DNA from: an uncultured Pelagibacteraceae bacterium
GTDB taxonomy: Bacteria > Pseudomonadota > Alphaproteobacteria > Pelagibacterales > Pelagibacteraceae
DNA length: 64,000 nucleotides
Reading direction: 5' to 3'
Assembly: GCA_902557775.1 (NCBI GenBank)
Contig: CACEBD010000001.1
Coordinates: 248,001-312,000, forward strand
Shown here: one piece after another, positions 1-64,000 of the stretch
Numbering within the stretch: the first letter of the stretch is position 1
How the letters are laid out: each line of letters opens with the position of its first letter
Translations under genes and position numbers: made by a program
The notes under the pieces: model-generated
The model's database searches: none
What the model was told of the DNA's origin: nothing
Seen by the model: the letters and a program-made list of their open reading frames with translations, nothing else

Positions 1-252
1 TTTAAGATTTTTTAAAACTATTTGTTTATCAATTACATGCTCAGGTGGATAATCAATCTTAAGTTTCTTTTTTTCTTCCCTAAAAACTTTCCAATCCCAT
101 TTAAAATTAGGATCTCTTTTTGGACCTCCTTCAAGGTTTCTAAAAGCGTATAATTTTCCGTCTTTATAAATGTGATGATAAGGTTTTTTTTCCATGGCAT
201 TTAAACTAATACTTAATGAAAATAAAGTACACAGAATAAGGGGTATTCGCAT
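1..252 (-). CDS. Partial gene, possible MBL-fold (NAPE-PLD-like) exported hydrolase
   Basis: An open frame enters from the left edge and begins at an ATG at 252, giving 84 codons. Residues 1-20 look like a signal peptide (hydrophobic LILCTLFSLS then LNA). The next part has a His-His pair, a FRN motif and FKWDWK, which recalls the N-terminus of bacterial NAPE-PLD-like metallo-beta-lactamase hydrolases. The metal-binding region lies outside the window, so the family is a guess. The start codon sits in a 12-bp inverted repeat (235-262). An internal ATG at 195 would remove the signal peptide. It follows the small lipoprotein gene by 38 bp on the same strand. Confidence 0.4.
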   Translation of the reverse strand, partial: MRIPLILCTLFSLSISLNAMEKKPYHHIYKDGKLYAFRNLEGGPKRDPNFKWDWKVFREEKKKLKIDYPPEHVIDKQIVLKNLK

Positions 253-262
253 ACCCCTTATT
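235..262. repeat. Perfect 12-bp inverted repeat with a TCGC loop over a start codon
   Basis: AATAAGGGGTAT and ATACCCCTTATT pair perfectly around a 4-nt loop. On the minus strand the hairpin contains both an AAGGGG Shine-Dalgarno-like stretch and the ATG of the left-edge gene. No U-tract follows on either strand, so a plain intrinsic terminator is less likely than a translation-blocking or mRNA-stability hairpin between the lipoprotein gene and the next gene. Confidence 0.5.
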
Positions 263-290
263 AGCACAGACAATTAAATTTAAAAGGAAA

Positions 291-494
291 TTAAATATCT
301 GAACAATTAGATTTATTTATTCTCTTATCAAATGATTTAAGTGCTTCTTTTGAAATGACCCAAACATACGAGCTTTCTTTTAAACCGCTCTCATCGGCAG
401 CTGTACATCTTTTGCCAAATTTTACTTTGGCCATGTTGCCTCCAGCACAATTAGTCAACATAAGCAACAACATAAAAGTAGATAATATTTTCAT
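291..494 (-). CDS. Small lipoprotein, function unknown
   Basis: This encodes 67 residues starting with a short lipoprotein signal: a hydrophobic stretch (residues 4-13) followed by the lipobox LTNC, so Cys16 would be the lipidated residue. The mature part of about 50 residues has two further cysteines (near 30 and 64) that could form a disulphide in the periplasm. I do not recognise the family. The start is ATG, with no clear Shine-Dalgarno sequence. It precedes the MBL-like gene on the same strand. Confidence 0.6.
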   Translation of the reverse strand: MKILSTFMLLLMLTNCAGGNMAKVKFGKRCTAADESGLKESSYVWVISKEALKSFDKRINKSNCSDI

Positions 495-602
495 GATTAG
501 AAACTAAGGTTAGAGTCTGTGCTTTGCTTGGCATAATTTAGACCAAAAAAAGAAGTTGAAACTTTATTGAATAAGATAAACTTTAGCCTTATGATTGAAA
601 TT

Positions 603-995
603 ATGTCAAAAAGCCACATTTATGAATTGAAAGTTTTTGTTGAAGACATTGACTTTGGTCGAGTATTTTACTCTAGATATCTTCAGTATATCGAGAGAGC
701 TAGAACTGAGCTAATACACGAAAAACTTGGTCTTTCTTTAACTCAACTTATGAACGAGCACGATATTATGTTTGTCGTTAGATCCTGTAACATAAAATAT
801 TTAAAATCTGCTGTTTTTGAGGATAATTTAACTATTGAAACAGCTATTTTAAAAAAAACCAACGTTAGACTAAACTTGCTTCAAGAGGTTAAAAGAGGTG
901 GGGAAATTCTTGTTAGTGCAGAAGTGGAACTAGCAGTGGTCGATCGAAGTGGGTCAATAAAAAAACTTTCTGAAGATTTTTTCGCAAAAATTTAA
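603..995 (+). CDS. ybgC: Acyl-CoA thioesterase, YbgC/hot-dog family
   Basis: A hot-dog fold thioesterase of 130 residues from the chosen ATG. It carries the 4HBT signature: E-D-x-D near residues 14-17, then FYSRYLQYIERARTE, matching the YbgC pattern of a catalytic acidic motif followed by NYL-FFERART. Such enzymes hydrolyse short or medium acyl-CoAs; in many proteobacteria ybgC is linked to tol-pal, which is not visible here. The frame extends upstream to a TTG at 567 and an ATG at 591, but 603 gives the usual family length and N-terminus. No strong ribosome-binding site decides between them. Confidence 0.8.
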   Translation: MSKSHIYELKVFVEDIDFGRVFYSRYLQYIERARTELIHEKLGLSLTQLMNEHDIMFVVRSCNIKYLKSAVFEDNLTIETAILKKTNVRLNLLQEVKRGGEILVSAEVELAVVDRSGSIKKLSEDFFAKI

Positions 996-1107
996 ATTTG
1001 GCTAAGAAACGCCTAATATCTGCCTAAATTTTCGTTATAAACTATATTCAATTCAAGTTTGCAAATTCAGCAATACTCATAGAGTTAAAAATAAACTAAA
1101 AGGAATC

Positions 1108-1230
1108 ATGAGAAATAAACAACTAAAAAAAAACAAGTTAAAAACTAATATTAACAAAAATTTCAAAAAAATCTCTCTTTTCGAACTTCAAAATAGTCCA
1201 AAATTTCTAAATTTTAGAGTTCGAGCATAA
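1108..1230 (+). CDS. Candidate 40-aa basic small protein
   Basis: A 41-codon frame starts MRNKQLKKNKLK and ends FRVRA. It has a good Shine-Dalgarno sequence (AAAGGAAT, about 4 nt before ATG) and is followed 18 bp later by an intrinsic terminator. The N-terminal half is Lys/Asn-rich and the second half more mixed. I do not recognise it. With its own terminator this could be a monocistronic small gene or a dual-function small RNA. The preceding stretch 996-1107 holds nothing else I can identify. Confidence 0.45.
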   Translation: MRNKQLKKNKLKTNINKNFKKISLFELQNSPKFLNFRVRA

Positions 1231-1248
1231 TCTTTCCTCCTAAATAAA

Positions 1249-1280
1249 CAGTGGCTTAATCTAATTAGGCCATTGTTTTT
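1249..1280 (+). terminator. Intrinsic terminator before purE
   Basis: CAGTGGCTTAAT pairs with ATTAGGCCATTG (12 pairs, two of them G-U) around a CTA loop and is followed directly by TTTTT. It would end transcription of the 40-aa frame or of ybgC and insulates purE. Confidence 0.75.
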
Positions 1281-1305
1281 ACACCAATAATTGTTAAATT
1301 AATCT

Positions 1306-1791
1306 GTGAAGCGTAATAAACTGAATAACAAAGTAGCAATTATTATGGGATCTCAATCAGATCATTCCATAATGAAAGAATGCGCGAAAATTTTAAAGAC
1401 TCTCAAGATTAAATATCAAATTTCAATAGTAAGTGCGCACAGAACGCCAAAAAGAATGTTTGAATTTGCAGAGTCAGCCTCAAAAAACGGTTTTGGTGTT
1501 ATTATAGCTGGAGCAGGAGGCTCAGCCCATTTGCCTGGCATGGTGGCATCTTTATCTTCCTTACCGGTAATAGGAGTTCCGATAGAAACAAAAAAACTTA
1601 AGGGTTTAGATAGCTTGTTATCAATAGTACAAATGCCGCGAGGTTGTCCCGTAGCCACAATGGCTATAAATGGATCAATGAATGCTGGTTTACTCGCAGC
1701 TTCAATTATTGGAAATTTTGATGAAAAAATTAAATCAAATTTAGAAAAATGGAAACGTTTACAAACTAAATCTATTAAAAAAAAACCTTAA
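1306..1791 (+). CDS. purE: N5-carboxyaminoimidazole ribonucleotide mutase PurE
   Basis: Class I PurE, 161 residues, converting N5-CAIR to CAIR in purine synthesis. It shows the GSQSD loop at residues 15-19 that binds the ribose phosphate, the SAHRTP motif at 43-48 with catalytic His45, the glycine-rich GAGGSAHLPGM segment, and the PRGCPVAT stretch. The start is GTG at 1306; no ATG is placed before the GSQSD strand. It lies 4 bp upstream of purK, the enzyme that makes its substrate, so the two form an operon. Confidence 0.95.
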   Translation: MKRNKLNNKVAIIMGSQSDHSIMKECAKILKTLKIKYQISIVSAHRTPKRMFEFAESASKNGFGVIIAGAGGSAHLPGMVASLSSLPVIGVPIETKKLKGLDSLLSIVQMPRGCPVATMAINGSMNAGLLAASIIGNFDEKIKSNLEKWKRLQTKSIKKKP

Positions 1792-1795
1792 TACG

Positions 1796-2839
1796 ATGAC
1801 AATAAGCACTCTAGGGATCATTGGTTCAGGTCAACTTGGTTCATTGTTATGCCAGGCTGCGAAAAAATTTAATATAAAGACTATAGTAATATCTGACGAT
1901 GAAAATGGTCCTGCCCAAAATTATTCGGGTGAATTTATCTACTCACAATACGACAACAAAGAAAAGATAAAAGAGTTTGTAAGCAAAGTTGATATTATCA
2001 CTTATGAGTTTGAAAATATTCCAATAAATATTTTAAATGAGATCGATAAAGAAAAAAAAGTCTTACCTAAACCTGAAATAAATAAAATAATTCAAAACAG
2101 AAAATTAGAGAAAACTTTCGTCAATGATTTAGGTATTAAAACTACAGACTGGGCCTTTATCAAACAAGCTGCAGACGTCGAAAAGAATAAAAACTTATTG
2201 CCCGGAATTTTAAAATCAAATACACTTGGTTATGATGGACATGGACAATATGTTTTAAATTCTCTTGATGATGTAAAAAAAAATTGGTGTTTTACTGCTG
2301 ATTATATTTTAGAAAAAAAGGTAAATTTAAAAAAAGAGATATCAGTTGTAATAACAAGATATTTAAATGGTGAAACTTATATTTATGAACCTATAGAAAA
2401 TACACATAAAGACCAAATCTTAAATCATTCAAAAATCCCTGCAGATATAAATAAAGAAATTTTTGTTAAAGCACAGAGTAATGCAAAACTTATTTCAAAA
2501 AAATTAGATTATGTTGGCACGATGTGTGTTGAATATTTCATCGATCAAGATGATAATTTGTTAGTCAATGAAATTGCTCCAAGAGTCCATAATTCAGGTC
2601 ACCTAACAATAAATGCGTTTTCCATAAGTCAATTTTCTGGACATGTTGCAGCTGTGTGTAATCTTGGCGTAAAAAAAGTTGAAAAAATTTCTAACGCAGA
2701 AATGTTTAATGTTTTAGGAAAAGATATCGAGGCTTATAGATCCAAAACATTTAGTAAAAATGAATTTTTTTATGACTACGGAAAAAAATCTATCAAAGAT
2801 AAAAGAAAAATGGGACACCTTACGGTTTTAAAAAAATAA
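1796..2839 (+). CDS. purK: N5-carboxyaminoimidazole ribonucleotide synthase PurK
   Basis: ATP-grasp enzyme of 347 residues that carboxylates AIR with ATP and bicarbonate. The N-terminal GIIGSGQLGSLL begins the preATP-grasp domain. The NTLGYDGHGQ motif and the EIAPRVHNSGH motif are diagnostic of PurK. It follows purE by 4 bp. Its stop codon abuts the stop of the convergent dioxygenase gene, with no spacer. Confidence 0.95.
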   Translation: MTISTLGIIGSGQLGSLLCQAAKKFNIKTIVISDDENGPAQNYSGEFIYSQYDNKEKIKEFVSKVDIITYEFENIPINILNEIDKEKKVLPKPEINKIIQNRKLEKTFVNDLGIKTTDWAFIKQAADVEKNKNLLPGILKSNTLGYDGHGQYVLNSLDDVKKNWCFTADYILEKKVNLKKEISVVITRYLNGETYIYEPIENTHKDQILNHSKIPADINKEIFVKAQSNAKLISKKLDYVGTMCVEYFIDQDDNLLVNEIAPRVHNSGHLTINAFSISQFSGHVAAVCNLGVKKVEKISNAEMFNVLGKDIEAYRSKTFSKNEFFYDYGKKSIKDKRKMGHLTVLKK

Positions 2840-3649
2840 TTATTTAATTGTGATTCTATGCATAACTCTTCTGCAGTTCTTTATTTCACTAGCCATATGC
2901 AGAATACTTAAATTATCCCAAAGACAGATATCACCTTTTGTCCACTCATATGAAAATATAAAATCTTCTTTGTTTACGTGATCTACTAAATAATTTTTTA
3001 AATATTCAGCCTCTTCCTCTTTTACATTTTTAATCTTCATTAAATGTCCTGGAGATACATAAAGAGTTTTCTTTCCATCTACAGAAATTACTATTGGATG
3101 TTCAGCTTCCATACTTTCTGAAGATTTTATTCCCATTTCTTTTTCTCTTTCAAGTCTTGTTATTGCTATAGGACCTGCCGATGAAAAAACTCCAGTAGCA
3201 TCTTTAATTTTTTCTTTAATGTCGTTTGGTAATTTATCGTAAGCTTTAAAGCCAGATGAGAATATAGTATTACCTTGGCCAACTGGTATTTCTATACCCA
3301 TTAACATTGTATATCTAGGTCTATCATTAGCTAAATAACTTGTATCCTGATGAAGCCAGCTAGAGCCGAAACTTAAATTTTTATCATCAGGCTTTCTCTC
3401 GATTACATTTATAAATGGAAATTTTTCATCTAAACCTTTAAGTCTTGGATACACTACGGGTTGACCTATATTTTTTGCAAAATTTTGATAGGTTTCAGGA
3501 TCAAGATTCTGTTTTTTTATAAATATAACTCCATACTTGTTTAAAATCTTTTTTATTTCTGTTGCCTGATCTTGATCTAGGGATTTTAAATTAATGTCAT
3601 TGATGTAAGCTCCAACGTTATTTTTTCCCGGTGAGATAGATAAATTCAT
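2840..3649 (-). CDS. TauD/TfdA family 2-oxoglutarate-dependent dioxygenase
   Basis: A 269-residue non-haem iron dioxygenase. The iron ligands are visible as His100-x-Asp102 (WLHQDTSY) and His251 (SILHMAS), and the 2-oxoglutarate-binding arginine lies in RRVMHRIT near 261-265. Family members oxidise taurine, other sulfonates, 2,4-D, carnitine precursors and similar compounds; the substrate cannot be read from the sequence. It directly follows the SRAP gene, starting one base after that gene's stop, and is the last gene of a minus-strand operon. Confidence 0.85.
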   Translation of the reverse strand: MNLSISPGKNNVGAYINDINLKSLDQDQATEIKKILNKYGVIFIKKQNLDPETYQNFAKNIGQPVVYPRLKGLDEKFPFINVIERKPDDKNLSFGSSWLHQDTSYLANDRPRYTMLMGIEIPVGQGNTIFSSGFKAYDKLPNDIKEKIKDATGVFSSAGPIAITRLEREKEMGIKSSESMEAEHPIVISVDGKKTLYVSPGHLMKIKNVKEEEAEYLKNYLVDHVNKEDFIFSYEWTKGDICLWDNLSILHMASEIKNCRRVMHRITIK

Positions 3650-4276
3650 TTAGTTAAAAGGTTTAATTAAAGCAGGATCATTATTTACTGGATTATTAAC
3701 ATCTTTTGATATCTCATGAAACTTTAAATTGGGTGGTTTAATAGAGTTTAATATTTCCATAGCATCTTTTTTAATGTTCAAATAATTATTAATCTGGCTT
3801 TGATTAATAATCATTGGTTCTCTGTGATGGATGGTGCTAATTTTTTCAGTAGCTTCTCTTGTAATTATACAAAACTGGTCATTCTGATATATCCCGGCAA
3901 AATACATCAATTCATCATCCTCTTTTGAAAAATAATAGGGAGTTTTTGTTTTATCTTCTCTTTTCCACTCATAATACCCATCAGCTGGAATAATACATCT
4001 TGATGTCTGGATAAGATTCTTAAAAGTAACCTTTTCCATAAGGGTTTCTCTTCTTGCATTAATAAGGGGAGAAAACTTATCTAATTTTTTAGACCAACTC
4101 GGAACTAATCCCCACTCATAAAGCTCAAGAGCTTTACCATTTGAATAGGATTTTATTATAGGTAATTTTTGAGTTGGGTGTGCATTATAATTATCTGTAT
4201 CTTCAACCTTTATGTTTGTTTTTACCAAATCAGTAGTTTTAGTAACTGGTTTTCGAATACTATATCTTCCACACAT
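3650..4276 (-). CDS. SRAP (HMCES/YedK) abasic-site DNA-protein crosslinking protein
   Basis: SOS response-associated peptidase family, 208 residues. After removal of Met1, Cys2 of MCGRYS forms the thiazolidine crosslink with abasic sites in single-stranded DNA. Conserved family residues are present: Asn31 (YNAHPTQ), the NARRET motif at 73-78, Glu103 in the GYYEW motif and His150-His151 before REPM. Its ATG overlaps the stop codon of the upstream 36-aa frame (TAATG), indicating translational coupling. Confidence 0.9.
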   Translation of the reverse strand: MCGRYSIRKPVTKTTDLVKTNIKVEDTDNYNAHPTQKLPIIKSYSNGKALELYEWGLVPSWSKKLDKFSPLINARRETLMEKVTFKNLIQTSRCIIPADGYYEWKREDKTKTPYYFSKEDDELMYFAGIYQNDQFCIITREATEKISTIHHREPMIINQSQINNYLNIKKDAMEILNSIKPPNLKFHEISKDVNNPVNNDPALIKPFN

Positions 4277-4386
4277 TATTTATTTTTTCTCTCTCTTTTA
4301 AGTTTCCTCTTTTCTTTTAAAGATAATTTCGCTTTTTTCATAAAGCTCCTATCTTTTTGACTTTTACCTGAATATCTTTTTGACAT
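4276..4386 (-). CDS. 36-aa highly basic peptide coupled to the SRAP gene
   Basis: A 36-codon frame starting MSKRYSGKSQKDRS and ending KRERKNK; more than 40% of residues are Lys or Arg. It sits 2 bp after the FAH gene stop, has a clear Shine-Dalgarno sequence (GAGGAT), and its TAA overlaps the ATG of the SRAP gene (TAATG). The sequence does not match any family I know. The charge suggests nucleic-acid or ribosome binding, which is inference. Its position exactly between two genes with no other spacer supports it being translated. Confidence 0.6.
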   Translation of the reverse strand: MSKRYSGKSQKDRSFMKKAKLSLKEKRKLKRERKNK

Positions 4387-4388
4387 AC

Positions 4389-5225
4389 TTAATCCTCTAT
4401 TATTTCATGGAATTGCTCACCTAGTCCATCTACTTTTAGGTGAAGTTTGTCACCTGCCTTTAAATATTCAGGATTTTTCATTTCCATTGCCGTACCTGCA
4501 GGTGTCCCGGTTGTGATAATTGTCCCAGGATACAAAGTCATAAATTGACTTAAGTGAGAAATTAAAAAATTGAAATTAAAAATCATTCTTTCTGTATTAC
4601 CAGTTTGTCTTCTTTTGCCATTTACATCTAATGCTAAATTAATATTATTTAAGTTTTTTATTTCATCTTTAGTCACAAGGTAAGGCCCAGTTGGCCCGGC
4701 AATAGATTTACCTTTAATCCATTGACCTCCCCTTTCTTTTTGCCAGGATCTTTCAGATATGTCGTTAACAATACAGTAGCCAAATACATAATCTTGAGCA
4801 TTTTCTTCTTTAATATATTTACCTTCTCGACCAATAATCATGCCAACTTCAACCTCATAATCCATTTTACTAGCAGACTTAGGTTTTATTATTTGATCAT
4901 TAGGACCCTGAATACATCCAGAACTTTTATTGAAAACAATTGGTTCAGTTGGTAATTTTGATTTGGTTCCTTCTGCATGTGCTTTATAATTCAAACCTAT
5001 TGCTAAAAAATCTACGGGATTTGAGATGCAAGCACCAATTCTAATGTTTGAGTTAATTTCCTTTAGTTCAGATAATTTTATTCTTTTTAATTTATTTAAT
5101 GTTTTTTCATTAATTGTCTGTGGATTTAAATCTTTAATGTGATCTGATAAATCCCTAATGACATTATTACTATCTAAGGCAGCAACAATTTCACTTCCTA
5201 ATTCACCAACTCTTAATAATTTCAT
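4389..5225 (-). CDS. Fumarylacetoacetate hydrolase (FAH) family protein
   Basis: A 278-residue FAH-superfamily protein. It shows the GLNYKAHA motif, the metal-binding EVEVGMIIG segment (acidic triad E-x-E), the SWQKERGGQW region, and TTGTPAGT near the C-terminus. Members act as acylpyruvases, oxaloacetate decarboxylases or hydratases of 2-oxo acids; the exact substrate is not predictable here. It precedes the 36-aa peptide and SRAP genes on the same strand. Confidence 0.85.
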   Translation of the reverse strand: MKLLRVGELGSEIVAALDSNNVIRDLSDHIKDLNPQTINEKTLNKLKRIKLSELKEINSNIRIGACISNPVDFLAIGLNYKAHAEGTKSKLPTEPIVFNKSSGCIQGPNDQIIKPKSASKMDYEVEVGMIIGREGKYIKEENAQDYVFGYCIVNDISERSWQKERGGQWIKGKSIAGPTGPYLVTKDEIKNLNNINLALDVNGKRRQTGNTERMIFNFNFLISHLSQFMTLYPGTIITTGTPAGTAMEMKNPEYLKAGDKLHLKVDGLGEQFHEIIED

Positions 5226-5249
5226 TGATTAATTTTATTATTGGAATCC

Positions 5250-5696
5250 CTATTTTACAAATCTTTTGATTCTTTCTTCAGTAGTCGTTTCAGGACCAGA
5301 GTAAGGTGTTTCGTAACTATTAGTTCTTGTTAGAACATCAATACCCTTAGTAAAAATAAAGATAAAAAAAACAATGAAAAAAACTGTAAATATTTTTGCA
5401 GGATTATAATTCCCAGATTGAAAAACACTGACCGGCTGTTCTTGTTTTTTATGAAAAAATTTAAATGTTAAGTAAACTGCTATGATTAATCCAATATGCG
5501 CCATAACTACTCCAGCCCAACCAAATATAAAAGAGGTTACGCTAAATACATATAGACTAAAAACAGTAGACCAAACAAAAGACAAAACAATTAATATTTG
5601 AAGCCTTACAGACTTTGGCAAGCTTCTTAAGTCGTTTTTGCTATCATCAAACATGATGTTAGCAGCTTCAGTCATCCAATTTTTAAAACTTTCCAT
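5250..5696 (-). CDS. Membrane protein of unknown function, three transmembrane segments
   Basis: A 148-residue protein with hydrophobic helices at about residues 30-50, 53-75 and 100-118, a charged loop (FHKKQEQP) between the second and third, and a hydrophilic tail ending ERIKRFVK. No recognised motif. It lies between the quinone-reductase-like gene and the FAH gene on the same strand, so it is probably part of the same operon. Confidence 0.65.
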   Translation of the reverse strand: MESFKNWMTEAANIMFDDSKNDLRSLPKSVRLQILIVLSFVWSTVFSLYVFSVTSFIFGWAGVVMAHIGLIIAVYLTFKFFHKKQEQPVSVFQSGNYNPAKIFTVFFIVFFIFIFTKGIDVLTRTNSYETPYSGPETTTEERIKRFVK

Positions 5697-5733
5697 GTTT
5701 TCTTATATACTTTTTAAATTAAAATTTAAATTA

Positions 5734-6312
5734 TTATAAATTTCGCACTAGTTTTCTTACTTTTTGCATATGTGAGTCAAATTTTTCTTGTGTCATACCT
5801 GGCAAAACTTCATAAAATCTTATGTAGGTTGTCTCCATTCCACCAAGCTTTAAAACTCCTGCTTTAATTCTTCTAAATGGAATATTTTGAAACCAGGTTT
5901 GAATTGAAAACCAATTTCCGCCGTAAGACATCGACATTATAGCCTTTCTACCTTTCATCGCACCTGCAACAGGGTAACCCCAATTGCCAACAAGTCTTTT
6001 AAAAGAGAAAAACCATTTAGGAGCTAAAGTTAAATCAATCCAATTTTCTAAAATTGCAGTTGCTCTCAGATTATAACAAGGTGAAATCATAAATAATACA
6101 TCACTAGCTTCTAGTCTTTTTCTATAATCTAAAATTTGATCATTAGGGCCAGAACCATCAAAAAAAGGAATCGGTTTTTCCTCATGTAAATTTATTAAAT
6201 CAACTTGATGACCTAACTTTTTTGCTTCTTCGATAAAAGTATCTCTTACGGAAGCATTAAATGATTTTTTTATGTCGTGATGGCCGTAAACAATAAAAAT
6301 TTTTTTTGACAT
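5734..6312 (-). CDS. NAD(P)H-dependent oxidoreductase, flavodoxin-like fold (MdaB/KefF type)
   Basis: A 192-residue member of the NAD(P)H dehydrogenase (quinone) flavodoxin-2 family. Features are the N-terminal strand and helix IVYGHHDIKKSFNAS that binds FMN/FAD phosphate, the LMIS-like MISPCYNLRATAILENWID segment (family pattern WPL-ML--W-D), and SYGGNW near the flavin ring site. It probably reduces quinones. It starts 2 bp after the small membrane protein frame. Confidence 0.8.
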   Translation of the reverse strand: MSKKIFIVYGHHDIKKSFNASVRDTFIEEAKKLGHQVDLINLHEEKPIPFFDGSGPNDQILDYRKRLEASDVLFMISPCYNLRATAILENWIDLTLAPKWFFSFKRLVGNWGYPVAGAMKGRKAIMSMSYGGNWFSIQTWFQNIPFRRIKAGVLKLGGMETTYIRFYEVLPGMTQEKFDSHMQKVRKLVRNL

Positions 6313-6314
6313 CT

Positions 6315-6470
6315 TTATTTGTCTATATCATTTTTTTCATTTTTTCGTATTAGAAATCCCGAACCTATCCCCACTGCGATGGCTGATATAACCCATGAGT
6401 ATTCTTGTTCGCTGAAAAGAACTAATAGACCAAAACCTATAATGATTACTCCTAAAAGCTTATTATCCAT
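6315..6470 (-). CDS. 51-aa small membrane protein
   Basis: A 51-codon frame, MDNKLLGVIIIGFG then a second hydrophobic stretch VISAIAVGIGSGF and a charged tail RKNEKNDIDK. This predicts two short membrane helices (about 5-18 and 26-41). It ends 2 bp before the oxidoreductase ATG and would head the minus-strand operon. An AGGAG sits inside the frame, but no strong Shine-Dalgarno sequence precedes its own ATG. The family is unknown. Confidence 0.5.
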   Translation of the reverse strand: MDNKLLGVIIIGFGLLVLFSEQEYSWVISAIAVGIGSGFLIRKNEKNDIDK

Positions 6471-6525
6471 TGACAAATATAAACCTTATATTAAAGTTTA
6501 CTTACCCATCTGTCATGGGAAAAAA

Positions 6526-6569
6526 GACTCGGCATTCGACATGCCGGACCTATAAAGGGTTGCAAAGTC
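6526..6569 (+). promoter_or_regulatory. Candidate structured 5' leader (two hairpins closed by a short stem)
   Basis: CGGCAT (6530-6535) pairs with ATGCCG (6541-6546) around TCGAC. ACC (6548-6550) can pair with GGT or GGG at 6557-6560. GACT (6526-6529) can pair with AGTC (6566-6569), enclosing both. The element ends about 12 nt before the AAGGAG of the next small gene. It could be a cis-regulatory RNA; no known riboswitch was recognised. Confidence 0.3.
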
Positions 6570-6591
6570 GGTAGAAATGAAAGGAGTTGCT

Positions 6592-6783
6592 ATGAATAGA
6601 TTTAGCAAACTGTATGGAAATTCTGCCGTTAAAAAAGCTGAGCAGAAACTCTCAATGCAGTTAAGTAAAAACCAAAAAGCCCCCGAGGCTAACGCCAATG
6701 GAACGGCTGGTTATTTGGTAAAAAACGGAAAAAATTCCGGAAAAATTTTGAAGCATTTAAAAACTGATAAAAATCAGCTTTAA
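6592..6783 (+). CDS. 63-aa small basic protein, unknown
   Basis: The frame begins at ATG 6592, preceded by a very strong Shine-Dalgarno sequence (AAAGGAG, 6 nt spacing); the in-frame ATG at 6577 lies upstream of that site and is not used. The 63 residues (MNRFSKLYGNSAVKKAEQK to KTDKNQL) are soluble, basic, and hold an alanine-rich helix then a Gly/Asn-rich middle. I do not recognise the family. It has its own leader and a downstream GC-rich hairpin, so it appears to be an independently expressed single gene. Confidence 0.7.
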   Translation: MNRFSKLYGNSAVKKAEQKLSMQLSKNQKAPEANANGTAGYLVKNGKNSGKILKHLKTDKNQL

Positions 6784-6794
6784 ACTTTTATAGG

Positions 6795-6816
6795 GTGGGG
6801 ACTTTAAAATCCCCAC
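6795..6816 (+). terminator. Hairpin after the 63-aa gene
   Basis: GTGGGGA pairs with TCCCCAC around CTTTAAAA, 11 bp after the stop codon. No T-run follows, so this may terminate weakly or protect the 3' end. Confidence 0.45.
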
Positions 6817-6838
6817 TCAAGCCTTTAATATCTTTTCA

Positions 6839-7930
6839 ATGGAAAAACAAAATTTTTATGATCTTAATTTTGATCAGCTAAAAGCTTTTTTAATTGAAAA
6901 AGGAGAAGTTGAGCCAAAAAAAGCAAAGATGAGATCTCAACAACTCTTCAATGCAGTTTATAAAAAAAATATTAAAAGTTTTGATGAGCTAACAACATTT
7001 GGAGTTGAACTTAGAGGCAAGATCAAAGATTTGATTAGTTTAGAAAAACCGAAAATTATAGACGTTCAAAAATCTAAGGATGGGACTATAAAATTTCTTT
7101 TAGAGCTTAAAGATAAACGTAATGTTGAGACAGTCCTTATTCCGGATAAATCCCAAAGCAGATATACAATTTGTTTATCTGTATCAGTGGGCTGTTATCT
7201 CTCTTGTGAATTTTGTGCAACAGCTCAAATTTCTAAAAAATTAGTAAGGAATTTATCGCCAGGAGAAATAATTTCCCAAATAATTTTAAGCAAAGATTAT
7301 ATTAATGATTGGTCAACACAGAAAAAAATAACTAATCAAGTATTGATGGGTGAAGGATCGCCTTTTTTGAATTTAGATAATGTTAAAGTTGCTATAGACA
7401 ATTCAAAAAATAAAGATGGCTTAGAATACGGAAGAACTAGAATTACAGTAAGCACAGTAGGAGTAGGAACTAAAAAAGATAATTTAGATGCAATTGAGTG
7501 GGCTGCAAATGAGTTAGATGTTTATCTTGCGTGGAGTTTACATAGCTCTATACCAAAACACAGATCAGAATTAATGCCAATAAATGATAAATATTCAATT
7601 AATTCATTATTACCAAAACTAAAAAAATATTATGAAAAAACAAAATTACCTATTTTTATTGAGTGGATATGTTTAGATGAGAATCTAACAGATGAACACG
7701 CTAAAGAACTAATAAAGATTATGAAAAAAGTTCCTTCAAAATTAAATTTGATTGAGTTTAATCCTTTATCAAATAAATATTTCAAACCTGCAACTCAAGA
7801 AAATATTGATAAGTTTTCTAAGACAATTCAAGAAGCTGGGTTTCTCTCTTTATTTAGAAGAAGTAGAGGTAGAGACATAAATGCATCTTGTGGATCTCTA
7901 GCTAATAGTAAAGCTATACTTAATGGATAA
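6839..7930 (+). CDS. rlmN: Radical SAM 23S rRNA (adenine-C2)-methyltransferase RlmN-like
   Basis: A 363-residue radical SAM methyltransferase of the RlmN/Cfr family, which methylates C2 of A2503 in 23S rRNA and some tRNAs. The 4Fe-4S motif is Cys119-x3-Cys123-x2-Cys126 (GCYLSCEFCAT). The methyl-carrying cysteine is Cys351 in NASCGSLA after the R-x-x-R-G-R-D segment. SAM-binding motifs MGEGSP and STVGVGT are present (canonical MGMGEP, STVG). GEG instead of GMG is a small deviation. It overlaps the next gene by 8 bp. Confidence 0.85.
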   Translation: MEKQNFYDLNFDQLKAFLIEKGEVEPKKAKMRSQQLFNAVYKKNIKSFDELTTFGVELRGKIKDLISLEKPKIIDVQKSKDGTIKFLLELKDKRNVETVLIPDKSQSRYTICLSVSVGCYLSCEFCATAQISKKLVRNLSPGEIISQIILSKDYINDWSTQKKITNQVLMGEGSPFLNLDNVKVAIDNSKNKDGLEYGRTRITVSTVGVGTKKDNLDAIEWAANELDVYLAWSLHSSIPKHRSELMPINDKYSINSLLPKLKKYYEKTKLPIFIEWICLDENLTDEHAKELIKIMKKVPSKLNLIEFNPLSNKYFKPATQENIDKFSKTIQEAGFLSLFRRSRGRDINASCGSLANSKAILNG

Positions 7931-8870
7931 TTTACATATTTTTTTAGGTGCAACAGTTGCGGACGCAGCGACTAGACCTTTGCATTGGGTCTATGATCCA
8001 AAAAAATTAAATCAATACATTAAAGGCAAAAAAGAAATTACCTTTTTAAAAAAAAGTAGAAGTCCATTTTATTCGATCAAAACAGGTAAAGTTTCCGGCT
8101 ACAATGATGTTGGACAAGTAATGTTTAGAACATTAATTTCAACAAAAAATAAATCAGATGTTTTAAAAAATTTTAAGAAAAATGTTGTCAAAAATTTTGG
8201 ACCAGGTTCAGCTTATTGGAAGAATTTAAAACTCAGAAAAAAATACAAAAAGATTAAATGGAAAGGGCCCATGAATGGTCCATGGATCCACCAAAACATA
8301 TTAGAAACTATTCAAAACATTAAAACTAAGAAAAGCATAACTGGAGGCAAAAAGGTAAACGAATCTGACGGTTATTGCGCCGCTTTACCTTATTTTCTTT
8401 ATAATAATTCAGAGCCAGACTTAAAAAGAATTATAAAAAGTGTAGCTAATTCTAAAGTAAATGAAACTTATGCGTTAGCAAAATTAGAGATAATAGATCT
8501 AGCAATGAAAGGTGAGAAAAGTCCTGTAAATGCTTTTGCAAGAAAGCATGGGAGAAAACGTTATTTCAAAGACGTTGTTGCTAATATTAAAAAGGTTTTA
8601 AGATTAAAAAAACATAATCATACAAAAGTTGTAAAGAAATTTGGAAAGGCGTGCAGTTATCCGGGTACGTTCATGGGCTCCATTCATGCCATGATTACCT
8701 CTAATAATTTTAAATCTGCAATTATTAAAACTATTAAGGCTGGGGGTTGTAATTGCTCTAGAGCTAATTTTGTAGGAGCTTATTTTGCAGCGTTAAAACC
8801 AAATAGTATTCCTTCCTCTTGGATTAAAAAAACACTCCCTGCAAAAAAAATATTAAAGTTCGCTAATTAA
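7923..8870 (+). CDS. ADP-ribosylglycohydrolase-like protein
   Basis: A 315-residue protein resembling the ADP-ribosylglycohydrolase/J1-crystallin fold: GATVADAATRPLHWVYD near residues 9-25 matches the family pattern G--ADA--MP-HW-YD, and YNDVGQ near 60 resembles the later acidic site. The second magnesium site usually has a clear Asp-x-Asp, which I could not place with confidence. The protein is strongly basic. It overlaps rlmN by 8 bp and is probably co-translated. The substrate is unknown. Confidence 0.65.
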   Translation: MDNLHIFLGATVADAATRPLHWVYDPKKLNQYIKGKKEITFLKKSRSPFYSIKTGKVSGYNDVGQVMFRTLISTKNKSDVLKNFKKNVVKNFGPGSAYWKNLKLRKKYKKIKWKGPMNGPWIHQNILETIQNIKTKKSITGGKKVNESDGYCAALPYFLYNNSEPDLKRIIKSVANSKVNETYALAKLEIIDLAMKGEKSPVNAFARKHGRKRYFKDVVANIKKVLRLKKHNHTKVVKKFGKACSYPGTFMGSIHAMITSNNFKSAIIKTIKAGGCNCSRANFVGAYFAALKPNSIPSSWIKKTLPAKKILKFAN

Positions 8871-9031
8871 TTGAACTTTTCAAGTTTGTAATTTTTTCCT
8901 CTAAATCTTTAATAGCATCGTAAATATTTTCTTTTTCTTTTGGACTAATTAAGCTACCTCCTAGGGATCAATGGACACAGATGCAAATTGATATCGCTAG
9001 AGGAAAATAAAATTGTGAGGTATATTAAATT
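8871..9031. other. Intergenic stretch with possible gene remnants
   Basis: The minus strand from about 8968 to 8868 reads a protein-like 33-residue tail (LGGSLISPKEKENIYD, then an amphipathic DLEEKITNLK segment), but no start codon is found before an in-frame stop. The plus strand near 8967-9010 reads a different tail ending DQWTQMQIDIARGK. Either may be chance. The last 20 bases carry the GAGGT ribosome-binding site of rmuC. Confidence 0.25.
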
Positions 9032-10060
9032 ATGGATTCGTTAATTATAGTTTTAGTCATATTATTAGTTGGTATTAATCTTGGAGTTATTTTCTTCTTA
9101 ATAAGAAATAAGCCTGAGAAACCTGTTAACCCAGAGCAGACTTTTAAAGATGAATTTAATTCATTTAAAGAAACCTTTGGTCAATCTTTTGGTTCAATGA
9201 GCAAGGAGATCGCAAAAGATATGACAGGTGCTTTAACTAAAGTTGATGAAAAAGTTTCAGTATTTAATCAGCAAGTTAGTGAGCTTAATAAAAGCCAGGA
9301 CAATTTTAGTAGAATTTTAAGTGGGGTAAAAACTTACGGGACGCTTGCAGAATTTGGATTAGGCGCCCTTCTTAAAGACTTACTTCCAGCATCTCAATTT
9401 ATTGCTAACGCAAAAATGAAAGATGAAACATCAGAGACAGTTGAATTTGCTATTAAACTTAAAGATGTCTTGTTACCAATTGATAGTCATTGGCCGGTTG
9501 AAAAATATAAGGCGATTGATGATGCGTACAATGCCAATGATAAAGAGGCACAGGCAAATGCTAGAAAAGACTTGGCAGCAGCTTTTAGACTAAAAGCTAA
9601 AACAGTGAATGCAAAATATATTGCTCCACCTAAAAGCACGGATTTTGCAATTATTTACGTTCCAACCGAAGGACTATTTTCTGAACTCTCAAGCTACAGA
9701 GATCCCAAAACAAAAGAACTTTTATTGCAAGAACTTAGAACAAAATACAAAGTTACGATTTCCGGACCAAACACTTTATCTGCTTTGTTACAATCTTATC
9801 ATTTAGGATTTCAGACACTCAAAGTTCAACAACATGCCACTCAAATCTATACTGATTTAAGAAATATAAGCTCTAGGTTTGAAAAGCATTTTGATGGAAT
9901 TAAGGATCTAAGAAAGAAATTAGAACAAGCACTTACTGCAACTGATGGTTTTGGTAGGGATGCTAGATCTATAATGAATACGCTTGGAAATATTAAAGAT
10001 CCACAACAAGTAACTGAGTCCTTGAAAGAAAATCCAGAAAAGATAAAAGTTCTAAAATAA
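9032..10060 (+). CDS. rmuC: RmuC-family DNA recombination protein
   Basis: A 342-residue RmuC protein. It has one N-terminal membrane helix (residues 4-26), a coiled-coil region to about residue 95, and the C-terminal RmuC nuclease-like domain with YGTLAEFGLGALLKDLL, DSHWPVEKY, and IIYVPTEGLFSEL. RmuC limits DNA inversions and rearrangements at repeats. It lies 8 bp upstream of sbcB, so two DNA-maintenance genes are co-transcribed. The start is set by GAGGT 10 nt upstream. Confidence 0.9.
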   Translation: MDSLIIVLVILLVGINLGVIFFLIRNKPEKPVNPEQTFKDEFNSFKETFGQSFGSMSKEIAKDMTGALTKVDEKVSVFNQQVSELNKSQDNFSRILSGVKTYGTLAEFGLGALLKDLLPASQFIANAKMKDETSETVEFAIKLKDVLLPIDSHWPVEKYKAIDDAYNANDKEAQANARKDLAAAFRLKAKTVNAKYIAPPKSTDFAIIYVPTEGLFSELSSYRDPKTKELLLQELRTKYKVTISGPNTLSALLQSYHLGFQTLKVQQHATQIYTDLRNISSRFEKHFDGIKDLRKKLEQALTATDGFGRDARSIMNTLGNIKDPQQVTESLKENPEKIKVLK

Positions 10061-10068
10061 ATTCAATT

Positions 10069-11487
10069 ATGTCAAACTTTGTCTTTTACGATTTCGAGAC
10101 TAGCTCATCTAATAAATACTGGGGCCAAATAATTCAGATAGGTGCAGTGTTAACTAATGATAACTTACAAGAATTAGATCGTTTTGAAGCAAGATGTAAA
10201 TTAAATCCTGGAATTATTCCTGAAGCAATGGCTTTAATTGTTAATCAAACCACCCCAAAGATGCTACAAAGTGCAAACTTATCTCATTATCAAATGATAA
10301 GACAATTTGTTGAAACGCTAAAAAGATGGGGAAAAGCAACTTACATTGGTTTTAATAGTATTGACTTCGATGAAGAATATTTAAGAAATACTTTATTTCA
10401 AACTTTAGAGTACCCATATTTGACAAGCACTAATGGAAATACAAGAGGTGACCTTTTAAGTTTAGCACGAGCTGCTAATTTTTATTATCCAGATACTTTA
10501 AAAAATTCAACCAACGCTAAAGGAAACGCTGTATATAAGTTAGATCAAATGGCACCTATCAATGGCATCAAACATGATGCGCACCAAGCCTTAGGAGATT
10601 GTATCGCTACATTAGAAATTGGAAAAATTATTTTAAATAAAGCACCTAACGTTTGGAGAGCTAGTTTAATGACTACAGATAAAACTAAAGCTCTCGATTT
10701 AATCAAAAATGAATTATATTTTTGCACAGACGAGTTTTATTACGGAAAGAGTGTCGCTTTTTGTGAGACTTTTGTTTGTGAACATCCGATTTATAAATGG
10801 GCCAAGTGTTTTGACTTAAAGCATGACCCAGATATCTATTTAAAAATGAATGTTCAGGATCTTAAAGAGGCCATGGGTAAAAAACCAAAATTTATTAGAA
10901 CGATCAGACATAATAAACATCCTGTGATTATGAACCCATCATATGCGATGAACCTGGATGAATATAAAATACTAGGACCTGAAAAGTTAAGAGAAAGAGC
11001 TAACAAGATTAAAAATAATAAAGAATTTTCAGAGAAAGTAGCGATTGTTTTAAGAGAAGAGGTTGAAGAGAAGGAGCAAACTAAATCTCAAGAAGACATA
11101 CCAGTTGAGGAAAGTATTTATAAAAAATTTACTCCTACAGAAGACAATAAATTAATGAATAATTTTCATGAGATTGAATGGGAAAAAAAATTTGGTACTC
11201 TTGATAAGTTTCAAGACGAAAGACTAAAATACTTTGGTCATAAGTTATTATATAGAGAAAAACCTGAATTGTTACCTAAAGAACTATATAATGAAATTCA
11301 TAAAGATGTTGCGTCAAAACTTTTAAGTAAAAATTCAGAAAAATGGAATACGATCCCAAAAACTTATGCAGAAATTGATACATTGAGAGTAAAATTCGAA
11401 AAACAAGGTAACAAAGAAAATTTAACTTTTCTTGAAGATATTAACGTATACGTTGAAGATTTAGAAAAAAAATACTCAAGTGTGTAG
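10069..11487 (+). CDS. sbcB: Exodeoxyribonuclease I
   Basis: A 472-residue 3'-5' single-strand DNA exonuclease, close to the usual length of the family. DEDDh catalytic residues are visible: Asp8 and Glu10 (YDFET), an Asp in GFNSIDFDEEYLR near 105, and the His and Asp of KHDAHQALGDC near 168-175. The C-terminal half matches the SH3-like and helical regions of ExoI. It probably forms an operon with rmuC. Confidence 0.9.
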   Translation: MSNFVFYDFETSSSNKYWGQIIQIGAVLTNDNLQELDRFEARCKLNPGIIPEAMALIVNQTTPKMLQSANLSHYQMIRQFVETLKRWGKATYIGFNSIDFDEEYLRNTLFQTLEYPYLTSTNGNTRGDLLSLARAANFYYPDTLKNSTNAKGNAVYKLDQMAPINGIKHDAHQALGDCIATLEIGKIILNKAPNVWRASLMTTDKTKALDLIKNELYFCTDEFYYGKSVAFCETFVCEHPIYKWAKCFDLKHDPDIYLKMNVQDLKEAMGKKPKFIRTIRHNKHPVIMNPSYAMNLDEYKILGPEKLRERANKIKNNKEFSEKVAIVLREEVEEKEQTKSQEDIPVEESIYKKFTPTEDNKLMNNFHEIEWEKKFGTLDKFQDERLKYFGHKLLYREKPELLPKELYNEIHKDVASKLLSKNSEKWNTIPKTYAEIDTLRVKFEKQGNKENLTFLEDINVYVEDLEKKYSSV

Positions 11488-11515
11488 TTGACAATAATTC
11501 AAAAATATTTATTTA
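11488..11515 (+). promoter_or_regulatory. Promoter of thioredoxin gene, possibly leaderless
   Basis: A perfect TTGACA (11488-11493), 16-nt spacer, then TATTTA (11510-11515). The ATG of the thioredoxin gene is at 11522, 6 nt after the -10 box, so transcription would begin at or next to the start codon. No Shine-Dalgarno sequence is present. Confidence 0.5.
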
Positions 11516-11521
11516 GACTGT

Positions 11522-11839
11522 ATGGCTTTCAAAGATTCTACAGACGAAAAATTTAGCGATCAAATAGGTGGTAGCAAACTTTCACTAATTCAATTTTCAG
11601 CCTCATGGTGCGGACCATGTCAGCAGCTTAAACCGATAGTAGAGAAGATTTCAAATGAAATGTCAGATAAGATTGATTGTTATTATCATGATATTGAAAG
11701 TCAGCCTAATGAGCCAACTAAGTATTCAGTGAGAGGTGTACCAACAATTCTCTTATTTAAAGAGGGAAAGCTTTTGGGAACAAAAGTTGGTGCTTCAAGT
11801 GAAAAAGACATGCTTGAATTTATTAAACCTCATATTTAA
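11522..11839 (+). CDS. trxA: Thioredoxin
   Basis: A 105-residue single-domain thioredoxin with the redox motif WCGPC (Cys30, Cys33), the buried Asp/Glu region preceding it, and the cis-proline loop RGVPTI near residue 71. It reduces protein disulphides in the cytoplasm and could supply electrons to the thioredoxin-type arsenate reductase encoded elsewhere in this window. It has its own promoter directly after sbcB and converges on folC with a 4-bp overlap. Confidence 0.9.
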   Translation: MAFKDSTDEKFSDQIGGSKLSLIQFSASWCGPCQQLKPIVEKISNEMSDKIDCYYHDIESQPNEPTKYSVRGVPTILLFKEGKLLGTKVGASSEKDMLEFIKPHI

Positions 11840-13098
11840 TTTTTATTCAAAATATTTCCACAGTTATAAAGACTACCAAAACAAATAATTAATTTTTGTT
11901 CTTTACTACTTATTTTTTTTAATGCTTCTATAAAGTTATTGCCTTTCTCTACTTTAAATTTATTTTTAATTGCTATTTTGTATAGTTCGTTAGCTGAGAC
12001 TGAGTTCAATTCATTTTCGATGGGCATTGTAATAACTTTTTTAAATACCCCTTTAAGCTGTTTTAAAAATAAATCTGGATCTTTATTTTTAGTCATAGCC
12101 CAAATTCCATATTTAGGCATTTTTATGTTTTTTAAATATGCCGCTAAGTTCTTAGCATCAGCAGCAGAATGTGCGCCATCAATCATAATTATTTCATTTC
12201 TGTAAAGCTTTTTTTTAATTTTACCCTTATTAAGGTATTGAAAACGACCCTCAAAAGAGAGCTTTGGTAAAGTCTTTTGAATAGTTTTCTTACTTATATC
12301 AAGATCAAGAGCTACTTTTATAGCCAGGCAAACATTTTCAAACATTCCTTTAGAGTAAACATTTTTGGTGTTAAGTTTTATTTTATATTTTCTATCTTGA
12401 TAGTAATATTGATCACCCTTTTTAGTAAGCTTCCAAGCATTTGGATATATAATTTTACTCTTATTATTTTTTAAGTGAGTCTTAATTTTTCTTAAAACAT
12501 TTGGTGACTGTTTACCTACATAAATACTTGTAAAATTACTTAGAGACCCTACATCCTCTTTTATAACCTCATCCAAAGTTTTTCTTTTTAAAAAATTTAA
12601 ATGTTGTTTATTTATATTTGTGCAAATTTGAAGCTTTGGGAAGTCATGGATATTGTTAGAGTCTAATCTCCAGAGAGCACCTGTTTCTTGAATATTATAA
12701 TCAACATTTAATTTTGAAGCATTAATAATGTAAACTAAAGTAAGGCATTCAAAAATTGTTAAAGGAATATTTAATTTTTCTATCTGTTTTATAGTTTTTT
12801 TAATTTCCTTATGACTCAAGTACTTATCACTCATGTAAAATCTTTCTCTTATGTCTCTAAGAGAAGGTGAAATATGTGTTGTTATCTTTTGATTGTTTGC
12901 CTCGATAAATGATTTTAAAGAAAATAGTGTAGTAAATTTGCCAGATTCCCCAACCACTGATATTACATTTTTAAGTTTTTTTTCTGGATTTCCTAACAAG
13001 TCTAAAGCTAGTTTGATCCTTTTTAGACCAAAGTTAACAGATTTGTTGAAAAGTTTATGATTAGCTAGCTGTTTGTAAAGATTGATCGATTGTGACAT
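11836..13098 (-). CDS. folC: Folylpolyglutamate/dihydrofolate synthase FolC-like
   Basis: A 420-residue Mur-ligase-fold protein following accD, the usual alphaproteobacterial position of folC. The pattern matches FolC: SPSLRDIRERF (canonical SPHL-D-RERI), a WRLDSNN segment (canonical GGRLDATN), DGAHSAADA (canonical DGAHNP) and a C-terminal CFGSLY. Several active-site motifs are altered: the nucleotide loop reads GESGKFTT rather than GTNGKGST. It adds glutamate to folates, or did so ancestrally. It overlaps accD by 38 bp, so a later start is possible. Confidence 0.75.
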   Translation of the reverse strand: MSQSINLYKQLANHKLFNKSVNFGLKRIKLALDLLGNPEKKLKNVISVVGESGKFTTLFSLKSFIEANNQKITTHISPSLRDIRERFYMSDKYLSHKEIKKTIKQIEKLNIPLTIFECLTLVYIINASKLNVDYNIQETGALWRLDSNNIHDFPKLQICTNINKQHLNFLKRKTLDEVIKEDVGSLSNFTSIYVGKQSPNVLRKIKTHLKNNKSKIIYPNAWKLTKKGDQYYYQDRKYKIKLNTKNVYSKGMFENVCLAIKVALDLDISKKTIQKTLPKLSFEGRFQYLNKGKIKKKLYRNEIIMIDGAHSAADAKNLAAYLKNIKMPKYGIWAMTKNKDPDLFLKQLKGVFKKVITMPIENELNSVSANELYKIAIKNKFKVEKGNNFIEALKKISSKEQKLIICFGSLYNCGNILNKN

Positions 13099-13975
13099 TA
13101 GACTCTTGTTTAGCTTGAGCCTCAGCCTTTTTCAATAGAACATTTAGTAAAGTTCCAACTGTAGAGTTTAAATATTGTCTTTCAATTATTAAGTCTAAAC
13201 CGCCGTGTTCCTTTACATATTCTGCAGTTTGAAAGTTATCGGGAAGCGTTTCTCTAACAGTATCCTGAATCACTCTACGACCTGCAAAACCTATAACACT
13301 TTTCGGTTCCCCGATTAATATATCTCCTAACATTGCCCAAGAAGCAGTTACTCCACCAGTTGTTGGATTAGTTAATATTACTATAAAAGGAATATTTTTT
13401 TTCTTTAATTCATTTACGGCCAAAGCTGTTCTTGACATTTGCATTAAAGCTATAGAGCTCTCGTGCATTCTTTGGCCACCGGAACAGCTAAAAAAGATAT
13501 AAGGCATCTTATTCTCTATAGAATGTTGCGCGCCAGCAATAAAAGCTTCACCTGATGCAGCACCAAAAGATCCTCCTATGAATCTGAAATCTTGAGCTCC
13601 AACGATTACATCAATATTTTGAACTTTCCCTTTAGCTATAAGAACCGCATCATTCTGACCTGTTAATGCTCTTGCTGCCTTTAAACGATCTTTATACTTT
13701 TTTTTGTCTTCAAAATTCAATGGATCATCTTGGGGTAAAGGTGTTTCAATTAATTCAAATTCTTTGTTGTCAAAAAAGGTTTGGAATCTTTCTTTACAAG
13801 TAAGTTTATGATGCTCCCCACACTTAGGACAAACTTTTTGATTAGACTGCAAGTCTTCTTTGTAAATCAAATTTTTACAACTACATGTAGCCCAAAGATT
13901 TCCTTCTGCTTTAGAAGACTTTTTCTCAAATAGAGATTTTATTTTTGGCTTTATAAACTTTGTTATCCAATTCAT
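13061..13975 (-). CDS. accD: Acetyl-CoA carboxylase carboxyltransferase beta subunit AccD
   Basis: A 304-residue carboxyltransferase subunit. After a zinc ribbon (Cys31, Cys33, Cys49, Cys52) comes the crotonase-like domain with GGSFGAASGE and the acyl-CoA site PFI-ILT-PTTGGVTAS. The first zinc knuckle reads CSC, one residue shorter than the usual CxxC. AccA is encoded 40 kb away. Order trpB-trpA-accD-folC is common in alphaproteobacteria. It overlaps trpA by 4 bp. Confidence 0.93.
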   Translation of the reverse strand: MNWITKFIKPKIKSLFEKKSSKAEGNLWATCSCKNLIYKEDLQSNQKVCPKCGEHHKLTCKERFQTFFDNKEFELIETPLPQDDPLNFEDKKKYKDRLKAARALTGQNDAVLIAKGKVQNIDVIVGAQDFRFIGGSFGAASGEAFIAGAQHSIENKMPYIFFSCSGGQRMHESSIALMQMSRTALAVNELKKKNIPFIVILTNPTTGGVTASWAMLGDILIGEPKSVIGFAGRRVIQDTVRETLPDNFQTAEYVKEHGGLDLIIERQYLNSTVGTLLNVLLKKAEAQAKQESNVTIDQSLQTAS

Positions 13976-14772
13976 AATATTTTATTTTTAAGATTGTACA
14001 CAACTTTATCTAAGATTGTGACAGGATTTTGTCTCATTCTGAGCGAATTAGTAATATTTTTGCACAACATACTACCTACAACTAGCCCATCTGCTGCTTT
14101 TAAAGCTGAAATTGTTCTATCAGTGATTCCAAAACCTATAACCAGATTTTTCTTAGGATTGATTTTTTTAATTTTTTTATAATTTTGAAGTATCTTTGCT
14201 GGTGAGATTTTTAATTTTCCTCCTGTAGTTGATAACATAGATATGTAATAAATCATATCATGCGAGTCTTTAATAATTTTTTTCATTCTATTAATAGAGG
14301 TTGTTGGTGAAAGAAGTTGTACAAAATTAATTGATTTTTTTTTACATTTTAAAGCAAAGTCCTTATTTTCTGGATATGGAAGATCGACAATTATAAGACC
14401 ATCTACACCGGAGCTGTTACAATTTTTTAAGAAGTTATTTTCACCACTTTGATAAATCAGATTATAATATCCCATTAGTATTAGCGGCTTCTTAGGATTA
14501 TTCTTTTTAAAATTTTTTACTATATGAAAAACATCTTTTAGTTTAATGCCTTTTGATAGTGCACGGTGCGAACTTCCTTGAATTTGTCCTCCATCAGCAA
14601 TTGGAGTATTGTGAGGAAATCCAAGCTCAAGTATATCTGCATGTTGAGATATTTTATTCAATATTTTTAAAGAGATTTTTTTAGTGCTATCACCTGCCAC
14701 TGTATAAGTTATCAAAGCTGGTCTTTTTTCTCTCTTGCAATTATCAAAAGCTAAAGCAATTTTCGATTTCAT
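13972..14772 (-). CDS. trpA: Tryptophan synthase alpha chain (divergent)
   Basis: A 266-residue TIM barrel that cleaves indole-glycerol phosphate. The catalytic Glu (ILELG) and Asp (PIADGG) are both present. Phosphate-binding IGFGI and VVGS are kept. The loop between the catalytic residues reads GFPHNTP instead of the near-universal PFSDP, and the YVS-TGVTG loop reads YISMLSTTGG, so this is an unusual TrpA. It overlaps trpB by 4 bp and accD by 4 bp. Confidence 0.85.
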   Translation of the reverse strand: MKSKIALAFDNCKREKRPALITYTVAGDSTKKISLKILNKISQHADILELGFPHNTPIADGGQIQGSSHRALSKGIKLKDVFHIVKNFKKNNPKKPLILMGYYNLIYQSGENNFLKNCNSSGVDGLIIVDLPYPENKDFALKCKKKSINFVQLLSPTTSINRMKKIIKDSHDMIYYISMLSTTGGKLKISPAKILQNYKKIKKINPKKNLVIGFGITDRTISALKAADGLVVGSMLCKNITNSLRMRQNPVTILDKVVYNLKNKIL

Positions 14773-16002
14773 CTGATGTAAGAACCTAATTTGTCTTTGA
14801 TAATATCTTTATCCTTGAGACTATCTCCGCAGGAATTAACAACAATTACTTCTGATGATTTTAATTTTGGTGCCAGCTTAATGGCTTCAGCAAAAGCATG
14901 TGACGGTTCAAGTGAGGGTGAAATATTTTCAAGTTTTGAAACTAACTGATAAGCTTTTAAAGCTTGTTCATCGCTAGCAGACGTATACTTTGCTCTTTTT
15001 GCGTCCTTCAAAAAACAGTGTAAGGGAGAAATTCCTGGATAGTCAAGCCCAGCAGAAATAGACTCAGTTGAACCTATTTGACCTTCTTTATCTTGTATAA
15101 CATATTGAGCTGCTCCATGTAGAATACCTATTTTAGAACCATTTGATAAGGGCGCAGCATGAAGCTTACTATTTTTTGGCCCACCTGCTTCTACCCCGAT
15201 GAATTCAGCGTTCGTATCCATAAACTCATTCCAAAAACCTGCAGCTGAACTTCCACCTCCAACACAGTTAATTAATTTTAATTTATCAGGAATTTTTCCA
15301 AATTCTTCTTTAACTTGTTTGATTAACTCTCTAGATATTTGGGCAGTGCTCCAAGCACAAATTTTAATAAATATATTTGGACCAACAGTTGAACCAACAC
15401 ACATATGTGTAGTATCACAGTTTGATACCCAGTACCTCATACATTCACTGACCGCGTCCACCAACGTTTGACTTCCAGTATTAACTGGAACTATCTCTGC
15501 ATTGTTTTTTCTCATGGCTTCAACATTAGGTCTTTGGCGTTTGATATCTTTAGCTCCCATAAAAATTTTACACTTAAGACCAAATTTTTTTGCAGCCATA
15601 GAAAGCATTTTACCAGCGTAACCAGCGCCTGGTATCCCCCACAATCTCTCGAAGTCCAGCTTTTCGAGCTATTAAACAATGAACAGTAGCGTTATATATC
15701 TTGTGAGCACCTCCATTAGCTTCAGATACGACCTTTGCATAAATTTGCGCACCTCCTAGGTGATCTGTTAAATTTTCTAACTTTATAAAAGGTGTTGGTG
15801 CCCCGATATAGTTATAAAAATAAAAATCTCTTTCCTTTAAAAATTTTTTATCTTTTCTAAGTTTTGAAAAAAGCTTAGTTAAATCTTCTACCGGTTTTTT
15901 CAACGTTTCTGGAATAAAGTTTCCACCAAATTTACCACCATACATGAAGTTTTTATCATGTTGATCAATTAAAGGGACGCCTTTCTTAATTTTTAAGCTC
16001 AT
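14769..16002 (-). pseudogene. trpB: Tryptophan synthase beta chain, disrupted by a +1 frameshift
   Basis: Two overlapping frames together make one TrpB of about 410 residues. Residues 1-122 are in the frame starting at 16002 (catalytic Lys in GAHKIYN, then REIVGDT). The rest, from GAGYAGKMLS on, is one frame away. Removing one base from the GATACCAGGC stretch (15627-15636 on the plus strand) restores REIVGDTGAGYAGKM, matching the canonical AETGAGQHG region. Downstream PLP motifs survive (CVGGGSSA, GVEAGG, ISAGLDYPG, and SCGDS in place of SGRGD). Translation from the first start stops after 130 residues. This could be a recent mutation or a sequencing or assembly error; the rest of the frame is not degraded. 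It overlaps trpF by 17 bp. Confidence 0.85.
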
Positions 16003-16600
16003 TAACTTTTTTTATAAATTTTTTTATTTTTTGATGATCTTTGTATCCTATTCGATTATCTAATTCCAAGCTACTCGACAAATCACAAAATGTGACTCCT
16101 AATTTTGTTATATTTTCAATATTATTTTCAGAAATCGATCCTGCCAGAGCGTATTTTTCACCTTTAGGAATTTTTGAGATTAGATTTCTTGGAAACTCAA
16201 TAGATTTTTCCATACCCGGGGTATCAAAGAGAATAATGTCGGCATTATCATATTCTTTATAATTTTCTATGTCAGACTGACTCTTTATCTTAATAGTTTT
16301 GATAACTTTTAGACCAATTGATTTAATTTGATTAATTCTCTCACTTGTTTCTGATCCATGTAATTGAATATAATCAAAATTTTCAACCGCTACATTTTTG
16401 ATGAATTCATCAGTTGGATTTACCGTAACTGCTGTGAAATAAGAATTAAGTTTATCGTATTTTTTTAATTTTTTAACAAGTTCTAAGTTTAGGTTCCTTG
16501 GAGACTTATCGTAAAATACAAAACCTAAAAAATTTATACCAAGATCAATACAAAGCTGTACGTCTCTTATTGGATGTAAGCCACAAACTTTTACTTTCAT
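15986..16600 (-). CDS. trpF: Phosphoribosylanthranilate isomerase TrpF (divergent)
   Basis: A 204-residue TIM barrel that isomerises PRA to CdRP. The catalytic Cys is in KVCGLHP near residue 5, and the catalytic Asp is in LFDTPG near 127. The IQLHGSE motif is intact. The usual GGTG-x-x-F-D-W loop is replaced by GMEKSIEFP, and the phosphate motifs read LAGSI and DLSSSLE instead of LAGGL and DVSSGVE. Position next to trpB and length support the call. It overlaps trpB by 17 bp and lies 1 bp after pyrF. Confidence 0.85.
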   Translation of the reverse strand: MKVKVCGLHPIRDVQLCIDLGINFLGFVFYDKSPRNLNLELVKKLKKYDKLNSYFTAVTVNPTDEFIKNVAVENFDYIQLHGSETSERINQIKSIGLKVIKTIKIKSQSDIENYKEYDNADIILFDTPGMEKSIEFPRNLISKIPKGEKYALAGSISENNIENITKLGVTFCDLSSSLELDNRIGYKDHQKIKKFIKKVNELKN

Positions 16601-16601
16601 A

Positions 16602-17273
16602 TTAATTTAATTCTTGAATAAGTTTCTGAATATTCTTTTTAATGTTACCTGTAAGGCTTCTACCCATGACCAAGGCTGTTGCTCCGTATTTTAATGCTTG
16701 TTTGGGTGTCATTATTCTTTTTTGATCACCTTTATTGTCCCCGCGCAATCTAATTCCTGGAGTGATTATTTCTTTTTTAAACACTTTTCTTACAATTTTT
16801 ATTTCATGTGGACTGCATACAATTCCATCTAATTTTGCTTTGGCAGCTAGTTTAGCTTGATGAAAAACTAATTTTTTTACGTCTTTATCAAATCCAATTT
16901 CTTTTAAAGATTTGTTATTTAGAGAAGTAAGTATAGTAACACCAATTAACTTGGTTTTTCCCGTAAATTTTTTAGCAACTTTCAAAGCATCTAATCCAGA
17001 ACTTATATGAATAGTTATATAATCTAATTTTAAATCTTTTACAGCTTTTATTGCTGATGCACAGGTATTTGGTATGTCAGCCAATTTATAGTCTCCAAAT
17101 GTTATTTTTTTTTTTAAGCTAGATACAAATTTCCTTCCACTTTTTGAATTTAAAAATTCTAGTCCAAATTTATATCCAAAATTAATTTGAGAATTTTGAG
17201 AATTTGTTATTATCTTTTTGATTTTTTTTATACTTGTCGTATCACAGGCGATAAATATTTTAGGTTTTTTCAT
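16602..17273 (-). CDS. pyrF: Orotidine 5'-phosphate decarboxylase PyrF
   Basis: A 223-residue decarboxylase for the last step of UMP synthesis. Catalytic residues: Asp11 and Lys35 region, then Asp61-x-Lys63-x-x-Asp66 in GDYKLADIPNT. The phosphate-binding end reads TPGIRL and LVMGRSLTG, matching the family. It overlaps ihfB by 4 bp and precedes trpF, both on the minus strand. Confidence 0.95.
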   Translation of the reverse strand: MKKPKIFIACDTTSIKKIKKIITNSQNSQINFGYKFGLEFLNSKSGRKFVSSLKKKITFGDYKLADIPNTCASAIKAVKDLKLDYITIHISSGLDALKVAKKFTGKTKLIGVTILTSLNNKSLKEIGFDKDVKKLVFHQAKLAAKAKLDGIVCSPHEIKIVRKVFKKEIITPGIRLRGDNKGDQKRIMTPKQALKYGATALVMGRSLTGNIKKNIQKLIQELN

Positions 17274-17551
17274 TTATTTATAGAGTCTTTTAATTTTTTA
17301 CTAGCCCTAAATCTTACCTTATTTTTTTCTGGAACATAAATTAATTCTCCAGTTTTGGGATTCCTTGCAGAATACTTCTCTTTAATTTTTTTAATAAAAA
17401 AAGTGCCAAACCCTCTCAATTCAATATTTCTATTTTGTTTTAAAGCTATTTCGATACTTTTACAAAAGGTATCTAATATTATTCCGATTTCAGATTGACT
17501 TAGTTGAGGGTTTTTTTCTTTGAGTTTTTTAATGATCTCTGGTCTTGACAA
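17270..17551 (-). CDS. ihfB: Integration host factor beta-type HU-family protein
   Basis: A 93-residue HU/IHF-family DNA-bending protein. The dimerisation helices occupy residues 1-45, RGFGTF is the conserved turn, and SARNPKTGE in the beta arm is the minor-groove wedge signature. Position immediately downstream of rpsA, the usual place of ihfB, supports the beta subunit over HU. It lies 4 bp after rpsA. Confidence 0.85.
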   Translation of the reverse strand: MSRPEIIKKLKEKNPQLSQSEIGIILDTFCKSIEIALKQNRNIELRGFGTFFIKKIKEKYSARNPKTGELIYVPEKNKVRFRASKKLKDSINK

Positions 17552-17555
17552 TTAT

Positions 17556-19271
17556 TTATCTTTTTTTTGTTTTCTTTCCAATAGCTTTCTCAAAAATACC
17601 TTTTAAAGTAGCGCCTGATTTGGTAGCTCCTTCACCGAATTTAGCTATCAAAGATTTCTCTTCATCAATTTGAGCGGCCTTAACACTTAATTTAATTTTT
17701 CTAAGTTTTAAATCTAATTCAGTAATCTTAGCATCAAGAGCATTTCCAGGTGAAAAGACTTCAGGCCTTGCATCAGCGGAGTCTTTAGCCAAATCTACTT
17801 TCTTAATTGTTACTATAAGTTTTTTATCTTTATCAATAGAAACTTTCACACCAGTTTTTAAAACTTCGTGAATTCTAGTCGTAATAACATCTCCAACTTT
17901 TTTATTATTATCTTTAAACCATGATAATGGATCCTTTTCCAAAGCTCTTCTCGAAAATCTAATTTTATCATCCTTTATCTCCAAAATTTTAACATCGATT
18001 ATTTCATCCTTTTTAAATCTTTTTAATTGCTCAACATTTTCATCATAAGAAATCTCTTTGTAGTGCAGCATTCCCGACAATCCAAAGTCTTTTAATTGAC
18101 CAAAAATTGCCTTGTCAGTAATATTATTTATTTTCATTTTTACTTTTTCACCAACCTTTTCTCTTATTTTGTCCCAAGGATTTTCTAAAGTTGCCTTATA
18201 AGATAGAGAGATTCTCTTAGTTTCTTTATCAATATTAATTATTTTAAATTTTATTTTTTGAGAAACTGAAAGAACTTTGCTTGGTTTAATGTTTCTATTA
18301 GTCCAATCTAATTCAGAATTATGAATTAATCCTTCTATACCCTCTTCAATTTTAATAAAACATCCATAATCCATAATTTTTGTGACTTCACCACTATGAA
18401 TTTCACCAACTTTGTATTTTTTTTCAATATTTTCATATGGATCCTCAGTTAATGCTTTCACTGATGCTGAAACACGATTGGTTTTTTCGTCTTTTTTTGT
18501 AATTTTTACTTTTAACTTTTGTCCTATCGTTACTAAATCTGATGGTTTTTTTACTCTACCATGACTTAAATCTGAGACATGAAGTAGAGCATCTATACCA
18601 TTGATATCTAAGAAAATACCCCAATCTGTTGTAGCTTTCACTATTGCATTATCTACAATATCGCCTTCTTTGATACTCTTCAAAGCTTCAGTAATTTCTG
18701 CATTTTTACTTTTTTCAAGGACAGCTCTTCTTGAAACACAAACGTTTCCACGATTTTTATCTATTCTAGTAGCTATAACTTTAACCGGTGTGTTCATAAG
18801 GTGGTCAATTCTTTTTAATGGCCTTACGTCAATTTGTGAAGATGGCATGAAACAAGGCAAGCCTTCAACGGTTGCTATAAATCCACCTTTTACTTTTCCC
18901 GTTATATAACCCGTCATTTCCTCCTGAGTTTCAAAAACTTTTTCCATTTTTTTCCAAGCTTTCATCTTTCTAGCTTTATCTCTTGAAATAATAATTTCTC
19001 CTTTAAAGCTCTCTATTCGCTCTAAATAAACATCAATTTGTGAGCCAACCTTTAGTTTTGAAAGTTCATCGTCATTTTTAAACTCTTCTATGGGTATCAT
19101 GCCCTCCATCTTAGCTTTACAGTCCACAACAATAAAATTTTTTGTAATCTCTGTGACAGTAGCTTTTATAATCTCATTTTCTTTAAGCTTTCTGTCTTTA
19201 AAGTCTTTATCTAGAAGGTTCTGGAATTCTTTATGAAGAGGGTTGTTTTTAAGTTGCGGTTCACTTGCCAT
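17556..19271 (-). CDS. rpsA: 30S ribosomal protein S1
   Basis: A 571-residue S1 with six S1/OB repeats (starting at about 38, 110, 200, 285, 370 and 460), which binds mRNA upstream of the start codon and the 30S subunit. The third and fourth repeats are best conserved (WGIFLDINGIDALLH and YGCFIKIEEGIEGL). Its place between cmk and ihfB is the standard proteobacterial order. An intact S1 matters here because many genes lack clear Shine-Dalgarno sequences. Confidence 0.96.
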   Translation of the reverse strand: MASEPQLKNNPLHKEFQNLLDKDFKDRKLKENEIIKATVTEITKNFIVVDCKAKMEGMIPIEEFKNDDELSKLKVGSQIDVYLERIESFKGEIIISRDKARKMKAWKKMEKVFETQEEMTGYITGKVKGGFIATVEGLPCFMPSSQIDVRPLKRIDHLMNTPVKVIATRIDKNRGNVCVSRRAVLEKSKNAEITEALKSIKEGDIVDNAIVKATTDWGIFLDINGIDALLHVSDLSHGRVKKPSDLVTIGQKLKVKITKKDEKTNRVSASVKALTEDPYENIEKKYKVGEIHSGEVTKIMDYGCFIKIEEGIEGLIHNSELDWTNRNIKPSKVLSVSQKIKFKIINIDKETKRISLSYKATLENPWDKIREKVGEKVKMKINNITDKAIFGQLKDFGLSGMLHYKEISYDENVEQLKRFKKDEIIDVKILEIKDDKIRFSRRALEKDPLSWFKDNNKKVGDVITTRIHEVLKTGVKVSIDKDKKLIVTIKKVDLAKDSADARPEVFSPGNALDAKITELDLKLRKIKLSVKAAQIDEEKSLIAKFGEGATKSGATLKGIFEKAIGKKTKKR

Positions 19272-19282
19272 ATTTTTTCAAT

Positions 19283-19921
19283 TTAAATTTTTTTTTTAAT
19301 ACATTTTGTCATTTTGGCTACCATAGCTTGTTTATTCAATTTACCGGTGTCGATTTCTATCGAATCTCTATGTCTAAGTAAAGGGGAGTTTTTTCTTTTA
19401 GTGTCTAAAATATTTCTTATTCTAAGGGCTTTTTTAACGTTTTGTAATTTTAATTTAGGATCATATTTTTTAAGCTCTTTATATCTTCTTTTTGCAGCTA
19501 TATTGATATTACAAACAAAAAAAAACTTAACATCAGAGTTAGGAAGAATTTTTGTAGAAATATCTCTGCCCTCAATACAGCAATTCTTGTTTTGTTTAGA
19601 AAAATTAACTTGATAATTTTTCAAAATTTCCCTTATCTTTTTGACTTTTGCAACTAAAGCGCTTTTTTTTGAAATTTGTGATGTATGTAAATTAATTTTA
19701 TCCAATTTTTTATAATTTAAATTTTTAAATTTTTTTTTCAAAAAACTTGTAACATTTCGAGGTTTATGTTTTAGAATTAAAAAACTTGCATATCTATATA
19801 ATAATCCAGAGGATAAAAATTTTAAATTAAATTTTTTAGCTATCATTCTCGCTCCTGTAGATTTACCAGTAGCAGCACCGCCATCACAAGAAATTTGTAA
19901 AGTTTTATTTTTGTATTTCAA
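19283..19921 (-). CDS. cmk: Cytidylate kinase
   Basis: A 212-residue kinase that phosphorylates CMP and dCMP. The P-loop is GGAATGKST (14-22). The CMP-binding EGRDIST and the lid RRYKELKK are present, and the C-terminal R-HRDSIEIDTGKL matches the family. It overlaps aroA by 17 bp and is followed by rpsA, the usual order aroA-cmk-rpsA. Confidence 0.95.
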   Translation of the reverse strand: MKYKNKTLQISCDGGAATGKSTGARMIAKKFNLKFLSSGLLYRYASFLILKHKPRNVTSFLKKKFKNLNYKKLDKINLHTSQISKKSALVAKVKKIREILKNYQVNFSKQNKNCCIEGRDISTKILPNSDVKFFFVCNINIAAKRRYKELKKYDPKLKLQNVKKALRIRNILDTKRKNSPLLRHRDSIEIDTGKLNKQAMVAKMTKCIKKKI

Positions 19922-21251
19922 ATTTTGCTCCTAAGTTTCTAATTATTTCTAAAAATGATGGAGAAGAAGTATAAACTGTATCAAAATTTCTAATTTTTGT
20001 TTTAGCACCTGTAAGAATAGCTAAAATAAAAGAAGACATACAGATCCTATGATCTCCTAAGTTAGGTACTATTATCTTTTTGTTACTTGCATCAATCATT
20101 CCTCTTCCATAAATTTTCAATTTATCTTTGAATGAAAAACTTTTTATTCCTACTTGTCTCAGAACATTTTGCATTTCCTTAATTCTATTACTTTCTTTAT
20201 TTACAAGGTCACTTATTCCATTAAATGTTGAAACTCCTTTAGTAAGTCCAGCAATAACAAAAAGAATAGGGTACTCGTCTGTAGAATTTACATAATATTT
20301 CTTAGACACTTTTAATGGTTTTAGTTTGCTACTTCTGACTAATATATTTCCAACATTCTCGTTATTTTCTTTTTTCATTTTAAAAAAATTTATACTAGCG
20401 CCGCCTTTTTTTAAAATTCTATAGAACCCTGTCCTCGTAGGGTTCAGTCCAACGTTATTTATTTTTAGTAACGAGTTCTCATTTAGCAATGTTAAAGCGA
20501 CAAAAAAGGCTGCTGAGGATGGGTCTCCAGGCACTTTAATGTTTAAAGGATTTAAAGTTTTTTTTCCTTCAATAAGGATAAATTTTTTTTTATCTTTTCT
20601 TATTTTTATTGCATTCGAAATTAATTTCAAAATATTTTCAGTGTGATCTCGACTTTTTTCATTTTCAATAATTGTTGTAGTGCCGTAAGAATTTAGACCA
20701 GCAAGTATTACCGCGCTTTTTAATTGCGCAGATACACCTGCACGGTAATTAATCGCTATAGGTAGCTCTGTCGAAATCATTTTTAGGGGAAATTGAAATT
20801 TATTCTTAGGTAAGAACGTTGCTCCAAATTCTGACATTAGATTAATAAGCTTTCTCATACTTCTTCTATTTAATGAGTGGTCCCCTCTAATTTTTAGTTC
20901 AATATTATCGGTAGTTGACAATATTCCAATTAACAGTCGGGCAAGGGTACCTGAATTACCAAAATTCAAAACTGTATTTTTTTTTGCAAATAATGAACCC
21001 AGTCCTTTGCCATAAATTGTATAATCTTTTTTTTTATTTTTCTTAATTTTCACTCCCAATTTTTTAAGACATTCAATAGCAGAATATACATCTTCGGACT
21101 CTAAAACGTTTTTGGCACGTGAAATATTTTGACTGATCGCCCCTATCAGAAAACATCTAATAGAAATAGATTTATCCGAGTCTACTTCAATTACTTTATT
21201 AAATGGTCGAATTTTATGATTAATATTTACGATAAAACTTTTTGAAGGCAT
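19905..21251 (-). CDS. aroA: 3-phosphoshikimate 1-carboxyvinyltransferase (EPSP synthase)
   Basis: A 448-residue EPSP synthase of the shikimate pathway. Motifs: DKSISIR near residue 25 (canonical DKSISHR), FGNSGTLARLL (class II-like GNSGT), QLKSAVILAGL, ENEKSRDHTE, STDEYPILFV with the catalytic Asp-Glu, NKESNRI, and GDHRICMS. The IR in place of HR in the first motif is unusual. It lies 6 bp after lptB and overlaps cmk. Confidence 0.93.
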   Translation of the reverse strand: MPSKSFIVNINHKIRPFNKVIEVDSDKSISIRCFLIGAISQNISRAKNVLESEDVYSAIECLKKLGVKIKKNKKKDYTIYGKGLGSLFAKKNTVLNFGNSGTLARLLIGILSTTDNIELKIRGDHSLNRRSMRKLINLMSEFGATFLPKNKFQFPLKMISTELPIAINYRAGVSAQLKSAVILAGLNSYGTTTIIENEKSRDHTENILKLISNAIKIRKDKKKFILIEGKKTLNPLNIKVPGDPSSAAFFVALTLLNENSLLKINNVGLNPTRTGFYRILKKGGASINFFKMKKENNENVGNILVRSSKLKPLKVSKKYYVNSTDEYPILFVIAGLTKGVSTFNGISDLVNKESNRIKEMQNVLRQVGIKSFSFKDKLKIYGRGMIDASNKKIIVPNLGDHRICMSSFILAILTGAKTKIRNFDTVYTSSPSFLEIIRNLGAKFEIQK

Positions 21252-21257
21252 TAGTTA

Positions 21258-22013
21258 TTACGTAAATTGCGATCCAAAGTAATGCTCAATAGCTTTGGTA
21301 GACCTGAGTAATTCACGTGAGGTTCCTTCTGCAATTACTGTGTGTTCACCTAAAACGTAAGCTCTATCAGTTATGTCAAATAAATTTTTTACATTGTGAT
21401 CGGTGACAAGTATTGCCGTGCCGTTTGACTGTATTTTAAGTATGTATTTTTGTATATCTTGAATAACTAAAGGATCCAATGCAGCTAAAGGTTCATCCAA
21501 CAAAACAATCTTTGGTTTATTAATCATAACTCTTGCCATCATTAATCTTCTAATTTCACCTCCAGATAGAACTGAGGCGTTTAATGTTCTCAAATGTTGT
21601 AAATTAAACTCATCTAGCAATTTTTCCGTTATGGATTTTTGATTATCAACACCCTTAATAGATAATTGTGCAACTCCTAAAATATTATCGTAAACAGACA
21701 TATCAAATACACTTCTTTGTTGAGGTAAGTAACCAAGCCCTTCTTTTGTTCGAAGATGTATTGGCATTTGTTCAATAGATTTGTTGTTCAAATAAATTTT
21801 TCCGCTCTCAGACAGTTGTTCACCTATGCACATAGAAAACAAAGTAGTCTTACCACAACCATTAGGTCCTAGTACTCCAACACATTCACCAGGATATACT
21901 TTTAACGAGAGTTTTTTCAGAATTGGTCTTCCATCAAAAGATTTACTTATATCTTTTACCTCAAATATTGGCTTGTCTTTTTTAAATTTTAAAATTCTAA
22001 AACCTTTTTTCAT
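21258..22013 (-). CDS. lptB: LPS export ABC transporter ATPase LptB
   Basis: A 251-residue ATPase: Walker A GPNGCGKTT (49-57), Q-loop, signature LSGGEIRR, Walker B IVLLDEPLAALDP and the switch His in VTDHNV. The YLPQQRSVF and C-terminal region are typical of LptB, which with LptFG moves lipopolysaccharide out of the inner membrane. It overlaps lptC by 17 bp. No lptA frame separates it from lptC. Confidence 0.93.
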   Translation of the reverse strand: MKKGFRILKFKKDKPIFEVKDISKSFDGRPILKKLSLKVYPGECVGVLGPNGCGKTTLFSMCIGEQLSESGKIYLNNKSIEQMPIHLRTKEGLGYLPQQRSVFDMSVYDNILGVAQLSIKGVDNQKSITEKLLDEFNLQHLRTLNASVLSGGEIRRLMMARVMINKPKIVLLDEPLAALDPLVIQDIQKYILKIQSNGTAILVTDHNVKNLFDITDRAYVLGEHTVIAEGTSRELLRSTKAIEHYFGSQFT

Positions 22014-22623
22014 CTAACTTAAGTTTAGCATTTATTTTGTTATCATTAAAAGAGTAAATATCTAAAGTTTGTTTTTTAATATCAAATAATAGTTTATCTG
22101 CAACTAAATTACCTTGATTACTATTTACTTTGACATTTTTTGTTATCGAAAGGTAACCTTGAGAATTTGAATATTCAGCTTTTTCAGCTAAAAGTTCATT
22201 ATTTTCATAATTTGCTCTGACTGCTTTGTCAAATTCCATATCCAACGTTTTATTATTATATTTTCCTAACTCTGAAAAAATTAATAAAACTGTGTTATCT
22301 TTAAAATAAAAAGTAGCCTCAACATTTTTCATTAAAATGATTTCATCATCTATTTTATTTGTTCTTGCTTCTTTTGATTTCAAAATATATCTATTACCAG
22401 ATAAATCGAAACCTGAATACTCAATATTGAAAAATACATCTCCTTCATCGCTATCTTTTTGTTTTTTCAACTCATTTTCAATTTTATCTTTTGTACTTTT
22501 AGACAAAATTTCATTATTTTTTTCATCTATATCTTTTTTAGAATAAGAAATAATAAACAAAAGCACTCCAAGAAATAAAAGACTGGCCTGAATAAGTTTG
22601 ATTTTTTTCTTTCTTTCAATCAT
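21997..22623 (-). CDS. lptC: LPS export system protein LptC
   Basis: A 208-residue protein with one N-terminal membrane helix (residues 8-27) and a periplasmic part rich in short beta strands (YSGFDLSGNRY, LKSKEAR, NVEATFYF, AEYSNSQGYLSIT), typical of the LptC/OstA beta-jellyroll. It bridges the inner-membrane LptBFG complex to LptA. It is encoded between kdsD (4-bp overlap) and lptB (17-bp overlap). Confidence 0.8.
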   Translation of the reverse strand: MIERKKKIKLIQASLLFLGVLLFIISYSKKDIDEKNNEILSKSTKDKIENELKKQKDSDEGDVFFNIEYSGFDLSGNRYILKSKEARTNKIDDEIILMKNVEATFYFKDNTVLLIFSELGKYNNKTLDMEFDKAVRANYENNELLAEKAEYSNSQGYLSITKNVKVNSNQGNLVADKLLFDIKKQTLDIYSFNDNKINAKLKLDEKRF

Positions 22624-23597
22624 TTGATGCCGGTTTGTAAAAGAAAATGAATATGAATAATACCTCTCAAAACTTTATTTGTTTTTTTATAATCTTTATC
22701 TGAAACAACTAATAAACTTGTAATTTTTTTTTCATTCATAATTGCAAGCGCTTTAGATGCTGGCATATTTTCATTAACCACCAAAGGCTTTCTAGTCATG
22801 AATTTATTCAATTGTTTATTAATTGAGTTATCTTCTAACTCTCTCCTTAAATCACCGTCTGTAACCAAACCATGAATGAATTTTTTTTTTAAAATAACAA
22901 CAACTCCTAAATTTTTCTTACTCATAACTTTTAAAGCGTCATCAAAATTATTCTTATAACTTATTATGGGCATTTTGTTACCACTAACCATTATATCTTT
23001 TGCTAAAAGAAGAGATTTACCAATATTTCCACCTGGATGGAAAACTTTAAATTTTTCTTTAGAAAATTTTTTTTGGACCATTACTGTTGTTGCTAAGCAA
23101 TCTCCTAATAACAAAGTGATTGATGTGCTTGAAGTTGGGACCATTCCAGTAATATCTGCTTCTTTGACTTTAGGTAAAACTAACTTGATGTCGCTTGCTT
23201 TTAGCAAAATACTTTCGGGTTTTGAGGCTACTCCAATAATTTTTATTCGATATCTATTAGCATATTTTAACATATTATTTAATTCTGTCGTATTTCCTGA
23301 ATATGAAAAAATTATAAGAATATCTTTTTTTTCGATTTGGCCCATATCTCCATGTAAAGCTTGCGCAGGATCACAAAAAAAACTAGGTATACCAACACTT
23401 GAAAAAGTTGCTGAAATTTTCCTAGCTATTAAGCCAGATTTACCAATACCGGCAAAAATAACTTTACCTTTACAATTTAAAATTAAGTCTATGGCTTTTA
23501 TAAAAGACTTGTTAAAAATTTTTTTAATTTTTTTTAATTCTTTTATTTGAATATTCACAGATTTTTTGGCTAACGATATATAATTTTTTTTATCCAT
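22620..23597 (-). CDS. kdsD: Arabinose-5-phosphate isomerase KdsD/KpsF
   Basis: A 325-residue sugar isomerase converting ribulose-5-phosphate to arabinose-5-phosphate, the first step to KDO. It has a SIS domain (about 35-170, GIGKSGLIARKIS, FSYSGNT) and two C-terminal CBS domains (about 205-320). The LHGDMG segment holds residues typical of KdsD. The next KDO gene, kdsB, is in this window at 46.3 kb. It ends in lptC with a 4-bp overlap. Confidence 0.92.
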   Translation of the reverse strand: MDKKNYISLAKKSVNIQIKELKKIKKIFNKSFIKAIDLILNCKGKVIFAGIGKSGLIARKISATFSSVGIPSFFCDPAQALHGDMGQIEKKDILIIFSYSGNTTELNNMLKYANRYRIKIIGVASKPESILLKASDIKLVLPKVKEADITGMVPTSSTSITLLLGDCLATTVMVQKKFSKEKFKVFHPGGNIGKSLLLAKDIMVSGNKMPIISYKNNFDDALKVMSKKNLGVVVILKKKFIHGLVTDGDLRRELEDNSINKQLNKFMTRKPLVVNENMPASKALAIMNEKKITSLLVVSDKDYKKTNKVLRGIIHIHFLLQTGIK

Positions 23598-24220
23598 TAA
23601 TGTTCAAAAATATCCTCTTTAAATCCTTTTTGATCTAATTCAACTCTTGTGTCTAAAAAGCCTAAACATTTATTAAATATTTCAATTCTTTTTTCTCGAA
23701 TAAGCATTTTCTCTAATTCATTTTTAATTTTATGTAAAAATATTACGTCATTTGCTGCATATTCAAGTTGCTTATCAGATAACTCATCAATATCTTTGTT
23801 CCAATCACTACTACCATGTCTTTTATCTAAAGATTTATTACAAAATTCTTGTACTAAATTTTTTAATCCATGAGCATCCGTGTATGTTCTAACTATTTTT
23901 GATGCAATCTTAGTATCAAAGATGTTTTTGATCTTGCATTTAAGAAAAAACTCCAATGAATTTTTATCAAATCTTAAAAAATGTCCAATTTTTAAAATTT
24001 TTTCATTTTCTAAAATAGAAACCAAATTTGGGGCTTTGTAATTATCTTTATCGGGCTGTATAATAAAAACATTATTATTTTCATCACAGATTTGAATTAA
24101 ACTAAGTTTATCTCTTTCAGGTATCTGAAGGCCTGTTGCTTCGGTATCAATAGCGACACTTTTTTTCAAAGAGTTTGCTATCTCTAGTGTTATGTCCCCT
24201 TTAATCTTAGTTATTTTCAT
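23597..24220 (-). CDS. rnd: Ribonuclease D-like 3'-5' exonuclease
   Basis: A DEDDy exonuclease domain of 207 residues without HRDC domains. Catalytic motifs: IDTEATG (Asp, Glu), IGHFLRFDKNSL (Asp), and YAANDVIFL (Tyr, Asp). This short form resembles the RNase D-like proteins of alphaproteobacteria. The frame extends to 24259, but ATG 24220 is a better start: it begins MKITKIKGD and avoids overlap with the divergent gene. Its stop overlaps the kdsD start by one base. Confidence 0.82.
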   Translation of the reverse strand: MKITKIKGDITLEIANSLKKSVAIDTEATGLQIPERDKLSLIQICDENNNVFIIQPDKDNYKAPNLVSILENEKILKIGHFLRFDKNSLEFFLKCKIKNIFDTKIASKIVRTYTDAHGLKNLVQEFCNKSLDKRHGSSDWNKDIDELSDKQLEYAANDVIFLHKIKNELEKMLIREKRIEIFNKCLGFLDTRVELDQKGFKEDIFEH

Positions 24221-24237
24221 ATATAAGTTTAAATACC

Positions 24238-25182
24238 ATGAAAAATCAAATTTGCACAATCCTTGGTGGTGGGGGGTTTATAGGCAGATATCTTGTTCGA
24301 AATTTGACCAAGAAAAACTATAGATGCATCATTACTACGAGAAAAGCCTTTCAGAAGGGGTATTTAAAGACTCAAGCTACACCCGGAGCTATTGAGTTAC
24401 TGGATTGGAATCCAAACAATTTCTCAGATTTAAAAGAGGCAATTAAAAATTCAGATGTAGTCGTAAATTTAATTGGTATCCTCTTTGAAAATAGAAAACA
24501 AAAATTTTACAATATCCACTCAAAAATTCCTGAAGCAGTAGCTAAGATTTGTTCAGAATCGGATGTAAAGAAATTTATTCACGTCAGCGCTATCGGAGCT
24601 AATGATAAATCAAAATCGTTATATCAAAAATCAAAATTTTTAGGTGAACAAAATGCACTAGATAATTTTAAAAAAACAGTAATTATAAGACCCAGTGTAG
24701 TTTGTGGTCCTGAAGATAATTTTACTAATCTGTTTTCAAAATTAAGTATATTGCCTGTAATTCCAGTTGTTGGCAAAAATTATAAGTTTCAACCAATCTT
24801 TGTTTCAGATGTCGTAAGATCCATTGTAAAAGCAATTGAAATTAAAAATAACGAAAGTAAAATTTATGAGATTGGAGGACCAAAAATAATAAGTTTTGGA
24901 GATATGGTTAAGTCAATTTTATCAACTATTAATAAAAAAAGATTTGTTGTTGAAATGCCAATGCCTATAGCAAAAATTCAGAGTAGTATAACCGATTTAC
25001 TTCCTTTCCCTCCGATTTTAACAAGAGACCAATGCGAAATTTTATCTGAAGCAGATAATGTTGTTTCCAATAATCATCTAACTTTAAAAGATCTTGATAT
25101 AGACCCAACAGATGTTGAAGAAGAAATGAAAAAATGGTTATGGAGATATAAAGACGGCGGCCAGTTCGCTAAAGCACAATGA
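24238..25182 (+). CDS. NAD(P)-binding protein, complex I NDUFA9-like
   Basis: A 314-residue extended short-chain dehydrogenase. The N-terminal GGGGFIGRYLVRNL is the dinucleotide-binding loop, HVSAIGAN and a YQKSK motif (Tyr-x3-Lys) follow, and the C-terminal half has the RPSVVCGPED-N--N segment of the NDUFA9/39-kDa family. In alphaproteobacteria such proteins sit outside the nuo operon and assist or bind complex I. It is divergent from rnd and overlaps the SMR gene by 4 bp. Confidence 0.82.
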   Translation: MKNQICTILGGGGFIGRYLVRNLTKKNYRCIITTRKAFQKGYLKTQATPGAIELLDWNPNNFSDLKEAIKNSDVVVNLIGILFENRKQKFYNIHSKIPEAVAKICSESDVKKFIHVSAIGANDKSKSLYQKSKFLGEQNALDNFKKTVIIRPSVVCGPEDNFTNLFSKLSILPVIPVVGKNYKFQPIFVSDVVRSIVKAIEIKNNESKIYEIGGPKIISFGDMVKSILSTINKKRFVVEMPMPIAKIQSSITDLLPFPPILTRDQCEILSEADNVVSNNHLTLKDLDIDPTDVEEEMKKWLWRYKDGGQFAKAQ

Positions 25183-25523
25183 AAAGTATAAGTTTATTTA
25201 GTGGATATATTTATTTAACTTTAGCAATTATAACAGGTATTGCCACTAACGGTTTTCTTAAAACCACTGAAAGTTTTACTAAGCTCACACCTACAATTTT
25301 TTGCATTACAAGTATTGTTGTTTGTATTTTTTGTTTATCCAGAGCAATGACCATAATACCTGTTGGATTTACTTATGCGACTTACGGAGCATTAACGATA
25401 ACAGCAGTTACATTATTTGGTATATTTAAATATAATCAAACTCCTGATCTTTATGCTACTGTTGGATTAATTTTAATTGTTTCAGGAGTAATACTTTTAA
25501 ACCTTTTTGGTAAATTAAAGTAA
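25179..25523 (+). CDS. SMR-family membrane protein lacking the essential glutamate
   Basis: A 114-residue protein with four membrane helices that aligns without gaps to the start of EmrE-type transporters (YIYL at 10-13, ESFTKL-P, IPVGFTYA). The membrane-embedded Glu that couples drug and proton transport (Glu14 in EmrE) is Gly20 here, and the conserved Trp63 position is Tyr. It is probably not a classical proton-coupled drug pump; a small-metabolite transporter or a partner subunit is possible. It overlaps the NDUFA9-like gene by 4 bp (ATGA). Confidence 0.75.
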   Translation: MKSISLFSGYIYLTLAIITGIATNGFLKTTESFTKLTPTIFCITSIVVCIFCLSRAMTIIPVGFTYATYGALTITAVTLFGIFKYNQTPDLYATVGLILIVSGVILLNLFGKLK

Positions 25524-25524
25524 A

Positions 25525-25548
25525 CCCCTGATATTTTTAAATCAGGGG
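25525..25548. terminator. Intrinsic hairpin, probably bidirectional
   Basis: CCCCTGAT pairs with ATCAGGGG around ATTTTTAA, one base after the SMR gene stop. A T-rich stretch (TTTAATTTCTTT) follows on the plus strand. The convergent Lys-rich gene ends 20 bp away, so the hairpin can serve both. Confidence 0.65.
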
Positions 25549-25567
25549 CATTTAATTTCTTTATAAA

Positions 25568-25765
25568 CTAATTATTTAAAGATGCTGTGATAGGTTCTTT
25601 ATTTTTGTTAGCTCTTTTTTCAGCGATTTTTTTCTCGATACTAGCTATCTTTAGATCAATCTTTGATAGTTTTTTTTGTTTAGTGCTTATCTTATTTTTA
25701 AGCTTATCGATTGATTTTAGTATTTTTTTCTTTTTCTTTTCGTTTTTTTTTAACTTTTTTTTCAT
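25568..25765 (-). CDS. 65-aa lysine-rich coiled-coil peptide
   Basis: A frame of 65 residues, with about 26 lysines and heptad-like I/L spacing from residue 15 to 50, then a short tail EPITASLNN. It has a strong Shine-Dalgarno sequence (TGGAGGA, 6 nt before ATG) and a terminator behind it, so it is likely expressed despite low complexity. The function is unknown. A nucleic-acid-binding or histone-like role is a guess from charge alone. Confidence 0.6.
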   Translation of the reverse strand: MKKKLKKNEKKKKKILKSIDKLKNKISTKQKKLSKIDLKIASIEKKIAEKRANKNKEPITASLNN

Positions 25766-25867
25766 ATTGTTCCTCCAAAAAAGAAAAATCTAAAACAATC
25801 TAAAAAATTTTTCAAATTAAATTAAGAAAAATCTTTTAAACTAAAAGTTGAAAAAATTTAGAAAATC

Positions 25868-26764
25868 CTACGGAACTAATAAATTTATAAATCTGTCTGT
25901 TTTTTGGATTTCAAGACTGTTTACGTAACCACAATTTTCACCATCAACCTGTGATAGAACTTTATTGTTTACACCATTTATTTTTAATCTGTTCAATTCT
26001 TTTTTAATTACACTTTTTGCAGGAGTTAAGTCACCTTTGGTTAAAATCAACCAAACATAATAAAGTAATTTTATTCTAGTCAGGTCTTTAAATATGTAAG
26101 CCACTATCCTGTTTTCAAATATATTGGTATCATTTGTTATAGAATGGGGACCAGCATAGTATTTTGAATTAGTACATAAAATCCAATCAGCCATAATTTT
26201 TTCATTATCTACCTCAACCTCCATTTTATTATTTTTTAAAAATAAAAAATGCTGAAAACCTTTTAAAGCGAAAATTACTTTTCCAAGATACTTTTTAATA
26301 TTAATATTTATGGACTCAACAATTCGAGAGTCAAAACCTACACCAGCCATCAAGAAAAAGTACTTATCATTTATTTTTGCTAATGAAATTTTCTTATGAT
26401 TATCTGATACGAGGACGTTGTAAATCTCCTCCGCCTTTTTCTTAATTTGAGTTTCTATTTGTAAAATATTTGCAGTGCCAGCAGGTATGTAACCTACTAA
26501 TTTGTCTTTTAGATTATCACTTTTAAACATTTCATTAATACCAAAACATACGCTCCCGTCACCGCCAGCAAATACTAACCGATCAAATTTTTTATTAGAT
26601 AATTCTTTAAAAACTTTTCTTGCATGATCTTCGCTTTCGGTTTTAAAAAGATCTACAAGGTGATTTTTTTCTAAAAGATAAATAACCTTATTAATTAATT
26701 TAAGTTTTCTACCACCTGCTGCATTAGCATTAAATATAACGGCAAAATTCAATTTTTTATCCAT
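25868..26764 (-). CDS. Diacylglycerol kinase catalytic-domain protein
   Basis: A 298-residue lipid kinase of the DAGK/LCB5/YegS fold. NANAAGGRK near residue 12 and the nucleotide motif FAGGDGSV near 62 are diagnostic; PAGTANIL and GVGFDSRIV follow. It would phosphorylate diacylglycerol or a related lipid. It is divergent from the plcP-agt pair with only about 64 bp between the starts, and the candidate Pho box lies in that gap. A role in recycling diacylglycerol made by PlcP fits, as inference. Confidence 0.85.
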   Translation of the reverse strand: MDKKLNFAVIFNANAAGGRKLKLINKVIYLLEKNHLVDLFKTESEDHARKVFKELSNKKFDRLVFAGGDGSVCFGINEMFKSDNLKDKLVGYIPAGTANILQIETQIKKKAEEIYNVLVSDNHKKISLAKINDKYFFLMAGVGFDSRIVESININIKKYLGKVIFALKGFQHFLFLKNNKMEVEVDNEKIMADWILCTNSKYYAGPHSITNDTNIFENRIVAYIFKDLTRIKLLYYVWLILTKGDLTPAKSVIKKELNRLKINGVNNKVLSQVDGENCGYVNSLEIQKTDRFINLLVP

Positions 26765-26765
26765 A

Positions 26766-26794
26766 TTTTAACAATTCTGTAACATATTTATGAT
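26766..26794 (+). promoter_or_regulatory. Candidate Pho box (three 7-bp repeats) before plcP
   Basis: TTTTAAC, CTGTAAC and TTATGAT are spaced by 4 nt each (AATT, ATAT), the 11-bp periodicity of PhoB direct repeats. A -10-like TATACT lies at 26801-26806 and the plcP ATG at 26829. The TGTAACATAT core is identical to that before pstS. Confidence 0.5.
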
Positions 26795-26828
26795 TCTACT
26801 TATACTAGAGATTCGTTTTATAAAAAAT

Positions 26829-27644
26829 ATGGAAACAATTCAAACTAAATCTAAAGGAAAGATTTTAAATTACAAAAGCATCTTTATTTCTGACTTGCAC
26901 CTTGGGCATAGAAAAAGTGCAGCAAACAAATTATTAGAATTTTACAAACATTCAAGGTCAGAGAATTTATATCTTGTTGGTGATATCATTGATGTTTGGG
27001 CTTTAAAAACAAAATTTTACTGGCCTCAAGAACATAATGATGTGATTCAAAAAACATTAAGAAAAGCAAGACATGGAACAAAAGTAAAATATATTGTGGG
27101 AAATCATGATGATGTCTTCAGAAAATTTTTACCATTACATTTTGGCGATATTGAAGTGGTAAATAGAGCCATACATGTAAGTTCAGATAATAAAAAGTAT
27201 ATTGTTGTTCATGGTGATGCTTGGGATGGAGTGATGAAATATGCTCCATGGTTATCAAAAGTAGGAGCTATCGCTTATAGTTTTTTACTTGAGTTTAATG
27301 TTGTTATCAATTTTTTTAGAAGATTATTTAAAAAGGGTAATTGGTCTTTAGCAAAATATTTAAAACACAAAGTAAAGAACGCTGTAAAATATATAGGCGA
27401 TTATGAAAAAACTTTAGCAATTTATGCTAAAAGAAAAAATGTTGATGGCATAATTTGCGGCCATATTCATCATTCTGCCGATCAAGTCTTAGATGGTGTG
27501 AGATATTTAAATTGTGGTGATTGGGTAGAAGGTGCAACTTTCTTGGTAGAACATTTTGATGGTCGCATGGAAGTTATTGACTGGGATAAAATCAGAGGTG
27601 ACGTTGTTGATTACGAGCCGTATTTAAAAGTAGTAAATAAATAA
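26829..27644 (+). CDS. plcP: PlcP-type metallophosphoesterase (phospholipase C in lipid remodelling)
   Basis: A calcineurin-like phosphoesterase of 271 residues from the chosen ATG. Metal-binding motifs are all present: SDLHLGH, GDIIDVW, GNHDD, VHGDAWD and GHIHH, followed by LNCGDWVEG. The family was often named UDP-2,3-diacylglucosamine pyrophosphatase, but this subtype next to an Agt glycosyltransferase matches PlcP, which removes phospholipid headgroups to give diacylglycerol under phosphate starvation. The candidate Pho box and nearby pst genes support this. The frame reaches 26790, but 26829 is the more likely start. Confidence 0.8.
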   Translation: METIQTKSKGKILNYKSIFISDLHLGHRKSAANKLLEFYKHSRSENLYLVGDIIDVWALKTKFYWPQEHNDVIQKTLRKARHGTKVKYIVGNHDDVFRKFLPLHFGDIEVVNRAIHVSSDNKKYIVVHGDAWDGVMKYAPWLSKVGAIAYSFLLEFNVVINFFRRLFKKGNWSLAKYLKHKVKNAVKYIGDYEKTLAIYAKRKNVDGIICGHIHHSADQVLDGVRYLNCGDWVEGATFLVEHFDGRMEVIDWDKIRGDVVDYEPYLKVVNK

Positions 27645-28652
27645 ATGAAAATTTTAATCGTTACTGATGCCTGGTATCCGCAAGTGAACGGTGTTTGTAG
27701 AACTTTAAAAAATCTTGGCGATGAATTAAAAAAAATTGGACATCAGGTTGAATATATTGAACCTAATCAATTTTTTACTGTGCCAATGCCAAAATATAAT
27801 GAAATAAAACTTTCTCTTAATGTTTGGCCTAGAGTAGGTAGATTAATTTCTAAAGCCGATGCTGATATAATTCACATAGCTACAGAAGGCCCGATAGGAA
27901 TATTTGCAAAAAGATATTGTGTAAAAAATAAGCTTAAGTTTACTACGTCTTACCATACTCAATTTGATAAATATTTGAAGCTATACTATCCTTATTTGCC
28001 AATTAAGCTTGCTCAAAAGTTCCTTAAAGGATTTCACTCAAAGGCTGAAAAAATTTTAGTAACAACTCAGTCAATGAAAGATGAACTTCAAGATATTGGT
28101 TTTGATAAGGATAAGATGGTTGTTTGGACTAGAGGGGCAAACCACGGGGCATTTCAAAAGCCTAAAAAGATTAATTTAGAGTATAAAAGACCAATTTATC
28201 TTTATGTGGGAAGGGTATCTATTGAGAAGAATATAAGAGCATTTCTGGATTTAGAGTTAGAAGGCACGAAACTAGTTGTTGGTAAAGGACCTGATTTAGA
28301 TAAACTTAAAAAAGAATACCCTGAAGCGATATTTAAAGGAGAGAGAACAAATGGTGAGCTTGCAAGTTACTTTGCTTCTTCTGATGTTTTTGTTTTCCCG
28401 AGCAAAACAGATACTTTTGGAATTGTAATTATAGAAGCTTTAAAATGTGGATTGCCAGTAGCTGCTTACCCAGTAGCAGGACCAAAAGATATTTTTAACG
28501 GAACAAACATTGGCTCGTTAAACAACGATCTTAAAAAAGCAGCACTTGAAGCTCTTAAGTCAGATAGAAGCGCTTGCATTGAGCATGCAAAAAAATATAC
28601 CTGGGAAAATTGCGCAAAAATCTTTTTAAATAGTGCGGTATCAAACCGCTAA
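27645..28652 (+). CDS. agt: GT4 glycosyltransferase, Agt-type glycolipid synthase
   Basis: A 335-residue GT-B glycosyltransferase. The N-terminal domain starts with TDAWYPQVNGVCRTL and holds TSYHTQFDKY. The C-terminal domain has YVGRVSIEKN and the nucleotide-sugar motif PSKTDTFGIVIIEAL-CGLPV. It follows plcP with no gap. In marine bacteria and Sinorhizobium the PlcP-Agt pair turns diacylglycerol into glycolipids that replace phospholipids in low phosphate. The sugar added cannot be told from sequence. Confidence 0.8.
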   Translation: MKILIVTDAWYPQVNGVCRTLKNLGDELKKIGHQVEYIEPNQFFTVPMPKYNEIKLSLNVWPRVGRLISKADADIIHIATEGPIGIFAKRYCVKNKLKFTTSYHTQFDKYLKLYYPYLPIKLAQKFLKGFHSKAEKILVTTQSMKDELQDIGFDKDKMVVWTRGANHGAFQKPKKINLEYKRPIYLYVGRVSIEKNIRAFLDLELEGTKLVVGKGPDLDKLKKEYPEAIFKGERTNGELASYFASSDVFVFPSKTDTFGIVIIEALKCGLPVAAYPVAGPKDIFNGTNIGSLNNDLKKAALEALKSDRSACIEHAKKYTWENCAKIFLNSAVSNR

Positions 28653-28694
28653 AAAATATTTCTTTAGTCTATATCTTTAAAGTATAATCAAATC

Positions 28695-29891
28695 ATGGAA
28701 TTATTATTTTATTCTCTTGCTGGGATAATTGTGATCGTAGTAATTGCAGTATCCAGAAAATCCATTGTAGCAGGCATGGAGGCAAGATCCGATGTTAAGA
28801 GAGAGAACAAACCAAGTAATAATGAAGAGGGGATAGAAGACATCACCAATGAAAATATTGAAAAAACTAATGAGCAAGTAAAGATTATTAATCAAATCGA
28901 TGATCTAATTTTAATTGTAGATAAATTTAAAAATATCAAATTTTTTAATAATAGTGCAAAAAAAAAATTTGGAGAAAATAATTTAAATAAGCACGTGGCT
29001 ACTTTATTGAGAGTTCCTGATTTACTCCAAAATATTGATTTAGTACTTTTAAAAAAAGAGACAATTACTATGGATTTAGAATTATCCTCTCCCTCATTTC
29101 AGTTCTTTAAAGTTCATCTATTCTCTGGACCGACCTCATATGTCGATGATCCTGACTCAGTTGTTTTATTTCTAAAAGATTTAACTGATATTATAAAAGC
29201 GCAAAGGTTTAAATCTGATTTTGTAGCTAATGTCAGCCATGAACTTAAAACGCCTTTAGTTTCTATTAAAGGATTTTTAGAAACTATAAGCGGACATGCG
29301 AAAGATGATTTAGAAGCACAAAAAAAATTCATACCGATAATGCTTGAGCAAGCTGATAGGATGGAAAGCTTAATTAAAGATTTACTTTCATTAAGTAGAA
29401 TTGAGTTAGAGGAACATATACAGCCTCAAGATAAAGTAAATTTAAAAGAAGTTTTAAGTAACGTTGAAGATATCCATCAAAAAAATTTAAAATCTTTTGA
29501 ATTTAAAAATAATATAAAAGATGATTTCTTTATTAAAGGCGATCATGAAAAATTAATTGAAGTTTTTTCAAATATTATTGATAACAGTATAAAATATTCA
29601 GAAAAAAATAAAAAGATCGAGGTTAATTGTGGACAAGGTAACGGAAAAGTAATAGGAGACTCTTATACCGTGTCCATTAAAGATAATGGTATTGGAATTC
29701 CAACTGAACAACTTCCGAGAATTACTGAAAGATTTTTTAGAGTTGATGCAGCTAAAAGTAAAAAAGTTGGTGGCACTGGACTTGGAATGGCGATCGTGAA
29801 GCACATTGTTAATCAGCATAGAGGTGAGTTAGAAATAAAAAGTGAGGCTCAAAGTGGCACCGAAATAAAGGTTCACTTTTCTAAATTTTAG
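28695..29891 (+). CDS. phoR: Phosphate sensor histidine kinase PhoR
   Basis: A 398-residue sensor kinase: one N-terminal membrane helix (4-20), a PAS-like domain (about 65-165), HisKA with the phospho-acceptor His182 in ANVSHELKTPL, and HATPase with N box, DNGIGIP, F box and GGTGLGMAIVKHI. The single helix and PAS domain are typical of PhoR. phoB lies 6 kb downstream after pst and phoU, so kinase and regulator bracket the transport genes. Confidence 0.9.
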   Translation: MELLFYSLAGIIVIVVIAVSRKSIVAGMEARSDVKRENKPSNNEEGIEDITNENIEKTNEQVKIINQIDDLILIVDKFKNIKFFNNSAKKKFGENNLNKHVATLLRVPDLLQNIDLVLLKKETITMDLELSSPSFQFFKVHLFSGPTSYVDDPDSVVLFLKDLTDIIKAQRFKSDFVANVSHELKTPLVSIKGFLETISGHAKDDLEAQKKFIPIMLEQADRMESLIKDLLSLSRIELEEHIQPQDKVNLKEVLSNVEDIHQKNLKSFEFKNNIKDDFFIKGDHEKLIEVFSNIIDNSIKYSEKNKKIEVNCGQGNGKVIGDSYTVSIKDNGIGIPTEQLPRITERFFRVDAAKSKKVGGTGLGMAIVKHIVNQHRGELEIKSEAQSGTEIKVHFSKF

Positions 29892-29920
29892 CAAATATCA
29901 CAAATTTATTAAATTATGTC

Positions 29921-29948
29921 TTGAGATAGACAGTAAAATAGTTAAAAT
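29921..29948 (+). promoter_or_regulatory. Promoter-like element before the secreted unknown protein
   Basis: TTGAGA (29921-29926), 16-nt spacer, TAAAAT (29943-29948). The ATG is at 29955, six bases after the -10 box, so a leaderless transcript is possible. Confidence 0.35.
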
Positions 29949-29954
29949 TCTAGT

Positions 29955-30566
29955 ATGACTAGAATAACAAATTATATAATTCTGGTTTTATTAACTTTAA
30001 CTTTTACAACTGTTAAGGCAGATGTAAACTTAATTGAGAAAACTTTACGTTCTCAACCTCTCACAGTTTTTGATCTTGGACTTTTAAGACTTAAAAACGA
30101 TCTTAGGCAAGCTAAAAACGATTTAGTTCTTGAAGTAGATAATAAAAATGTATCTACAATTTATACTGAAGCTTTATTTTCTAGAAGAGACGATGGAATT
30201 CAATTAATTGTGTCAGCACCGATGAGTACTCATTTAAATGCTAACTCGTACATGGTGGACTCAATTAAATGTAGAAAAATTTTTGAAAAAGTTAAAAATA
30301 ATCTTTTAAAAGGACAAAACGAGAGCAATATGATTCACTCAAAAGCTGCATCTTATTTAAGTGAAGTATTCACCGCTCCAACACAATGGAATGCTTGGAG
30401 ATATGATAAAGGTTTTACTCAAAAATTAGTTAACTTTGTACAACTAGAAGTTACATTAAAGCCTACTCAATCCTACGCAGTTAAAAATAAAGTAAGACCT
30501 TTTAGTTGCGGAGGGTCTTTAGCCTCTGATTATCAACAAATCGAGATAACTAGAAAGTTCAACTAA
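29955..30566 (+). CDS. Exported protein of unknown function between phoR and pstS
   Basis: A 203-residue protein with a signal peptide (hydrophobic residues 6-21, cleavage predicted after VKA at 22). The mature part has two cysteines (near 104 and 184) that may pair, and a C-terminal strand pattern ending YQQIEITRKFN. No known family was recognised. Being placed between the phosphate sensor and the phosphate-binding protein suggests a periplasmic role in phosphate acquisition or sensing, which is inference from context only. Confidence 0.65.
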   Translation: MTRITNYIILVLLTLTFTTVKADVNLIEKTLRSQPLTVFDLGLLRLKNDLRQAKNDLVLEVDNKNVSTIYTEALFSRRDDGIQLIVSAPMSTHLNANSYMVDSIKCRKIFEKVKNNLLKGQNESNMIHSKAASYLSEVFTAPTQWNAWRYDKGFTQKLVNFVQLEVTLKPTQSYAVKNKVRPFSCGGSLASDYQQIEITRKFN

Positions 30567-30576
30567 AAAGTTATCA

Positions 30577-30605
30577 TTTTAATAAATTTGTAACATATCT
30601 GTAAT
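30577..30605 (+). promoter_or_regulatory. Candidate Pho box (three 7-bp repeats) before pstS
   Basis: TTTTAAT, TTGTAAC and CTGTAAT are separated by 4 nt each (AAAT, ATAT). The last two form an 18-bp unit close to the enteric CTGTCAT-N4-CTGTCAT pattern. The pstS start codon is 68 bp downstream, leaving room for a -10 and a leader with AAAGGA. Confidence 0.6.
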
Positions 30606-30673
30606 AATTAAGAGTCCTCTTAATTCTATGAGTCCAATGTTTGTTAATTAATTAATAAATGAAAGGATAAACA

Positions 30674-31678
30674 ATGAGAAAACTATCAATCGCTTTAGCT
30701 TCATTAGTTGTAATGTTAGTTGTAACTTCTGCTCAAGCTAGAGATCAGATTAAAATCGTAGGTTCTTCAACTGTATTCCCTTATGCAACAATCGTTGCTG
30801 AAAGATTTGGTTCGTCAGGTAAATTTAAAACACCAGTAATCGAGTCAACAGGAACAGGTGGTGGAGCTAAATTATTCTGTGCTGGAGTTGGTACAGAGCA
30901 CCCAGACATAACAAATGCATCTAGAGCTATGAAGGCTAAAGAGTATGCGCTATGTCAAAAAAATGGTGTTGAAGAAATCGTAGAGATTACAGTTGGTAAC
31001 GACGGAATAACGTTAGCTTATTCTAAAGATGCTAAACCAGTAAACTTTACAAAAAAACAATTATGGGCAGCATTAGCAAAAGAAGTTGCTAAAGATGGTG
31101 CGTTAGTACCAAATCCATATAAAAATTGGAGTGATATCGACCCATCATTACCAAACTACCCTATCAAAGTTATGGTGCCTCCAGGAACATCAGGAACAAG
31201 AGATGCTTGGAATTCATTAGTAATGAAAAAAGGTATCGATGATGCTTCTAAAAAAGCTGGCGCTAAATATAAAGCGTTAAGAGAAGATGGTGCGGTAATT
31301 GAAGTTGGTGAGAACGACTCACTTATTATTCAAAAATTAGCTGCGGACAAAGAAATGTTCGGTTTCTTTGGTTTCAGTTATTTCTTAGCTGCAAAAGATA
31401 AATTGCAAGCTGCAAGCATTGAAGGTGGTCAACCAAGTCTATCTTCGATTCAAGATTACAGTTACGCAGTTGCAAGACCTTTATTCTTCTATGTGAAAAA
31501 AGCTCACGTGGGCGTTGTACCTGGCTTACATGAATTCGTAAAAGAGTTCACAAGTAAAAAAGCTATGGGTAATAAAGGTTATTTAACTGATATCGGGCTA
31601 GTACCTCTAGATGGCAAGTTATACAAAACATCTAGAACTAACGCTACGAAGTTAGTTAACATGCCTGCTAAGAAGTAG
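30674..31678 (+). CDS. pstS: Phosphate-binding periplasmic protein PstS
   Basis: A 334-residue substrate-binding protein. Signal peptide residues 1-22 end at the AQA cleavage site. The phosphate site shows IVGSSTVFPY near the mature N-terminus and GTSGTRDAW in the second lobe, plus the STGTGGG segment. It delivers phosphate to PstCAB. The Shine-Dalgarno sequence is AAAGGA. A strong hairpin terminator follows it, which would favour pstS expression over the permease genes. Confidence 0.95.
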   Translation: MRKLSIALASLVVMLVVTSAQARDQIKIVGSSTVFPYATIVAERFGSSGKFKTPVIESTGTGGGAKLFCAGVGTEHPDITNASRAMKAKEYALCQKNGVEEIVEITVGNDGITLAYSKDAKPVNFTKKQLWAALAKEVAKDGALVPNPYKNWSDIDPSLPNYPIKVMVPPGTSGTRDAWNSLVMKKGIDDASKKAGAKYKALREDGAVIEVGENDSLIIQKLAADKEMFGFFGFSYFLAAKDKLQAASIEGGQPSLSSIQDYSYAVARPLFFYVKKAHVGVVPGLHEFVKEFTSKKAMGNKGYLTDIGLVPLDGKLYKTSRTNATKLVNMPAKK

Positions 31679-31693
31679 TAGTATCAATTAAAC

Positions 31694-31720
31694 AAAAAGG
31701 GGGTATTTTACCCCCTTTTT
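31694..31720 (+). terminator. Strong intrinsic terminator/attenuator between pstS and pstC
   Basis: AAAAAGGGGGTA pairs perfectly with TACCCCCTTTTT (12 bp) around a TTT loop, ending in the T-run. Read-through would be needed to express pstCAB-phoUB from the pstS promoter. Confidence 0.85.
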
Positions 31721-31737
31721 ATCTCTGGAAGCTCAAT

Positions 31738-33114
31738 ATGAATTTAATACTTGTAACTTTTATTATTCTCTTAGCTTTCACAAGTTATTATTTCGGTAGA
31801 AAAAAAGCTCTAGTTATTCAATCATCACAAAGACTTACGGCATTACCAAAATTTTATGGATATTATTTAGCTGCTTGGTGTGCTGCACCAGCATTAATAA
31901 TTTTTGCTCTTTGGTCAGTTTTTGAACCATCAATAGTTAAAACATTTATTTTACAAGATTACACTGATCAGAACTTAACTAAAAATGAGCTTCAGCTTAT
32001 TTACACAAAGGTTAAAGCATTAGCCGCAGGAACTTACACGGGAAATATTACTAATTTTCTAGATGAGTCTGCTAATAAGTACATTCAATTAAAAGGAATA
32101 GCTAACAGCGCTAAAGTAGCAATTATTTTAGCAATTTTAATTTTCTCTCTGAGTTTTGCGTATAGATCTGTTCAGAAAAATGATCGAATGAGAGAACCAG
32201 TAGAAATTTTTCTTAAATGGGTGTTATTTGTTGCATCATTAGGCGCAGTTTTAGTTACAATCGGAATAGTTTTTTCACTTTTATTCGAAGCGATTAGGTT
32301 TTTTCAAGCAGTAAAAATCTTTGACTTTATATTCGGAACTCATTGGTATCCTGCTAAAACTTTTGTAAGAGATGGCCAACCAGATCCTGAATTAATGAAG
32401 GATGCTTTCGGAGCTGTGCCTTTATTTGCTGGAACTTTTTTTATTGCTTTTATTGCAATGTGTGTTGCCATCCCCATAGGTTTGCTGAGTGGGATATATC
32501 TATCTGAGTATGCTGGAAGAGGCATAAGAAAATATGCGAAACCTATTATTGAGATTTTAGCTGGTATTCCAACAGTGGTATATGGTTTTTTTGCAGCTTT
32601 AACCGTCGGTCCTTTTGTTAAAGAAATTGGAAACGCTATGGGTTTAGAAGTTTCAGCGGAGAGCGCTTTAGCTGCAGGAGCAGTTATGGGAGTAATGATA
32701 ATTCCTTTTATTTCAAGTCTAAGCGATGACGTTATGACGGCAGTACCTCAAAATTTAAGAGATGGGAGTTACGCAATGGGCGCAACAAAATCTGAAACTG
32801 TAAAAAAAGTAATTTTTCCAGCAGCCCTACCTGGTATCGTAGGTTCGATACTTTTAGCAGTATCGAGAGCGGTAGGAGAAACAATGATTGTTGTAATGGC
32901 CTCAGGACTAGCGGCTAATCTTACAATGAATCCACTTGAGTCAACTTCTACCATTACAGCGCAAATTGTAGTAATTTTAATTGGAGACCAACAATTTGGA
33001 GATCCAAAAACTCAATCAGCTTTTGCATTAGGAATATCTTTATTTATAGTAACTTTACTCTTAAATGTAATCGCTCTTTCAGTTGTTAAAAAATATAGGG
33101 AAAAATATGAATAG
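31738..33114 (+). CDS. pstC: Phosphate ABC transporter permease PstC
   Basis: A 458-residue permease, longer than the roughly 320 of enteric PstC because of an N-terminal extension of about 200 residues with extra membrane helices (near 1-15, 40-58, 125-142) and a periplasmic loop. The core has the ABC permease EAA loop (GATKSETVKKVIFPAALPGI) and five or six helices. The long N-terminus is known in alphaproteobacterial PstC. It overlaps pstA by 8 bp. Confidence 0.92.
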   Translation: MNLILVTFIILLAFTSYYFGRKKALVIQSSQRLTALPKFYGYYLAAWCAAPALIIFALWSVFEPSIVKTFILQDYTDQNLTKNELQLIYTKVKALAAGTYTGNITNFLDESANKYIQLKGIANSAKVAIILAILIFSLSFAYRSVQKNDRMREPVEIFLKWVLFVASLGAVLVTIGIVFSLLFEAIRFFQAVKIFDFIFGTHWYPAKTFVRDGQPDPELMKDAFGAVPLFAGTFFIAFIAMCVAIPIGLLSGIYLSEYAGRGIRKYAKPIIEILAGIPTVVYGFFAALTVGPFVKEIGNAMGLEVSAESALAAGAVMGVMIIPFISSLSDDVMTAVPQNLRDGSYAMGATKSETVKKVIFPAALPGIVGSILLAVSRAVGETMIVVMASGLAANLTMNPLESTSTITAQIVVILIGDQQFGDPKTQSAFALGISLFIVTLLLNVIALSVVKKYREKYE

Positions 33115-34378
33115 TTTTAAGAAAAATTTATTAAAAAAAAGATATAACGCTGAAAGAAGATTTCAATGGTATGGCAAAATAGCTATAGGATTAGCTTTAA
33201 GCTTTTTAGCAGTTTTTATGTTTCAGATATTTTCAAAAGGTTACTCAGCTTTCCAAAAAACTTGGATAGTAACAGAAGTTCATTATGATAAAGAATTACT
33301 TTTAATCGATGCAGAAAGCCCATCAAAAGATGATTTAGAAAATGCAGACTATTATGATGTTGCTTACAAAGCTATGACCTCATTAGATACTGGACTTCCT
33401 GAAGAAGAGGATCGTCAATTGATACAAATGGTTTCGTATAAATATGAGGCAGAGGTTAAAGATCTACTTTTAAAAAATCCAGACTTTCTGGGTAAAATAG
33501 TTCCCATAAAATTAACAGCTTCTGATGATGTTGATCAAGTTCATAAGGGAAATTATCCAAGAGATATCCCTGAAAAGAATAGAAGAGTAAATGATTATCA
33601 GTTGCAGATTTACGATATGCTTAATGAAAGAGGGGATATTTTATCAGAGTTTAACATTAGTTTTTTTACAAGTCCTGATTCAAGAGAGGCAGAGCTAGCA
33701 GGTATAGCTAGCTCGTTTATGGGAACAGTTTTTAGTATACTAGTATGTTTAGCGTTTTCATTTCCTGTTGCAGTGCTAGCTGCAATTTATCTCGAGGAGT
33801 TTGCACCAAAAAATAAATTTACAGATTTTATAGAAGTAAACATTAATAATTTAGCAGCTGTTCCATCGATAGTATTTGGTTTGCTAGGTCTTGGTGTTTT
33901 ATTAGCAGTTTTTAATTTACCAAGATCGACACCACTTGTTGGAGGAATTACTTTGTCTCTTATGACATTACCAACAATAATTATTGCTGCAAGAGCTTCT
34001 TTAAAAGCTGTTCCTCCAAGTATAAGAGAAGCTGCTTTAGCGATGGGTGCAAGTAATATGCAAACAACCATGCATCATACTGTGCCACTATCAATGCCTG
34101 GAACTTTATCTGGAACGATAATTGGCTTGGCTCAAGCTTTAGGGGAAACAGCCCCTTTAATTTTAATAGGAATGGTTGCTTTTGTGAATACAATACCTGG
34201 TACGCCAGTTGATCCTGCTGCAAGTTTACCAGTTCAGATATATATATGGTCAGAAAGTGCTGAGAGGGGTTTCGTTGAAAAAGTATCTGCATGTATTATG
34301 GTGCTTCTAGCTTTTTTAATTTTAATGAACTTGGCAGCTCAAATCGTTAGACACAAATTTGAAAAGAAATGGAGTTAA
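33107..34378 (+). CDS. pstA: Phosphate ABC transporter permease PstA
   Basis: A 423-residue permease from ATG 33107, preceded by AGGGA; the frame also reaches 33083 but that start lacks such a signal. Like PstC it has a long N-terminal region: one helix at about 20-40, then a periplasmic domain of about 160 residues, then the permease core with the EAA loop GASNMQTTMHHTVPLSMPG and LGETAPLI. It lies directly before pstB. Confidence 0.92.
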   Translation: MNSFKKNLLKKRYNAERRFQWYGKIAIGLALSFLAVFMFQIFSKGYSAFQKTWIVTEVHYDKELLLIDAESPSKDDLENADYYDVAYKAMTSLDTGLPEEEDRQLIQMVSYKYEAEVKDLLLKNPDFLGKIVPIKLTASDDVDQVHKGNYPRDIPEKNRRVNDYQLQIYDMLNERGDILSEFNISFFTSPDSREAELAGIASSFMGTVFSILVCLAFSFPVAVLAAIYLEEFAPKNKFTDFIEVNINNLAAVPSIVFGLLGLGVLLAVFNLPRSTPLVGGITLSLMTLPTIIIAARASLKAVPPSIREAALAMGASNMQTTMHHTVPLSMPGTLSGTIIGLAQALGETAPLILIGMVAFVNTIPGTPVDPAASLPVQIYIWSESAERGFVEKVSACIMVLLAFLILMNLAAQIVRHKFEKKWS

Positions 34379-35134
34379 ATGAGTAAAATAAAAGCGGAAA
34401 ATGTAAATGTTTATTACGGATCCAAACAGGCATTATTTGACGTCTCTATAGATATAGCAGAAAAAGAAGTTACAGCTTTAATTGGACCATCTGGGTGTGG
34501 AAAGTCTACTTTCTTAAGATGCTTGAACAGGATGAACGACGTCATAGAAATTTGTAGAGTTGAAGGCAGTATTAAAATGGACAACCTAGAACTGAATTCA
34601 AGAAAGTTAGATGTTGTGAGACTTAGGGAGAACGTTGGTATGGTTTTTCAAAAACCCAATCCATTCCCTAAAACAATTTATGAAAATGTAGCTTATGGTC
34701 CTACTATTCACGGTATTGCACAGAGCAAAGAAGAAATGGATCAAATAGTTGAAACAAGTTTGAAAAAAGCTGCCTTGTGGAACGAAGTTAAAGATAGACT
34801 TGATGAAATCGGAACTGGTTTATCAGGAGGTCAACAGCAACGACTTTGTATTGCTAGAGCTATATCTGTAAGTCCAGAAGTGATTCTTATGGACGAACCA
34901 TGTTCAGCGCTTGACCCAATAGCAACAGCTCAAATTGAAGAACTTATAGATGATCTTAAAAAAGAGGTCACAATTGTGATAGTTACCCACTCAATGTCAC
35001 AAGCAGCTAGGGTATCTCAAAAAACAGGTTTCTTTCATTTGGGAAAACTTATAGAATTTGGACCAACAGATAAAATATTTAAAAATCCTGATAATCAGCA
35101 AACTCAGGATTATATTACAGGAAGGTTTGGTTAA
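34379..35134 (+). CDS. pstB: Phosphate ABC transporter ATPase PstB
   Basis: A 251-residue ATPase: Walker [10 protein letters not shown] (36-44), signature [14 protein letters not shown], Walker [14 protein letters not shown] and switch His in VTHSM. The RCLNRMND and FQKPNPFP motifs are diagnostic of PstB. Its stop overlaps the phoU start (TAATG). Confidence 0.97.
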
Positions 35135-35814
35135 TGAGTGAAAAACCGCACATTGTAAAATCTTACGAAGAGCAACTTCAGTTATTAAAAGATACAATAG
35201 TGAAAATGGGAACTGGAGTTGAGAAACAGCTTGAAAACACTATTCAATCTTTAGTTAAAAAAGACATTAGTTTAGCAGAAAAATCTATCAAAGATGACGA
35301 ATTGACTGATAAGTATGAAATCAATATAGAAGAGCAAGTTGTAAATTTGATTGCTTTAAGGCAACCTATGGCAATAGATTTAAGAGAAACAGTTGTTGCC
35401 TTAAAAGTTTCTTCAGACTTAGAGAGAATTGGTGATTTAGCAAAAAACATCTCAAAACGATTAACTAAAATTGGAACTGATTTACCTAATGATATTACTA
35501 AAAATTTCGAAATAGCTGGTTTAAAAGCATCAAAACAAGTCAATGCAGTTTTAAATTCGTATTTACATAGAGCTAAAGATACAGCAGAAAATGTTTGGAA
35601 TTCTGATGAAGAAATAGATCAAATGACTAATTCTAATATGGAAGCTGCAGTAAAGCATTTAGAAAAAAATAAAAACGATATACAAAAAGTAACCCAACTA
35701 CTTTTCATGCTTAAAAATATTGAGAGGATTGGAGATCATGCAACCAATATTGCAGAGCAAGTTTATTTTCTGATTACAGGAGATTATTTAGAGGGAGACC
35801 GACCAAAAGGATAA
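35134..35814 (+). CDS. phoU: Phosphate transport regulator PhoU
   Basis: A 226-residue helical protein with two PhoU repeats, each with an acidic metal-binding motif (DLERIGDLAKNI near 95 and IERIGDHATNI near 203). PhoU connects PstB to PhoR and restrains PhoB signalling when phosphate is plentiful. Its stop overlaps the phoB start by one base (TAATG). Confidence 0.96.
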   Translation: MSEKPHIVKSYEEQLQLLKDTIVKMGTGVEKQLENTIQSLVKKDISLAEKSIKDDELTDKYEINIEEQVVNLIALRQPMAIDLRETVVALKVSSDLERIGDLAKNISKRLTKIGTDLPNDITKNFEIAGLKASKQVNAVLNSYLHRAKDTAENVWNSDEEIDQMTNSNMEAAVKHLEKNKNDIQKVTQLLFMLKNIERIGDHATNIAEQVYFLITGDYLEGDRPKG

Positions 35815-36497
35815 TGAGGGCAAATTTATTCATTGTTGAAGATGAAATGCCCATCGTAACTTTACTTAAATACAATTTAGAAAAAGAGGGTCACAAAGTT
35901 GATTATGCAGTCAATGGAGAAGACGCTATTAGAAATATAAAGGAAAAAAATCCTGACTTAATTTTATTAGATTGGATGTTGCCAGATATTTCAGGTGTTG
36001 AAGTCTGTAAAAATTTGAAAAGAAGCAATCTTCACAAAAATATCCCAATCATTATGTTAACAGCCAAAGGTGAGGAAGAAGACAAACTTAAAGGATTTGA
36101 AACAGGAGCTGATGACTACGTAACTAAGCCATTCAGCCAAAAAGAACTTATTGCAAGAGTTAACGCTTTATTAAAGAGATCTAAACCAAGTGTTGCCGCT
36201 GATGTTGTAGTATTTGAGGATCTTAAAGTAGATAGAGTTCAACGAAGAGTTTATAGAGCAGATAAACAAGTTATAGTCGGCCCAACCGAATTTAAACTAA
36301 TTGATTTTTTAATAAAGAATCCAAAAAGAGTATATTCGCGTGAGCAACTTCTAAATTCTGTATGGGGAGATGATATTTATGTTGAGTCCAGAACTATAGA
36401 TGTTCATATCAGAAGACTAAGAAAAGCAATAAATATTGATGGCAAGAAAGATCTTATCAGAACAGTAAGATCTGCTGGCTATTCCTTAGATGTTTGA
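35814..36497 (+). CDS. phoB: Phosphate regulon response regulator PhoB
   Basis: A 227-residue OmpR-type regulator. The receiver domain has acidic residues 9-11, phospho-acceptor Asp53 (LLDWMLPD) and the TKPF lysine. The C-terminal winged helix carries GPTEFKLIDFL and SRTIDVHIRRLRKAI. PhoB binds pairs of 7-bp direct repeats, which fits the repeats seen before pstS, plcP and the arsenate unit. It overlaps the convergent sixA by 19 bp. Confidence 0.95.
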   Translation: MRANLFIVEDEMPIVTLLKYNLEKEGHKVDYAVNGEDAIRNIKEKNPDLILLDWMLPDISGVEVCKNLKRSNLHKNIPIIMLTAKGEEEDKLKGFETGADDYVTKPFSQKELIARVNALLKRSKPSVAADVVVFEDLKVDRVQRRVYRADKQVIVGPTEFKLIDFLIKNPKRVYSREQLLNSVWGDDIYVESRTIDVHIRRLRKAINIDGKKDLIRTVRSAGYSLDV

Positions 36498-37003
36498 AGA
36501 TCTTTTGGCTTTATAAATGATATTAATTTTCCTTTAACTTTTGATAACTTTTCCCAATTATTGAAATTAAAACTTATTTCAGCAACGGCTGCAGTAGGAA
36601 ATTTTCTTTTTAAATTTTCAAATTGTTCAGAGTTTTCTTTAAGACAGATTCGATTTATGAGTTCACTCATTGAAGGTTCATGATTGATTAAAAGTAAAGT
36701 TTTATAATTATCAACTGTTTGTTTTAAGATATGAATAATTTCATCCTCACTAGCATGATAAAGCGCTTTTTTTTTAATAATTTTCTTAAAACTGATTTTT
36801 TCTGACAATATATTTAATGTTTGTATTGTCCTTTTAGAGGATGAGCAATAAACTAAATCAAATTTTAATTTCTTTTTAATAAAAAATTCACAAATTAATT
36901 TTGCTGAATTTACCCCTCTTTTATTCAATGGCCTGTCATGATCATCTAAATTTGGAAAATCCCAACTAGATTTAGCATGTCTCATCGCATATAATTTAAA
37001 CAT
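36479..37003 (-). CDS. sixA: SixA-like phosphohistidine phosphatase
   Basis: A 174-residue histidine-phosphatase-superfamily protein. The catalytic RHAKSSWD motif has Arg8 and His9; DHDRPLNKRG and INHEPSM with the second His follow. SixA removes phosphate from histidine phosphotransfer proteins. It is convergent with phoB and divergent from ppk1; whether it acts on phosphate signalling is not known. Confidence 0.85.
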   Translation of the reverse strand: MFKLYAMRHAKSSWDFPNLDDHDRPLNKRGVNSAKLICEFFIKKKLKFDLVYCSSSKRTIQTLNILSEKISFKKIIKKKALYHASEDEIIHILKQTVDNYKTLLLINHEPSMSELINRICLKENSEQFENLKRKFPTAAVAEISFNFNNWEKLSKVKGKLISFIKPKDLQTSKE

Positions 37004-37025
37004 ATTTTTAATTTAACATTTAAAT

Positions 37026-39152
37026 ATGTCGAAAGCATCATTTTCAGAAAACGCTAATATTAGCAATCAACTCATAAACAGAGAATTATCTTGGCTTCAG
37101 TTTAATGATCGTGTTTTAGAAGAATCAAAAGATAAAACAAATCCTCTATTTGAAAGAGTAAAATTTTTATCAATCGCAGGTACAAATTTAGATGAATTTT
37201 TTATGGTAAGAGTCGCTGGACTTTTTAATCAAATTAAAGATGGTTTTGACGAATTAAGCGCAGATGGATTAACTGCAGAGGATCAATTGAATAGGGTCGT
37301 ATTAAAAACTAAAGATCTATTAAAGAAGCAAAACGAAGCATTCCTAGAGTTGAAAAAAGAGCTATCGAAAGAAAAAATTTTCATTCGAAAAATGTCAGAA
37401 CTAAATAAGAAGGATCTTATGTATCTAAGAGAATATTTTCAGGAAACAATTTATCCTATAATAACACCTACTGCCATTGACCCATCACATCCCTTTCCTT
37501 TTATACCAAATAAAGGCCAAGCAATTTTATTAAGAATGACAAGAATTAAAAAAAAAAGAGAACTAAATGCAATTATAGTTATACCAAGAGCACTTCCAAA
37601 ATTTGTATCGCTAAATAATTCTGAAACAATAAATGAATTTGTCACAATTGATGACGTAATTTGTAAATTTGCTAATGAAATATTTCCAGACCATAATATC
37701 GAGGCAAGTTTGCAGTTTAAAATAATTAGAGACAGCGAAATTGAAATAGATGATGAAGCTGCTGATCTTGTGAGATATTTTGAAAAAGCAATTAAGAAAA
37801 GAAGAAGGGGAAACGTAGTTAAACTCGAAGTAATCACTAATTCAAACAAAAAACTTTTAAATTTTATTTCAAAAAAATTTAAAATGGATGAAGATCATAT
37901 TTATGAGGTTGAAGGATTGGTTGGAATACAAGATATAGATGAAATTTGTAAAAAGAAAGATCCAAAGCTGAGATTTAAAAAGTTTAATCCTAGAGAAGTT
38001 GAAAGATTGAAGGAATTTGATGATAAATTTTTTTCAGCTATAAGAAGTAAAGATTTTGTTGTACACCACCCTTTTGAAACTTTTGATGTAGTAATTCAAT
38101 TTTTAGAAGCTGCAGCAAAAGATCCCAAAGTTATCGGTATCAAACAAACTTTGTATCGAACCACACCTGACTCTCCTATCGTAAAAGCACTAAGTAGAGC
38201 AGCAGAAAACGGAAAAGTTGTTACAGCTGTAATAGAAATAAAAGCTCGATTTGATGAGGAAGCTAATATTGAATTATCTAGGAAACTAGAGAAAGCTGGA
38301 GTTCAAATTGTTTACGGATTCGCAAAATATAAAACGCATGCAAAGGCAAGTTTAGTTTTAAGAAAAGAAGGAGCTAAAACGCGAAGCTATGTTCACTTAG
38401 GTACAGGAAACTATCATCCAATTAACGCAAAAATTTATACTGACTTATCACTGTTTAGCTCTAATCAAGACTTGGCCAAAGATGTCGAAAAATTTTTCAA
38501 TTATGTAACTGGTTATGCAAAACCAAAAAAATTGAATAAAATTTTTATGTCTCCATTAAATAGCAGGAATTTTTTTGAAGAAAAAATTGAAAATGAAATT
38601 GTAAATGCAAGTAAAGGAAAACCTGCAGAAATATGGGCAAAAATGAATTCTCTTGTAGACCCTGGAATTATTAAGAAATTTTATGAAGCTTCAAACGCAG
38701 GAGTAAAAATAAATTTATCAGTAAGAGGAGTGTGTTGCTTAAGACCTGGAATTAAAGGTCAATCTGAAAATATAAAAGTAAAAAGCCTTATTGGCAGATT
38801 TTTAGAACACTCAAGAATTTATTGTTTTGCAAATGGTAGCTCTATGCCCTCTCGAGAGAATCAGGTATATATTTCATCTGCAGATTTAATGCCTAGAAAT
38901 TTAGATAGAAGAATTGAAATTATAATTCCGATAGAAAACAACACTGTGCATGAGCAAATTTTAGATCAAATTATGTTAGCTAACTTTAAAGATAAATCAG
39001 AAACATGGTATTTAGATAGTTTGGGAAACTATCATAAAGAACAAGAAAAAGGCTTTTCCGCACATTCCTATTTCATGAAGAACCCAAGTTTATCAGGTCG
39101 TGGTAAGTCAATTTTAAGAGCTAAACCTCAAAATTTAAGATTAGTAAAATGA
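37026..39152 (+). CDS. ppk: Polyphosphate kinase 1
   Basis: A 708-residue PPK1. The N domain starts INRELSWLQFNDRVLEE, the catalytic PLD-like domains hold GIKQTLYRT, the phospho-accepting His in YKTHAKASLVLR, and the second conserved segment GTGNYHP. It makes polyphosphate from ATP reversibly. It overlaps ppx by 4 bp. Confidence 0.96.
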   Translation: MSKASFSENANISNQLINRELSWLQFNDRVLEESKDKTNPLFERVKFLSIAGTNLDEFFMVRVAGLFNQIKDGFDELSADGLTAEDQLNRVVLKTKDLLKKQNEAFLELKKELSKEKIFIRKMSELNKKDLMYLREYFQETIYPIITPTAIDPSHPFPFIPNKGQAILLRMTRIKKKRELNAIIVIPRALPKFVSLNNSETINEFVTIDDVICKFANEIFPDHNIEASLQFKIIRDSEIEIDDEAADLVRYFEKAIKKRRRGNVVKLEVITNSNKKLLNFISKKFKMDEDHIYEVEGLVGIQDIDEICKKKDPKLRFKKFNPREVERLKEFDDKFFSAIRSKDFVVHHPFETFDVVIQFLEAAAKDPKVIGIKQTLYRTTPDSPIVKALSRAAENGKVVTAVIEIKARFDEEANIELSRKLEKAGVQIVYGFAKYKTHAKASLVLRKEGAKTRSYVHLGTGNYHPINAKIYTDLSLFSSNQDLAKDVEKFFNYVTGYAKPKKLNKIFMSPLNSRNFFEEKIENEIVNASKGKPAEIWAKMNSLVDPGIIKKFYEASNAGVKINLSVRGVCCLRPGIKGQSENIKVKSLIGRFLEHSRIYCFANGSSMPSRENQVYISSADLMPRNLDRRIEIIIPIENNTVHEQILDQIMLANFKDKSETWYLDSLGNYHKEQEKGFSAHSYFMKNPSLSGRGKSILRAKPQNLRLVK

Positions 39153-40654
39153 AACCAGAATTAAAAAATCTTTTTAAATTTCAGTCTAATAAAAAGTCTA
39201 AGCAAGCCATAATAGATCTTGGATCAAATTCAGTAAGAATGCTCATATACGATAATTTTAAAATTTCTCCAATCCCAGTCTTTAATGAAAAAGCAGTTTG
39301 CAAACTTGGAAAAAATTTAGATAAATCTAAAAAACTAAATCCCGATGGAATTAAAGGTTCTTTAAAAGTTCTAAATAGATTTAAAGAAATTTTAGATATT
39401 TCAGACGTTCAAGATTTAGAAATTATTGCAACAGCAGCTTTTAGAGAGGCCACTGATGCAAGTGAATTTTTAAGAGAAATTGAAAAAATATTTAATAAAA
39501 AACCACTAGTATTATCTGGCGAGGAAGAAGCAAGAACATCAGCAAATGGTGTAATGGTAGGATTTGATGAAGTAGATGGATTAGTTGCAGATTTAGGAGG
39601 TGGAAGTTTAGAACTTGCCAGAGTTTCTAAAAATCAAATTTTTGAAACAACCTCTTTACCTCTTGGAGTATTAAGACTTGAAAATAATCCTATTATAAAA
39701 AAAAGAAATTTGGGAAAATATGTTAGAAAACTTTTAAGAGATGAAAAATGGCTTTCTAAAAAGAAATTTAAAAATATTTATTTGGTAGGAGGTACTTGGA
39801 GATCATTATTTAAATATCATCTCTTTAAAGAAAAACACCCATTACATATTTTGCACCAATATAAACTCTCAAAAGATGTAGCAGTAAAATACTTAAATAG
39901 AATTTCAAAATTTAATAAATCATCTTTGAAATCAATGGAATATATTACTAAATCTAGAACTCCCTATTTACCTTTTAGCTCTATAATACTAAACGAAATA
40001 ATTGAAGCAGCAAGCCCCTCAAAAGTTATTTGCTCAATCAGTGGACTGAGAGAGGGACATATGAATACAATTATAAACCAAGGAATGAGCGAGGATGAAA
40101 TTTTCAAATTAAAAACTGACGGTATATCTTTTAAAAAAGGGGACTATGGAAAGAGTTTTGAGAAATATTTTAATTTTATTTCACCATTATTTGAAGACAA
40201 CGAATATTTTAATCGAAGATTACTAACCTTGGCTTGCATCTTAAGTAAAATGGATTGGGGCCTAGGAGCTTTTCAAAAAGCAGAATTAGTTTTTATGGAA
40301 GTGTTAAATACTCCATTACTAAAACTAGAACATAGAGATAGAGTAAAAGTTGCATCAGCAAGTTTTTGGAGACATTGTGGCTTAAAATATAATCCGAATT
40401 ATCAGTTTTTATCCTTATTAAATAACAACGAAATTTTATCCTCAAAGCAAGTGGGATCTGCTTTAAGATTAGCAGAGTCACTCACTAGCATGTCTTCTTT
40501 GTTGTTAGATGAATTTAAAATTTATAAAAGAAATAAGACTATTTTTTTGAAAATACCTAACAATCATAGCGATATTGTCTCAAAACAAGTAACTAAAAGA
40601 CTTAAAAACCTGGCAAGAGAGATGAATGTCGACTCCAATATCATTTATTCTTGA
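39149..40654 (+). CDS. ppx: Exopolyphosphatase Ppx/GppA
   Basis: A 501-residue ASKHA-fold phosphatase. The phosphate 1 loop is IDLGSNSVRMLIYD, the EEEARTSANGV segment includes the catalytic Glu, and LVADLGGGSLEL is the phosphate 2 loop. The C-terminal HD-like helical domain follows from about residue 320. It breaks down polyphosphate or pppGpp. It is co-transcribed with ppk1, giving a polyphosphate storage unit next to the Pho system. Confidence 0.93.
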   Translation: MKPELKNLFKFQSNKKSKQAIIDLGSNSVRMLIYDNFKISPIPVFNEKAVCKLGKNLDKSKKLNPDGIKGSLKVLNRFKEILDISDVQDLEIIATAAFREATDASEFLREIEKIFNKKPLVLSGEEEARTSANGVMVGFDEVDGLVADLGGGSLELARVSKNQIFETTSLPLGVLRLENNPIIKKRNLGKYVRKLLRDEKWLSKKKFKNIYLVGGTWRSLFKYHLFKEKHPLHILHQYKLSKDVAVKYLNRISKFNKSSLKSMEYITKSRTPYLPFSSIILNEIIEAASPSKVICSISGLREGHMNTIINQGMSEDEIFKLKTDGISFKKGDYGKSFEKYFNFISPLFEDNEYFNRRLLTLACILSKMDWGLGAFQKAELVFMEVLNTPLLKLEHRDRVKVASASFWRHCGLKYNPNYQFLSLLNNNEILSSKQVGSALRLAESLTSMSSLLLDEFKIYKRNKTIFLKIPNNHSDIVSKQVTKRLKNLAREMNVDSNIIYS

Positions 40655-40755
40655 AAATTAATAAATCTTTAACTTAATTTAAATATTTTTTTAGCATTTT
40701 TATATTATTAACTGATTAACAGTCTCCCAACTGTGTTGTTAATTAATTAGCCCAT

Positions 40756-40786
40756 CAGCCCAAGGTATCAATATTTCCTTGGGCTG
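40756..40786. terminator. Hairpin between the convergent ppx and aquaporin genes
   Basis: CAGCCCAAGG pairs with CCTTGGGCTG (10 bp, GC-rich) around an 11-nt loop. No long T-run follows on either side, so efficiency as a terminator is uncertain. A weaker ATTAAC/GTTAAT hairpin lies just upstream near 40710-40742. Confidence 0.5.
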
Positions 40787-40794
40787 GCCTCCAA

Positions 40795-41442
40795 TTACAA
40801 AATAATTTTTCTGATTAAATAGACAGCCAATATTCCACCAAGCATCTCAGCAATGATATAGCTAGGAGTATTTAAGTAATTAATTCCAGTAAATGTGTCT
40901 GTAAAAGTTCTTGCGATTGCTACCGCTGGATTTGCAAAAGAAGTTGAAGAGGTAAACCAATACCCCGCTGTTATAAAAGTAGCTACTGATGAAGCGACCG
41001 CAAGTTTGCCGCTCTTTAAAGATCCAAATATCACAAAAATTAATCCAAAAGTTGCAATGATCTCAGCTGTAAAAATATTTATTCCAGGTCTAATCTTCTG
41101 TGAAAGCTGCAACAAAGGAAGATCAAACATAAAATTTGCTAACATTACCCCTAACATGCAACCTAAGATTTGAGCAGAGATATAAGTGATAATTAAATTT
41201 TTTTTAATCTTGTTGGTAAAATACATTGCTAAAGTAACGACAGGATTGAAATGTGCGCCGGAGATATCACCGATTGAAGTAATCAGAACAAATAATCCTG
41301 CACCTGTAGCTAAAGTATTCGCTATTAACATTACAGCGATATCATCAGTTAGATTTTGAGCCATAATACCTGAACCAACAATAATCATGACTAAAAAACA
41401 ACTTCCTATAAATTCACCAATAAATATCTTTTTACTTTTCAT
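40795..41442 (-). CDS. aqpS: MIP-family aquaporin, probable arsenite channel (AqpS-like)
   Basis: A 215-residue aquaglyceroporin with six membrane helices and two pore motifs, NPV (HFNPVVTLA) in the first half and NPA (FANPAVAIARTF) in the second. It overlaps the arsenate reductase gene by 11 bp. In Sinorhizobium the same arrangement lets arsenite made by ArsC leave through AqpS instead of an ArsB pump. A general solute channel is the alternative. Confidence 0.8.
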   Translation of the reverse strand: MKSKKIFIGEFIGSCFLVMIIVGSGIMAQNLTDDIAVMLIANTLATGAGLFVLITSIGDISGAHFNPVVTLAMYFTNKIKKNLIITYISAQILGCMLGVMLANFMFDLPLLQLSQKIRPGINIFTAEIIATFGLIFVIFGSLKSGKLAVASSVATFITAGYWFTSSTSFANPAVAIARTFTDTFTGINYLNTPSYIIAEMLGGILAVYLIRKIIL

Positions 41443-41875
41443 TTTTTACCCAATGTTTAATTTTTTCATTAATTATATTATAAGTTTCTTCAGCTATTAA
41501 ATTTATTTTATCTTTATTTTTAGTTTTTTTAATTTTTTCAACAGGGTCCGCGATGTCCCAGTGCGTAATGGTCTTTTTTTTGGGCCATACAGGACAAACT
41601 TCTTTATTGGCGTTATTACAAACTGTAATCACGTAATCAATATCAATATCATTTTTTAAAAATTCATCAAAATTTTTCGAATAATACGTGGCTAAATTAA
41701 ATTTTTTTCCTTCTAGATACTCTTTAATGTAGGGATTGATTTTCCCTGAAGGATTACTTCCAGCGCTAAATGCGATGAATTGATTTCGGAAATTATTGTT
41801 TACAATACTTTCCGCTATTATGCTTCTCGCAGAGTTTCCAGTACAAACAAATAATATTGTTTTTATTTTCCTCAT
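41432..41875 (-). CDS. arsC: Arsenate reductase, low-molecular-weight phosphatase type
   Basis: A 147-residue protein with the P-loop CTGNSARS (Cys11-x5-Arg17) and two further cysteines, in TVCNNA and VCPVWP near 84-92, as in thioredoxin-coupled ArsC. THWDIADP is the conserved acid loop. It reduces arsenate to arsenite. Arsenate enters by phosphate transporters, so its location beside the pst and poly-P genes makes sense. Confidence 0.9.
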   Translation of the reverse strand: MRKIKTILFVCTGNSARSIIAESIVNNNFRNQFIAFSAGSNPSGKINPYIKEYLEGKKFNLATYYSKNFDEFLKNDIDIDYVITVCNNANKEVCPVWPKKKTITHWDIADPVEKIKKTKNKDKINLIAEETYNIINEKIKHWVKNEK

Positions 41876-41901
41876 AAAAAATGTATTGAAGTGTCCCGAA
41901 C

Positions 41902-42129
41902 TTACGGAACCAAAATTTGATAAAAACCAATAATAAATAATGGAATCTGTAACCCAAAATTGGTTAATATTGCTTTATCCTTAGAAATAAAACCTGCAAT
42001 TGTCCAACCAACAACTCCCGCTCCATGAAACATTATATTTACTGGATACATATTCAAATTTGTTAATAAAATACCTGTAAGAACTAAAAAAGTACTTAAC
42101 CATTTAAGGTATTTTTTAATAAACTTCAT
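41902..42129 (-). CDS. 75-aa small membrane protein heading the arsC-aquaporin unit
   Basis: A 75-residue protein with two or three hydrophobic helices (about 9-25, 33-48 and 56-72). The start is ATG 42129; the frame also reaches a TTG at 42135 inside the -10 box. It lacks a Shine-Dalgarno sequence, and the -10 box TATAAT ends 5 nt upstream, so it may be translated from a leaderless mRNA. No known function; co-transcription with arsC is likely (26-bp gap). Confidence 0.6.
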   Translation of the reverse strand: MKFIKKYLKWLSTFLVLTGILLTNLNMYPVNIMFHGAGVVGWTIAGFISKDKAILTNFGLQIPLFIIGFYQILVP

Positions 42130-42134
42130 AATCA

Positions 42135-42168
42135 ATTATATGATTGTAATGTTAAAGTTTTGTTAACC
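42135..42168 (-). promoter_or_regulatory. Candidate Pho box and -10 before the arsenate unit
   Basis: On the minus strand GGTTAAC (42168-42162), AAAA, CTTTAAC (42157-42151), then exactly 10 nt, then a perfect TATAAT (42140-42135). This is the spacing of enteric PhoB promoters, though the repeat bases differ from CTGTCAT. It overlaps the gcrA stop codon. Confidence 0.4.
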
Positions 42169-42657
42169 AGACGAGGCTTTAACTTTTTTCTCGATAAATT
42201 CTGGTATCTCATCACCAAGATCATCGTCTTTTTGATTTTTAGGTTGAAAGGCATACAAAACATGAAGTTTGCAATAAGGGAAATCTCCTTCAGGTTTTCT
42301 ACCGCAGAAATAGAATTTTTCCTCATTAGGATGACCTATAGGCCACTTGCACGTTTCATCTGTAAGCTCTTCAAGAGATTTAGGGTTTTCTGGCTCAAAG
42401 TTTTTATCTAATAAAATTGATTGAAATTTAGCTTTTCTTGATGTGGGCGCGGGTCCTCTTCTAATCTGCTTGTTATCATTGGTTCTTGGTGAATTAGATT
42501 GCTTAGAAGGGGCTCTAGCTTCTAAATTTAACCTATGAGCTTTTCCAATTACTGCGTTTCTAGTTGTGTCACCTAATGCTTCGGCGATCTGACTTGCAGT
42601 ATGTCCTTTAGACCAGAGTTCTTTTAATTTAGCGACTTTTTCTTCTGTCCAACTCAT
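42163..42657 (-). CDS. gcrA: Cell-cycle transcription regulator GcrA
   Basis: A 164-residue GcrA. The N-terminal helix-turn-helix MSWTEEKVAKLKELWSKG, with SASQIAEALG-like and TRNAVIGKAHRLNL, is diagnostic. The C-terminal sigma70-binding part has CKWPIGHP and FCGRKPEGDFPYCKLH with paired cysteines. GcrA, found in alphaproteobacteria, activates promoters together with the housekeeping sigma factor, often at methylated GANTC sites. Confidence 0.95.
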   Translation of the reverse strand: MSWTEEKVAKLKELWSKGHTASQIAEALGDTTRNAVIGKAHRLNLEARAPSKQSNSPRTNDNKQIRRGPAPTSRKAKFQSILLDKNFEPENPKSLEELTDETCKWPIGHPNEEKFYFCGRKPEGDFPYCKLHVLYAFQPKNQKDDDLGDEIPEFIEKKVKASSG

Positions 42658-42793
42658 AGTATATAATTACAATATTTAGTAATTTATAAAAACTTAGGGC
42701 ATAATATTGGGGTTTAAAACATTAAAACGCATCAAAGCTGTGAGTAGATTTAGTTTTGCACAGTTTTTTTAATAACAGGTTATAAGACTATCA

Positions 42794-43606
42794 ATGGTTG
42801 AAATTTCAAAAAAATATAAAATTGGAAAAAGAAGATTTGGATTAGTTAATTGGTACGGAACATGGACTTTATATAAAAAAGAAGTTCTAAGATTCTTAAT
42901 TGTGTGGATACAAACTATCTTTTCTCCACTAGTTTCATCTCTACTCTTTTTACTTGTTTTATCTTTAGCTATTGGAGCAGATAGAGGCGATGTGCTTGGT
43001 GTGCCTTTTATAACTTTTTTAGCGCCAGGGTTGATTTCTATGCAGGTAATTCAGCAATCCTTTTCTCATTCTTCATCATCTCTTATGATTAAAAAAATTG
43101 ATGGAACTATAGTTGATTTATTATTTGCTCCTCTGTCAGCTGGAGAGGTTACAATCTCAGTTTCTCTTGCGGCTGTAACAAGAAGCGTAGTAATTGGAAT
43201 AGTTTCGATTATTGTATTTCATTTAATTATTGATATTGAAATTAAAAATTATTTAACACTTATAGCGTTCACCTTACTTTCTTCTTTTGTTTTAGGAAAC
43301 ATCGGTATCATTGCTGGGCTATGGGCTGAAAAGTTTGATCACATGGCGACTGTTACTAATTTTGTAATAGTACCATTATCTTTTTTATCAGGTACTTTTT
43401 ATTCAATTGAGAGACTCCCTGAATTTTTGCAAACAGTGAGTAAAGTTAATCCGTTTTTTTATATGATTGATGGTTTTAGATATAGTTTTATTGGCACTTC
43501 AGACGGTTCAATCTCTGTTGGTTTGGTATATTTAACTAGCTTAAGCTTTGTAAGCTGGCTTGTTTGTTATTTATTGTATAAAAAAGGTTATAAAATAAAA
43601 TCATGA
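42794..43606 (+). CDS. ABC-2 type transporter permease
   Basis: A 270-residue permease with six membrane helices and the ABC-2 signature near the C-terminal half (PLSFLSGTFYSIERLP followed by NPFFYMIDGFRY). It resembles YadH-type exporters. No ATPase gene is adjacent on either side, so its partner must be elsewhere. The substrate is unknown. It overlaps argD by 4 bp. Confidence 0.85.
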   Translation: MVEISKKYKIGKRRFGLVNWYGTWTLYKKEVLRFLIVWIQTIFSPLVSSLLFLLVLSLAIGADRGDVLGVPFITFLAPGLISMQVIQQSFSHSSSSLMIKKIDGTIVDLLFAPLSAGEVTISVSLAAVTRSVVIGIVSIIVFHLIIDIEIKNYLTLIAFTLLSSFVLGNIGIIAGLWAEKFDHMATVTNFVIVPLSFLSGTFYSIERLPEFLQTVSKVNPFFYMIDGFRYSFIGTSDGSISVGLVYLTSLSFVSWLVCYLLYKKGYKIKS

Positions 43607-44766
43607 GTAAAATTTTAAATACTTATAACAGAAAGAAAATTTCTTTTTCCAAAGGAAAAGGAAGTTTTTTATATGCAACCAATGGAAAGAAATATTTAGA
43701 TTTCGTTCAAGGAATTGCCGTTAATTGCCTTGGTCATGCTAATGATTATTTAATAAGATCTATTAACAAACAATCTAAAAAATTGTGGCATGTTTCAAAT
43801 GTTTTTACCATCCCTGAGCAAGAGAGACTGGCAAAAAGACTGGCTCAAAAAACATTTGCTGATTACGTAACTTTTCAAAATTCTGGCGCTGAAGCAACGG
43901 AGGCAGCTATTAAATTTGCTAGAAGGTATTTTTATTCAAAAGGTCAACCAAGAAAAAATAGAGTTCTTTGCATCAATAATAGTTTTCACGGTAGAACTAT
44001 TGCAGCTATTTTTGCAAGTAATAGTAAAAAAGCTATCGAAGGTTTTAAACCTAAAGTAGACGGTTTTGATCATTTCAACTTCGGTGATCACAAAGGTTTA
44101 GAAAAAGCGATAACCAGCAGAACTGCCGCTATTATGGTTGAGACAATTATGGGAGAAGGGGGCATTAAAGTTATTCCAGATTTTTGCCTCAAAGGCTTAA
44201 GAAAACTATGTAATAAGAAAAAAATTTTATTAATTCTTGATGAAGTTCAATGCGGTATTGGAAGAAGTGGCAAGTTTTTTGCTTTTGAATATGCAAAAAT
44301 AAAACCTGATATTGTCCCAATAGCAAAAGGTATCGGTGGTGGCTTTCCAATAGGTGCAGTTCTAGTTAATAAAAAAGTAGCATCAGGCATGAAGCCTGGA
44401 ACTCATGGTTCCACATTTGGGGGTAATCCTTTAGCAATGAGTGCTGGAAATGCGGTGATGGATATAATGTTTAAAAAAGGTTTTTTAAAGAATGTTAGTA
44501 AAAATGGAAAATATTTTATAAATCAACTTGATAAAATTAAAAATAAGTATCCCAAAGTTATTAAAGAAGTCAGAGGTAAAGGACTGCTCATTGGACTTTG
44601 TCTTCATGTAAATCAAGCTAAATTTATTCAAAAACTTTTAGATAATAATTTGTTGACAGTAAGAGCTGCTGAAAATGTTGTCAGACTTTTGCCTCCTTTG
44701 AATGTAACAAAGAACGAGATAAACTTAGGTTTAAAAATAATAGAGAAAGTTTGCAAAAAATTTTAA
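43603..44766 (+). CDS. argD: Acetylornithine aminotransferase
   Basis: A 387-residue class III PLP aminotransferase. It shows FQNSGAEATEAAIK, FHGRT, LDEVQCGIGRSGKFFAFE, and the PLP lysine in PIAKGIGGGFPIGA. In arginine synthesis it makes N-acetylornithine, and in many bacteria also N-succinyl-diaminopimelate semialdehyde derivatives. It abuts argF. Confidence 0.93.
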   Translation: MSKILNTYNRKKISFSKGKGSFLYATNGKKYLDFVQGIAVNCLGHANDYLIRSINKQSKKLWHVSNVFTIPEQERLAKRLAQKTFADYVTFQNSGAEATEAAIKFARRYFYSKGQPRKNRVLCINNSFHGRTIAAIFASNSKKAIEGFKPKVDGFDHFNFGDHKGLEKAITSRTAAIMVETIMGEGGIKVIPDFCLKGLRKLCNKKKILLILDEVQCGIGRSGKFFAFEYAKIKPDIVPIAKGIGGGFPIGAVLVNKKVASGMKPGTHGSTFGGNPLAMSAGNAVMDIMFKKGFLKNVSKNGKYFINQLDKIKNKYPKVIKEVRGKGLLIGLCLHVNQAKFIQKLLDNNLLTVRAAENVVRLLPPLNVTKNEINLGLKIIEKVCKKF

Positions 44767-45693
44767 ATGAAAAACTTTATAAATATCTCTGACTGTTCTT
44801 CAGTAGAGCTTAGAGCGATTATTGAAGAAGCAAAAAAGAGAAAACAAAATAGATCTGGATTAAATAAATCTGCGCCTGATGAAGATAAGCCCTTTGAAGG
44901 CAAGTCGATGGCTATGATTTTTGAGAAACCCTCAACAAGAACAAGAATGTCATTTGATATTGCAATTAAACAATTAGGTGGATCATCAATTATTTTAAAT
45001 CCAGATGGAATACATTACGGTAAGGGAGATGAGACTTTAAAAGATACGGCAAAAGTTTTATCTGAGTATGTCGATATCGTTATGTTAAGAACTTCATCTC
45101 ATAAAAACTTAGAGGAGTTCGGAAAGTATTTAGATGTCCCTATTATTAATGGCCTTTCAGATCTGAGCCATCCATGTCAAATTATGTCTGATATTCTTAC
45201 TTATGAGGAAAGCAATGGTTCTATTGAGGGTAAAACTGTTTCTTGGATTGGAGATGGTAATAATAATATGTCAAATTCCTTGATAGAAGCTGCTGGAAAA
45301 TTTAATTTTAAACTTAATATTGGTTGTCCAAAAAAATATTCTCCAAATAAGAGTATATTGAAGCTAGCGAAAAAGGAGAAAGTAAAATTAACAATTACCT
45401 CTAAACCTCTAGAAGCAGCCACAGGTGCTGATTGTGTAATGACAGACAAATGGATATCGATGAATGATAAAGTAAATAAAATTTCTAAAAAGAAAACTTT
45501 GAAACCTTACCAAGTTAACAAGAAATTAATGAGCAAAGCTAATTCAGATGCTGTTTTTATGCACTGCCTTCCAGTAGGAAGAGGAGAAGAGGTTACAAAT
45601 GAAGTAATAGATGGAAACCAATCAGTGGTTTGGAGACAAGCACTAAATAGAGTGCATGCTCAAAAAAGTATTATTAAGTGGTGCTTGGACTAA
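44767..45693 (+). CDS. argF: Ornithine carbamoyltransferase
   Basis: A 308-residue transcarbamylase. The carbamoyl-phosphate motif KPSTRTRMSF, the HPCQI segment and the ornithine motif MHCLPVGRGEEV are all present. It converts ornithine to citrulline. It begins at the base after argD ends, and overlaps the convergent cytochrome gene by 4 bp. Confidence 0.95.
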   Translation: MKNFINISDCSSVELRAIIEEAKKRKQNRSGLNKSAPDEDKPFEGKSMAMIFEKPSTRTRMSFDIAIKQLGGSSIILNPDGIHYGKGDETLKDTAKVLSEYVDIVMLRTSSHKNLEEFGKYLDVPIINGLSDLSHPCQIMSDILTYEESNGSIEGKTVSWIGDGNNNMSNSLIEAAGKFNFKLNIGCPKKYSPNKSILKLAKKEKVKLTITSKPLEAATGADCVMTDKWISMNDKVNKISKKKTLKPYQVNKKLMSKANSDAVFMHCLPVGRGEEVTNEVIDGNQSVVWRQALNRVHAQKSIIKWCLD

Positions 45694-46235
45694 GGTAAAG
45701 GTTTTGGATTATTACCTTTTGAATTCATATATAAAATAACTGACGCTCTATCTTTTTCTTTTCTAAGTCCGGCAAAAGCCATTTTAGTTCCTTTAATATA
45801 TGCTTGCGGTTTAATTAAGTAACTATTCATTTCTTCAAAAGACCATTCTTTCGCGTAAGCAACCATTGCTTTAGAATATTTATAATCACTAACTGAACCG
45901 GCTGTTCTTCCAATCACATTCCATAAATTTGGACCTATCATGTTTTTTCCACCAGCTGCAATCATGTGACAAGCGCTACATTTTTTAAATACTTTTTCTC
46001 CGTGCGCTAAGTCTCCCATAGCCAATAAAGCTTTTATATCTACTATTTCTGGAAGCTTTTCAGCAGACTCAGTCGTGCCACTAGTTGAGGCAACCTCTAA
46101 TCCTTCAACTTTATAGGCCGTTTGCTCAGGTTTCTCTACGTGAAATAATATATCTGTGAATTTTCCAATACCAATAACAATTAGGGCTGTGAGAAGGACT
46201 GCGGCTATTATTTTATTTAATTCAAAACTATCCAT
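45690..46235 (-). CDS. Membrane-anchored cytochrome c (CycM-like)
   Basis: A 181-residue cytochrome with an uncleaved N-terminal membrane helix (about 8-27), a linker, and a class I haem domain: CSACH near residue 86, PNLWNVIGR and the axial Met in KGTKMAFAGL. Such proteins carry electrons from the bc1 complex to the terminal oxidase in alphaproteobacteria. Confidence 0.9.
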   Translation of the reverse strand: MDSFELNKIIAAVLLTALIVIGIGKFTDILFHVEKPEQTAYKVEGLEVASTSGTTESAEKLPEIVDIKALLAMGDLAHGEKVFKKCSACHMIAAGGKNMIGPNLWNVIGRTAGSVSDYKYSKAMVAYAKEWSFEEMNSYLIKPQAYIKGTKMAFAGLRKEKDRASVILYMNSKGNNPKPLP

Positions 46236-46307
46236 AATTTTGCTAAAAACTAATCAGACGTATAACACGAGTTTAAAAAAAAAAACTTAAAATTACCAAA
46301 TTTTTTT

Positions 46308-46322
46308 GCGTCTCTAGGACGC
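46308..46322 (+). other. Small hairpin in the kdsB leader
   Basis: GCGTC pairs with GACGC around TCTAG, preceded by seven T residues and ending 6 nt before the kdsB ATG. It may influence ribosome access; no Shine-Dalgarno sequence is seen. Confidence 0.3.
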
Positions 46323-46328
46323 ATAACT

Positions 46329-47066
46329 ATGAATAAAACTGCAATAATAATACCCTCAAGATTGGACGCTATACGATTGCCCAATAAACCTCTTAAAATT
46401 ATAAACAATAAAGAGATGATTCTACATGTTTATGAGGCAGCCATGAAGTCGAATGCTGGGGAAGTTTATGTAGCGACACCTGATAAAAAAATAATTGATA
46501 CCGTAAAAAAAATTGGAGGCAATGCAATTTTAACAGCAGAAAATCATCAAACTGGAACCGATAGGGTGTTTGAGGTTTTTAAAAAAAATTTAAATGCTAA
46601 TCCAAACATAATTGTCAATTTACAAGGCGACATGCCAAATATCTCACCAGAGACTATTAATAATTTAGTCGATTATATGAATAAAGGTCACTGCGAAATA
46701 GGAACTTTAGCAAGTAAATTAAGTTCAAATGAAGAACTAGAAGACGAAAATGTTGTTAAGGTCTTAGTAAAAGAAAAGTTAAAAACGGGCATGTACGTCA
46801 AAGCCGTAGATTTTGTAAGACTCAAAAATATACAAGAACTTCAAGCCTACCATCATATTGGTATTTATGCCTTTACTAATAAAGCTTTATTGCGTTATGT
46901 AGGTCTTAAAAGATCAAAACTTGAACTCGAAAGAAAATTAGAACAATTAAGAGCGATGGAAAATGGGATGTCTATACACGTTGGTTATGTTAATTCATCA
47001 CCATTGAGTGTAGACACTGAGCAAGATTTAGAGGAAATAAAAAGAATAATGGAAACAAATGAGTAA
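46329..47066 (+). CDS. kdsB: CMP-KDO synthetase KdsB
   Basis: A 245-residue cytidylyltransferase that activates KDO for lipid A core synthesis. IIIPSRLDAIRLPNKPL is the nucleotide loop, TGTDRVFE and NLQGDMPNI (canonical NVQGDEP) carry the catalytic region, and YHHIGIYAF follows. With kdsD and lptBC in this window it shows a KDO-containing LPS. It overlaps pheA by 8 bp. Confidence 0.93.
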   Translation: MNKTAIIIPSRLDAIRLPNKPLKIINNKEMILHVYEAAMKSNAGEVYVATPDKKIIDTVKKIGGNAILTAENHQTGTDRVFEVFKKNLNANPNIIVNLQGDMPNISPETINNLVDYMNKGHCEIGTLASKLSSNEELEDENVVKVLVKEKLKTGMYVKAVDFVRLKNIQELQAYHHIGIYAFTNKALLRYVGLKRSKLELERKLEQLRAMENGMSIHVGYVNSSPLSVDTEQDLEEIKRIMETNE

Positions 47067-47901
47067 AAATAAAATTGCTATACAGGGCGAGCTTGGAGCT
47101 TACTCACACATTGCTGTAGAAAATCTTTATAAGAACTCCGAAATTAAAACTTGCACTACTTTTGAAGAAACTTTTAAGCAAGCTTATAATGATGCTAGTT
47201 ACAAAATCGTGATACCAATTGAAAACTCTCTAGCCGGAAGGGTTGCCGACATTCACTATCTACTTCCAAAATATAAATTACAAATTCATGGAGAACATTT
47301 TCAAGCAGTTGAACACAACTTATTATGTAAACCAGATGCAACTATAAGTGATATAAAATTTGTTAGAAGTCATGCACAGGCGATTGGGCAATGTCAAAAT
47401 TTAATAACTAAAAAAAAATTTAAACCAATAATCTCTGCAGATACTGCTGGATCTGCCAAAGATTTAGCAGAAGGGAAAGATAAAACGATAGCCGCAATAG
47501 CATCCAGACTTTCTGCCGAAATATATAATTTAAAAATTTTAGAGAAAAATATTGAGGATGAAAAAGGAAACGTTACTCGTTTTTTAATAATGGGTAAAAA
47601 TATTGAACAACCCGAATTCAAGAAAGAAAAAAAATTTATTACAAGTTGTATATTTAGAGTAAAAAGTGAACCTTCAGCGCTTTACAAATGTCTTGGTGGT
47701 TTTGCGACTAACCAAGTTAATTTAACTAAATTAGAAAGTTTTTCTGTTAAGAATACTTTTGATCAAGCAAACTTTTATCTTGATCTTGAAGGTCATTTGG
47801 AACAACCTGGAGTAAAAAAGGCTCTTGAAGAACTAGGTTTTCATACTGAAACTTTAGATATTTTGGGAGTTTACGAGGCTTCTCCATTTAGGAATAAATA
47901 A
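47059..47901 (+). CDS. pheA: Prephenate dehydratase
   Basis: A 280-residue enzyme making phenylpyruvate. The catalytic domain (about 5-180) has GELGAYSHIA, VIPIENSLAGRV and the TRF motif in GNVTRFLIM; the ACT domain (about 197-275) has the Phe-binding-like LTKLESF. There is no chorismate mutase domain. It overlaps kdsB and is followed by the SRP RNA gene. Confidence 0.93.
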   Translation: MSKNKIAIQGELGAYSHIAVENLYKNSEIKTCTTFEETFKQAYNDASYKIVIPIENSLAGRVADIHYLLPKYKLQIHGEHFQAVEHNLLCKPDATISDIKFVRSHAQAIGQCQNLITKKKFKPIISADTAGSAKDLAEGKDKTIAAIASRLSAEIYNLKILEKNIEDEKGNVTRFLIMGKNIEQPEFKKEKKFITSCIFRVKSEPSALYKCLGGFATNQVNLTKLESFSVKNTFDQANFYLDLEGHLEQPGVKKALEELGFHTETLDILGVYEASPFRNK

Positions 47902-47927
47902 ATAGTCCACAAAATTAGATTCTACTC

Positions 47928-47957
47928 TTGTAGAATTCAAATCGATCTTGATATACT
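47928..47957 (+). promoter_or_regulatory. Promoter of the SRP RNA gene
   Basis: TTGTAG (47928-47933), 18-nt spacer, TATACT (47952-47957), with the predicted RNA start 6-7 nt downstream at 47964. Confidence 0.6.
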
Positions 47958-47963
47958 CATATT

Positions 47964-48053
47964 GAGGTTGGCATCAGGTGGATGTTTCATAAACCCGGTC
48001 AGGTCTGAAAAGAAGCAGCCGTAGTGAAAATTATTCAGGTTGTTGCCTGCCTC
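47964..48053 (+). ncRNA. ffs: Signal recognition particle 4.5S RNA
   Basis: About 90 nt with the conserved SRP domain IV loop: CCGGTCAGGTC on the 5' side, GAAG, and AGCAGCCG on the 3' side. Distal arms GAGGTTGGCA and TTGCCTGCCTC pair imperfectly. It is the short bacterial form with no Alu domain. Position just before dnaX is common in alphaproteobacteria. Ends are estimated from base pairing. Confidence 0.93.
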
Positions 48054-48061
48054 TTTAAAAA

Positions 48062-49729
48062 ATGAAAAACAAAATTTTAGCTTTAAAATACAGACCTCAA
48101 GAGTTTAAAGATCTAATAGGACAAGAGGTAATGGCTCAAACAATTACTAATGCGATCAAGCTTGGTAAAACTCCAAACGCGTACCTTTTAACTGGAATTA
48201 GAGGAGTAGGAAAAACAACGACAGCAAGATTAATTGCTAAAGCTTTGAATTGCACCAAAAATTTTTCTTCAGGTGAAAAATGTAAAGAAAGTGAAAACTG
48301 TCATTGTAAAGAAATTGTAGGGTCTAATCATATGGATGTTTTAGAAATGGATGCGGCATCAAAAACTGGTATTGACGACGTTAGGGAATTAATTGAAAAT
48401 TCAAAGTACAGCCCTACTAGTGCAAAATATAAAATTTTTATAATAGATGAGGTTCATATGCTTTCAAAACAGGCATTTAATGGACTTTTAAAAACATTAG
48501 AAGAACCACCTCCAAGTCTAAAATTTATATTAGCAACAACAGAAGTTAGAAAAATACCTGTAACAATTTTATCTAGATGTCAAAGATTTGATCTAAAAAG
48601 AGTAAGCATTGATAAACTATGTGTTCATCTTAAAAATATAGCTACTAAGGAGAAAGGAAAAATTACAGATGATGCGATTAAATTAATCGCAAGAACCTCT
48701 GAAGGTTCAGTCAGAGACTCGATTTCTTTACTTGATCGTGCATTAATTTCTCAATCATTAGATGAGGGCAAGTCAATAGAAGATCACGACGTTAGAAAAA
48801 TGCTAGGCCTTGCAGACAAAAGCAAAATTATTTCTTTAATTAAAGATGCCTTAAGTGGAAATGAAAATGGAGCTCTTTCAACCCTAAAAGAACTTATAGA
48901 AAATGGTATAGATGCAAAAAATTTTTTAAATGATATTTTAGAAGTTTTGTATCTTTTTAGTAGAAAAATTAATTTAGGTTCAATTGAAAAAGATTTATCA
49001 ATTTCTGAGGCAGAAGCACAAATGGTAGAGCAATACTCAAAAAACATTGATATGCAAGATCTAGCTTTATTTTGGCAATTAACTATTAAAACAATAGATG
49101 ATCTTAGAATAATAGGAGATGAAAATTTAACACTTGAAATGTATGTTATGCAATTAGCTCATTTAAAGAATTTAGATAACACAAATGAGATTATAAATGA
49201 AAATAATATTCAAAGTGAAAAAAAGGAAAATTTATCTGGAAAAAAGTTAGATGAAAAAAATTTGGAAACAAATTTACCTAATCAAGCGAAAAATCAATTG
49301 AAAAATATAAACCAAGTTAAAACTAGTCCTGTTAAAAGCTTATCTGGAGATGACAATATATCAAAATTTGAAATTACAAATTTTCAAAATTTAATTTCTA
49401 AGGCAAATCAAGAGAAAGAAATAGAACTTAAATATGATTTAGAGCGAAATGTAAAATTAGTGAGCTTTAATAGAGGAAAAATTGATATCAGTTTTAATGA
49501 AAAACTAAATAAAAATTTCATTAAAAATTTGACTGAAAAATTATTACAATGGACTGGTGAAAGATGGATTATCTCTTTAAGTAAAAATACTGATGCGAAA
49601 AGTATTTATGAAAAGAACTTAGAAAATAAAAAAGATCAAATTGAAGAATTTAAAAAAAGCGAAGTTTCTGAAAGAATTCAAACAATATTTCCAGATGCAA
49701 AACTTATAAATATAATTGATGAGGATTAA
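48062..49729 (+). CDS. dnaX: DNA polymerase III gamma/tau subunit
   Basis: A 555-residue clamp-loader ATPase. Walker A GIRGVGKTTTAR near residue 44, four zinc-binding cysteines between about 65 and 82, the IIDEVHMLSKQAFN Walker B, the sensor TTEVRKIPVTILSRC, and a C-terminal tau-like domain after a Lys/Asn-rich linker (about 370-440). It is followed without a gap by ebfC and recR, the common order. Confidence 0.94.
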   Translation: MKNKILALKYRPQEFKDLIGQEVMAQTITNAIKLGKTPNAYLLTGIRGVGKTTTARLIAKALNCTKNFSSGEKCKESENCHCKEIVGSNHMDVLEMDAASKTGIDDVRELIENSKYSPTSAKYKIFIIDEVHMLSKQAFNGLLKTLEEPPPSLKFILATTEVRKIPVTILSRCQRFDLKRVSIDKLCVHLKNIATKEKGKITDDAIKLIARTSEGSVRDSISLLDRALISQSLDEGKSIEDHDVRKMLGLADKSKIISLIKDALSGNENGALSTLKELIENGIDAKNFLNDILEVLYLFSRKINLGSIEKDLSISEAEAQMVEQYSKNIDMQDLALFWQLTIKTIDDLRIIGDENLTLEMYVMQLAHLKNLDNTNEIINENNIQSEKKENLSGKKLDEKNLETNLPNQAKNQLKNINQVKTSPVKSLSGDDNISKFEITNFQNLISKANQEKEIELKYDLERNVKLVSFNRGKIDISFNEKLNKNFIKNLTEKLLQWTGERWIISLSKNTDAKSIYEKNLENKKDQIEEFKKSEVSERIQTIFPDAKLINIIDED

Positions 49730-50050
49730 ATGACTAATTTTTCAGACATGCTTTCCAAGGCAAAAGCTATGCAAGAAAAAATGAAAGAAGCTCAAGATCA
49801 AATCAAAAAAATTCAAGTTGAAGGGGTTTCAGGAGGCAATTTGGTAAAAGTCACTTTAGCCGGAGACTATGAACTAAAATCAATAGAGATTACAGAGGCT
49901 GCAAAAAAAGAGAGTCAAGAAATAATTAATGATTTGATTATTGCTGCATATAATAACGCAAAAGAAAATCTAAAAAAAAAATCAGCAGAGGAATTATCAA
50001 AAGTTACCGGGGGATTGAATCTGCCCTTAGATTTTAAATTACCTTTTTAA
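49730..50050 (+). CDS. ebfC: YbaB/EbfC nucleoid-associated protein
   Basis: A 106-residue DNA-binding protein; the helix MLSKAKAMQEKMKEAQ and the GGNLVKVTLAG strand are typical. It sits between dnaX and recR as in most bacteria. Its stop overlaps the recR start by one base (TAATGG). Confidence 0.93.
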   Translation: MTNFSDMLSKAKAMQEKMKEAQDQIKKIQVEGVSGGNLVKVTLAGDYELKSIEITEAAKKESQEIINDLIIAAYNNAKENLKKKSAEELSKVTGGLNLPLDFKLPF

Positions 50051-50655
50051 TGGATAACGATATACCTGAAATTAAAGAATTAATTAAACAATTTTCTAAG
50101 CTACCAGGTCTGGGGCCTAAATCAGCAAAAAGAATAATTTTAAAATTAATAAACAATAAAGATAATATGGTTAAACCTTTGGCTAAATCATTAGCTCAAG
50201 TTTACAAGAAAGTTGTTCGGTGTGTGGATTGTGGAAATTTGAAAATTATTGATAGAATTTGTATTTGTTCTTCAGACAACTCATATGATAAAATTTGTGT
50301 GGTAGAGAATCTTGCAGATATGTGGGTAATTGACTCAGCTAACATTTATAAAGGTCATTATCATATATTAGGAGGCACACTAAATTCTAATGAGAGCTAT
50401 GAACATAAAAACTTACTAATTGAATCCTTAGTAAAGAGAATTAAAAAGAATAATCTTAAAGAGGTTATAATTGCAACTAGTGCTACAGTTGAAGGACAAA
50501 CAACTGCTCACTATATCGAGGATACAATCAAAAATGGTAAAATAAAGATTACGAAGTTAGCTCAAGGTCTTCCGGTTGGAGGTGAAATAGAACAACTTGA
50601 TGACGGAACTTTATTCTCGGCTTTTAAAAATAGAGTGCCAGTAACTGACAATTAG
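50050..50655 (+). CDS. recR: Recombination mediator RecR
   Basis: A 201-residue repair protein of the RecFOR pathway. LPGLGPKSAKRI is the helix-hairpin-helix, the four-cysteine zinc finger spans about 58-73 (CVDCGN and CICSS), and the Toprim domain has VVENLADMW and LGG. It converges on glcB with a 4-bp overlap. Confidence 0.95.
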   Translation: MDNDIPEIKELIKQFSKLPGLGPKSAKRIILKLINNKDNMVKPLAKSLAQVYKKVVRCVDCGNLKIIDRICICSSDNSYDKICVVENLADMWVIDSANIYKGHYHILGGTLNSNESYEHKNLLIESLVKRIKKNNLKEVIIATSATVEGQTTAHYIEDTIKNGKIKITKLAQGLPVGGEIEQLDDGTLFSAFKNRVPVTDN

Positions 50656-52796
50656 TTAGAGGCTTTTTTTTCCAATCTTTTCTGATGTAATAAAGGTTCT
50701 GTATAGCCAGAAGGTTGGACCCTACCTTTGAAAACAAGATCGCAAGCAGCTGAAAACGCTTTTGAATTATCAAAATCATCTGACATTTTTTTATAATTTT
50801 GATCATTTTGGTTTTGTTTATCAACAATTTTCGCCATTTTTTTCATAACATTCATCACTTGATTTTTTTTACAAATTCCATGATGAAGCCAATTAGCAAT
50901 GTGTTGAGATGATATTCTTAGAGTAGCTCTATCTTCCATTAAACCTACATTATTAATATCAGGAACTTTAGAACACCCAACTCCTTGATCAATCCATCTT
51001 ACTACATAACCCAAAATTCCTTGAGCATTATTTTCTAATTCACGATTTATATCTTCTATTGACCAATTAGGTCTATCTGCTTTAGGAATTTCTAAAATAT
51101 TTTCTACTTTAGCTTTTTCTCTTGTTTGAATCTTTCTTTGTTCATCAAATACATTTACTTTATGATAGTGCAAAGAATGTAAAGTTGCAGCAGTTGGTGA
51201 TGGGACCCAAGCGCAATTAGCTCCAGATTTTGGATGACTAATTTTTTGATCCATCATGTTTGCCATTTGATCTGGCATTGCCCACATTCCTTTTCCAATT
51301 TGAGCTTTTCCAGAGAAACCACAGCTTAAACCAACGTCAACGTTCCAATTTTCATAAGTATTGAGCCATGTTGATTTTTTCATGTCACCCTTAAAAATCA
51401 TTGGACCAGCTTCGAAAGATGTATGCATTTCATCACCTGTTCTATCTAAAAAACCAGTGTTAATAAATACAATTCTATTTTTAACTTGTCTGATACACTC
51501 TTTTAAATTTACGGTTGTTCGTCTTTCCTCATCCATAATTCCAACTTTTATAGAGTATTTTTTAATTCCTAAGGTTTTCTCAACATTTTCAAACAAAGTG
51601 TTTGTAAATGAGACTTCTTCAGGTCCATGCATTTTTGGTTTAACAATGTAGACTGAACCAGCTCTTGAATTTTTTTTGTTTTTAAAATCGTGCATAGCAC
51701 ATAAAGTTGATATAAATGCATCCATTATACCTTCTGGAATTTCTGATCCGTCATTTAATTTAATAGATGGATTTGTCATTAAATGACCGACATTTCTATT
51801 AAGTAACAAAGCTCTTCCATGTAGGCTAATTTTTTTACCATCTTTAGAAGTATATGTCCTATCAGCATTAAGCTTTCTTACAATCTTTTTTCCATTTTTT
51901 TCAAAAGTTGATCTTAAGTCTCCTTTCATAAGTCCTAACCAATTTCGATAACATTTTACTTTATCCTCGGCATCAACCGCTGCAACCGAGTCCTCATTAT
52001 CTACAATGGTTGATAAAGCTGACTCCACTATCACATCTGATATATTCGCTTTATCAATTTCCCCAACTGTTGTTTTTGAATCAATTAAAATATCTATGTG
52101 GAGATTATTATTTTTAATTAGTATAGAATCTGGATTGTCCTTATCGCCACTAAAACCTACAAACTGACTATTATTTTTTAGGAAATCTTTACTCGATCCA
52201 GAATACAAAACTAATTTATCTTCCTCAATTTGAATTTTTGATATTTCTTTCCAACTTGTTTTTAGCAGAGGAAATATTTCATTAAAAAAATCTTTTACAA
52301 AATTTACAACTTTTAATGCCTTTACTTTATCCCAGTTTTTTCCAACTTTGCCCGATATTACATCGGTACCATACAATGCATTATATAAACTTCCCCATCT
52401 TGCATTGGCAGCATTGAGAGCATATCTAGCGTTGTCAACAGGAACCACAAGCTGCGGTCCTGCTATAGACGAAATTTCTTCGTCCACCTCAGAAGTTTCA
52501 ATGTTAAAATTATTTTTCTCTTCAACTAGATAGCCAATAGACTTTAAGAAGTTCATATATTCTTTTTTATCAAAATCTTTTTCTTTTCTGGATTTGTGCC
52601 AGTCATCTATCTTTTTTTGTATGTTTTCTCTTTTTTGAATTAACTTTTTATTTATTGGTGTAAGCTCGTGGACTACTTTTGAAAATTTATTCCAAAAATC
52701 ATCAATTTTTACACCGGTATTCGGAATAGCTTCATTATTTATAAACTCAAACAGAGTTGAACTAATTTTAAGGCCGTTTTTATCTACTATTTTCAT
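50652..52796 (-). CDS. glcB: Malate synthase G
   Basis: A 714-residue enzyme joining glyoxylate and acetyl-CoA to malate. The family's RTYTSKDGK, HGRALLLNRNVGHLM, GIMDEERRTTVNL and FINTGFLDRTGDEMH motifs are present; the general acid Asp lies in the late GVGCSKVPDI-containing region. Transcription would begin in the 61-bp gap shared with accA. No glycine riboswitch fits in this gap. Confidence 0.95.
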   Translation of the reverse strand: MKIVDKNGLKISSTLFEFINNEAIPNTGVKIDDFWNKFSKVVHELTPINKKLIQKRENIQKKIDDWHKSRKEKDFDKKEYMNFLKSIGYLVEEKNNFNIETSEVDEEISSIAGPQLVVPVDNARYALNAANARWGSLYNALYGTDVISGKVGKNWDKVKALKVVNFVKDFFNEIFPLLKTSWKEISKIQIEEDKLVLYSGSSKDFLKNNSQFVGFSGDKDNPDSILIKNNNLHIDILIDSKTTVGEIDKANISDVIVESALSTIVDNEDSVAAVDAEDKVKCYRNWLGLMKGDLRSTFEKNGKKIVRKLNADRTYTSKDGKKISLHGRALLLNRNVGHLMTNPSIKLNDGSEIPEGIMDAFISTLCAMHDFKNKKNSRAGSVYIVKPKMHGPEEVSFTNTLFENVEKTLGIKKYSIKVGIMDEERRTTVNLKECIRQVKNRIVFINTGFLDRTGDEMHTSFEAGPMIFKGDMKKSTWLNTYENWNVDVGLSCGFSGKAQIGKGMWAMPDQMANMMDQKISHPKSGANCAWVPSPTAATLHSLHYHKVNVFDEQRKIQTREKAKVENILEIPKADRPNWSIEDINRELENNAQGILGYVVRWIDQGVGCSKVPDINNVGLMEDRATLRISSQHIANWLHHGICKKNQVMNVMKKMAKIVDKQNQNDQNYKKMSDDFDNSKAFSAACDLVFKGRVQPSGYTEPLLHQKRLEKKASN

Positions 52797-52857
52797 ATGA
52801 ACTGATCTTTACAATATTTTAGAATATAATAATACTAGTTTAATTGTACCATTTTAT

Positions 52858-53964
52858 ATGAAAAATTATTTAGATTTTGAAAAAGAAATCAAAGCATTAG
52901 AACAAGAAGTTGATGGATTAAAAAGCCCTTTTGGCTCTGAAGGTATATCTGAAGTGGATACAAATAAAATAAAAAATACCCAAAAAGAGATCAATCAAAA
53001 ATTGGAGGAAATTTATTCAAATTTAAATAGTTGGCAAAAAACTCAAGTTGCTAGGCATGAGGATCGACCGAAGGCAAATTATTATATTAAAAAAATATTT
53101 TCTCAGTTTACTCTTCTTTCAGGTGATAGATATTTTGGTGATGATAAATCTGTAATTGCGGGATTTGGTTTAATAGAAAACAAATCAGTTTTAGTTATTG
53201 GTCAAGAAAAAGGAGAAGATTTAAATAGTAGAATTGAAAGAAATTTTGGAATGATGCGTCCAGAGGGGTATAGAAAGTGTATTAGACTAATGAAGCTTGC
53301 AGATAGATTTCAGATACCTGTAATTAGTTTTATAGATACACCAGGGGCATACCCTGGTTTAGGAGCAGAGCAAAGAGGTCAAGCATCTGCTATTGCAAAC
53401 TCTATAGAGTGTTGTATGTCATTAACAGTTCCTAATATTTCTGTAATTATAGGAGAAGGCGGATCTGGTGGAGCAATAGCTCTTGCTTCATCTAATAAAG
53501 TGATAATGTTAGAAAATTCAATTTACTCTGTTATATCTCCCGAAGGATGTGCATCAATACTCTGGCGTGATCCAAGTAAATCTTTGGAAGCAGCAGACGC
53601 TATGAAGCTAACTGCTAAAGATTTGTTGAAGTTGAAAATTATAGACGAGGTGATACCTGAGCCTTTAGGGGGGGCACACCGAGATCCAGATACAATTGCT
53701 TCGGATATCAAACATTCAATTATAAAAAATTTAAAAAGTTTTGAAAACTTTTCCAAAGATGAAATTTATGATCACAGAAAAGCAAAATTTCTTCAAATTG
53801 GAAGAGATCAAGGTTTCAGTAAAACAACAAATCTCGCAGATCAAAGCTTAAGTTATAAAGAATCAGCCATTAGAAAATTTAGAATTCACCTAGATAAAAA
53901 TAAATACATATATTTAGGAATTGGTCTTATAGCTATTACTAGCCTAATTGCACTGTTATTTTAG
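52858..53964 (+). CDS. accA: Acetyl-CoA carboxylase carboxyltransferase alpha subunit with C-terminal membrane segment
   Basis: A 368-residue AccA. The first 315 or so residues match the family: coiled N-terminal LEQEVD, ARHEDRPKANYYI, SFIDTPGAYPG, GEGGSGGAIALA and SPEGCASILWRD. An extra tail of about 50 residues ends in a hydrophobic stretch (YIYLGIGLIAITSLIALLF, residues 350-368) that would span the membrane. Usual AccA proteins stop near residue 320. This would tether the carboxyltransferase to the membrane. Confidence 0.92.
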   Translation: MKNYLDFEKEIKALEQEVDGLKSPFGSEGISEVDTNKIKNTQKEINQKLEEIYSNLNSWQKTQVARHEDRPKANYYIKKIFSQFTLLSGDRYFGDDKSVIAGFGLIENKSVLVIGQEKGEDLNSRIERNFGMMRPEGYRKCIRLMKLADRFQIPVISFIDTPGAYPGLGAEQRGQASAIANSIECCMSLTVPNISVIIGEGGSGGAIALASSNKVIMLENSIYSVISPEGCASILWRDPSKSLEAADAMKLTAKDLLKLKIIDEVIPEPLGGAHRDPDTIASDIKHSIIKNLKSFENFSKDEIYDHRKAKFLQIGRDQGFSKTTNLADQSLSYKESAIRKFRIHLDKNKYIYLGIGLIAITSLIALLF

Positions 53965-54009
53965 TATTGTTGCATAAAAACAATTGCGTCAAATAACGTT
54001 ATTCTTCTA

Positions 54010-54036
54010 TTGACTTTTATCAAGCAAATCTATTTA
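54010..54036 (+). promoter_or_regulatory. Promoter-like element of cspA
   Basis: TTGACT (54010-54015) followed after 15-17 nt by TATTTA. The leader of roughly 55 nt that follows is AT-rich with AAGGAA near the cspA start. Long leaders are common for cold-shock genes, but no fold is obvious here. Confidence 0.35.
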
Positions 54037-54096
54037 AGGTGAACAATACTAGCTTATAGTTAGTTTAAGTTAATAATAATAAGGAAATAAGTAAAT

Positions 54097-54309
54097 ATGA
54101 GTACACTAAAAGGTAAAGTAAAGTGGTTCAATGGTACTAAAGGATATGGTTTCATTGAAAGAGAAGACAAAGAAAAAGACGTGTTCGTCCATTCTTCTGC
54201 AGTTAGAGAAGCTGGTTTAAAGTATTTAAACGAGGGTGATGAGTTAACGTTTGAAGTGGAGAGCACAGAAAAAGGTCCTTCAGCAGTAAAACTGCAGAAA
54301 AAATCTTAA
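54097..54309 (+). CDS. cspA: Cold-shock domain protein
   Basis: A 70-residue single-domain cold-shock protein. RNP1 is KGYGFIE (19-25) and RNP2 is VFVHSSA (34-40), in the usual [12 protein letters not shown] framework. It binds single-stranded nucleic acid and acts as an RNA chaperone. It is monocistronic, with a promoter-like element upstream and a hairpin downstream. Confidence 0.95.
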
Positions 54310-54335
54310 TCTAAATTTCCAAAATCACTGATTAT

Positions 54336-54374
54336 CGGGACATTAACTTTAGTCTAAACTATTTTACTGTCCCG
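54336..54374 (+). terminator. Hairpin after cspA
   Basis: CGGGACA (54336-54342) pairs with TGTCCCG (54368-54374) around a long 25-nt AT-rich loop. It has no pure T-run, so termination is uncertain. Confidence 0.4.
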
Positions 54375-54549
54375 CTAATTTAATCTTGAAAAAGACATAA
54401 TTGTTTTCTAAAAAGCTATTATGATTAGATATAAAAGAATCATTTTAACAATAAGATCACATTCTCACAGAATGCACGCTAGGCTATTGCTTAGCTTATA
54501 ATCAAAAATATATAAATTTAATTAAAATTAAGATAAAAATAATAGGGAT

Positions 54550-54626
54550 GCAGCAGTAGCTCAGTTGGTTAGAGCACTAGTTTGTGGAACTAGGGGTCGG
54601 TGGTTCGAATCCACCCTGCTGTACCA
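54550..54626 (+). tRNA. tRNA-His (GTG)
   Basis: A full cloverleaf: acceptor GCAGCAG/CTGCTGT, D stem GCTC/GAGC, anticodon stem CTAGT/ACTAG with loop TTGTGGA (anticodon GTG), T stem GGTGG/CCACC and encoded CCA. The encoded base before position 1 is T rather than the G that tRNA-His usually carries, the discriminator is A73, and pair 1-72 is G-U. This resembles the atypical tRNA-His of many alphaproteobacteria. hisS begins 4 nt downstream. Confidence 0.96.
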
Positions 54627-54630
54627 AACA

Positions 54631-55965
54631 ATGACAAAAGAAAAAAACAACAAACCTTCTAAAGAGCTTCCATTAGGTTTTGTAGATAGGCAAGAAAAAG
54701 AATTACTCGTACGAGATTTCATAATTTCAAATATTAAAGAGGTTATGATTAAATACGGCTTTCAGTATCTCGAAACTCCTAGTTTTGAGTATTCAGATAG
54801 TATTGGAAAATTTTTACCAGATAAAGAAAGACCAGATGAAGGTGTTTTTTCATTTAAAGATGAAAATAAATGGTTATCTCTGAGATACGATCTTACAGCC
54901 CCACTAGCCAGGTACGTTGCAAAAAATTATTTAGAAATTCCTAAACCATTTAAAAGATACCAACTAGGAACTGTTTGGAGAAATGAAAAGCCGGGACCTG
55001 GAAGATTTAGAGAGTTTTTACAATTTGATGCAGATTATGTCGGAACAAAAAGTTTGCAAGCAGATGCCGAATTATGTGTCATGATTTCAGAAATTCTTGA
55101 AAAATGTGGGCTTACTAAATCAGAATATATTATCAAAATCTCATCAAGAAAAATCACTGAAGAATTATTTAAAAAGATAAACATAAATGACAATCAACAA
55201 AGGCTAATTACTCTTAGAGCTCTAGATAAAATAGATAGACTTGGTTGGAGTGGAGTAAAAGAATTATTAGGCGAGGGAAGAAAAGATAAATCAGGTGATT
55301 TCACAAAAGGGGCGAACTTAAATCCTGAGGACATAAAAATAATAGAAGAAACACTTAAGAAGAATTCACCTGAAACAGAAGATTTAGTTGAGATGTTAAA
55401 AATTTTTAAGGATTACGATTTTAATAATTTTGAATTTGATCCATCAGTTATTCGGGGACTAGAATATTACACAGGCGCAATTTTTGAAGTGAGTCTAAAA
55501 TTTGACGTAACAAACAATAAAGGGCAAGTCATTCAATTTGGTTCTATAGGTGGCGGTGGAAGATACGATAATTTAATAAATAATTTTGGTAATTATGATG
55601 CGCCTGCTACAGGGATATCAATTGGTTTAGATCGTTTAGTATATGCTTTGATGCAAAAAAAAGAATTTAAAGTAAAACAATCTAAACCGATCGTGATTTG
55701 TATTTTTGATAAAAATTCAATGAAAGACTATATAAATGTTCAAACAATGTTAAGAAAAGCTGGCGTTAGCACTGAAATTTATCCTGGAGAAAGTAAATTA
55801 AAAAAACAAATGGAGTATGCGAACAAAATAAAATCTCCAGCAGTAATTTTATATGGTGAGAATGAAATTAAATTAGGTAAGCCGACTTTGAGGAATTTAA
55901 GTTCAGGTGAAGAAAAATCAATTCCAATGAAAGAGTTAGTTAATGAAATCAAAAAAATTGTCTGA
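54631..55965 (+). CDS. hisS: Histidyl-tRNA synthetase
   Basis: A 444-residue class II synthetase. It has the motif 2 region RYQLGTVWRNE-PGPGRFREF, and histidine-specific RGLEYYTG and IGGGGRYDNL, then an anticodon-binding domain from about residue 350. The frame runs back into the tRNA, but ATG 54631 just after the CCA end is the sensible start. It overlaps hisZ by 23 bp. Confidence 0.95.
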   Translation: MTKEKNNKPSKELPLGFVDRQEKELLVRDFIISNIKEVMIKYGFQYLETPSFEYSDSIGKFLPDKERPDEGVFSFKDENKWLSLRYDLTAPLARYVAKNYLEIPKPFKRYQLGTVWRNEKPGPGRFREFLQFDADYVGTKSLQADAELCVMISEILEKCGLTKSEYIIKISSRKITEELFKKININDNQQRLITLRALDKIDRLGWSGVKELLGEGRKDKSGDFTKGANLNPEDIKIIEETLKKNSPETEDLVEMLKIFKDYDFNNFEFDPSVIRGLEYYTGAIFEVSLKFDVTNNKGQVIQFGSIGGGGRYDNLINNFGNYDAPATGISIGLDRLVYALMQKKEFKVKQSKPIVICIFDKNSMKDYINVQTMLRKAGVSTEIYPGESKLKKQMEYANKIKSPAVILYGENEIKLGKPTLRNLSSGEEKSIPMKELVNEIKKIV

Positions 55966-56980
55966 AGCAATAATTAAAACCTTTAAGAGCAATGGTTTTG
56001 TTTTATCAGAACCTGATGTTCTTTTAGACTCAGATTATATCATTGAAAGGTCAGGTGAAAAATTTAGAAGTTCAATGCTTACTTTTGATAGAGACGATGG
56101 AAAAACAATGTGCTTAAGACCAGACTTAACGGTCGCATCATGCATAAGTTTCTTAAAAAAAAAGTCTCCATCCAAAATTTATTACTCAGGTCAAGCTTAT
56201 AGAAAGTCAGTAGGCAAAGGTACAAACTTCATTTATGATCAATTAGGTATCGAAATTCTAGGATCAAAAAATCTTATTAAAGATGATTTTAAAGTAATCA
56301 GCACAATCTTGAATTCTGCAAAAAAAATTAAAATGAAAAAAATTAAGATTAAAGTAGGCGACATAAGTTTATTTAATAGCTTAATAAATGCTCTCGAAAT
56401 GCCCGAGAGATGGAAGCTAAGACTAATTAGACACTTTTGGAGACCAGGTTACTTTGAAGAACTTTTAAAAAGGTTAGAAAAAAATACAGATATTGATGCT
56501 GTAACTTTTGATGCAGATAAGAAAAGATTTTATGAAATGAAAAAACTTGATCAAAATAAAGTAATTGCTGGTAGGTCAATTTCAGAAATTTTAAAAAGAT
56601 TTGATAAGAAAATTAAAGATCCAAGATCATTTACAGACGGAAAAAAAATTGTAAGAATTATTAAAGCTTTTTTAAAAATAAATTGTGAACTCTCAAAACT
56701 TAATGATGAGTTGTTAAATTTTGCAAAAAAAAATAATCTTAAAGTAAATATATTTAAAAGTTTCAAATCTATTCAAAATTTAAAAAAACTTAATCACGAT
56801 ATAAATTTTGTTACAAATTTTGGTAGAGACGTGGAGTATTACACTGGAATTGTGTTTGAAGTATTTTCGGGAACAAAAGAAATTGCTTCAGGTGGTCGTT
56901 ATGATGATTTGCTAAAAAGTTTAGGAGCCAAAAAGAGTATTCCTGCCGTTGGTGCAGCAATTAACTTAAAAAATATATGA
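55943..56980 (+). CDS. hisZ: ATP phosphoribosyltransferase regulatory subunit HisZ
   Basis: A 345-residue HisRS-like protein without the anticodon domain, as expected for HisZ. CLRPDLTVA, YSGQAYR, FGRDVEYYTGIVFEV and ASGGRYDDL align with HisRS motifs. It associates with the short HisG to form the first enzyme of histidine synthesis. It overlaps hisG by 4 bp. Confidence 0.9.
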   Translation: MKSKKLSEAIIKTFKSNGFVLSEPDVLLDSDYIIERSGEKFRSSMLTFDRDDGKTMCLRPDLTVASCISFLKKKSPSKIYYSGQAYRKSVGKGTNFIYDQLGIEILGSKNLIKDDFKVISTILNSAKKIKMKKIKIKVGDISLFNSLINALEMPERWKLRLIRHFWRPGYFEELLKRLEKNTDIDAVTFDADKKRFYEMKKLDQNKVIAGRSISEILKRFDKKIKDPRSFTDGKKIVRIIKAFLKINCELSKLNDELLNFAKKNNLKVNIFKSFKSIQNLKKLNHDINFVTNFGRDVEYYTGIVFEVFSGTKEIASGGRYDDLLKSLGAKKSIPAVGAAINLKNI

Positions 56981-57657
56981 GAGATTTGATTACAATAGGA
57001 TTGCCAAGTAAAGGGCGATTAAAAGAAAAATCAATATCATTTTTTAATGATAGAGGATTAAAAATTATACAAAGTGAAAAAGAAAGAAATTATTTTGGCA
57101 CTATCGCAAATAAACCCAATGTTAAAATTATATTTCTTCACGCTAAAGAAATTATTCAAAGATTAGGTGATGGAACACTAGATATTGGTTTATCCGGTCT
57201 TGATCTTTTGAAAGATTCAGACATAAATTTACAAAGTAAAATAAATATCCAAAGAAAACTTGATTATGGAAATGCAAACTTAGTAATTGCTGTGCCAGAT
57301 GACTGGATAGATGTACAGACACTAGCTGATCTTGAAGAAATATCATTTGATATCAGATCAAAAAGAAATACCAGGTTGAGAGTAGCAACTAAGTATCCGA
57401 ATTTAACTAATGATTTTTTGATTTCAAAAGGGGTTACCCAATACAAATTAATACCTAGTCTTGGTGCTACAGAAACATATCCTTTTATCGGCTCTTCAGA
57501 AATAATTACTGATATTACATCTACAGGGAAAACTTTGGCTGATAATAATCTAAGAGTTCTTAAAGATGGTTTGATACTTAGCTCTAGAGCCTGTTTGTTT
57601 ATTGCAAAAAAAAAGGCTGCAAGACTGCAGCCTTTTTTAAAATCTTTGGGTAGGTAA
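56977..57657 (+). CDS. hisG: ATP phosphoribosyltransferase, short form HisG
   Basis: A 226-residue catalytic subunit of the short HisG type that needs HisZ. GLPSKGRLKEKS starts the family, GLSGLDLLKDS and the PRPP loop DITSTGKTLADNNLRVL are present. The last codons (KKKAARLQPF) are read from a sequence that is also an intrinsic terminator hairpin. It converges on groL with a 2-bp gap. Confidence 0.94.
   Translation: MRDLITIGLPSKGRLKEKSISFFNDRGLKIIQSEKERNYFGTIANKPNVKIIFLHAKEIIQRLGDGTLDIGLSGLDLLKDSDINLQSKINIQRKLDYGNANLVIAVPDDWIDVQTLADLEEISFDIRSKRNTRLRVATKYPNLTNDFLISKGVTQYKLIPSLGATETYPFIGSSEIITDITSTGKTLADNNLRVLKDGLILSSRACLFIAKKKAARLQPFLKSLGR
57609..57638. terminator. Bidirectional intrinsic terminator inside the hisG coding end
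   Basis: AAAAAAGGCTGCA pairs with TGCAGCCTTTTTT (13 bp) around AGAC. The T-run on one side and the A-run on the other give a U-tract on both strands. It lies 17 bp before the hisG stop ends, and just beyond the groL stop on the other strand. Confidence 0.85.
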
Positions 57658-57659
57658 AA

Positions 57660-59327
<1,668 letters not shown>

Positions 59328-59336
59328 CTATAAAAG

Positions 59337-59633
59337 TTATTTTTTACCTTTTGAAATTCCCATTATGTCTGACTCTTTCATAATGCTGTATTCTTTGCCG
59401 TCAATTTTGACTTCAGTTCCAGACCACTTTCCGAAAAGAACTATATCTCCAACTTTTACGTCCATTGGAGAGACTTTTCCGTCTTCGTTTTTAGCACCTG
59501 GTCCTACAGCAACAACCTCACCTTCTTGAGGTTTTTCTTTTGCAGTATCAGGAATGATAATTCCGCCAGCAGTTTTTTCCTCACTGTCCAGCACTTTAAT
59601 AAGCACACGATCGTGCAGAGGTCTAAATTTCAT
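59337..59633 (-). CDS. groS: Co-chaperonin GroES
   Basis: A 98-residue Gro[12 protein letters not shown] at the start, the mobile loop [18 protein letters not shown] and [15 protein letters not shown] near the end. The Shine-Dalgarno sequence is AGGAGA. It is the first gene of groESL, with a heat-shock-like promoter upstream. Confidence 0.97.
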
Positions 59634-59666
59634 ATGTATTTTCTCCTATAAATATTTGTGTAGTGT

Positions 59667-59696
59667 TGATATGGTAAGTTTTGACTATATTTCAAG
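59667..59696 (-). promoter_or_regulatory. RpoH (sigma-32) type promoter of groESL
   Basis: On the minus strand CTTGAAA (59696-59690), 15-nt spacer, then CCATATCA (59674-59667), close to the heat-shock sigma pattern CTTGAAA-N13-17-CCCCATNT. No CIRCE inverted repeat is visible before groES. Confidence 0.6.
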
Positions 59697-59762
59697 AGGC
59701 AAAAATCATTAAAAAAACCAATAAATACTGTATTAATAAGCATAGAAGGAGAGAATATTAAA

Positions 59763-60569
59763 TTGAAAGAATTAAATCATTTAGAGGATATATACGAAAA
59801 ATACGACACATTTATAATAGATTTATGGGGGGTAATGCATAATGGGGTTACTCTTAATCCTAGCGCTATAGAAGCAGTAGACAAATTAAAAAAAAGATCA
59901 AAAAAAATTGTATTTTTATCTAATGCACCAAGGCCTAGTTCGAAAGTAATTAATTTTTTACTTAAAATGAAAATGAACAAAAAATATTTAGAGCATGTAA
60001 TGACCTCAGGTGAAGCAGCAATGCGTGCAATAAACCAAAAAAAATTTGGAAAAACTTTTTACCACCTTGGCCCGTCTAGAGATATTTCTGTATTTGAAAA
60101 AGTAAAAGATAATAGAACTGATCTTGAGAGTTGTGAATTTATTTTATGTACAGGACTGTTTGATGATCATGAAAATGATTTAGATTATTATAAAAATTTT
60201 TTATTAAAATATGTTTCAAAAAAATTAATTTGTACCAATCCAGATTTAATAGTTCACAGGGGTAACGTTGAAGAATTATGTGCAGGTTCAGTAGCGAAAG
60301 TTTTTGAAGAACTTGGAGGCGAAGTTATTTATTTTGGTAAACCACACAAAGAGGTTTACGATTTATGTTTTGACTCAAATGAAAAAGTGTTAGCTATTGG
60401 TGACAATTTAAGAACAGATATTAAAGGAGCAAACAATTTAAAAATTGATTGTATATTTATTTCAGATGGTGTGCACATAAAAGAATTTAATAACTTTTCT
60501 GAACTTAACAAACTTTTAGAAAAATATGAGGTAAATGCAAATTTTTTTCAAAGAAAATTAAAATGGTAA
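59763..60569 (+). CDS. HAD-superfamily class IIA hydrolase (NagD-like)
   Basis: A 268-residue HAD phosphatase. DLWGVMHNGV holds the nucleophile region, FLSNAPRPS is the second motif, and IGDNLRTDIKGA is the Mg-binding end. This matches the alphaproteobacterial class IIA subfamily found beside ribF. The start is TTG, supported by AAGGAGAG 9 nt upstream. The substrate is unknown. It is 1 bp before ribF. Confidence 0.85.
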   Translation: MKELNHLEDIYEKYDTFIIDLWGVMHNGVTLNPSAIEAVDKLKKRSKKIVFLSNAPRPSSKVINFLLKMKMNKKYLEHVMTSGEAAMRAINQKKFGKTFYHLGPSRDISVFEKVKDNRTDLESCEFILCTGLFDDHENDLDYYKNFLLKYVSKKLICTNPDLIVHRGNVEELCAGSVAKVFEELGGEVIYFGKPHKEVYDLCFDSNEKVLAIGDNLRTDIKGANNLKIDCIFISDGVHIKEFNNFSELNKLLEKYEVNANFFQRKLKW

Positions 60570-60570
60570 A

Positions 60571-61479
60571 ATGAAAATTTATAAAAATGCAGATTTAAAT
60601 AAAAAACACTATAATGGTGTGATAGCTATAGGCAATTTTGATGGATTACATTTGGGTCATCAAAAAGTTATCAGAGAAGCAAAACAAAAAGCTAAAAAAA
60701 ATAAGATTCCCTTTGGGGTTATGACTTTCGAACCTGTTCCAGTAATGTTTTTTAATAATAAAATTAGAAATCACAGAATAAATTCTTTGGAGCAGAAAAA
60801 AAATCAATTAAAAAAATTTAAATTAGATTTTTTAATTGTTATAAGATTTAATAAAAATTTTTCATCACAATCAGCTGAAGAATTTATAAAAAAAATAATT
60901 TTTAAAAAAACAAAATGTAAATATTTATATGTAAGTAAAAATTTTAAGTTTGGTTTCAAACGGCAAGGGAATATAAAAACCCTTAAAAAATTTGAGAAAA
61001 AATATAATTTTCAAAACATTGTTACCAAACCCTATAAAAAAAGTAGTAAAATAATTTCTTCCACAATTTTAAGAAAGAAAATAAGATTAGGTCAAATAGT
61101 CGAAGTGAATAAATTATTAAATCGTTATTGGAGTATTAATGGCAAAGTAATTAAAGGACAACGAAGAGGGCGTAAAATTGGTTTTCCAACATGTAATTTA
61201 AAATTGGGTGATTATGTTGTACCAAAGCTTGGAGTCTATGCTGTTAAAGTTAAAAGTAAGAATTTTTACAAAAACGGTATTGCAAATATAGGTTATAGAC
61301 CAACATTTAAAGGACGAAATTTATTATTGGAAACAAATATCTTTGGAATTAATGAAAATTTATATAATAAAGTAATTACTGTGAACTTTAAAAAATTTAT
61401 AAGACCAGAACAAAAATTTAGGAATTTGAATTATTTAAAAAAACAAATCAAACTTGATATAAAAAAGGCAAAAAAATAA
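60571..61479 (+). CDS. ribF: Bifunctional riboflavin kinase/FAD synthetase
   Basis: A 302-residue RibF. The adenylyltransferase domain has IGNFDGLHLGHQKV and a C-terminal SSTILRKKI; the kinase domain has KGQRRGRKIGFPTCNL and GVYAV. It makes FMN and FAD. Its TAA overlaps the ileS ATG (TAATG), the familiar ribF-ileS pair. Confidence 0.94.
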   Translation: MKIYKNADLNKKHYNGVIAIGNFDGLHLGHQKVIREAKQKAKKNKIPFGVMTFEPVPVMFFNNKIRNHRINSLEQKKNQLKKFKLDFLIVIRFNKNFSSQSAEEFIKKIIFKKTKCKYLYVSKNFKFGFKRQGNIKTLKKFEKKYNFQNIVTKPYKKSSKIISSTILRKKIRLGQIVEVNKLLNRYWSINGKVIKGQRRGRKIGFPTCNLKLGDYVVPKLGVYAVKVKSKNFYKNGIANIGYRPTFKGRNLLLETNIFGINENLYNKVITVNFKKFIRPEQKFRNLNYLKKQIKLDIKKAKK

Positions 61480-64000
61480 TGTCTAAAGATACCTTACAAC
61501 TACCCAAAACAGCTTTTTCGATGAAAGCTAGTTTACCACTCAAAGAACCTGAGATTTTGAAGAAATGGGAAAAAAATAAAATCTTTGATAAACTAAGAAA
61601 AAAGTCAAAGGGGAAAGAAAAATTTGTTCTTCACGATGGTCCGCCTTATGCGAATGGTCATATACATATGGGTACCGCGTTAAACAAAATTTTGAAAGAT
61701 ATAATTACTCGTTTTCACCAGATGAATGGAAAAGATTCTGTTTATGTTCCAGGTTGGGATTGTCATGGACTTCCAATAGAATGGAAGATAGAGGAACAAT
61801 ATAAAAAAAAGAAAAAAAATAAAGATGAAGTGCCAATTAAAGATTTTAGACAAGAATGTAGGGAATTTGCAAAAAGTTGGATCGAAGTTCACATTAAAGA
61901 GTTTAAGCGATTAGGAGTAGTTGGAGATTTTGAAAATTATTACTCTACAATGAGTTTTGAGGCAGAGGCTCAAATTGTTAGAGAGTTAGGTAAATTTCTT
62001 TTAGATGGAAGTTTATATCAAGGATTTAAACCAGTTCTTTGGTCTACTGTTGAAAAAACAGCTTTAGCTGATGCGGAAGTAGAATATTTAGATCACACTT
62101 CAAATACAATTTATGTTTCATTTAAAGTTAAGGATACTGACAAAGACTTTTTAAAAGACTCAAGCATTATAATCTGGACTACTACACCCTGGACTATACC
62201 TGCTAACAAAGCATTAGCTTTTAATAGCAATATCGAATACGCAGTTTTGGAAATTGACCAACTTGAACACTTTAAAGACAATAGAATTGTAGTTGCAAAA
62301 AATTTAATCGAAACAATAATTAAAGATTGTGAGATTAAAAACTATAAAGAGTTAAAGATTTTTAAGGGATCTGAATTTAAAGGAACGCTATGTAGTCATC
62401 CATTTGTCAAAATGGATTTTGACTATGATGTTCCAATGTTGGATGCTCAATTTGTTAATTTAGAGCAAGGAACGGGTATTGTTCATTGTGCTCCAAGTCA
62501 CGGTCCAGACGACTTTAATTTGTGTTTGAAGAATAATATACCATCACTTTATACGGTTGATAACTCAGGTGTTTATACTAAAGAGGTACCTTATTTTACG
62601 AATACACACGTATTTAAGGCTGACCCGATTGTTATAGACAAATTAAAAGAACAAAAACAATTACTTAAAAATGACAAACTTAACCATAGTTATCCTCATT
62701 CGTGGAGATCTAAGGCTCCACTGATTTACAGAGCAACACCTCAATGGTTTATCTCAATGCAAAAAAATAAACTGAGAGATAAAGCTGTCAAAGCAATAAA
62801 TGAAACTTCATTCTATCCAACCAAGGGTAAGGATAGGCTTTTGTCGATGATTGAAGGAAGACCAGATTGGTGCGTTTCAAGACAACGAGTTTGGGGAGTG
62901 CCATTGCCAATTTTTATTAATAAAAAAACAAAAGAACCATTAAGAGATAAAAAGATAATAGATAGAATTGCCTCTATTTACGAAAAGCAAGGCTCCGATT
63001 GCTGGTTTACAGATGATTCAAAAATGTTTTTAGGAGATGACTATGATGCCAAAGATTATGAAAAACTTAACGACATTGTTGAAGTATGGTTCGATAGTGG
63101 ATCAACACATAGTTTTGTTTTAGAGAAAAGAAAAGATTTGAAATGGCCTGCAGATATGTATTTAGAGGGATCAGACCAACATAGGGGATGGTTTCATTCC
63201 TCTTTACTAGAGTCTTGCGGAACTAGAGGCAAAGCACCATTTAAAAGTATTCTTTCACACGGTTTCGTTGTAGACGGCAAAGGAATGAAAATGTCCAAGT
63301 CAATGGGTAATGTTATTTCTCCAGAGGATATATTAAAGAATTATGGCGCAGACATCCTTAGAGTTTGGGCCTCAGCTTCTGATTATGCTGAAGATTTAAG
63401 AATAGATAAGAATATCTTAATACAACATGCAGAGTCTTATAGAAAAATTAGAAATACTTTTAGATTTATGCTTGGAAACTTAAAAGATAATTTTGAAAAA
63501 CAACAATTTGAAAAAATCAATATAGATGAATTCGATGAATTAGAAAAATTTATTTTGCATAAATTATTTAAAATAAATAAATCTGTTGATGAAAATTTAA
63601 AAAATTACAATTTTCATAAACTATATAAGGAATTATTAAATTTTTGCACTCTTGATCTTTCTTCTTTTTATTTTGATATCAGAAAAGATGTTCTTTACTG
63701 CGATAGCATTAATTCAAAAAAAAGAAAGAATTGTGTAATAGTTTTAAATGTAATTTTAGAAAGCTTACTAAAGTGGTTTGCTCCAATTTTAGTTTTTACC
63801 ACAGAAGAAATTTATAGTTTAGTAAATAAAGATAATAATGAAAGTATACATGAAAATTATTTTGTTAAGATTCCAGCTAGTTGGGAAAATACCAAACTCG
63901 ATGAAAAATGGACAAATTTATTCAAAATTAAACAAGAAGCAAATATTGCAATAGAGGAAAAGAGAGCCAGTAAAGAAATTGGATCGAGCCTTGAGGCTGA
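61479..64000 (+). CDS. ileS: Isoleucyl-tRNA synthetase, 3' end outside the window
   Basis: The first 840 codons of a class I synthetase. The HIGH motif is GHIHMG in GPPYANGHIHMGTALNK, an editing domain follows (WTTTPWT, the family's Thr-rich motif), then WCVSRQRVWGVPLP, EGSDQHRGWF and the KMSKS motif in GMKMSKSMGN. The anticodon-binding domain continues past the right edge; the end is artificial. Confidence 0.95.
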   Translation, partial: MSKDTLQLPKTAFSMKASLPLKEPEILKKWEKNKIFDKLRKKSKGKEKFVLHDGPPYANGHIHMGTALNKILKDIITRFHQMNGKDSVYVPGWDCHGLPIEWKIEEQYKKKKKNKDEVPIKDFRQECREFAKSWIEVHIKEFKRLGVVGDFENYYSTMSFEAEAQIVRELGKFLLDGSLYQGFKPVLWSTVEKTALADAEVEYLDHTSNTIYVSFKVKDTDKDFLKDSSIIIWTTTPWTIPANKALAFNSNIEYAVLEIDQLEHFKDNRIVVAKNLIETIIKDCEIKNYKELKIFKGSEFKGTLCSHPFVKMDFDYDVPMLDAQFVNLEQGTGIVHCAPSHGPDDFNLCLKNNIPSLYTVDNSGVYTKEVPYFTNTHVFKADPIVIDKLKEQKQLLKNDKLNHSYPHSWRSKAPLIYRATPQWFISMQKNKLRDKAVKAINETSFYPTKGKDRLLSMIEGRPDWCVSRQRVWGVPLPIFINKKTKEPLRDKKIIDRIASIYEKQGSDCWFTDDSKMFLGDDYDAKDYEKLNDIVEVWFDSGSTHSFVLEKRKDLKWPADMYLEGSDQHRGWFHSSLLESCGTRGKAPFKSILSHGFVVDGKGMKMSKSMGNVISPEDILKNYGADILRVWASASDYAEDLRIDKNILIQHAESYRKIRNTFRFMLGNLKDNFEKQQFEKINIDEFDELEKFILHKLFKINKSVDENLKNYNFHKLYKELLNFCTLDLSSFYFDIRKDVLYCDSINSKKRKNCVIVLNVILESLLKWFAPILVFTTEEIYSLVNKDNNESIHENYFVKIPASWENTKLDEKWTNLFKIKQEANIAIEEKRASKEIGSSLEA

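Follow-up and report, generated by a model that had tools for sequence, protein, structure and literature searches.

Introduction

In plastids, the alpha subunit of the acetyl-CoA carboxylase (ACC) carboxyltransferase is brought to a membrane by other proteins. In Arabidopsis, the CTI (CARBOXYLTRANSFERASE INTERACTOR) proteins, each with a single transmembrane (TM) segment, attach to the C-terminal, non-catalytic part of alpha-CT; alpha-CT has no predicted TM segment of its own. This docking is light-dependent and attenuates fatty-acid flux (PMC7712654). A sequence-only reading of the DNA studied here had stated that plastid enzymes are held at membranes by separate proteins, and an alpha-CT that lacks a TM segment and is docked through CTI bears this out (PMC7712654). 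The same reading had described ACC as normally cytosolic in bacteria, a statement that needs a qualifier: in early stationary phase, E. coli AccA is bound by YhcB, an inner-membrane protein believed to sequester or inhibit it, and AccA is also degraded (PMC12977641). The same paper terms the matching of bacterial fatty-acid synthesis to membrane demand enigmatic (PMC12977641). As for tail anchors, TssL is reported as a bacterial C-tail-anchored protein inserted by YidC (PMC3426401). Our searches of the open-licence literature turned up no tail-anchored housekeeping metabolic enzyme.

Cells of SAR11 (Pelagibacterales) are among the most abundant in the ocean; they are very small and have limited regulation. 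Here we describe the AccA protein encoded in a 64,000-nucleotide stretch of contig CACEBD010000001.1 (the window). The DNA belongs to SAR11 (Pelagibacterales, Alphaproteobacteria) and comes from an assembly of 957,653 bases that is 82% complete. The AccA enzyme is known, and so are tail anchors as a device; what we regard as new is their union as an order-wide trait. No published record of the SAR11 AccA tail, and no fractionation of AccA in SAR11, was found among the papers that our searches of the open-licence literature listed.

Results

AccA carries 52 residues beyond its catalytic domain

The gene and its parts are the following (window coordinates).

52858..53964, + strand: accA, alpha subunit of the acetyl-CoA carboxylase carboxyltransferase, a single open frame of 368 aa and a stop codon
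52858..53805, + strand: canonical AccA carboxyltransferase domain, residues 1-316 (PF03255 to 315, NCBIfam to 316; GEGGSGGA motif present)
53806..53901, + strand: linker, residues 317-348 (32 residues), predicted disordered over 317-335, with a short basic helix at 337-347
53902..53961, + strand: predicted C-terminal transmembrane anchor, residues 349-368 (from insertion energy and the AlphaFold2 helix; enzyme side predicted cytosolic)
53962-53964, + strand: accA stop codon

The Pfam model ACCA (PF03255) matches residues 4-315 with 443.2 bits (cut-off 23), and the NCBIfam models PRK05724 (439.4 bits, cut-off 357) and TIGR00513 (390.2 bits, cut-off 319.3) cover residues 1/2-316. Since the family models end at residue 315-316, the last 52 of the 368 residues are extra; the solved structures of S. 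aureus and E. coli AccA likewise align only as far as residue 314-315. The extra segment, DQGFSKTTNLADQSLSYKESAIRKFRIHLDKNKYIYLGIGLIAITSLIALLF, passes from a polar linker through a basic stretch into a hydrophobic run that continues up to the stop codon. The sequence-only reading had noticed about 50 extra residues with a C-terminal hydrophobic helix, in agreement with the 52 residues and the helix at the stop codon found here. Its description of the tail was accurate, and its start at 53800, two codons inside the end of the AccA domain, was off by an immaterial amount. A weak match of the tail to Pfam Synaptobrevin (E 0.025, under the cut-off) was taken as chance.

An AlphaFold2 model was calculated from 34 genus-level sequences as a single chain with no membrane. 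It is mediocre overall (mean pLDDT 69, pTM 0.65). Residues 317-335 of the linker fall below pLDDT 50, while the tail helices 337-347 and 349-367 lie in blocks of pLDDT 77-88, the second at about 87-88. In a Foldseek search, the top matches of the model were the solved AccA chains 8uz2, 2f9i, 5kdr and 2f9y (8uz2_A, E 1.8e-27; 2f9i_A, E 1.2e-26), as expected of a carboxyltransferase fold.

The end of the tail is a predicted transmembrane helix

The window AccA has a single predicted TM helix, 20 residues long, at its very C-terminus and none elsewhere in the protein. On an insertion-energy scale checked against internal controls only, the tail scores -1.74 kcal/mol, against +4.26 for the best segment of the core. 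When 60 of the 130 distinct SAR11 tails described below were each shuffled 100 times, the shuffled sequences matched the real insertion energy in about 0.1% of cases, the highest figure for any tail being 1%. Across the 130 tails, the net charge of the 15 residues preceding the helix averages +2.65 (range 0 to 6), and on average 0.36 residues remain after the helix. A basic flank with almost nothing past the helix fits a positive-inside tail anchor. Both marks of a C-tail anchor, a lone predicted TM helix in the last 30 or so residues and a positive flank before it, are thus found in AccA.

The tail is conserved throughout the SAR11 sample

A search of relatives for AccA (E 0.001) gave a match in 54 of 61 genomes, and an order-wide search (E 1e-60) in 141 of 147, spanning 10 genera and two families. 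The C-termini were read in 157 SAR11 loci, made up of two overlapping sets of 77 and 80, which come from single-cell, metagenome and isolate assemblies. Every one of the 157 has a closed frame with a tail; the 130 distinct tails are 45-58 residues long. All 130 have an insertion energy below zero, with a median of -1.56; the values run from -4.72 up to about 0.00, the latter for the weakest tail, that of locus L139. A charged residue occurs in the central 15 positions of the helix in 2 of the 130 tails and within the last 17 residues in 7, always at one end of the stretch. In the remaining genomes of the order, the listed AccA open frames measure 362-406 residues, with the exception of a partial gene in genome G105, whose match still extends into the tail. 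The conservation and hydrophobicity of the tail in near relatives, on which the sequence-only reading had made its proposal depend, therefore hold: the tail is retained at all 157 loci, and membrane insertion is predicted for each of the 130 distinct tails. The predicted anchor is a fixed trait of SAR11 as sampled.

One SAR11 locus has a changed motif in its catalytic domain. In L087 (22-1125, - strand; genome G090) the oxyanion-hole motif reads GEGSGNSANA instead of GEGGSGGAIA, and PISPEDCAELL stands in place of VISPEGCASIL; the TM tail is intact. Genome G090 gave no other match to AccA at 1e-60.

AccA of the other Pseudomonadota sampled lacks the tail

Searches at the level of the class gave an AccA match in 267 of 289 genomes, at least 3 of them SAR11, and at the level of the phylum in 129 of 140, the window's own genome included. 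C-termini were read for 123 loci from Pseudomonadota outside SAR11, representing 118 distinct sequences; the class sample drew on the best of the 267 matches and on 80 of 115 others. Locus L270 was left out, as its match stops inside the gene at a contig end. None of the 118 distinct C-termini has a hydrophobic tail, the best stretch in the last 60 residues scoring +3.23, and 116 of them end 0-14 residues past the domain. Long open frames were picked deliberately, and in those read the surplus length lies upstream except in L109 and L232, whose longer tails (35 and 33 aa) are both non-hydrophobic. With no such tail elsewhere in the sample, the tail is SAR11-specific within it, and the predicted anchor is in this sample a derived trait of SAR11 that marks the order Pelagibacterales. 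It is probably old, because it is present in both sampled SAR11 families.

Some of the other C-termini and frames deserve mention in their own right. The 35-residue tail of L109 (genome G232, another lineage of the class) is strongly basic and perhaps provides an alternative route to membrane or nucleic acid. That of L232 (genome G543) is rich in Pro, Thr and Gln, with a short, possibly amphipathic stretch at its end. L265 and L266, from genomes of about 0.9 Mb (G246 and G365), have their AccA domain at the end of a frame of 581-584 residues, with some 310 residues before the match, a suspected AccD-AccA fusion.

Selection maintains the character of the tail

Tests of dN/dS and of drift were confined to 52-residue tails from loci whose AccA shares 70% identity or more with that of the window, other tails being left out. 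A set of 30 sequences, out of 78 full-length ones from the genus, gave dN/dS values for core, linker and helix of 0.024, 0.184 and 0.218, with synonymous distances near saturation in this wider set; 45 close pairs gave 0.038, 0.173 and 0.315. The tail thus stands at about 5-9 times the core (0.17-0.32 versus 0.024-0.038), and as it evolves faster than the core, conservation is limited to its general character.

Drift was simulated from the window's own tail with stop codons forbidden. An insertable helix survived in 53 of 810 runs taken to an equal DNA distance and in 141 of 810 taken to an equal number of residue changes, versus 81 of 81 real tails. Without the ban, 1532 of 1620 runs hit a stop codon. 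Hydrophobicity is kept while the letters diverge, and selection therefore acts on character, as a lipid anchor would predict. Judged by these codon comparisons and simulations, the tail is under purifying selection. A frameshift, a read-through or an artefact as the source of the tail was excluded by the single open frames at 157 loci together with the drift simulation.

Partner subunits and insertion machinery

The expected partner of AccA is encoded in the same window.

13127..13975, - strand: accD, carboxyltransferase beta subunit, expected AccA partner (TIGR00515, E 3.4e-92)

This AccD scores 307.2 bits, slightly under the TIGR00515 cut-off of 317.45, and its N-terminal ribbon shows the Cys pattern on inspection by eye. 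AccB lies on contig C4, where an adjoining frame is biotin-carboxylase-like (named AccC by eye). By-eye inspection of the translations of AccD, AccB and the biotin-carboxylase-like frame revealed no hydrophobic tail. Among the 65 long ORFs of the window, a lone C-terminal helix is found only in AccA, and 200 kb more of the genome contain one such ORF among 194, a CcmH-like exported protein (named by eye). With 1 of 65 window ORFs and 1 of 194 others, the tail as a genome-wide habit was rejected.

YidC-family proteins are found in 29 of 30 SAR11 genomes, the exception being the genome of the window, and FtsH in 28 of 30, the exceptions being the window's genome and G040. In the former, at 82% completeness, we found no YidC and no full FtsH; these absences are probably assembly gaps. 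The family of YhcB (PF06295), which we take to be the same protein as LapD, was detected in 0 of 41 SAR11 genomes, the E. coli control being positive.

Discussion

A proposed membrane-docked carboxyltransferase

From these sequences and models we strongly infer that SAR11 AccA is anchored in the membrane by its predicted tail helix and, with equal strength, that malonyl-CoA synthesis is sited at the membrane in SAR11. Put as a mechanism, SAR11 AccA is likely to be a C-tail-anchored inner-membrane protein, with the carboxyltransferase docked on the inner membrane within one chain. The catalytic domain would be ordinary and would partner with AccD. About 20 flexible linker residues and a short basic helix, together a tether some 30 residues long, would lead from it to one C-terminal TM helix; the enzyme would stay cytosolic and the helix would finish on the opposite side of the membrane. 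Since this helix is the last part to emerge from the ribosome, the tail would insert post-translationally, most likely through YidC. The carboxyltransferase is an alpha2-beta2 heterotetramer. It would carry two anchors, so that malonyl-CoA would be made against the inner membrane.

The benefit of such an anchor is harder to name. Malonyl-CoA is soluble and is next handled by the soluble FabD, which makes it hard to see a gain from channelling alone. With the enzyme resident at the membrane, the committed step in making fatty acids would be exposed to the state of the lipids or to FtsH, a membrane protease, and FtsH-linked turnover of AccA may be part of the control. By analogy with plants and E. 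coli, we suggest, at slightly less than even chances, that the benefit is membrane-linked regulatory control of malonyl-CoA supply. The broader idea that SAR11 has fused ACC docking into the enzyme, making the committed lipid step a permanent inner-membrane process that reads the membrane state directly, is put forward in the same tentative spirit.

Other readings of the tail were weighed against membrane anchoring. The hydrophobic tail might be a degradation signal that is not stably inserted and delivers AccA to a protease such as FtsH, the level of AccA then setting fatty-acid flux; the wide occurrence of FtsH (28 of 30 genomes) and the non-polar final residues of many tails would suit it. 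A degradation signal, however, needs no continuous insertable helix with a one-sided basic flank, as seen in 130 of 130 tails, and a far shorter stretch would presumably be enough. We consider this reading unlikely, and it may coexist with anchoring. Equally unlikely in our view is a docking peptide: the helix would pack on some other protein, of the membrane or of fatty-acid synthesis, in place of lipid or in addition to it. Plant docking does use the non-catalytic C-terminus of alpha-CT (PMC7712654), and the linker is well conserved between genera in family f2; yet in the helix hydrophobic residues swap freely, no invariant face is visible by eye and dN/dS is 0.22-0.32.

The tail might also have no membrane function, being either a neutral extension by read-through or a product of faulty assembly or gene calling. 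This would account for a tail that evolves faster than the core, and AT-rich genomes readily yield hydrophobic codons. Against it stand the 157 of 157 loci with one open frame each in single-cell, metagenome and isolate assemblies, the loss of the helix in drift simulations and the purifying selection on the tail, which together make it highly improbable.

If membrane anchoring of SAR11 AccA is correct, docking of alpha-CT/AccA would have arisen at least three times, through CTI in plants, YhcB in E. coli and a built-in tail in SAR11. Models of SAR11 lipid metabolism would change, with malonyl-CoA made at the membrane surface, and should anchoring of AccA alter the activity or turnover of ACC, what is observed in plants and E. 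coli would hold as a general principle.

Comparison with known systems

SAR11 AccA resembles canonical bacterial AccA (PDB 2f9y, 2f9i, 8uz2) in fold and motifs over residues 1-316 and differs from it in that the canonical protein ends where the SAR11 tail starts. With TssL-type tail-anchored proteins it would share a lone C-terminal TM helix and a protein bulk in the cytosol; TssL has a single C-terminal TM helix, with its bulk cytosolic. The B. subtilis Asp23-family protein YqhY is comparable as an added factor restraining ACC, but it is a separate protein at the cell poles, with no AccA anchor described (PMC5437119).

Closer is YhcB (ZapG/LapD) of E. coli, where an inner-membrane protein meets AccA in connection with control of fatty-acid flux (PMC12977641, PMC12652820). 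Unlike the SAR11 tail, YhcB acts in trans, in early stationary phase only, and is thought to be inhibitory (PMC12977641). The SAR11 tail would do in cis the job of CTI in plants and probably that of YhcB in E. coli. In the plastid system, too, the alpha subunit is brought to a membrane through its non-catalytic C-terminal region at the first step of fatty-acid synthesis (PMC7712654). Plant alpha-CT relies for this on a separate anchor protein and has no TM segment, whereas SAR11 AccA has its own predicted TM helix, an anchor that would be covalent and presumably permanent.
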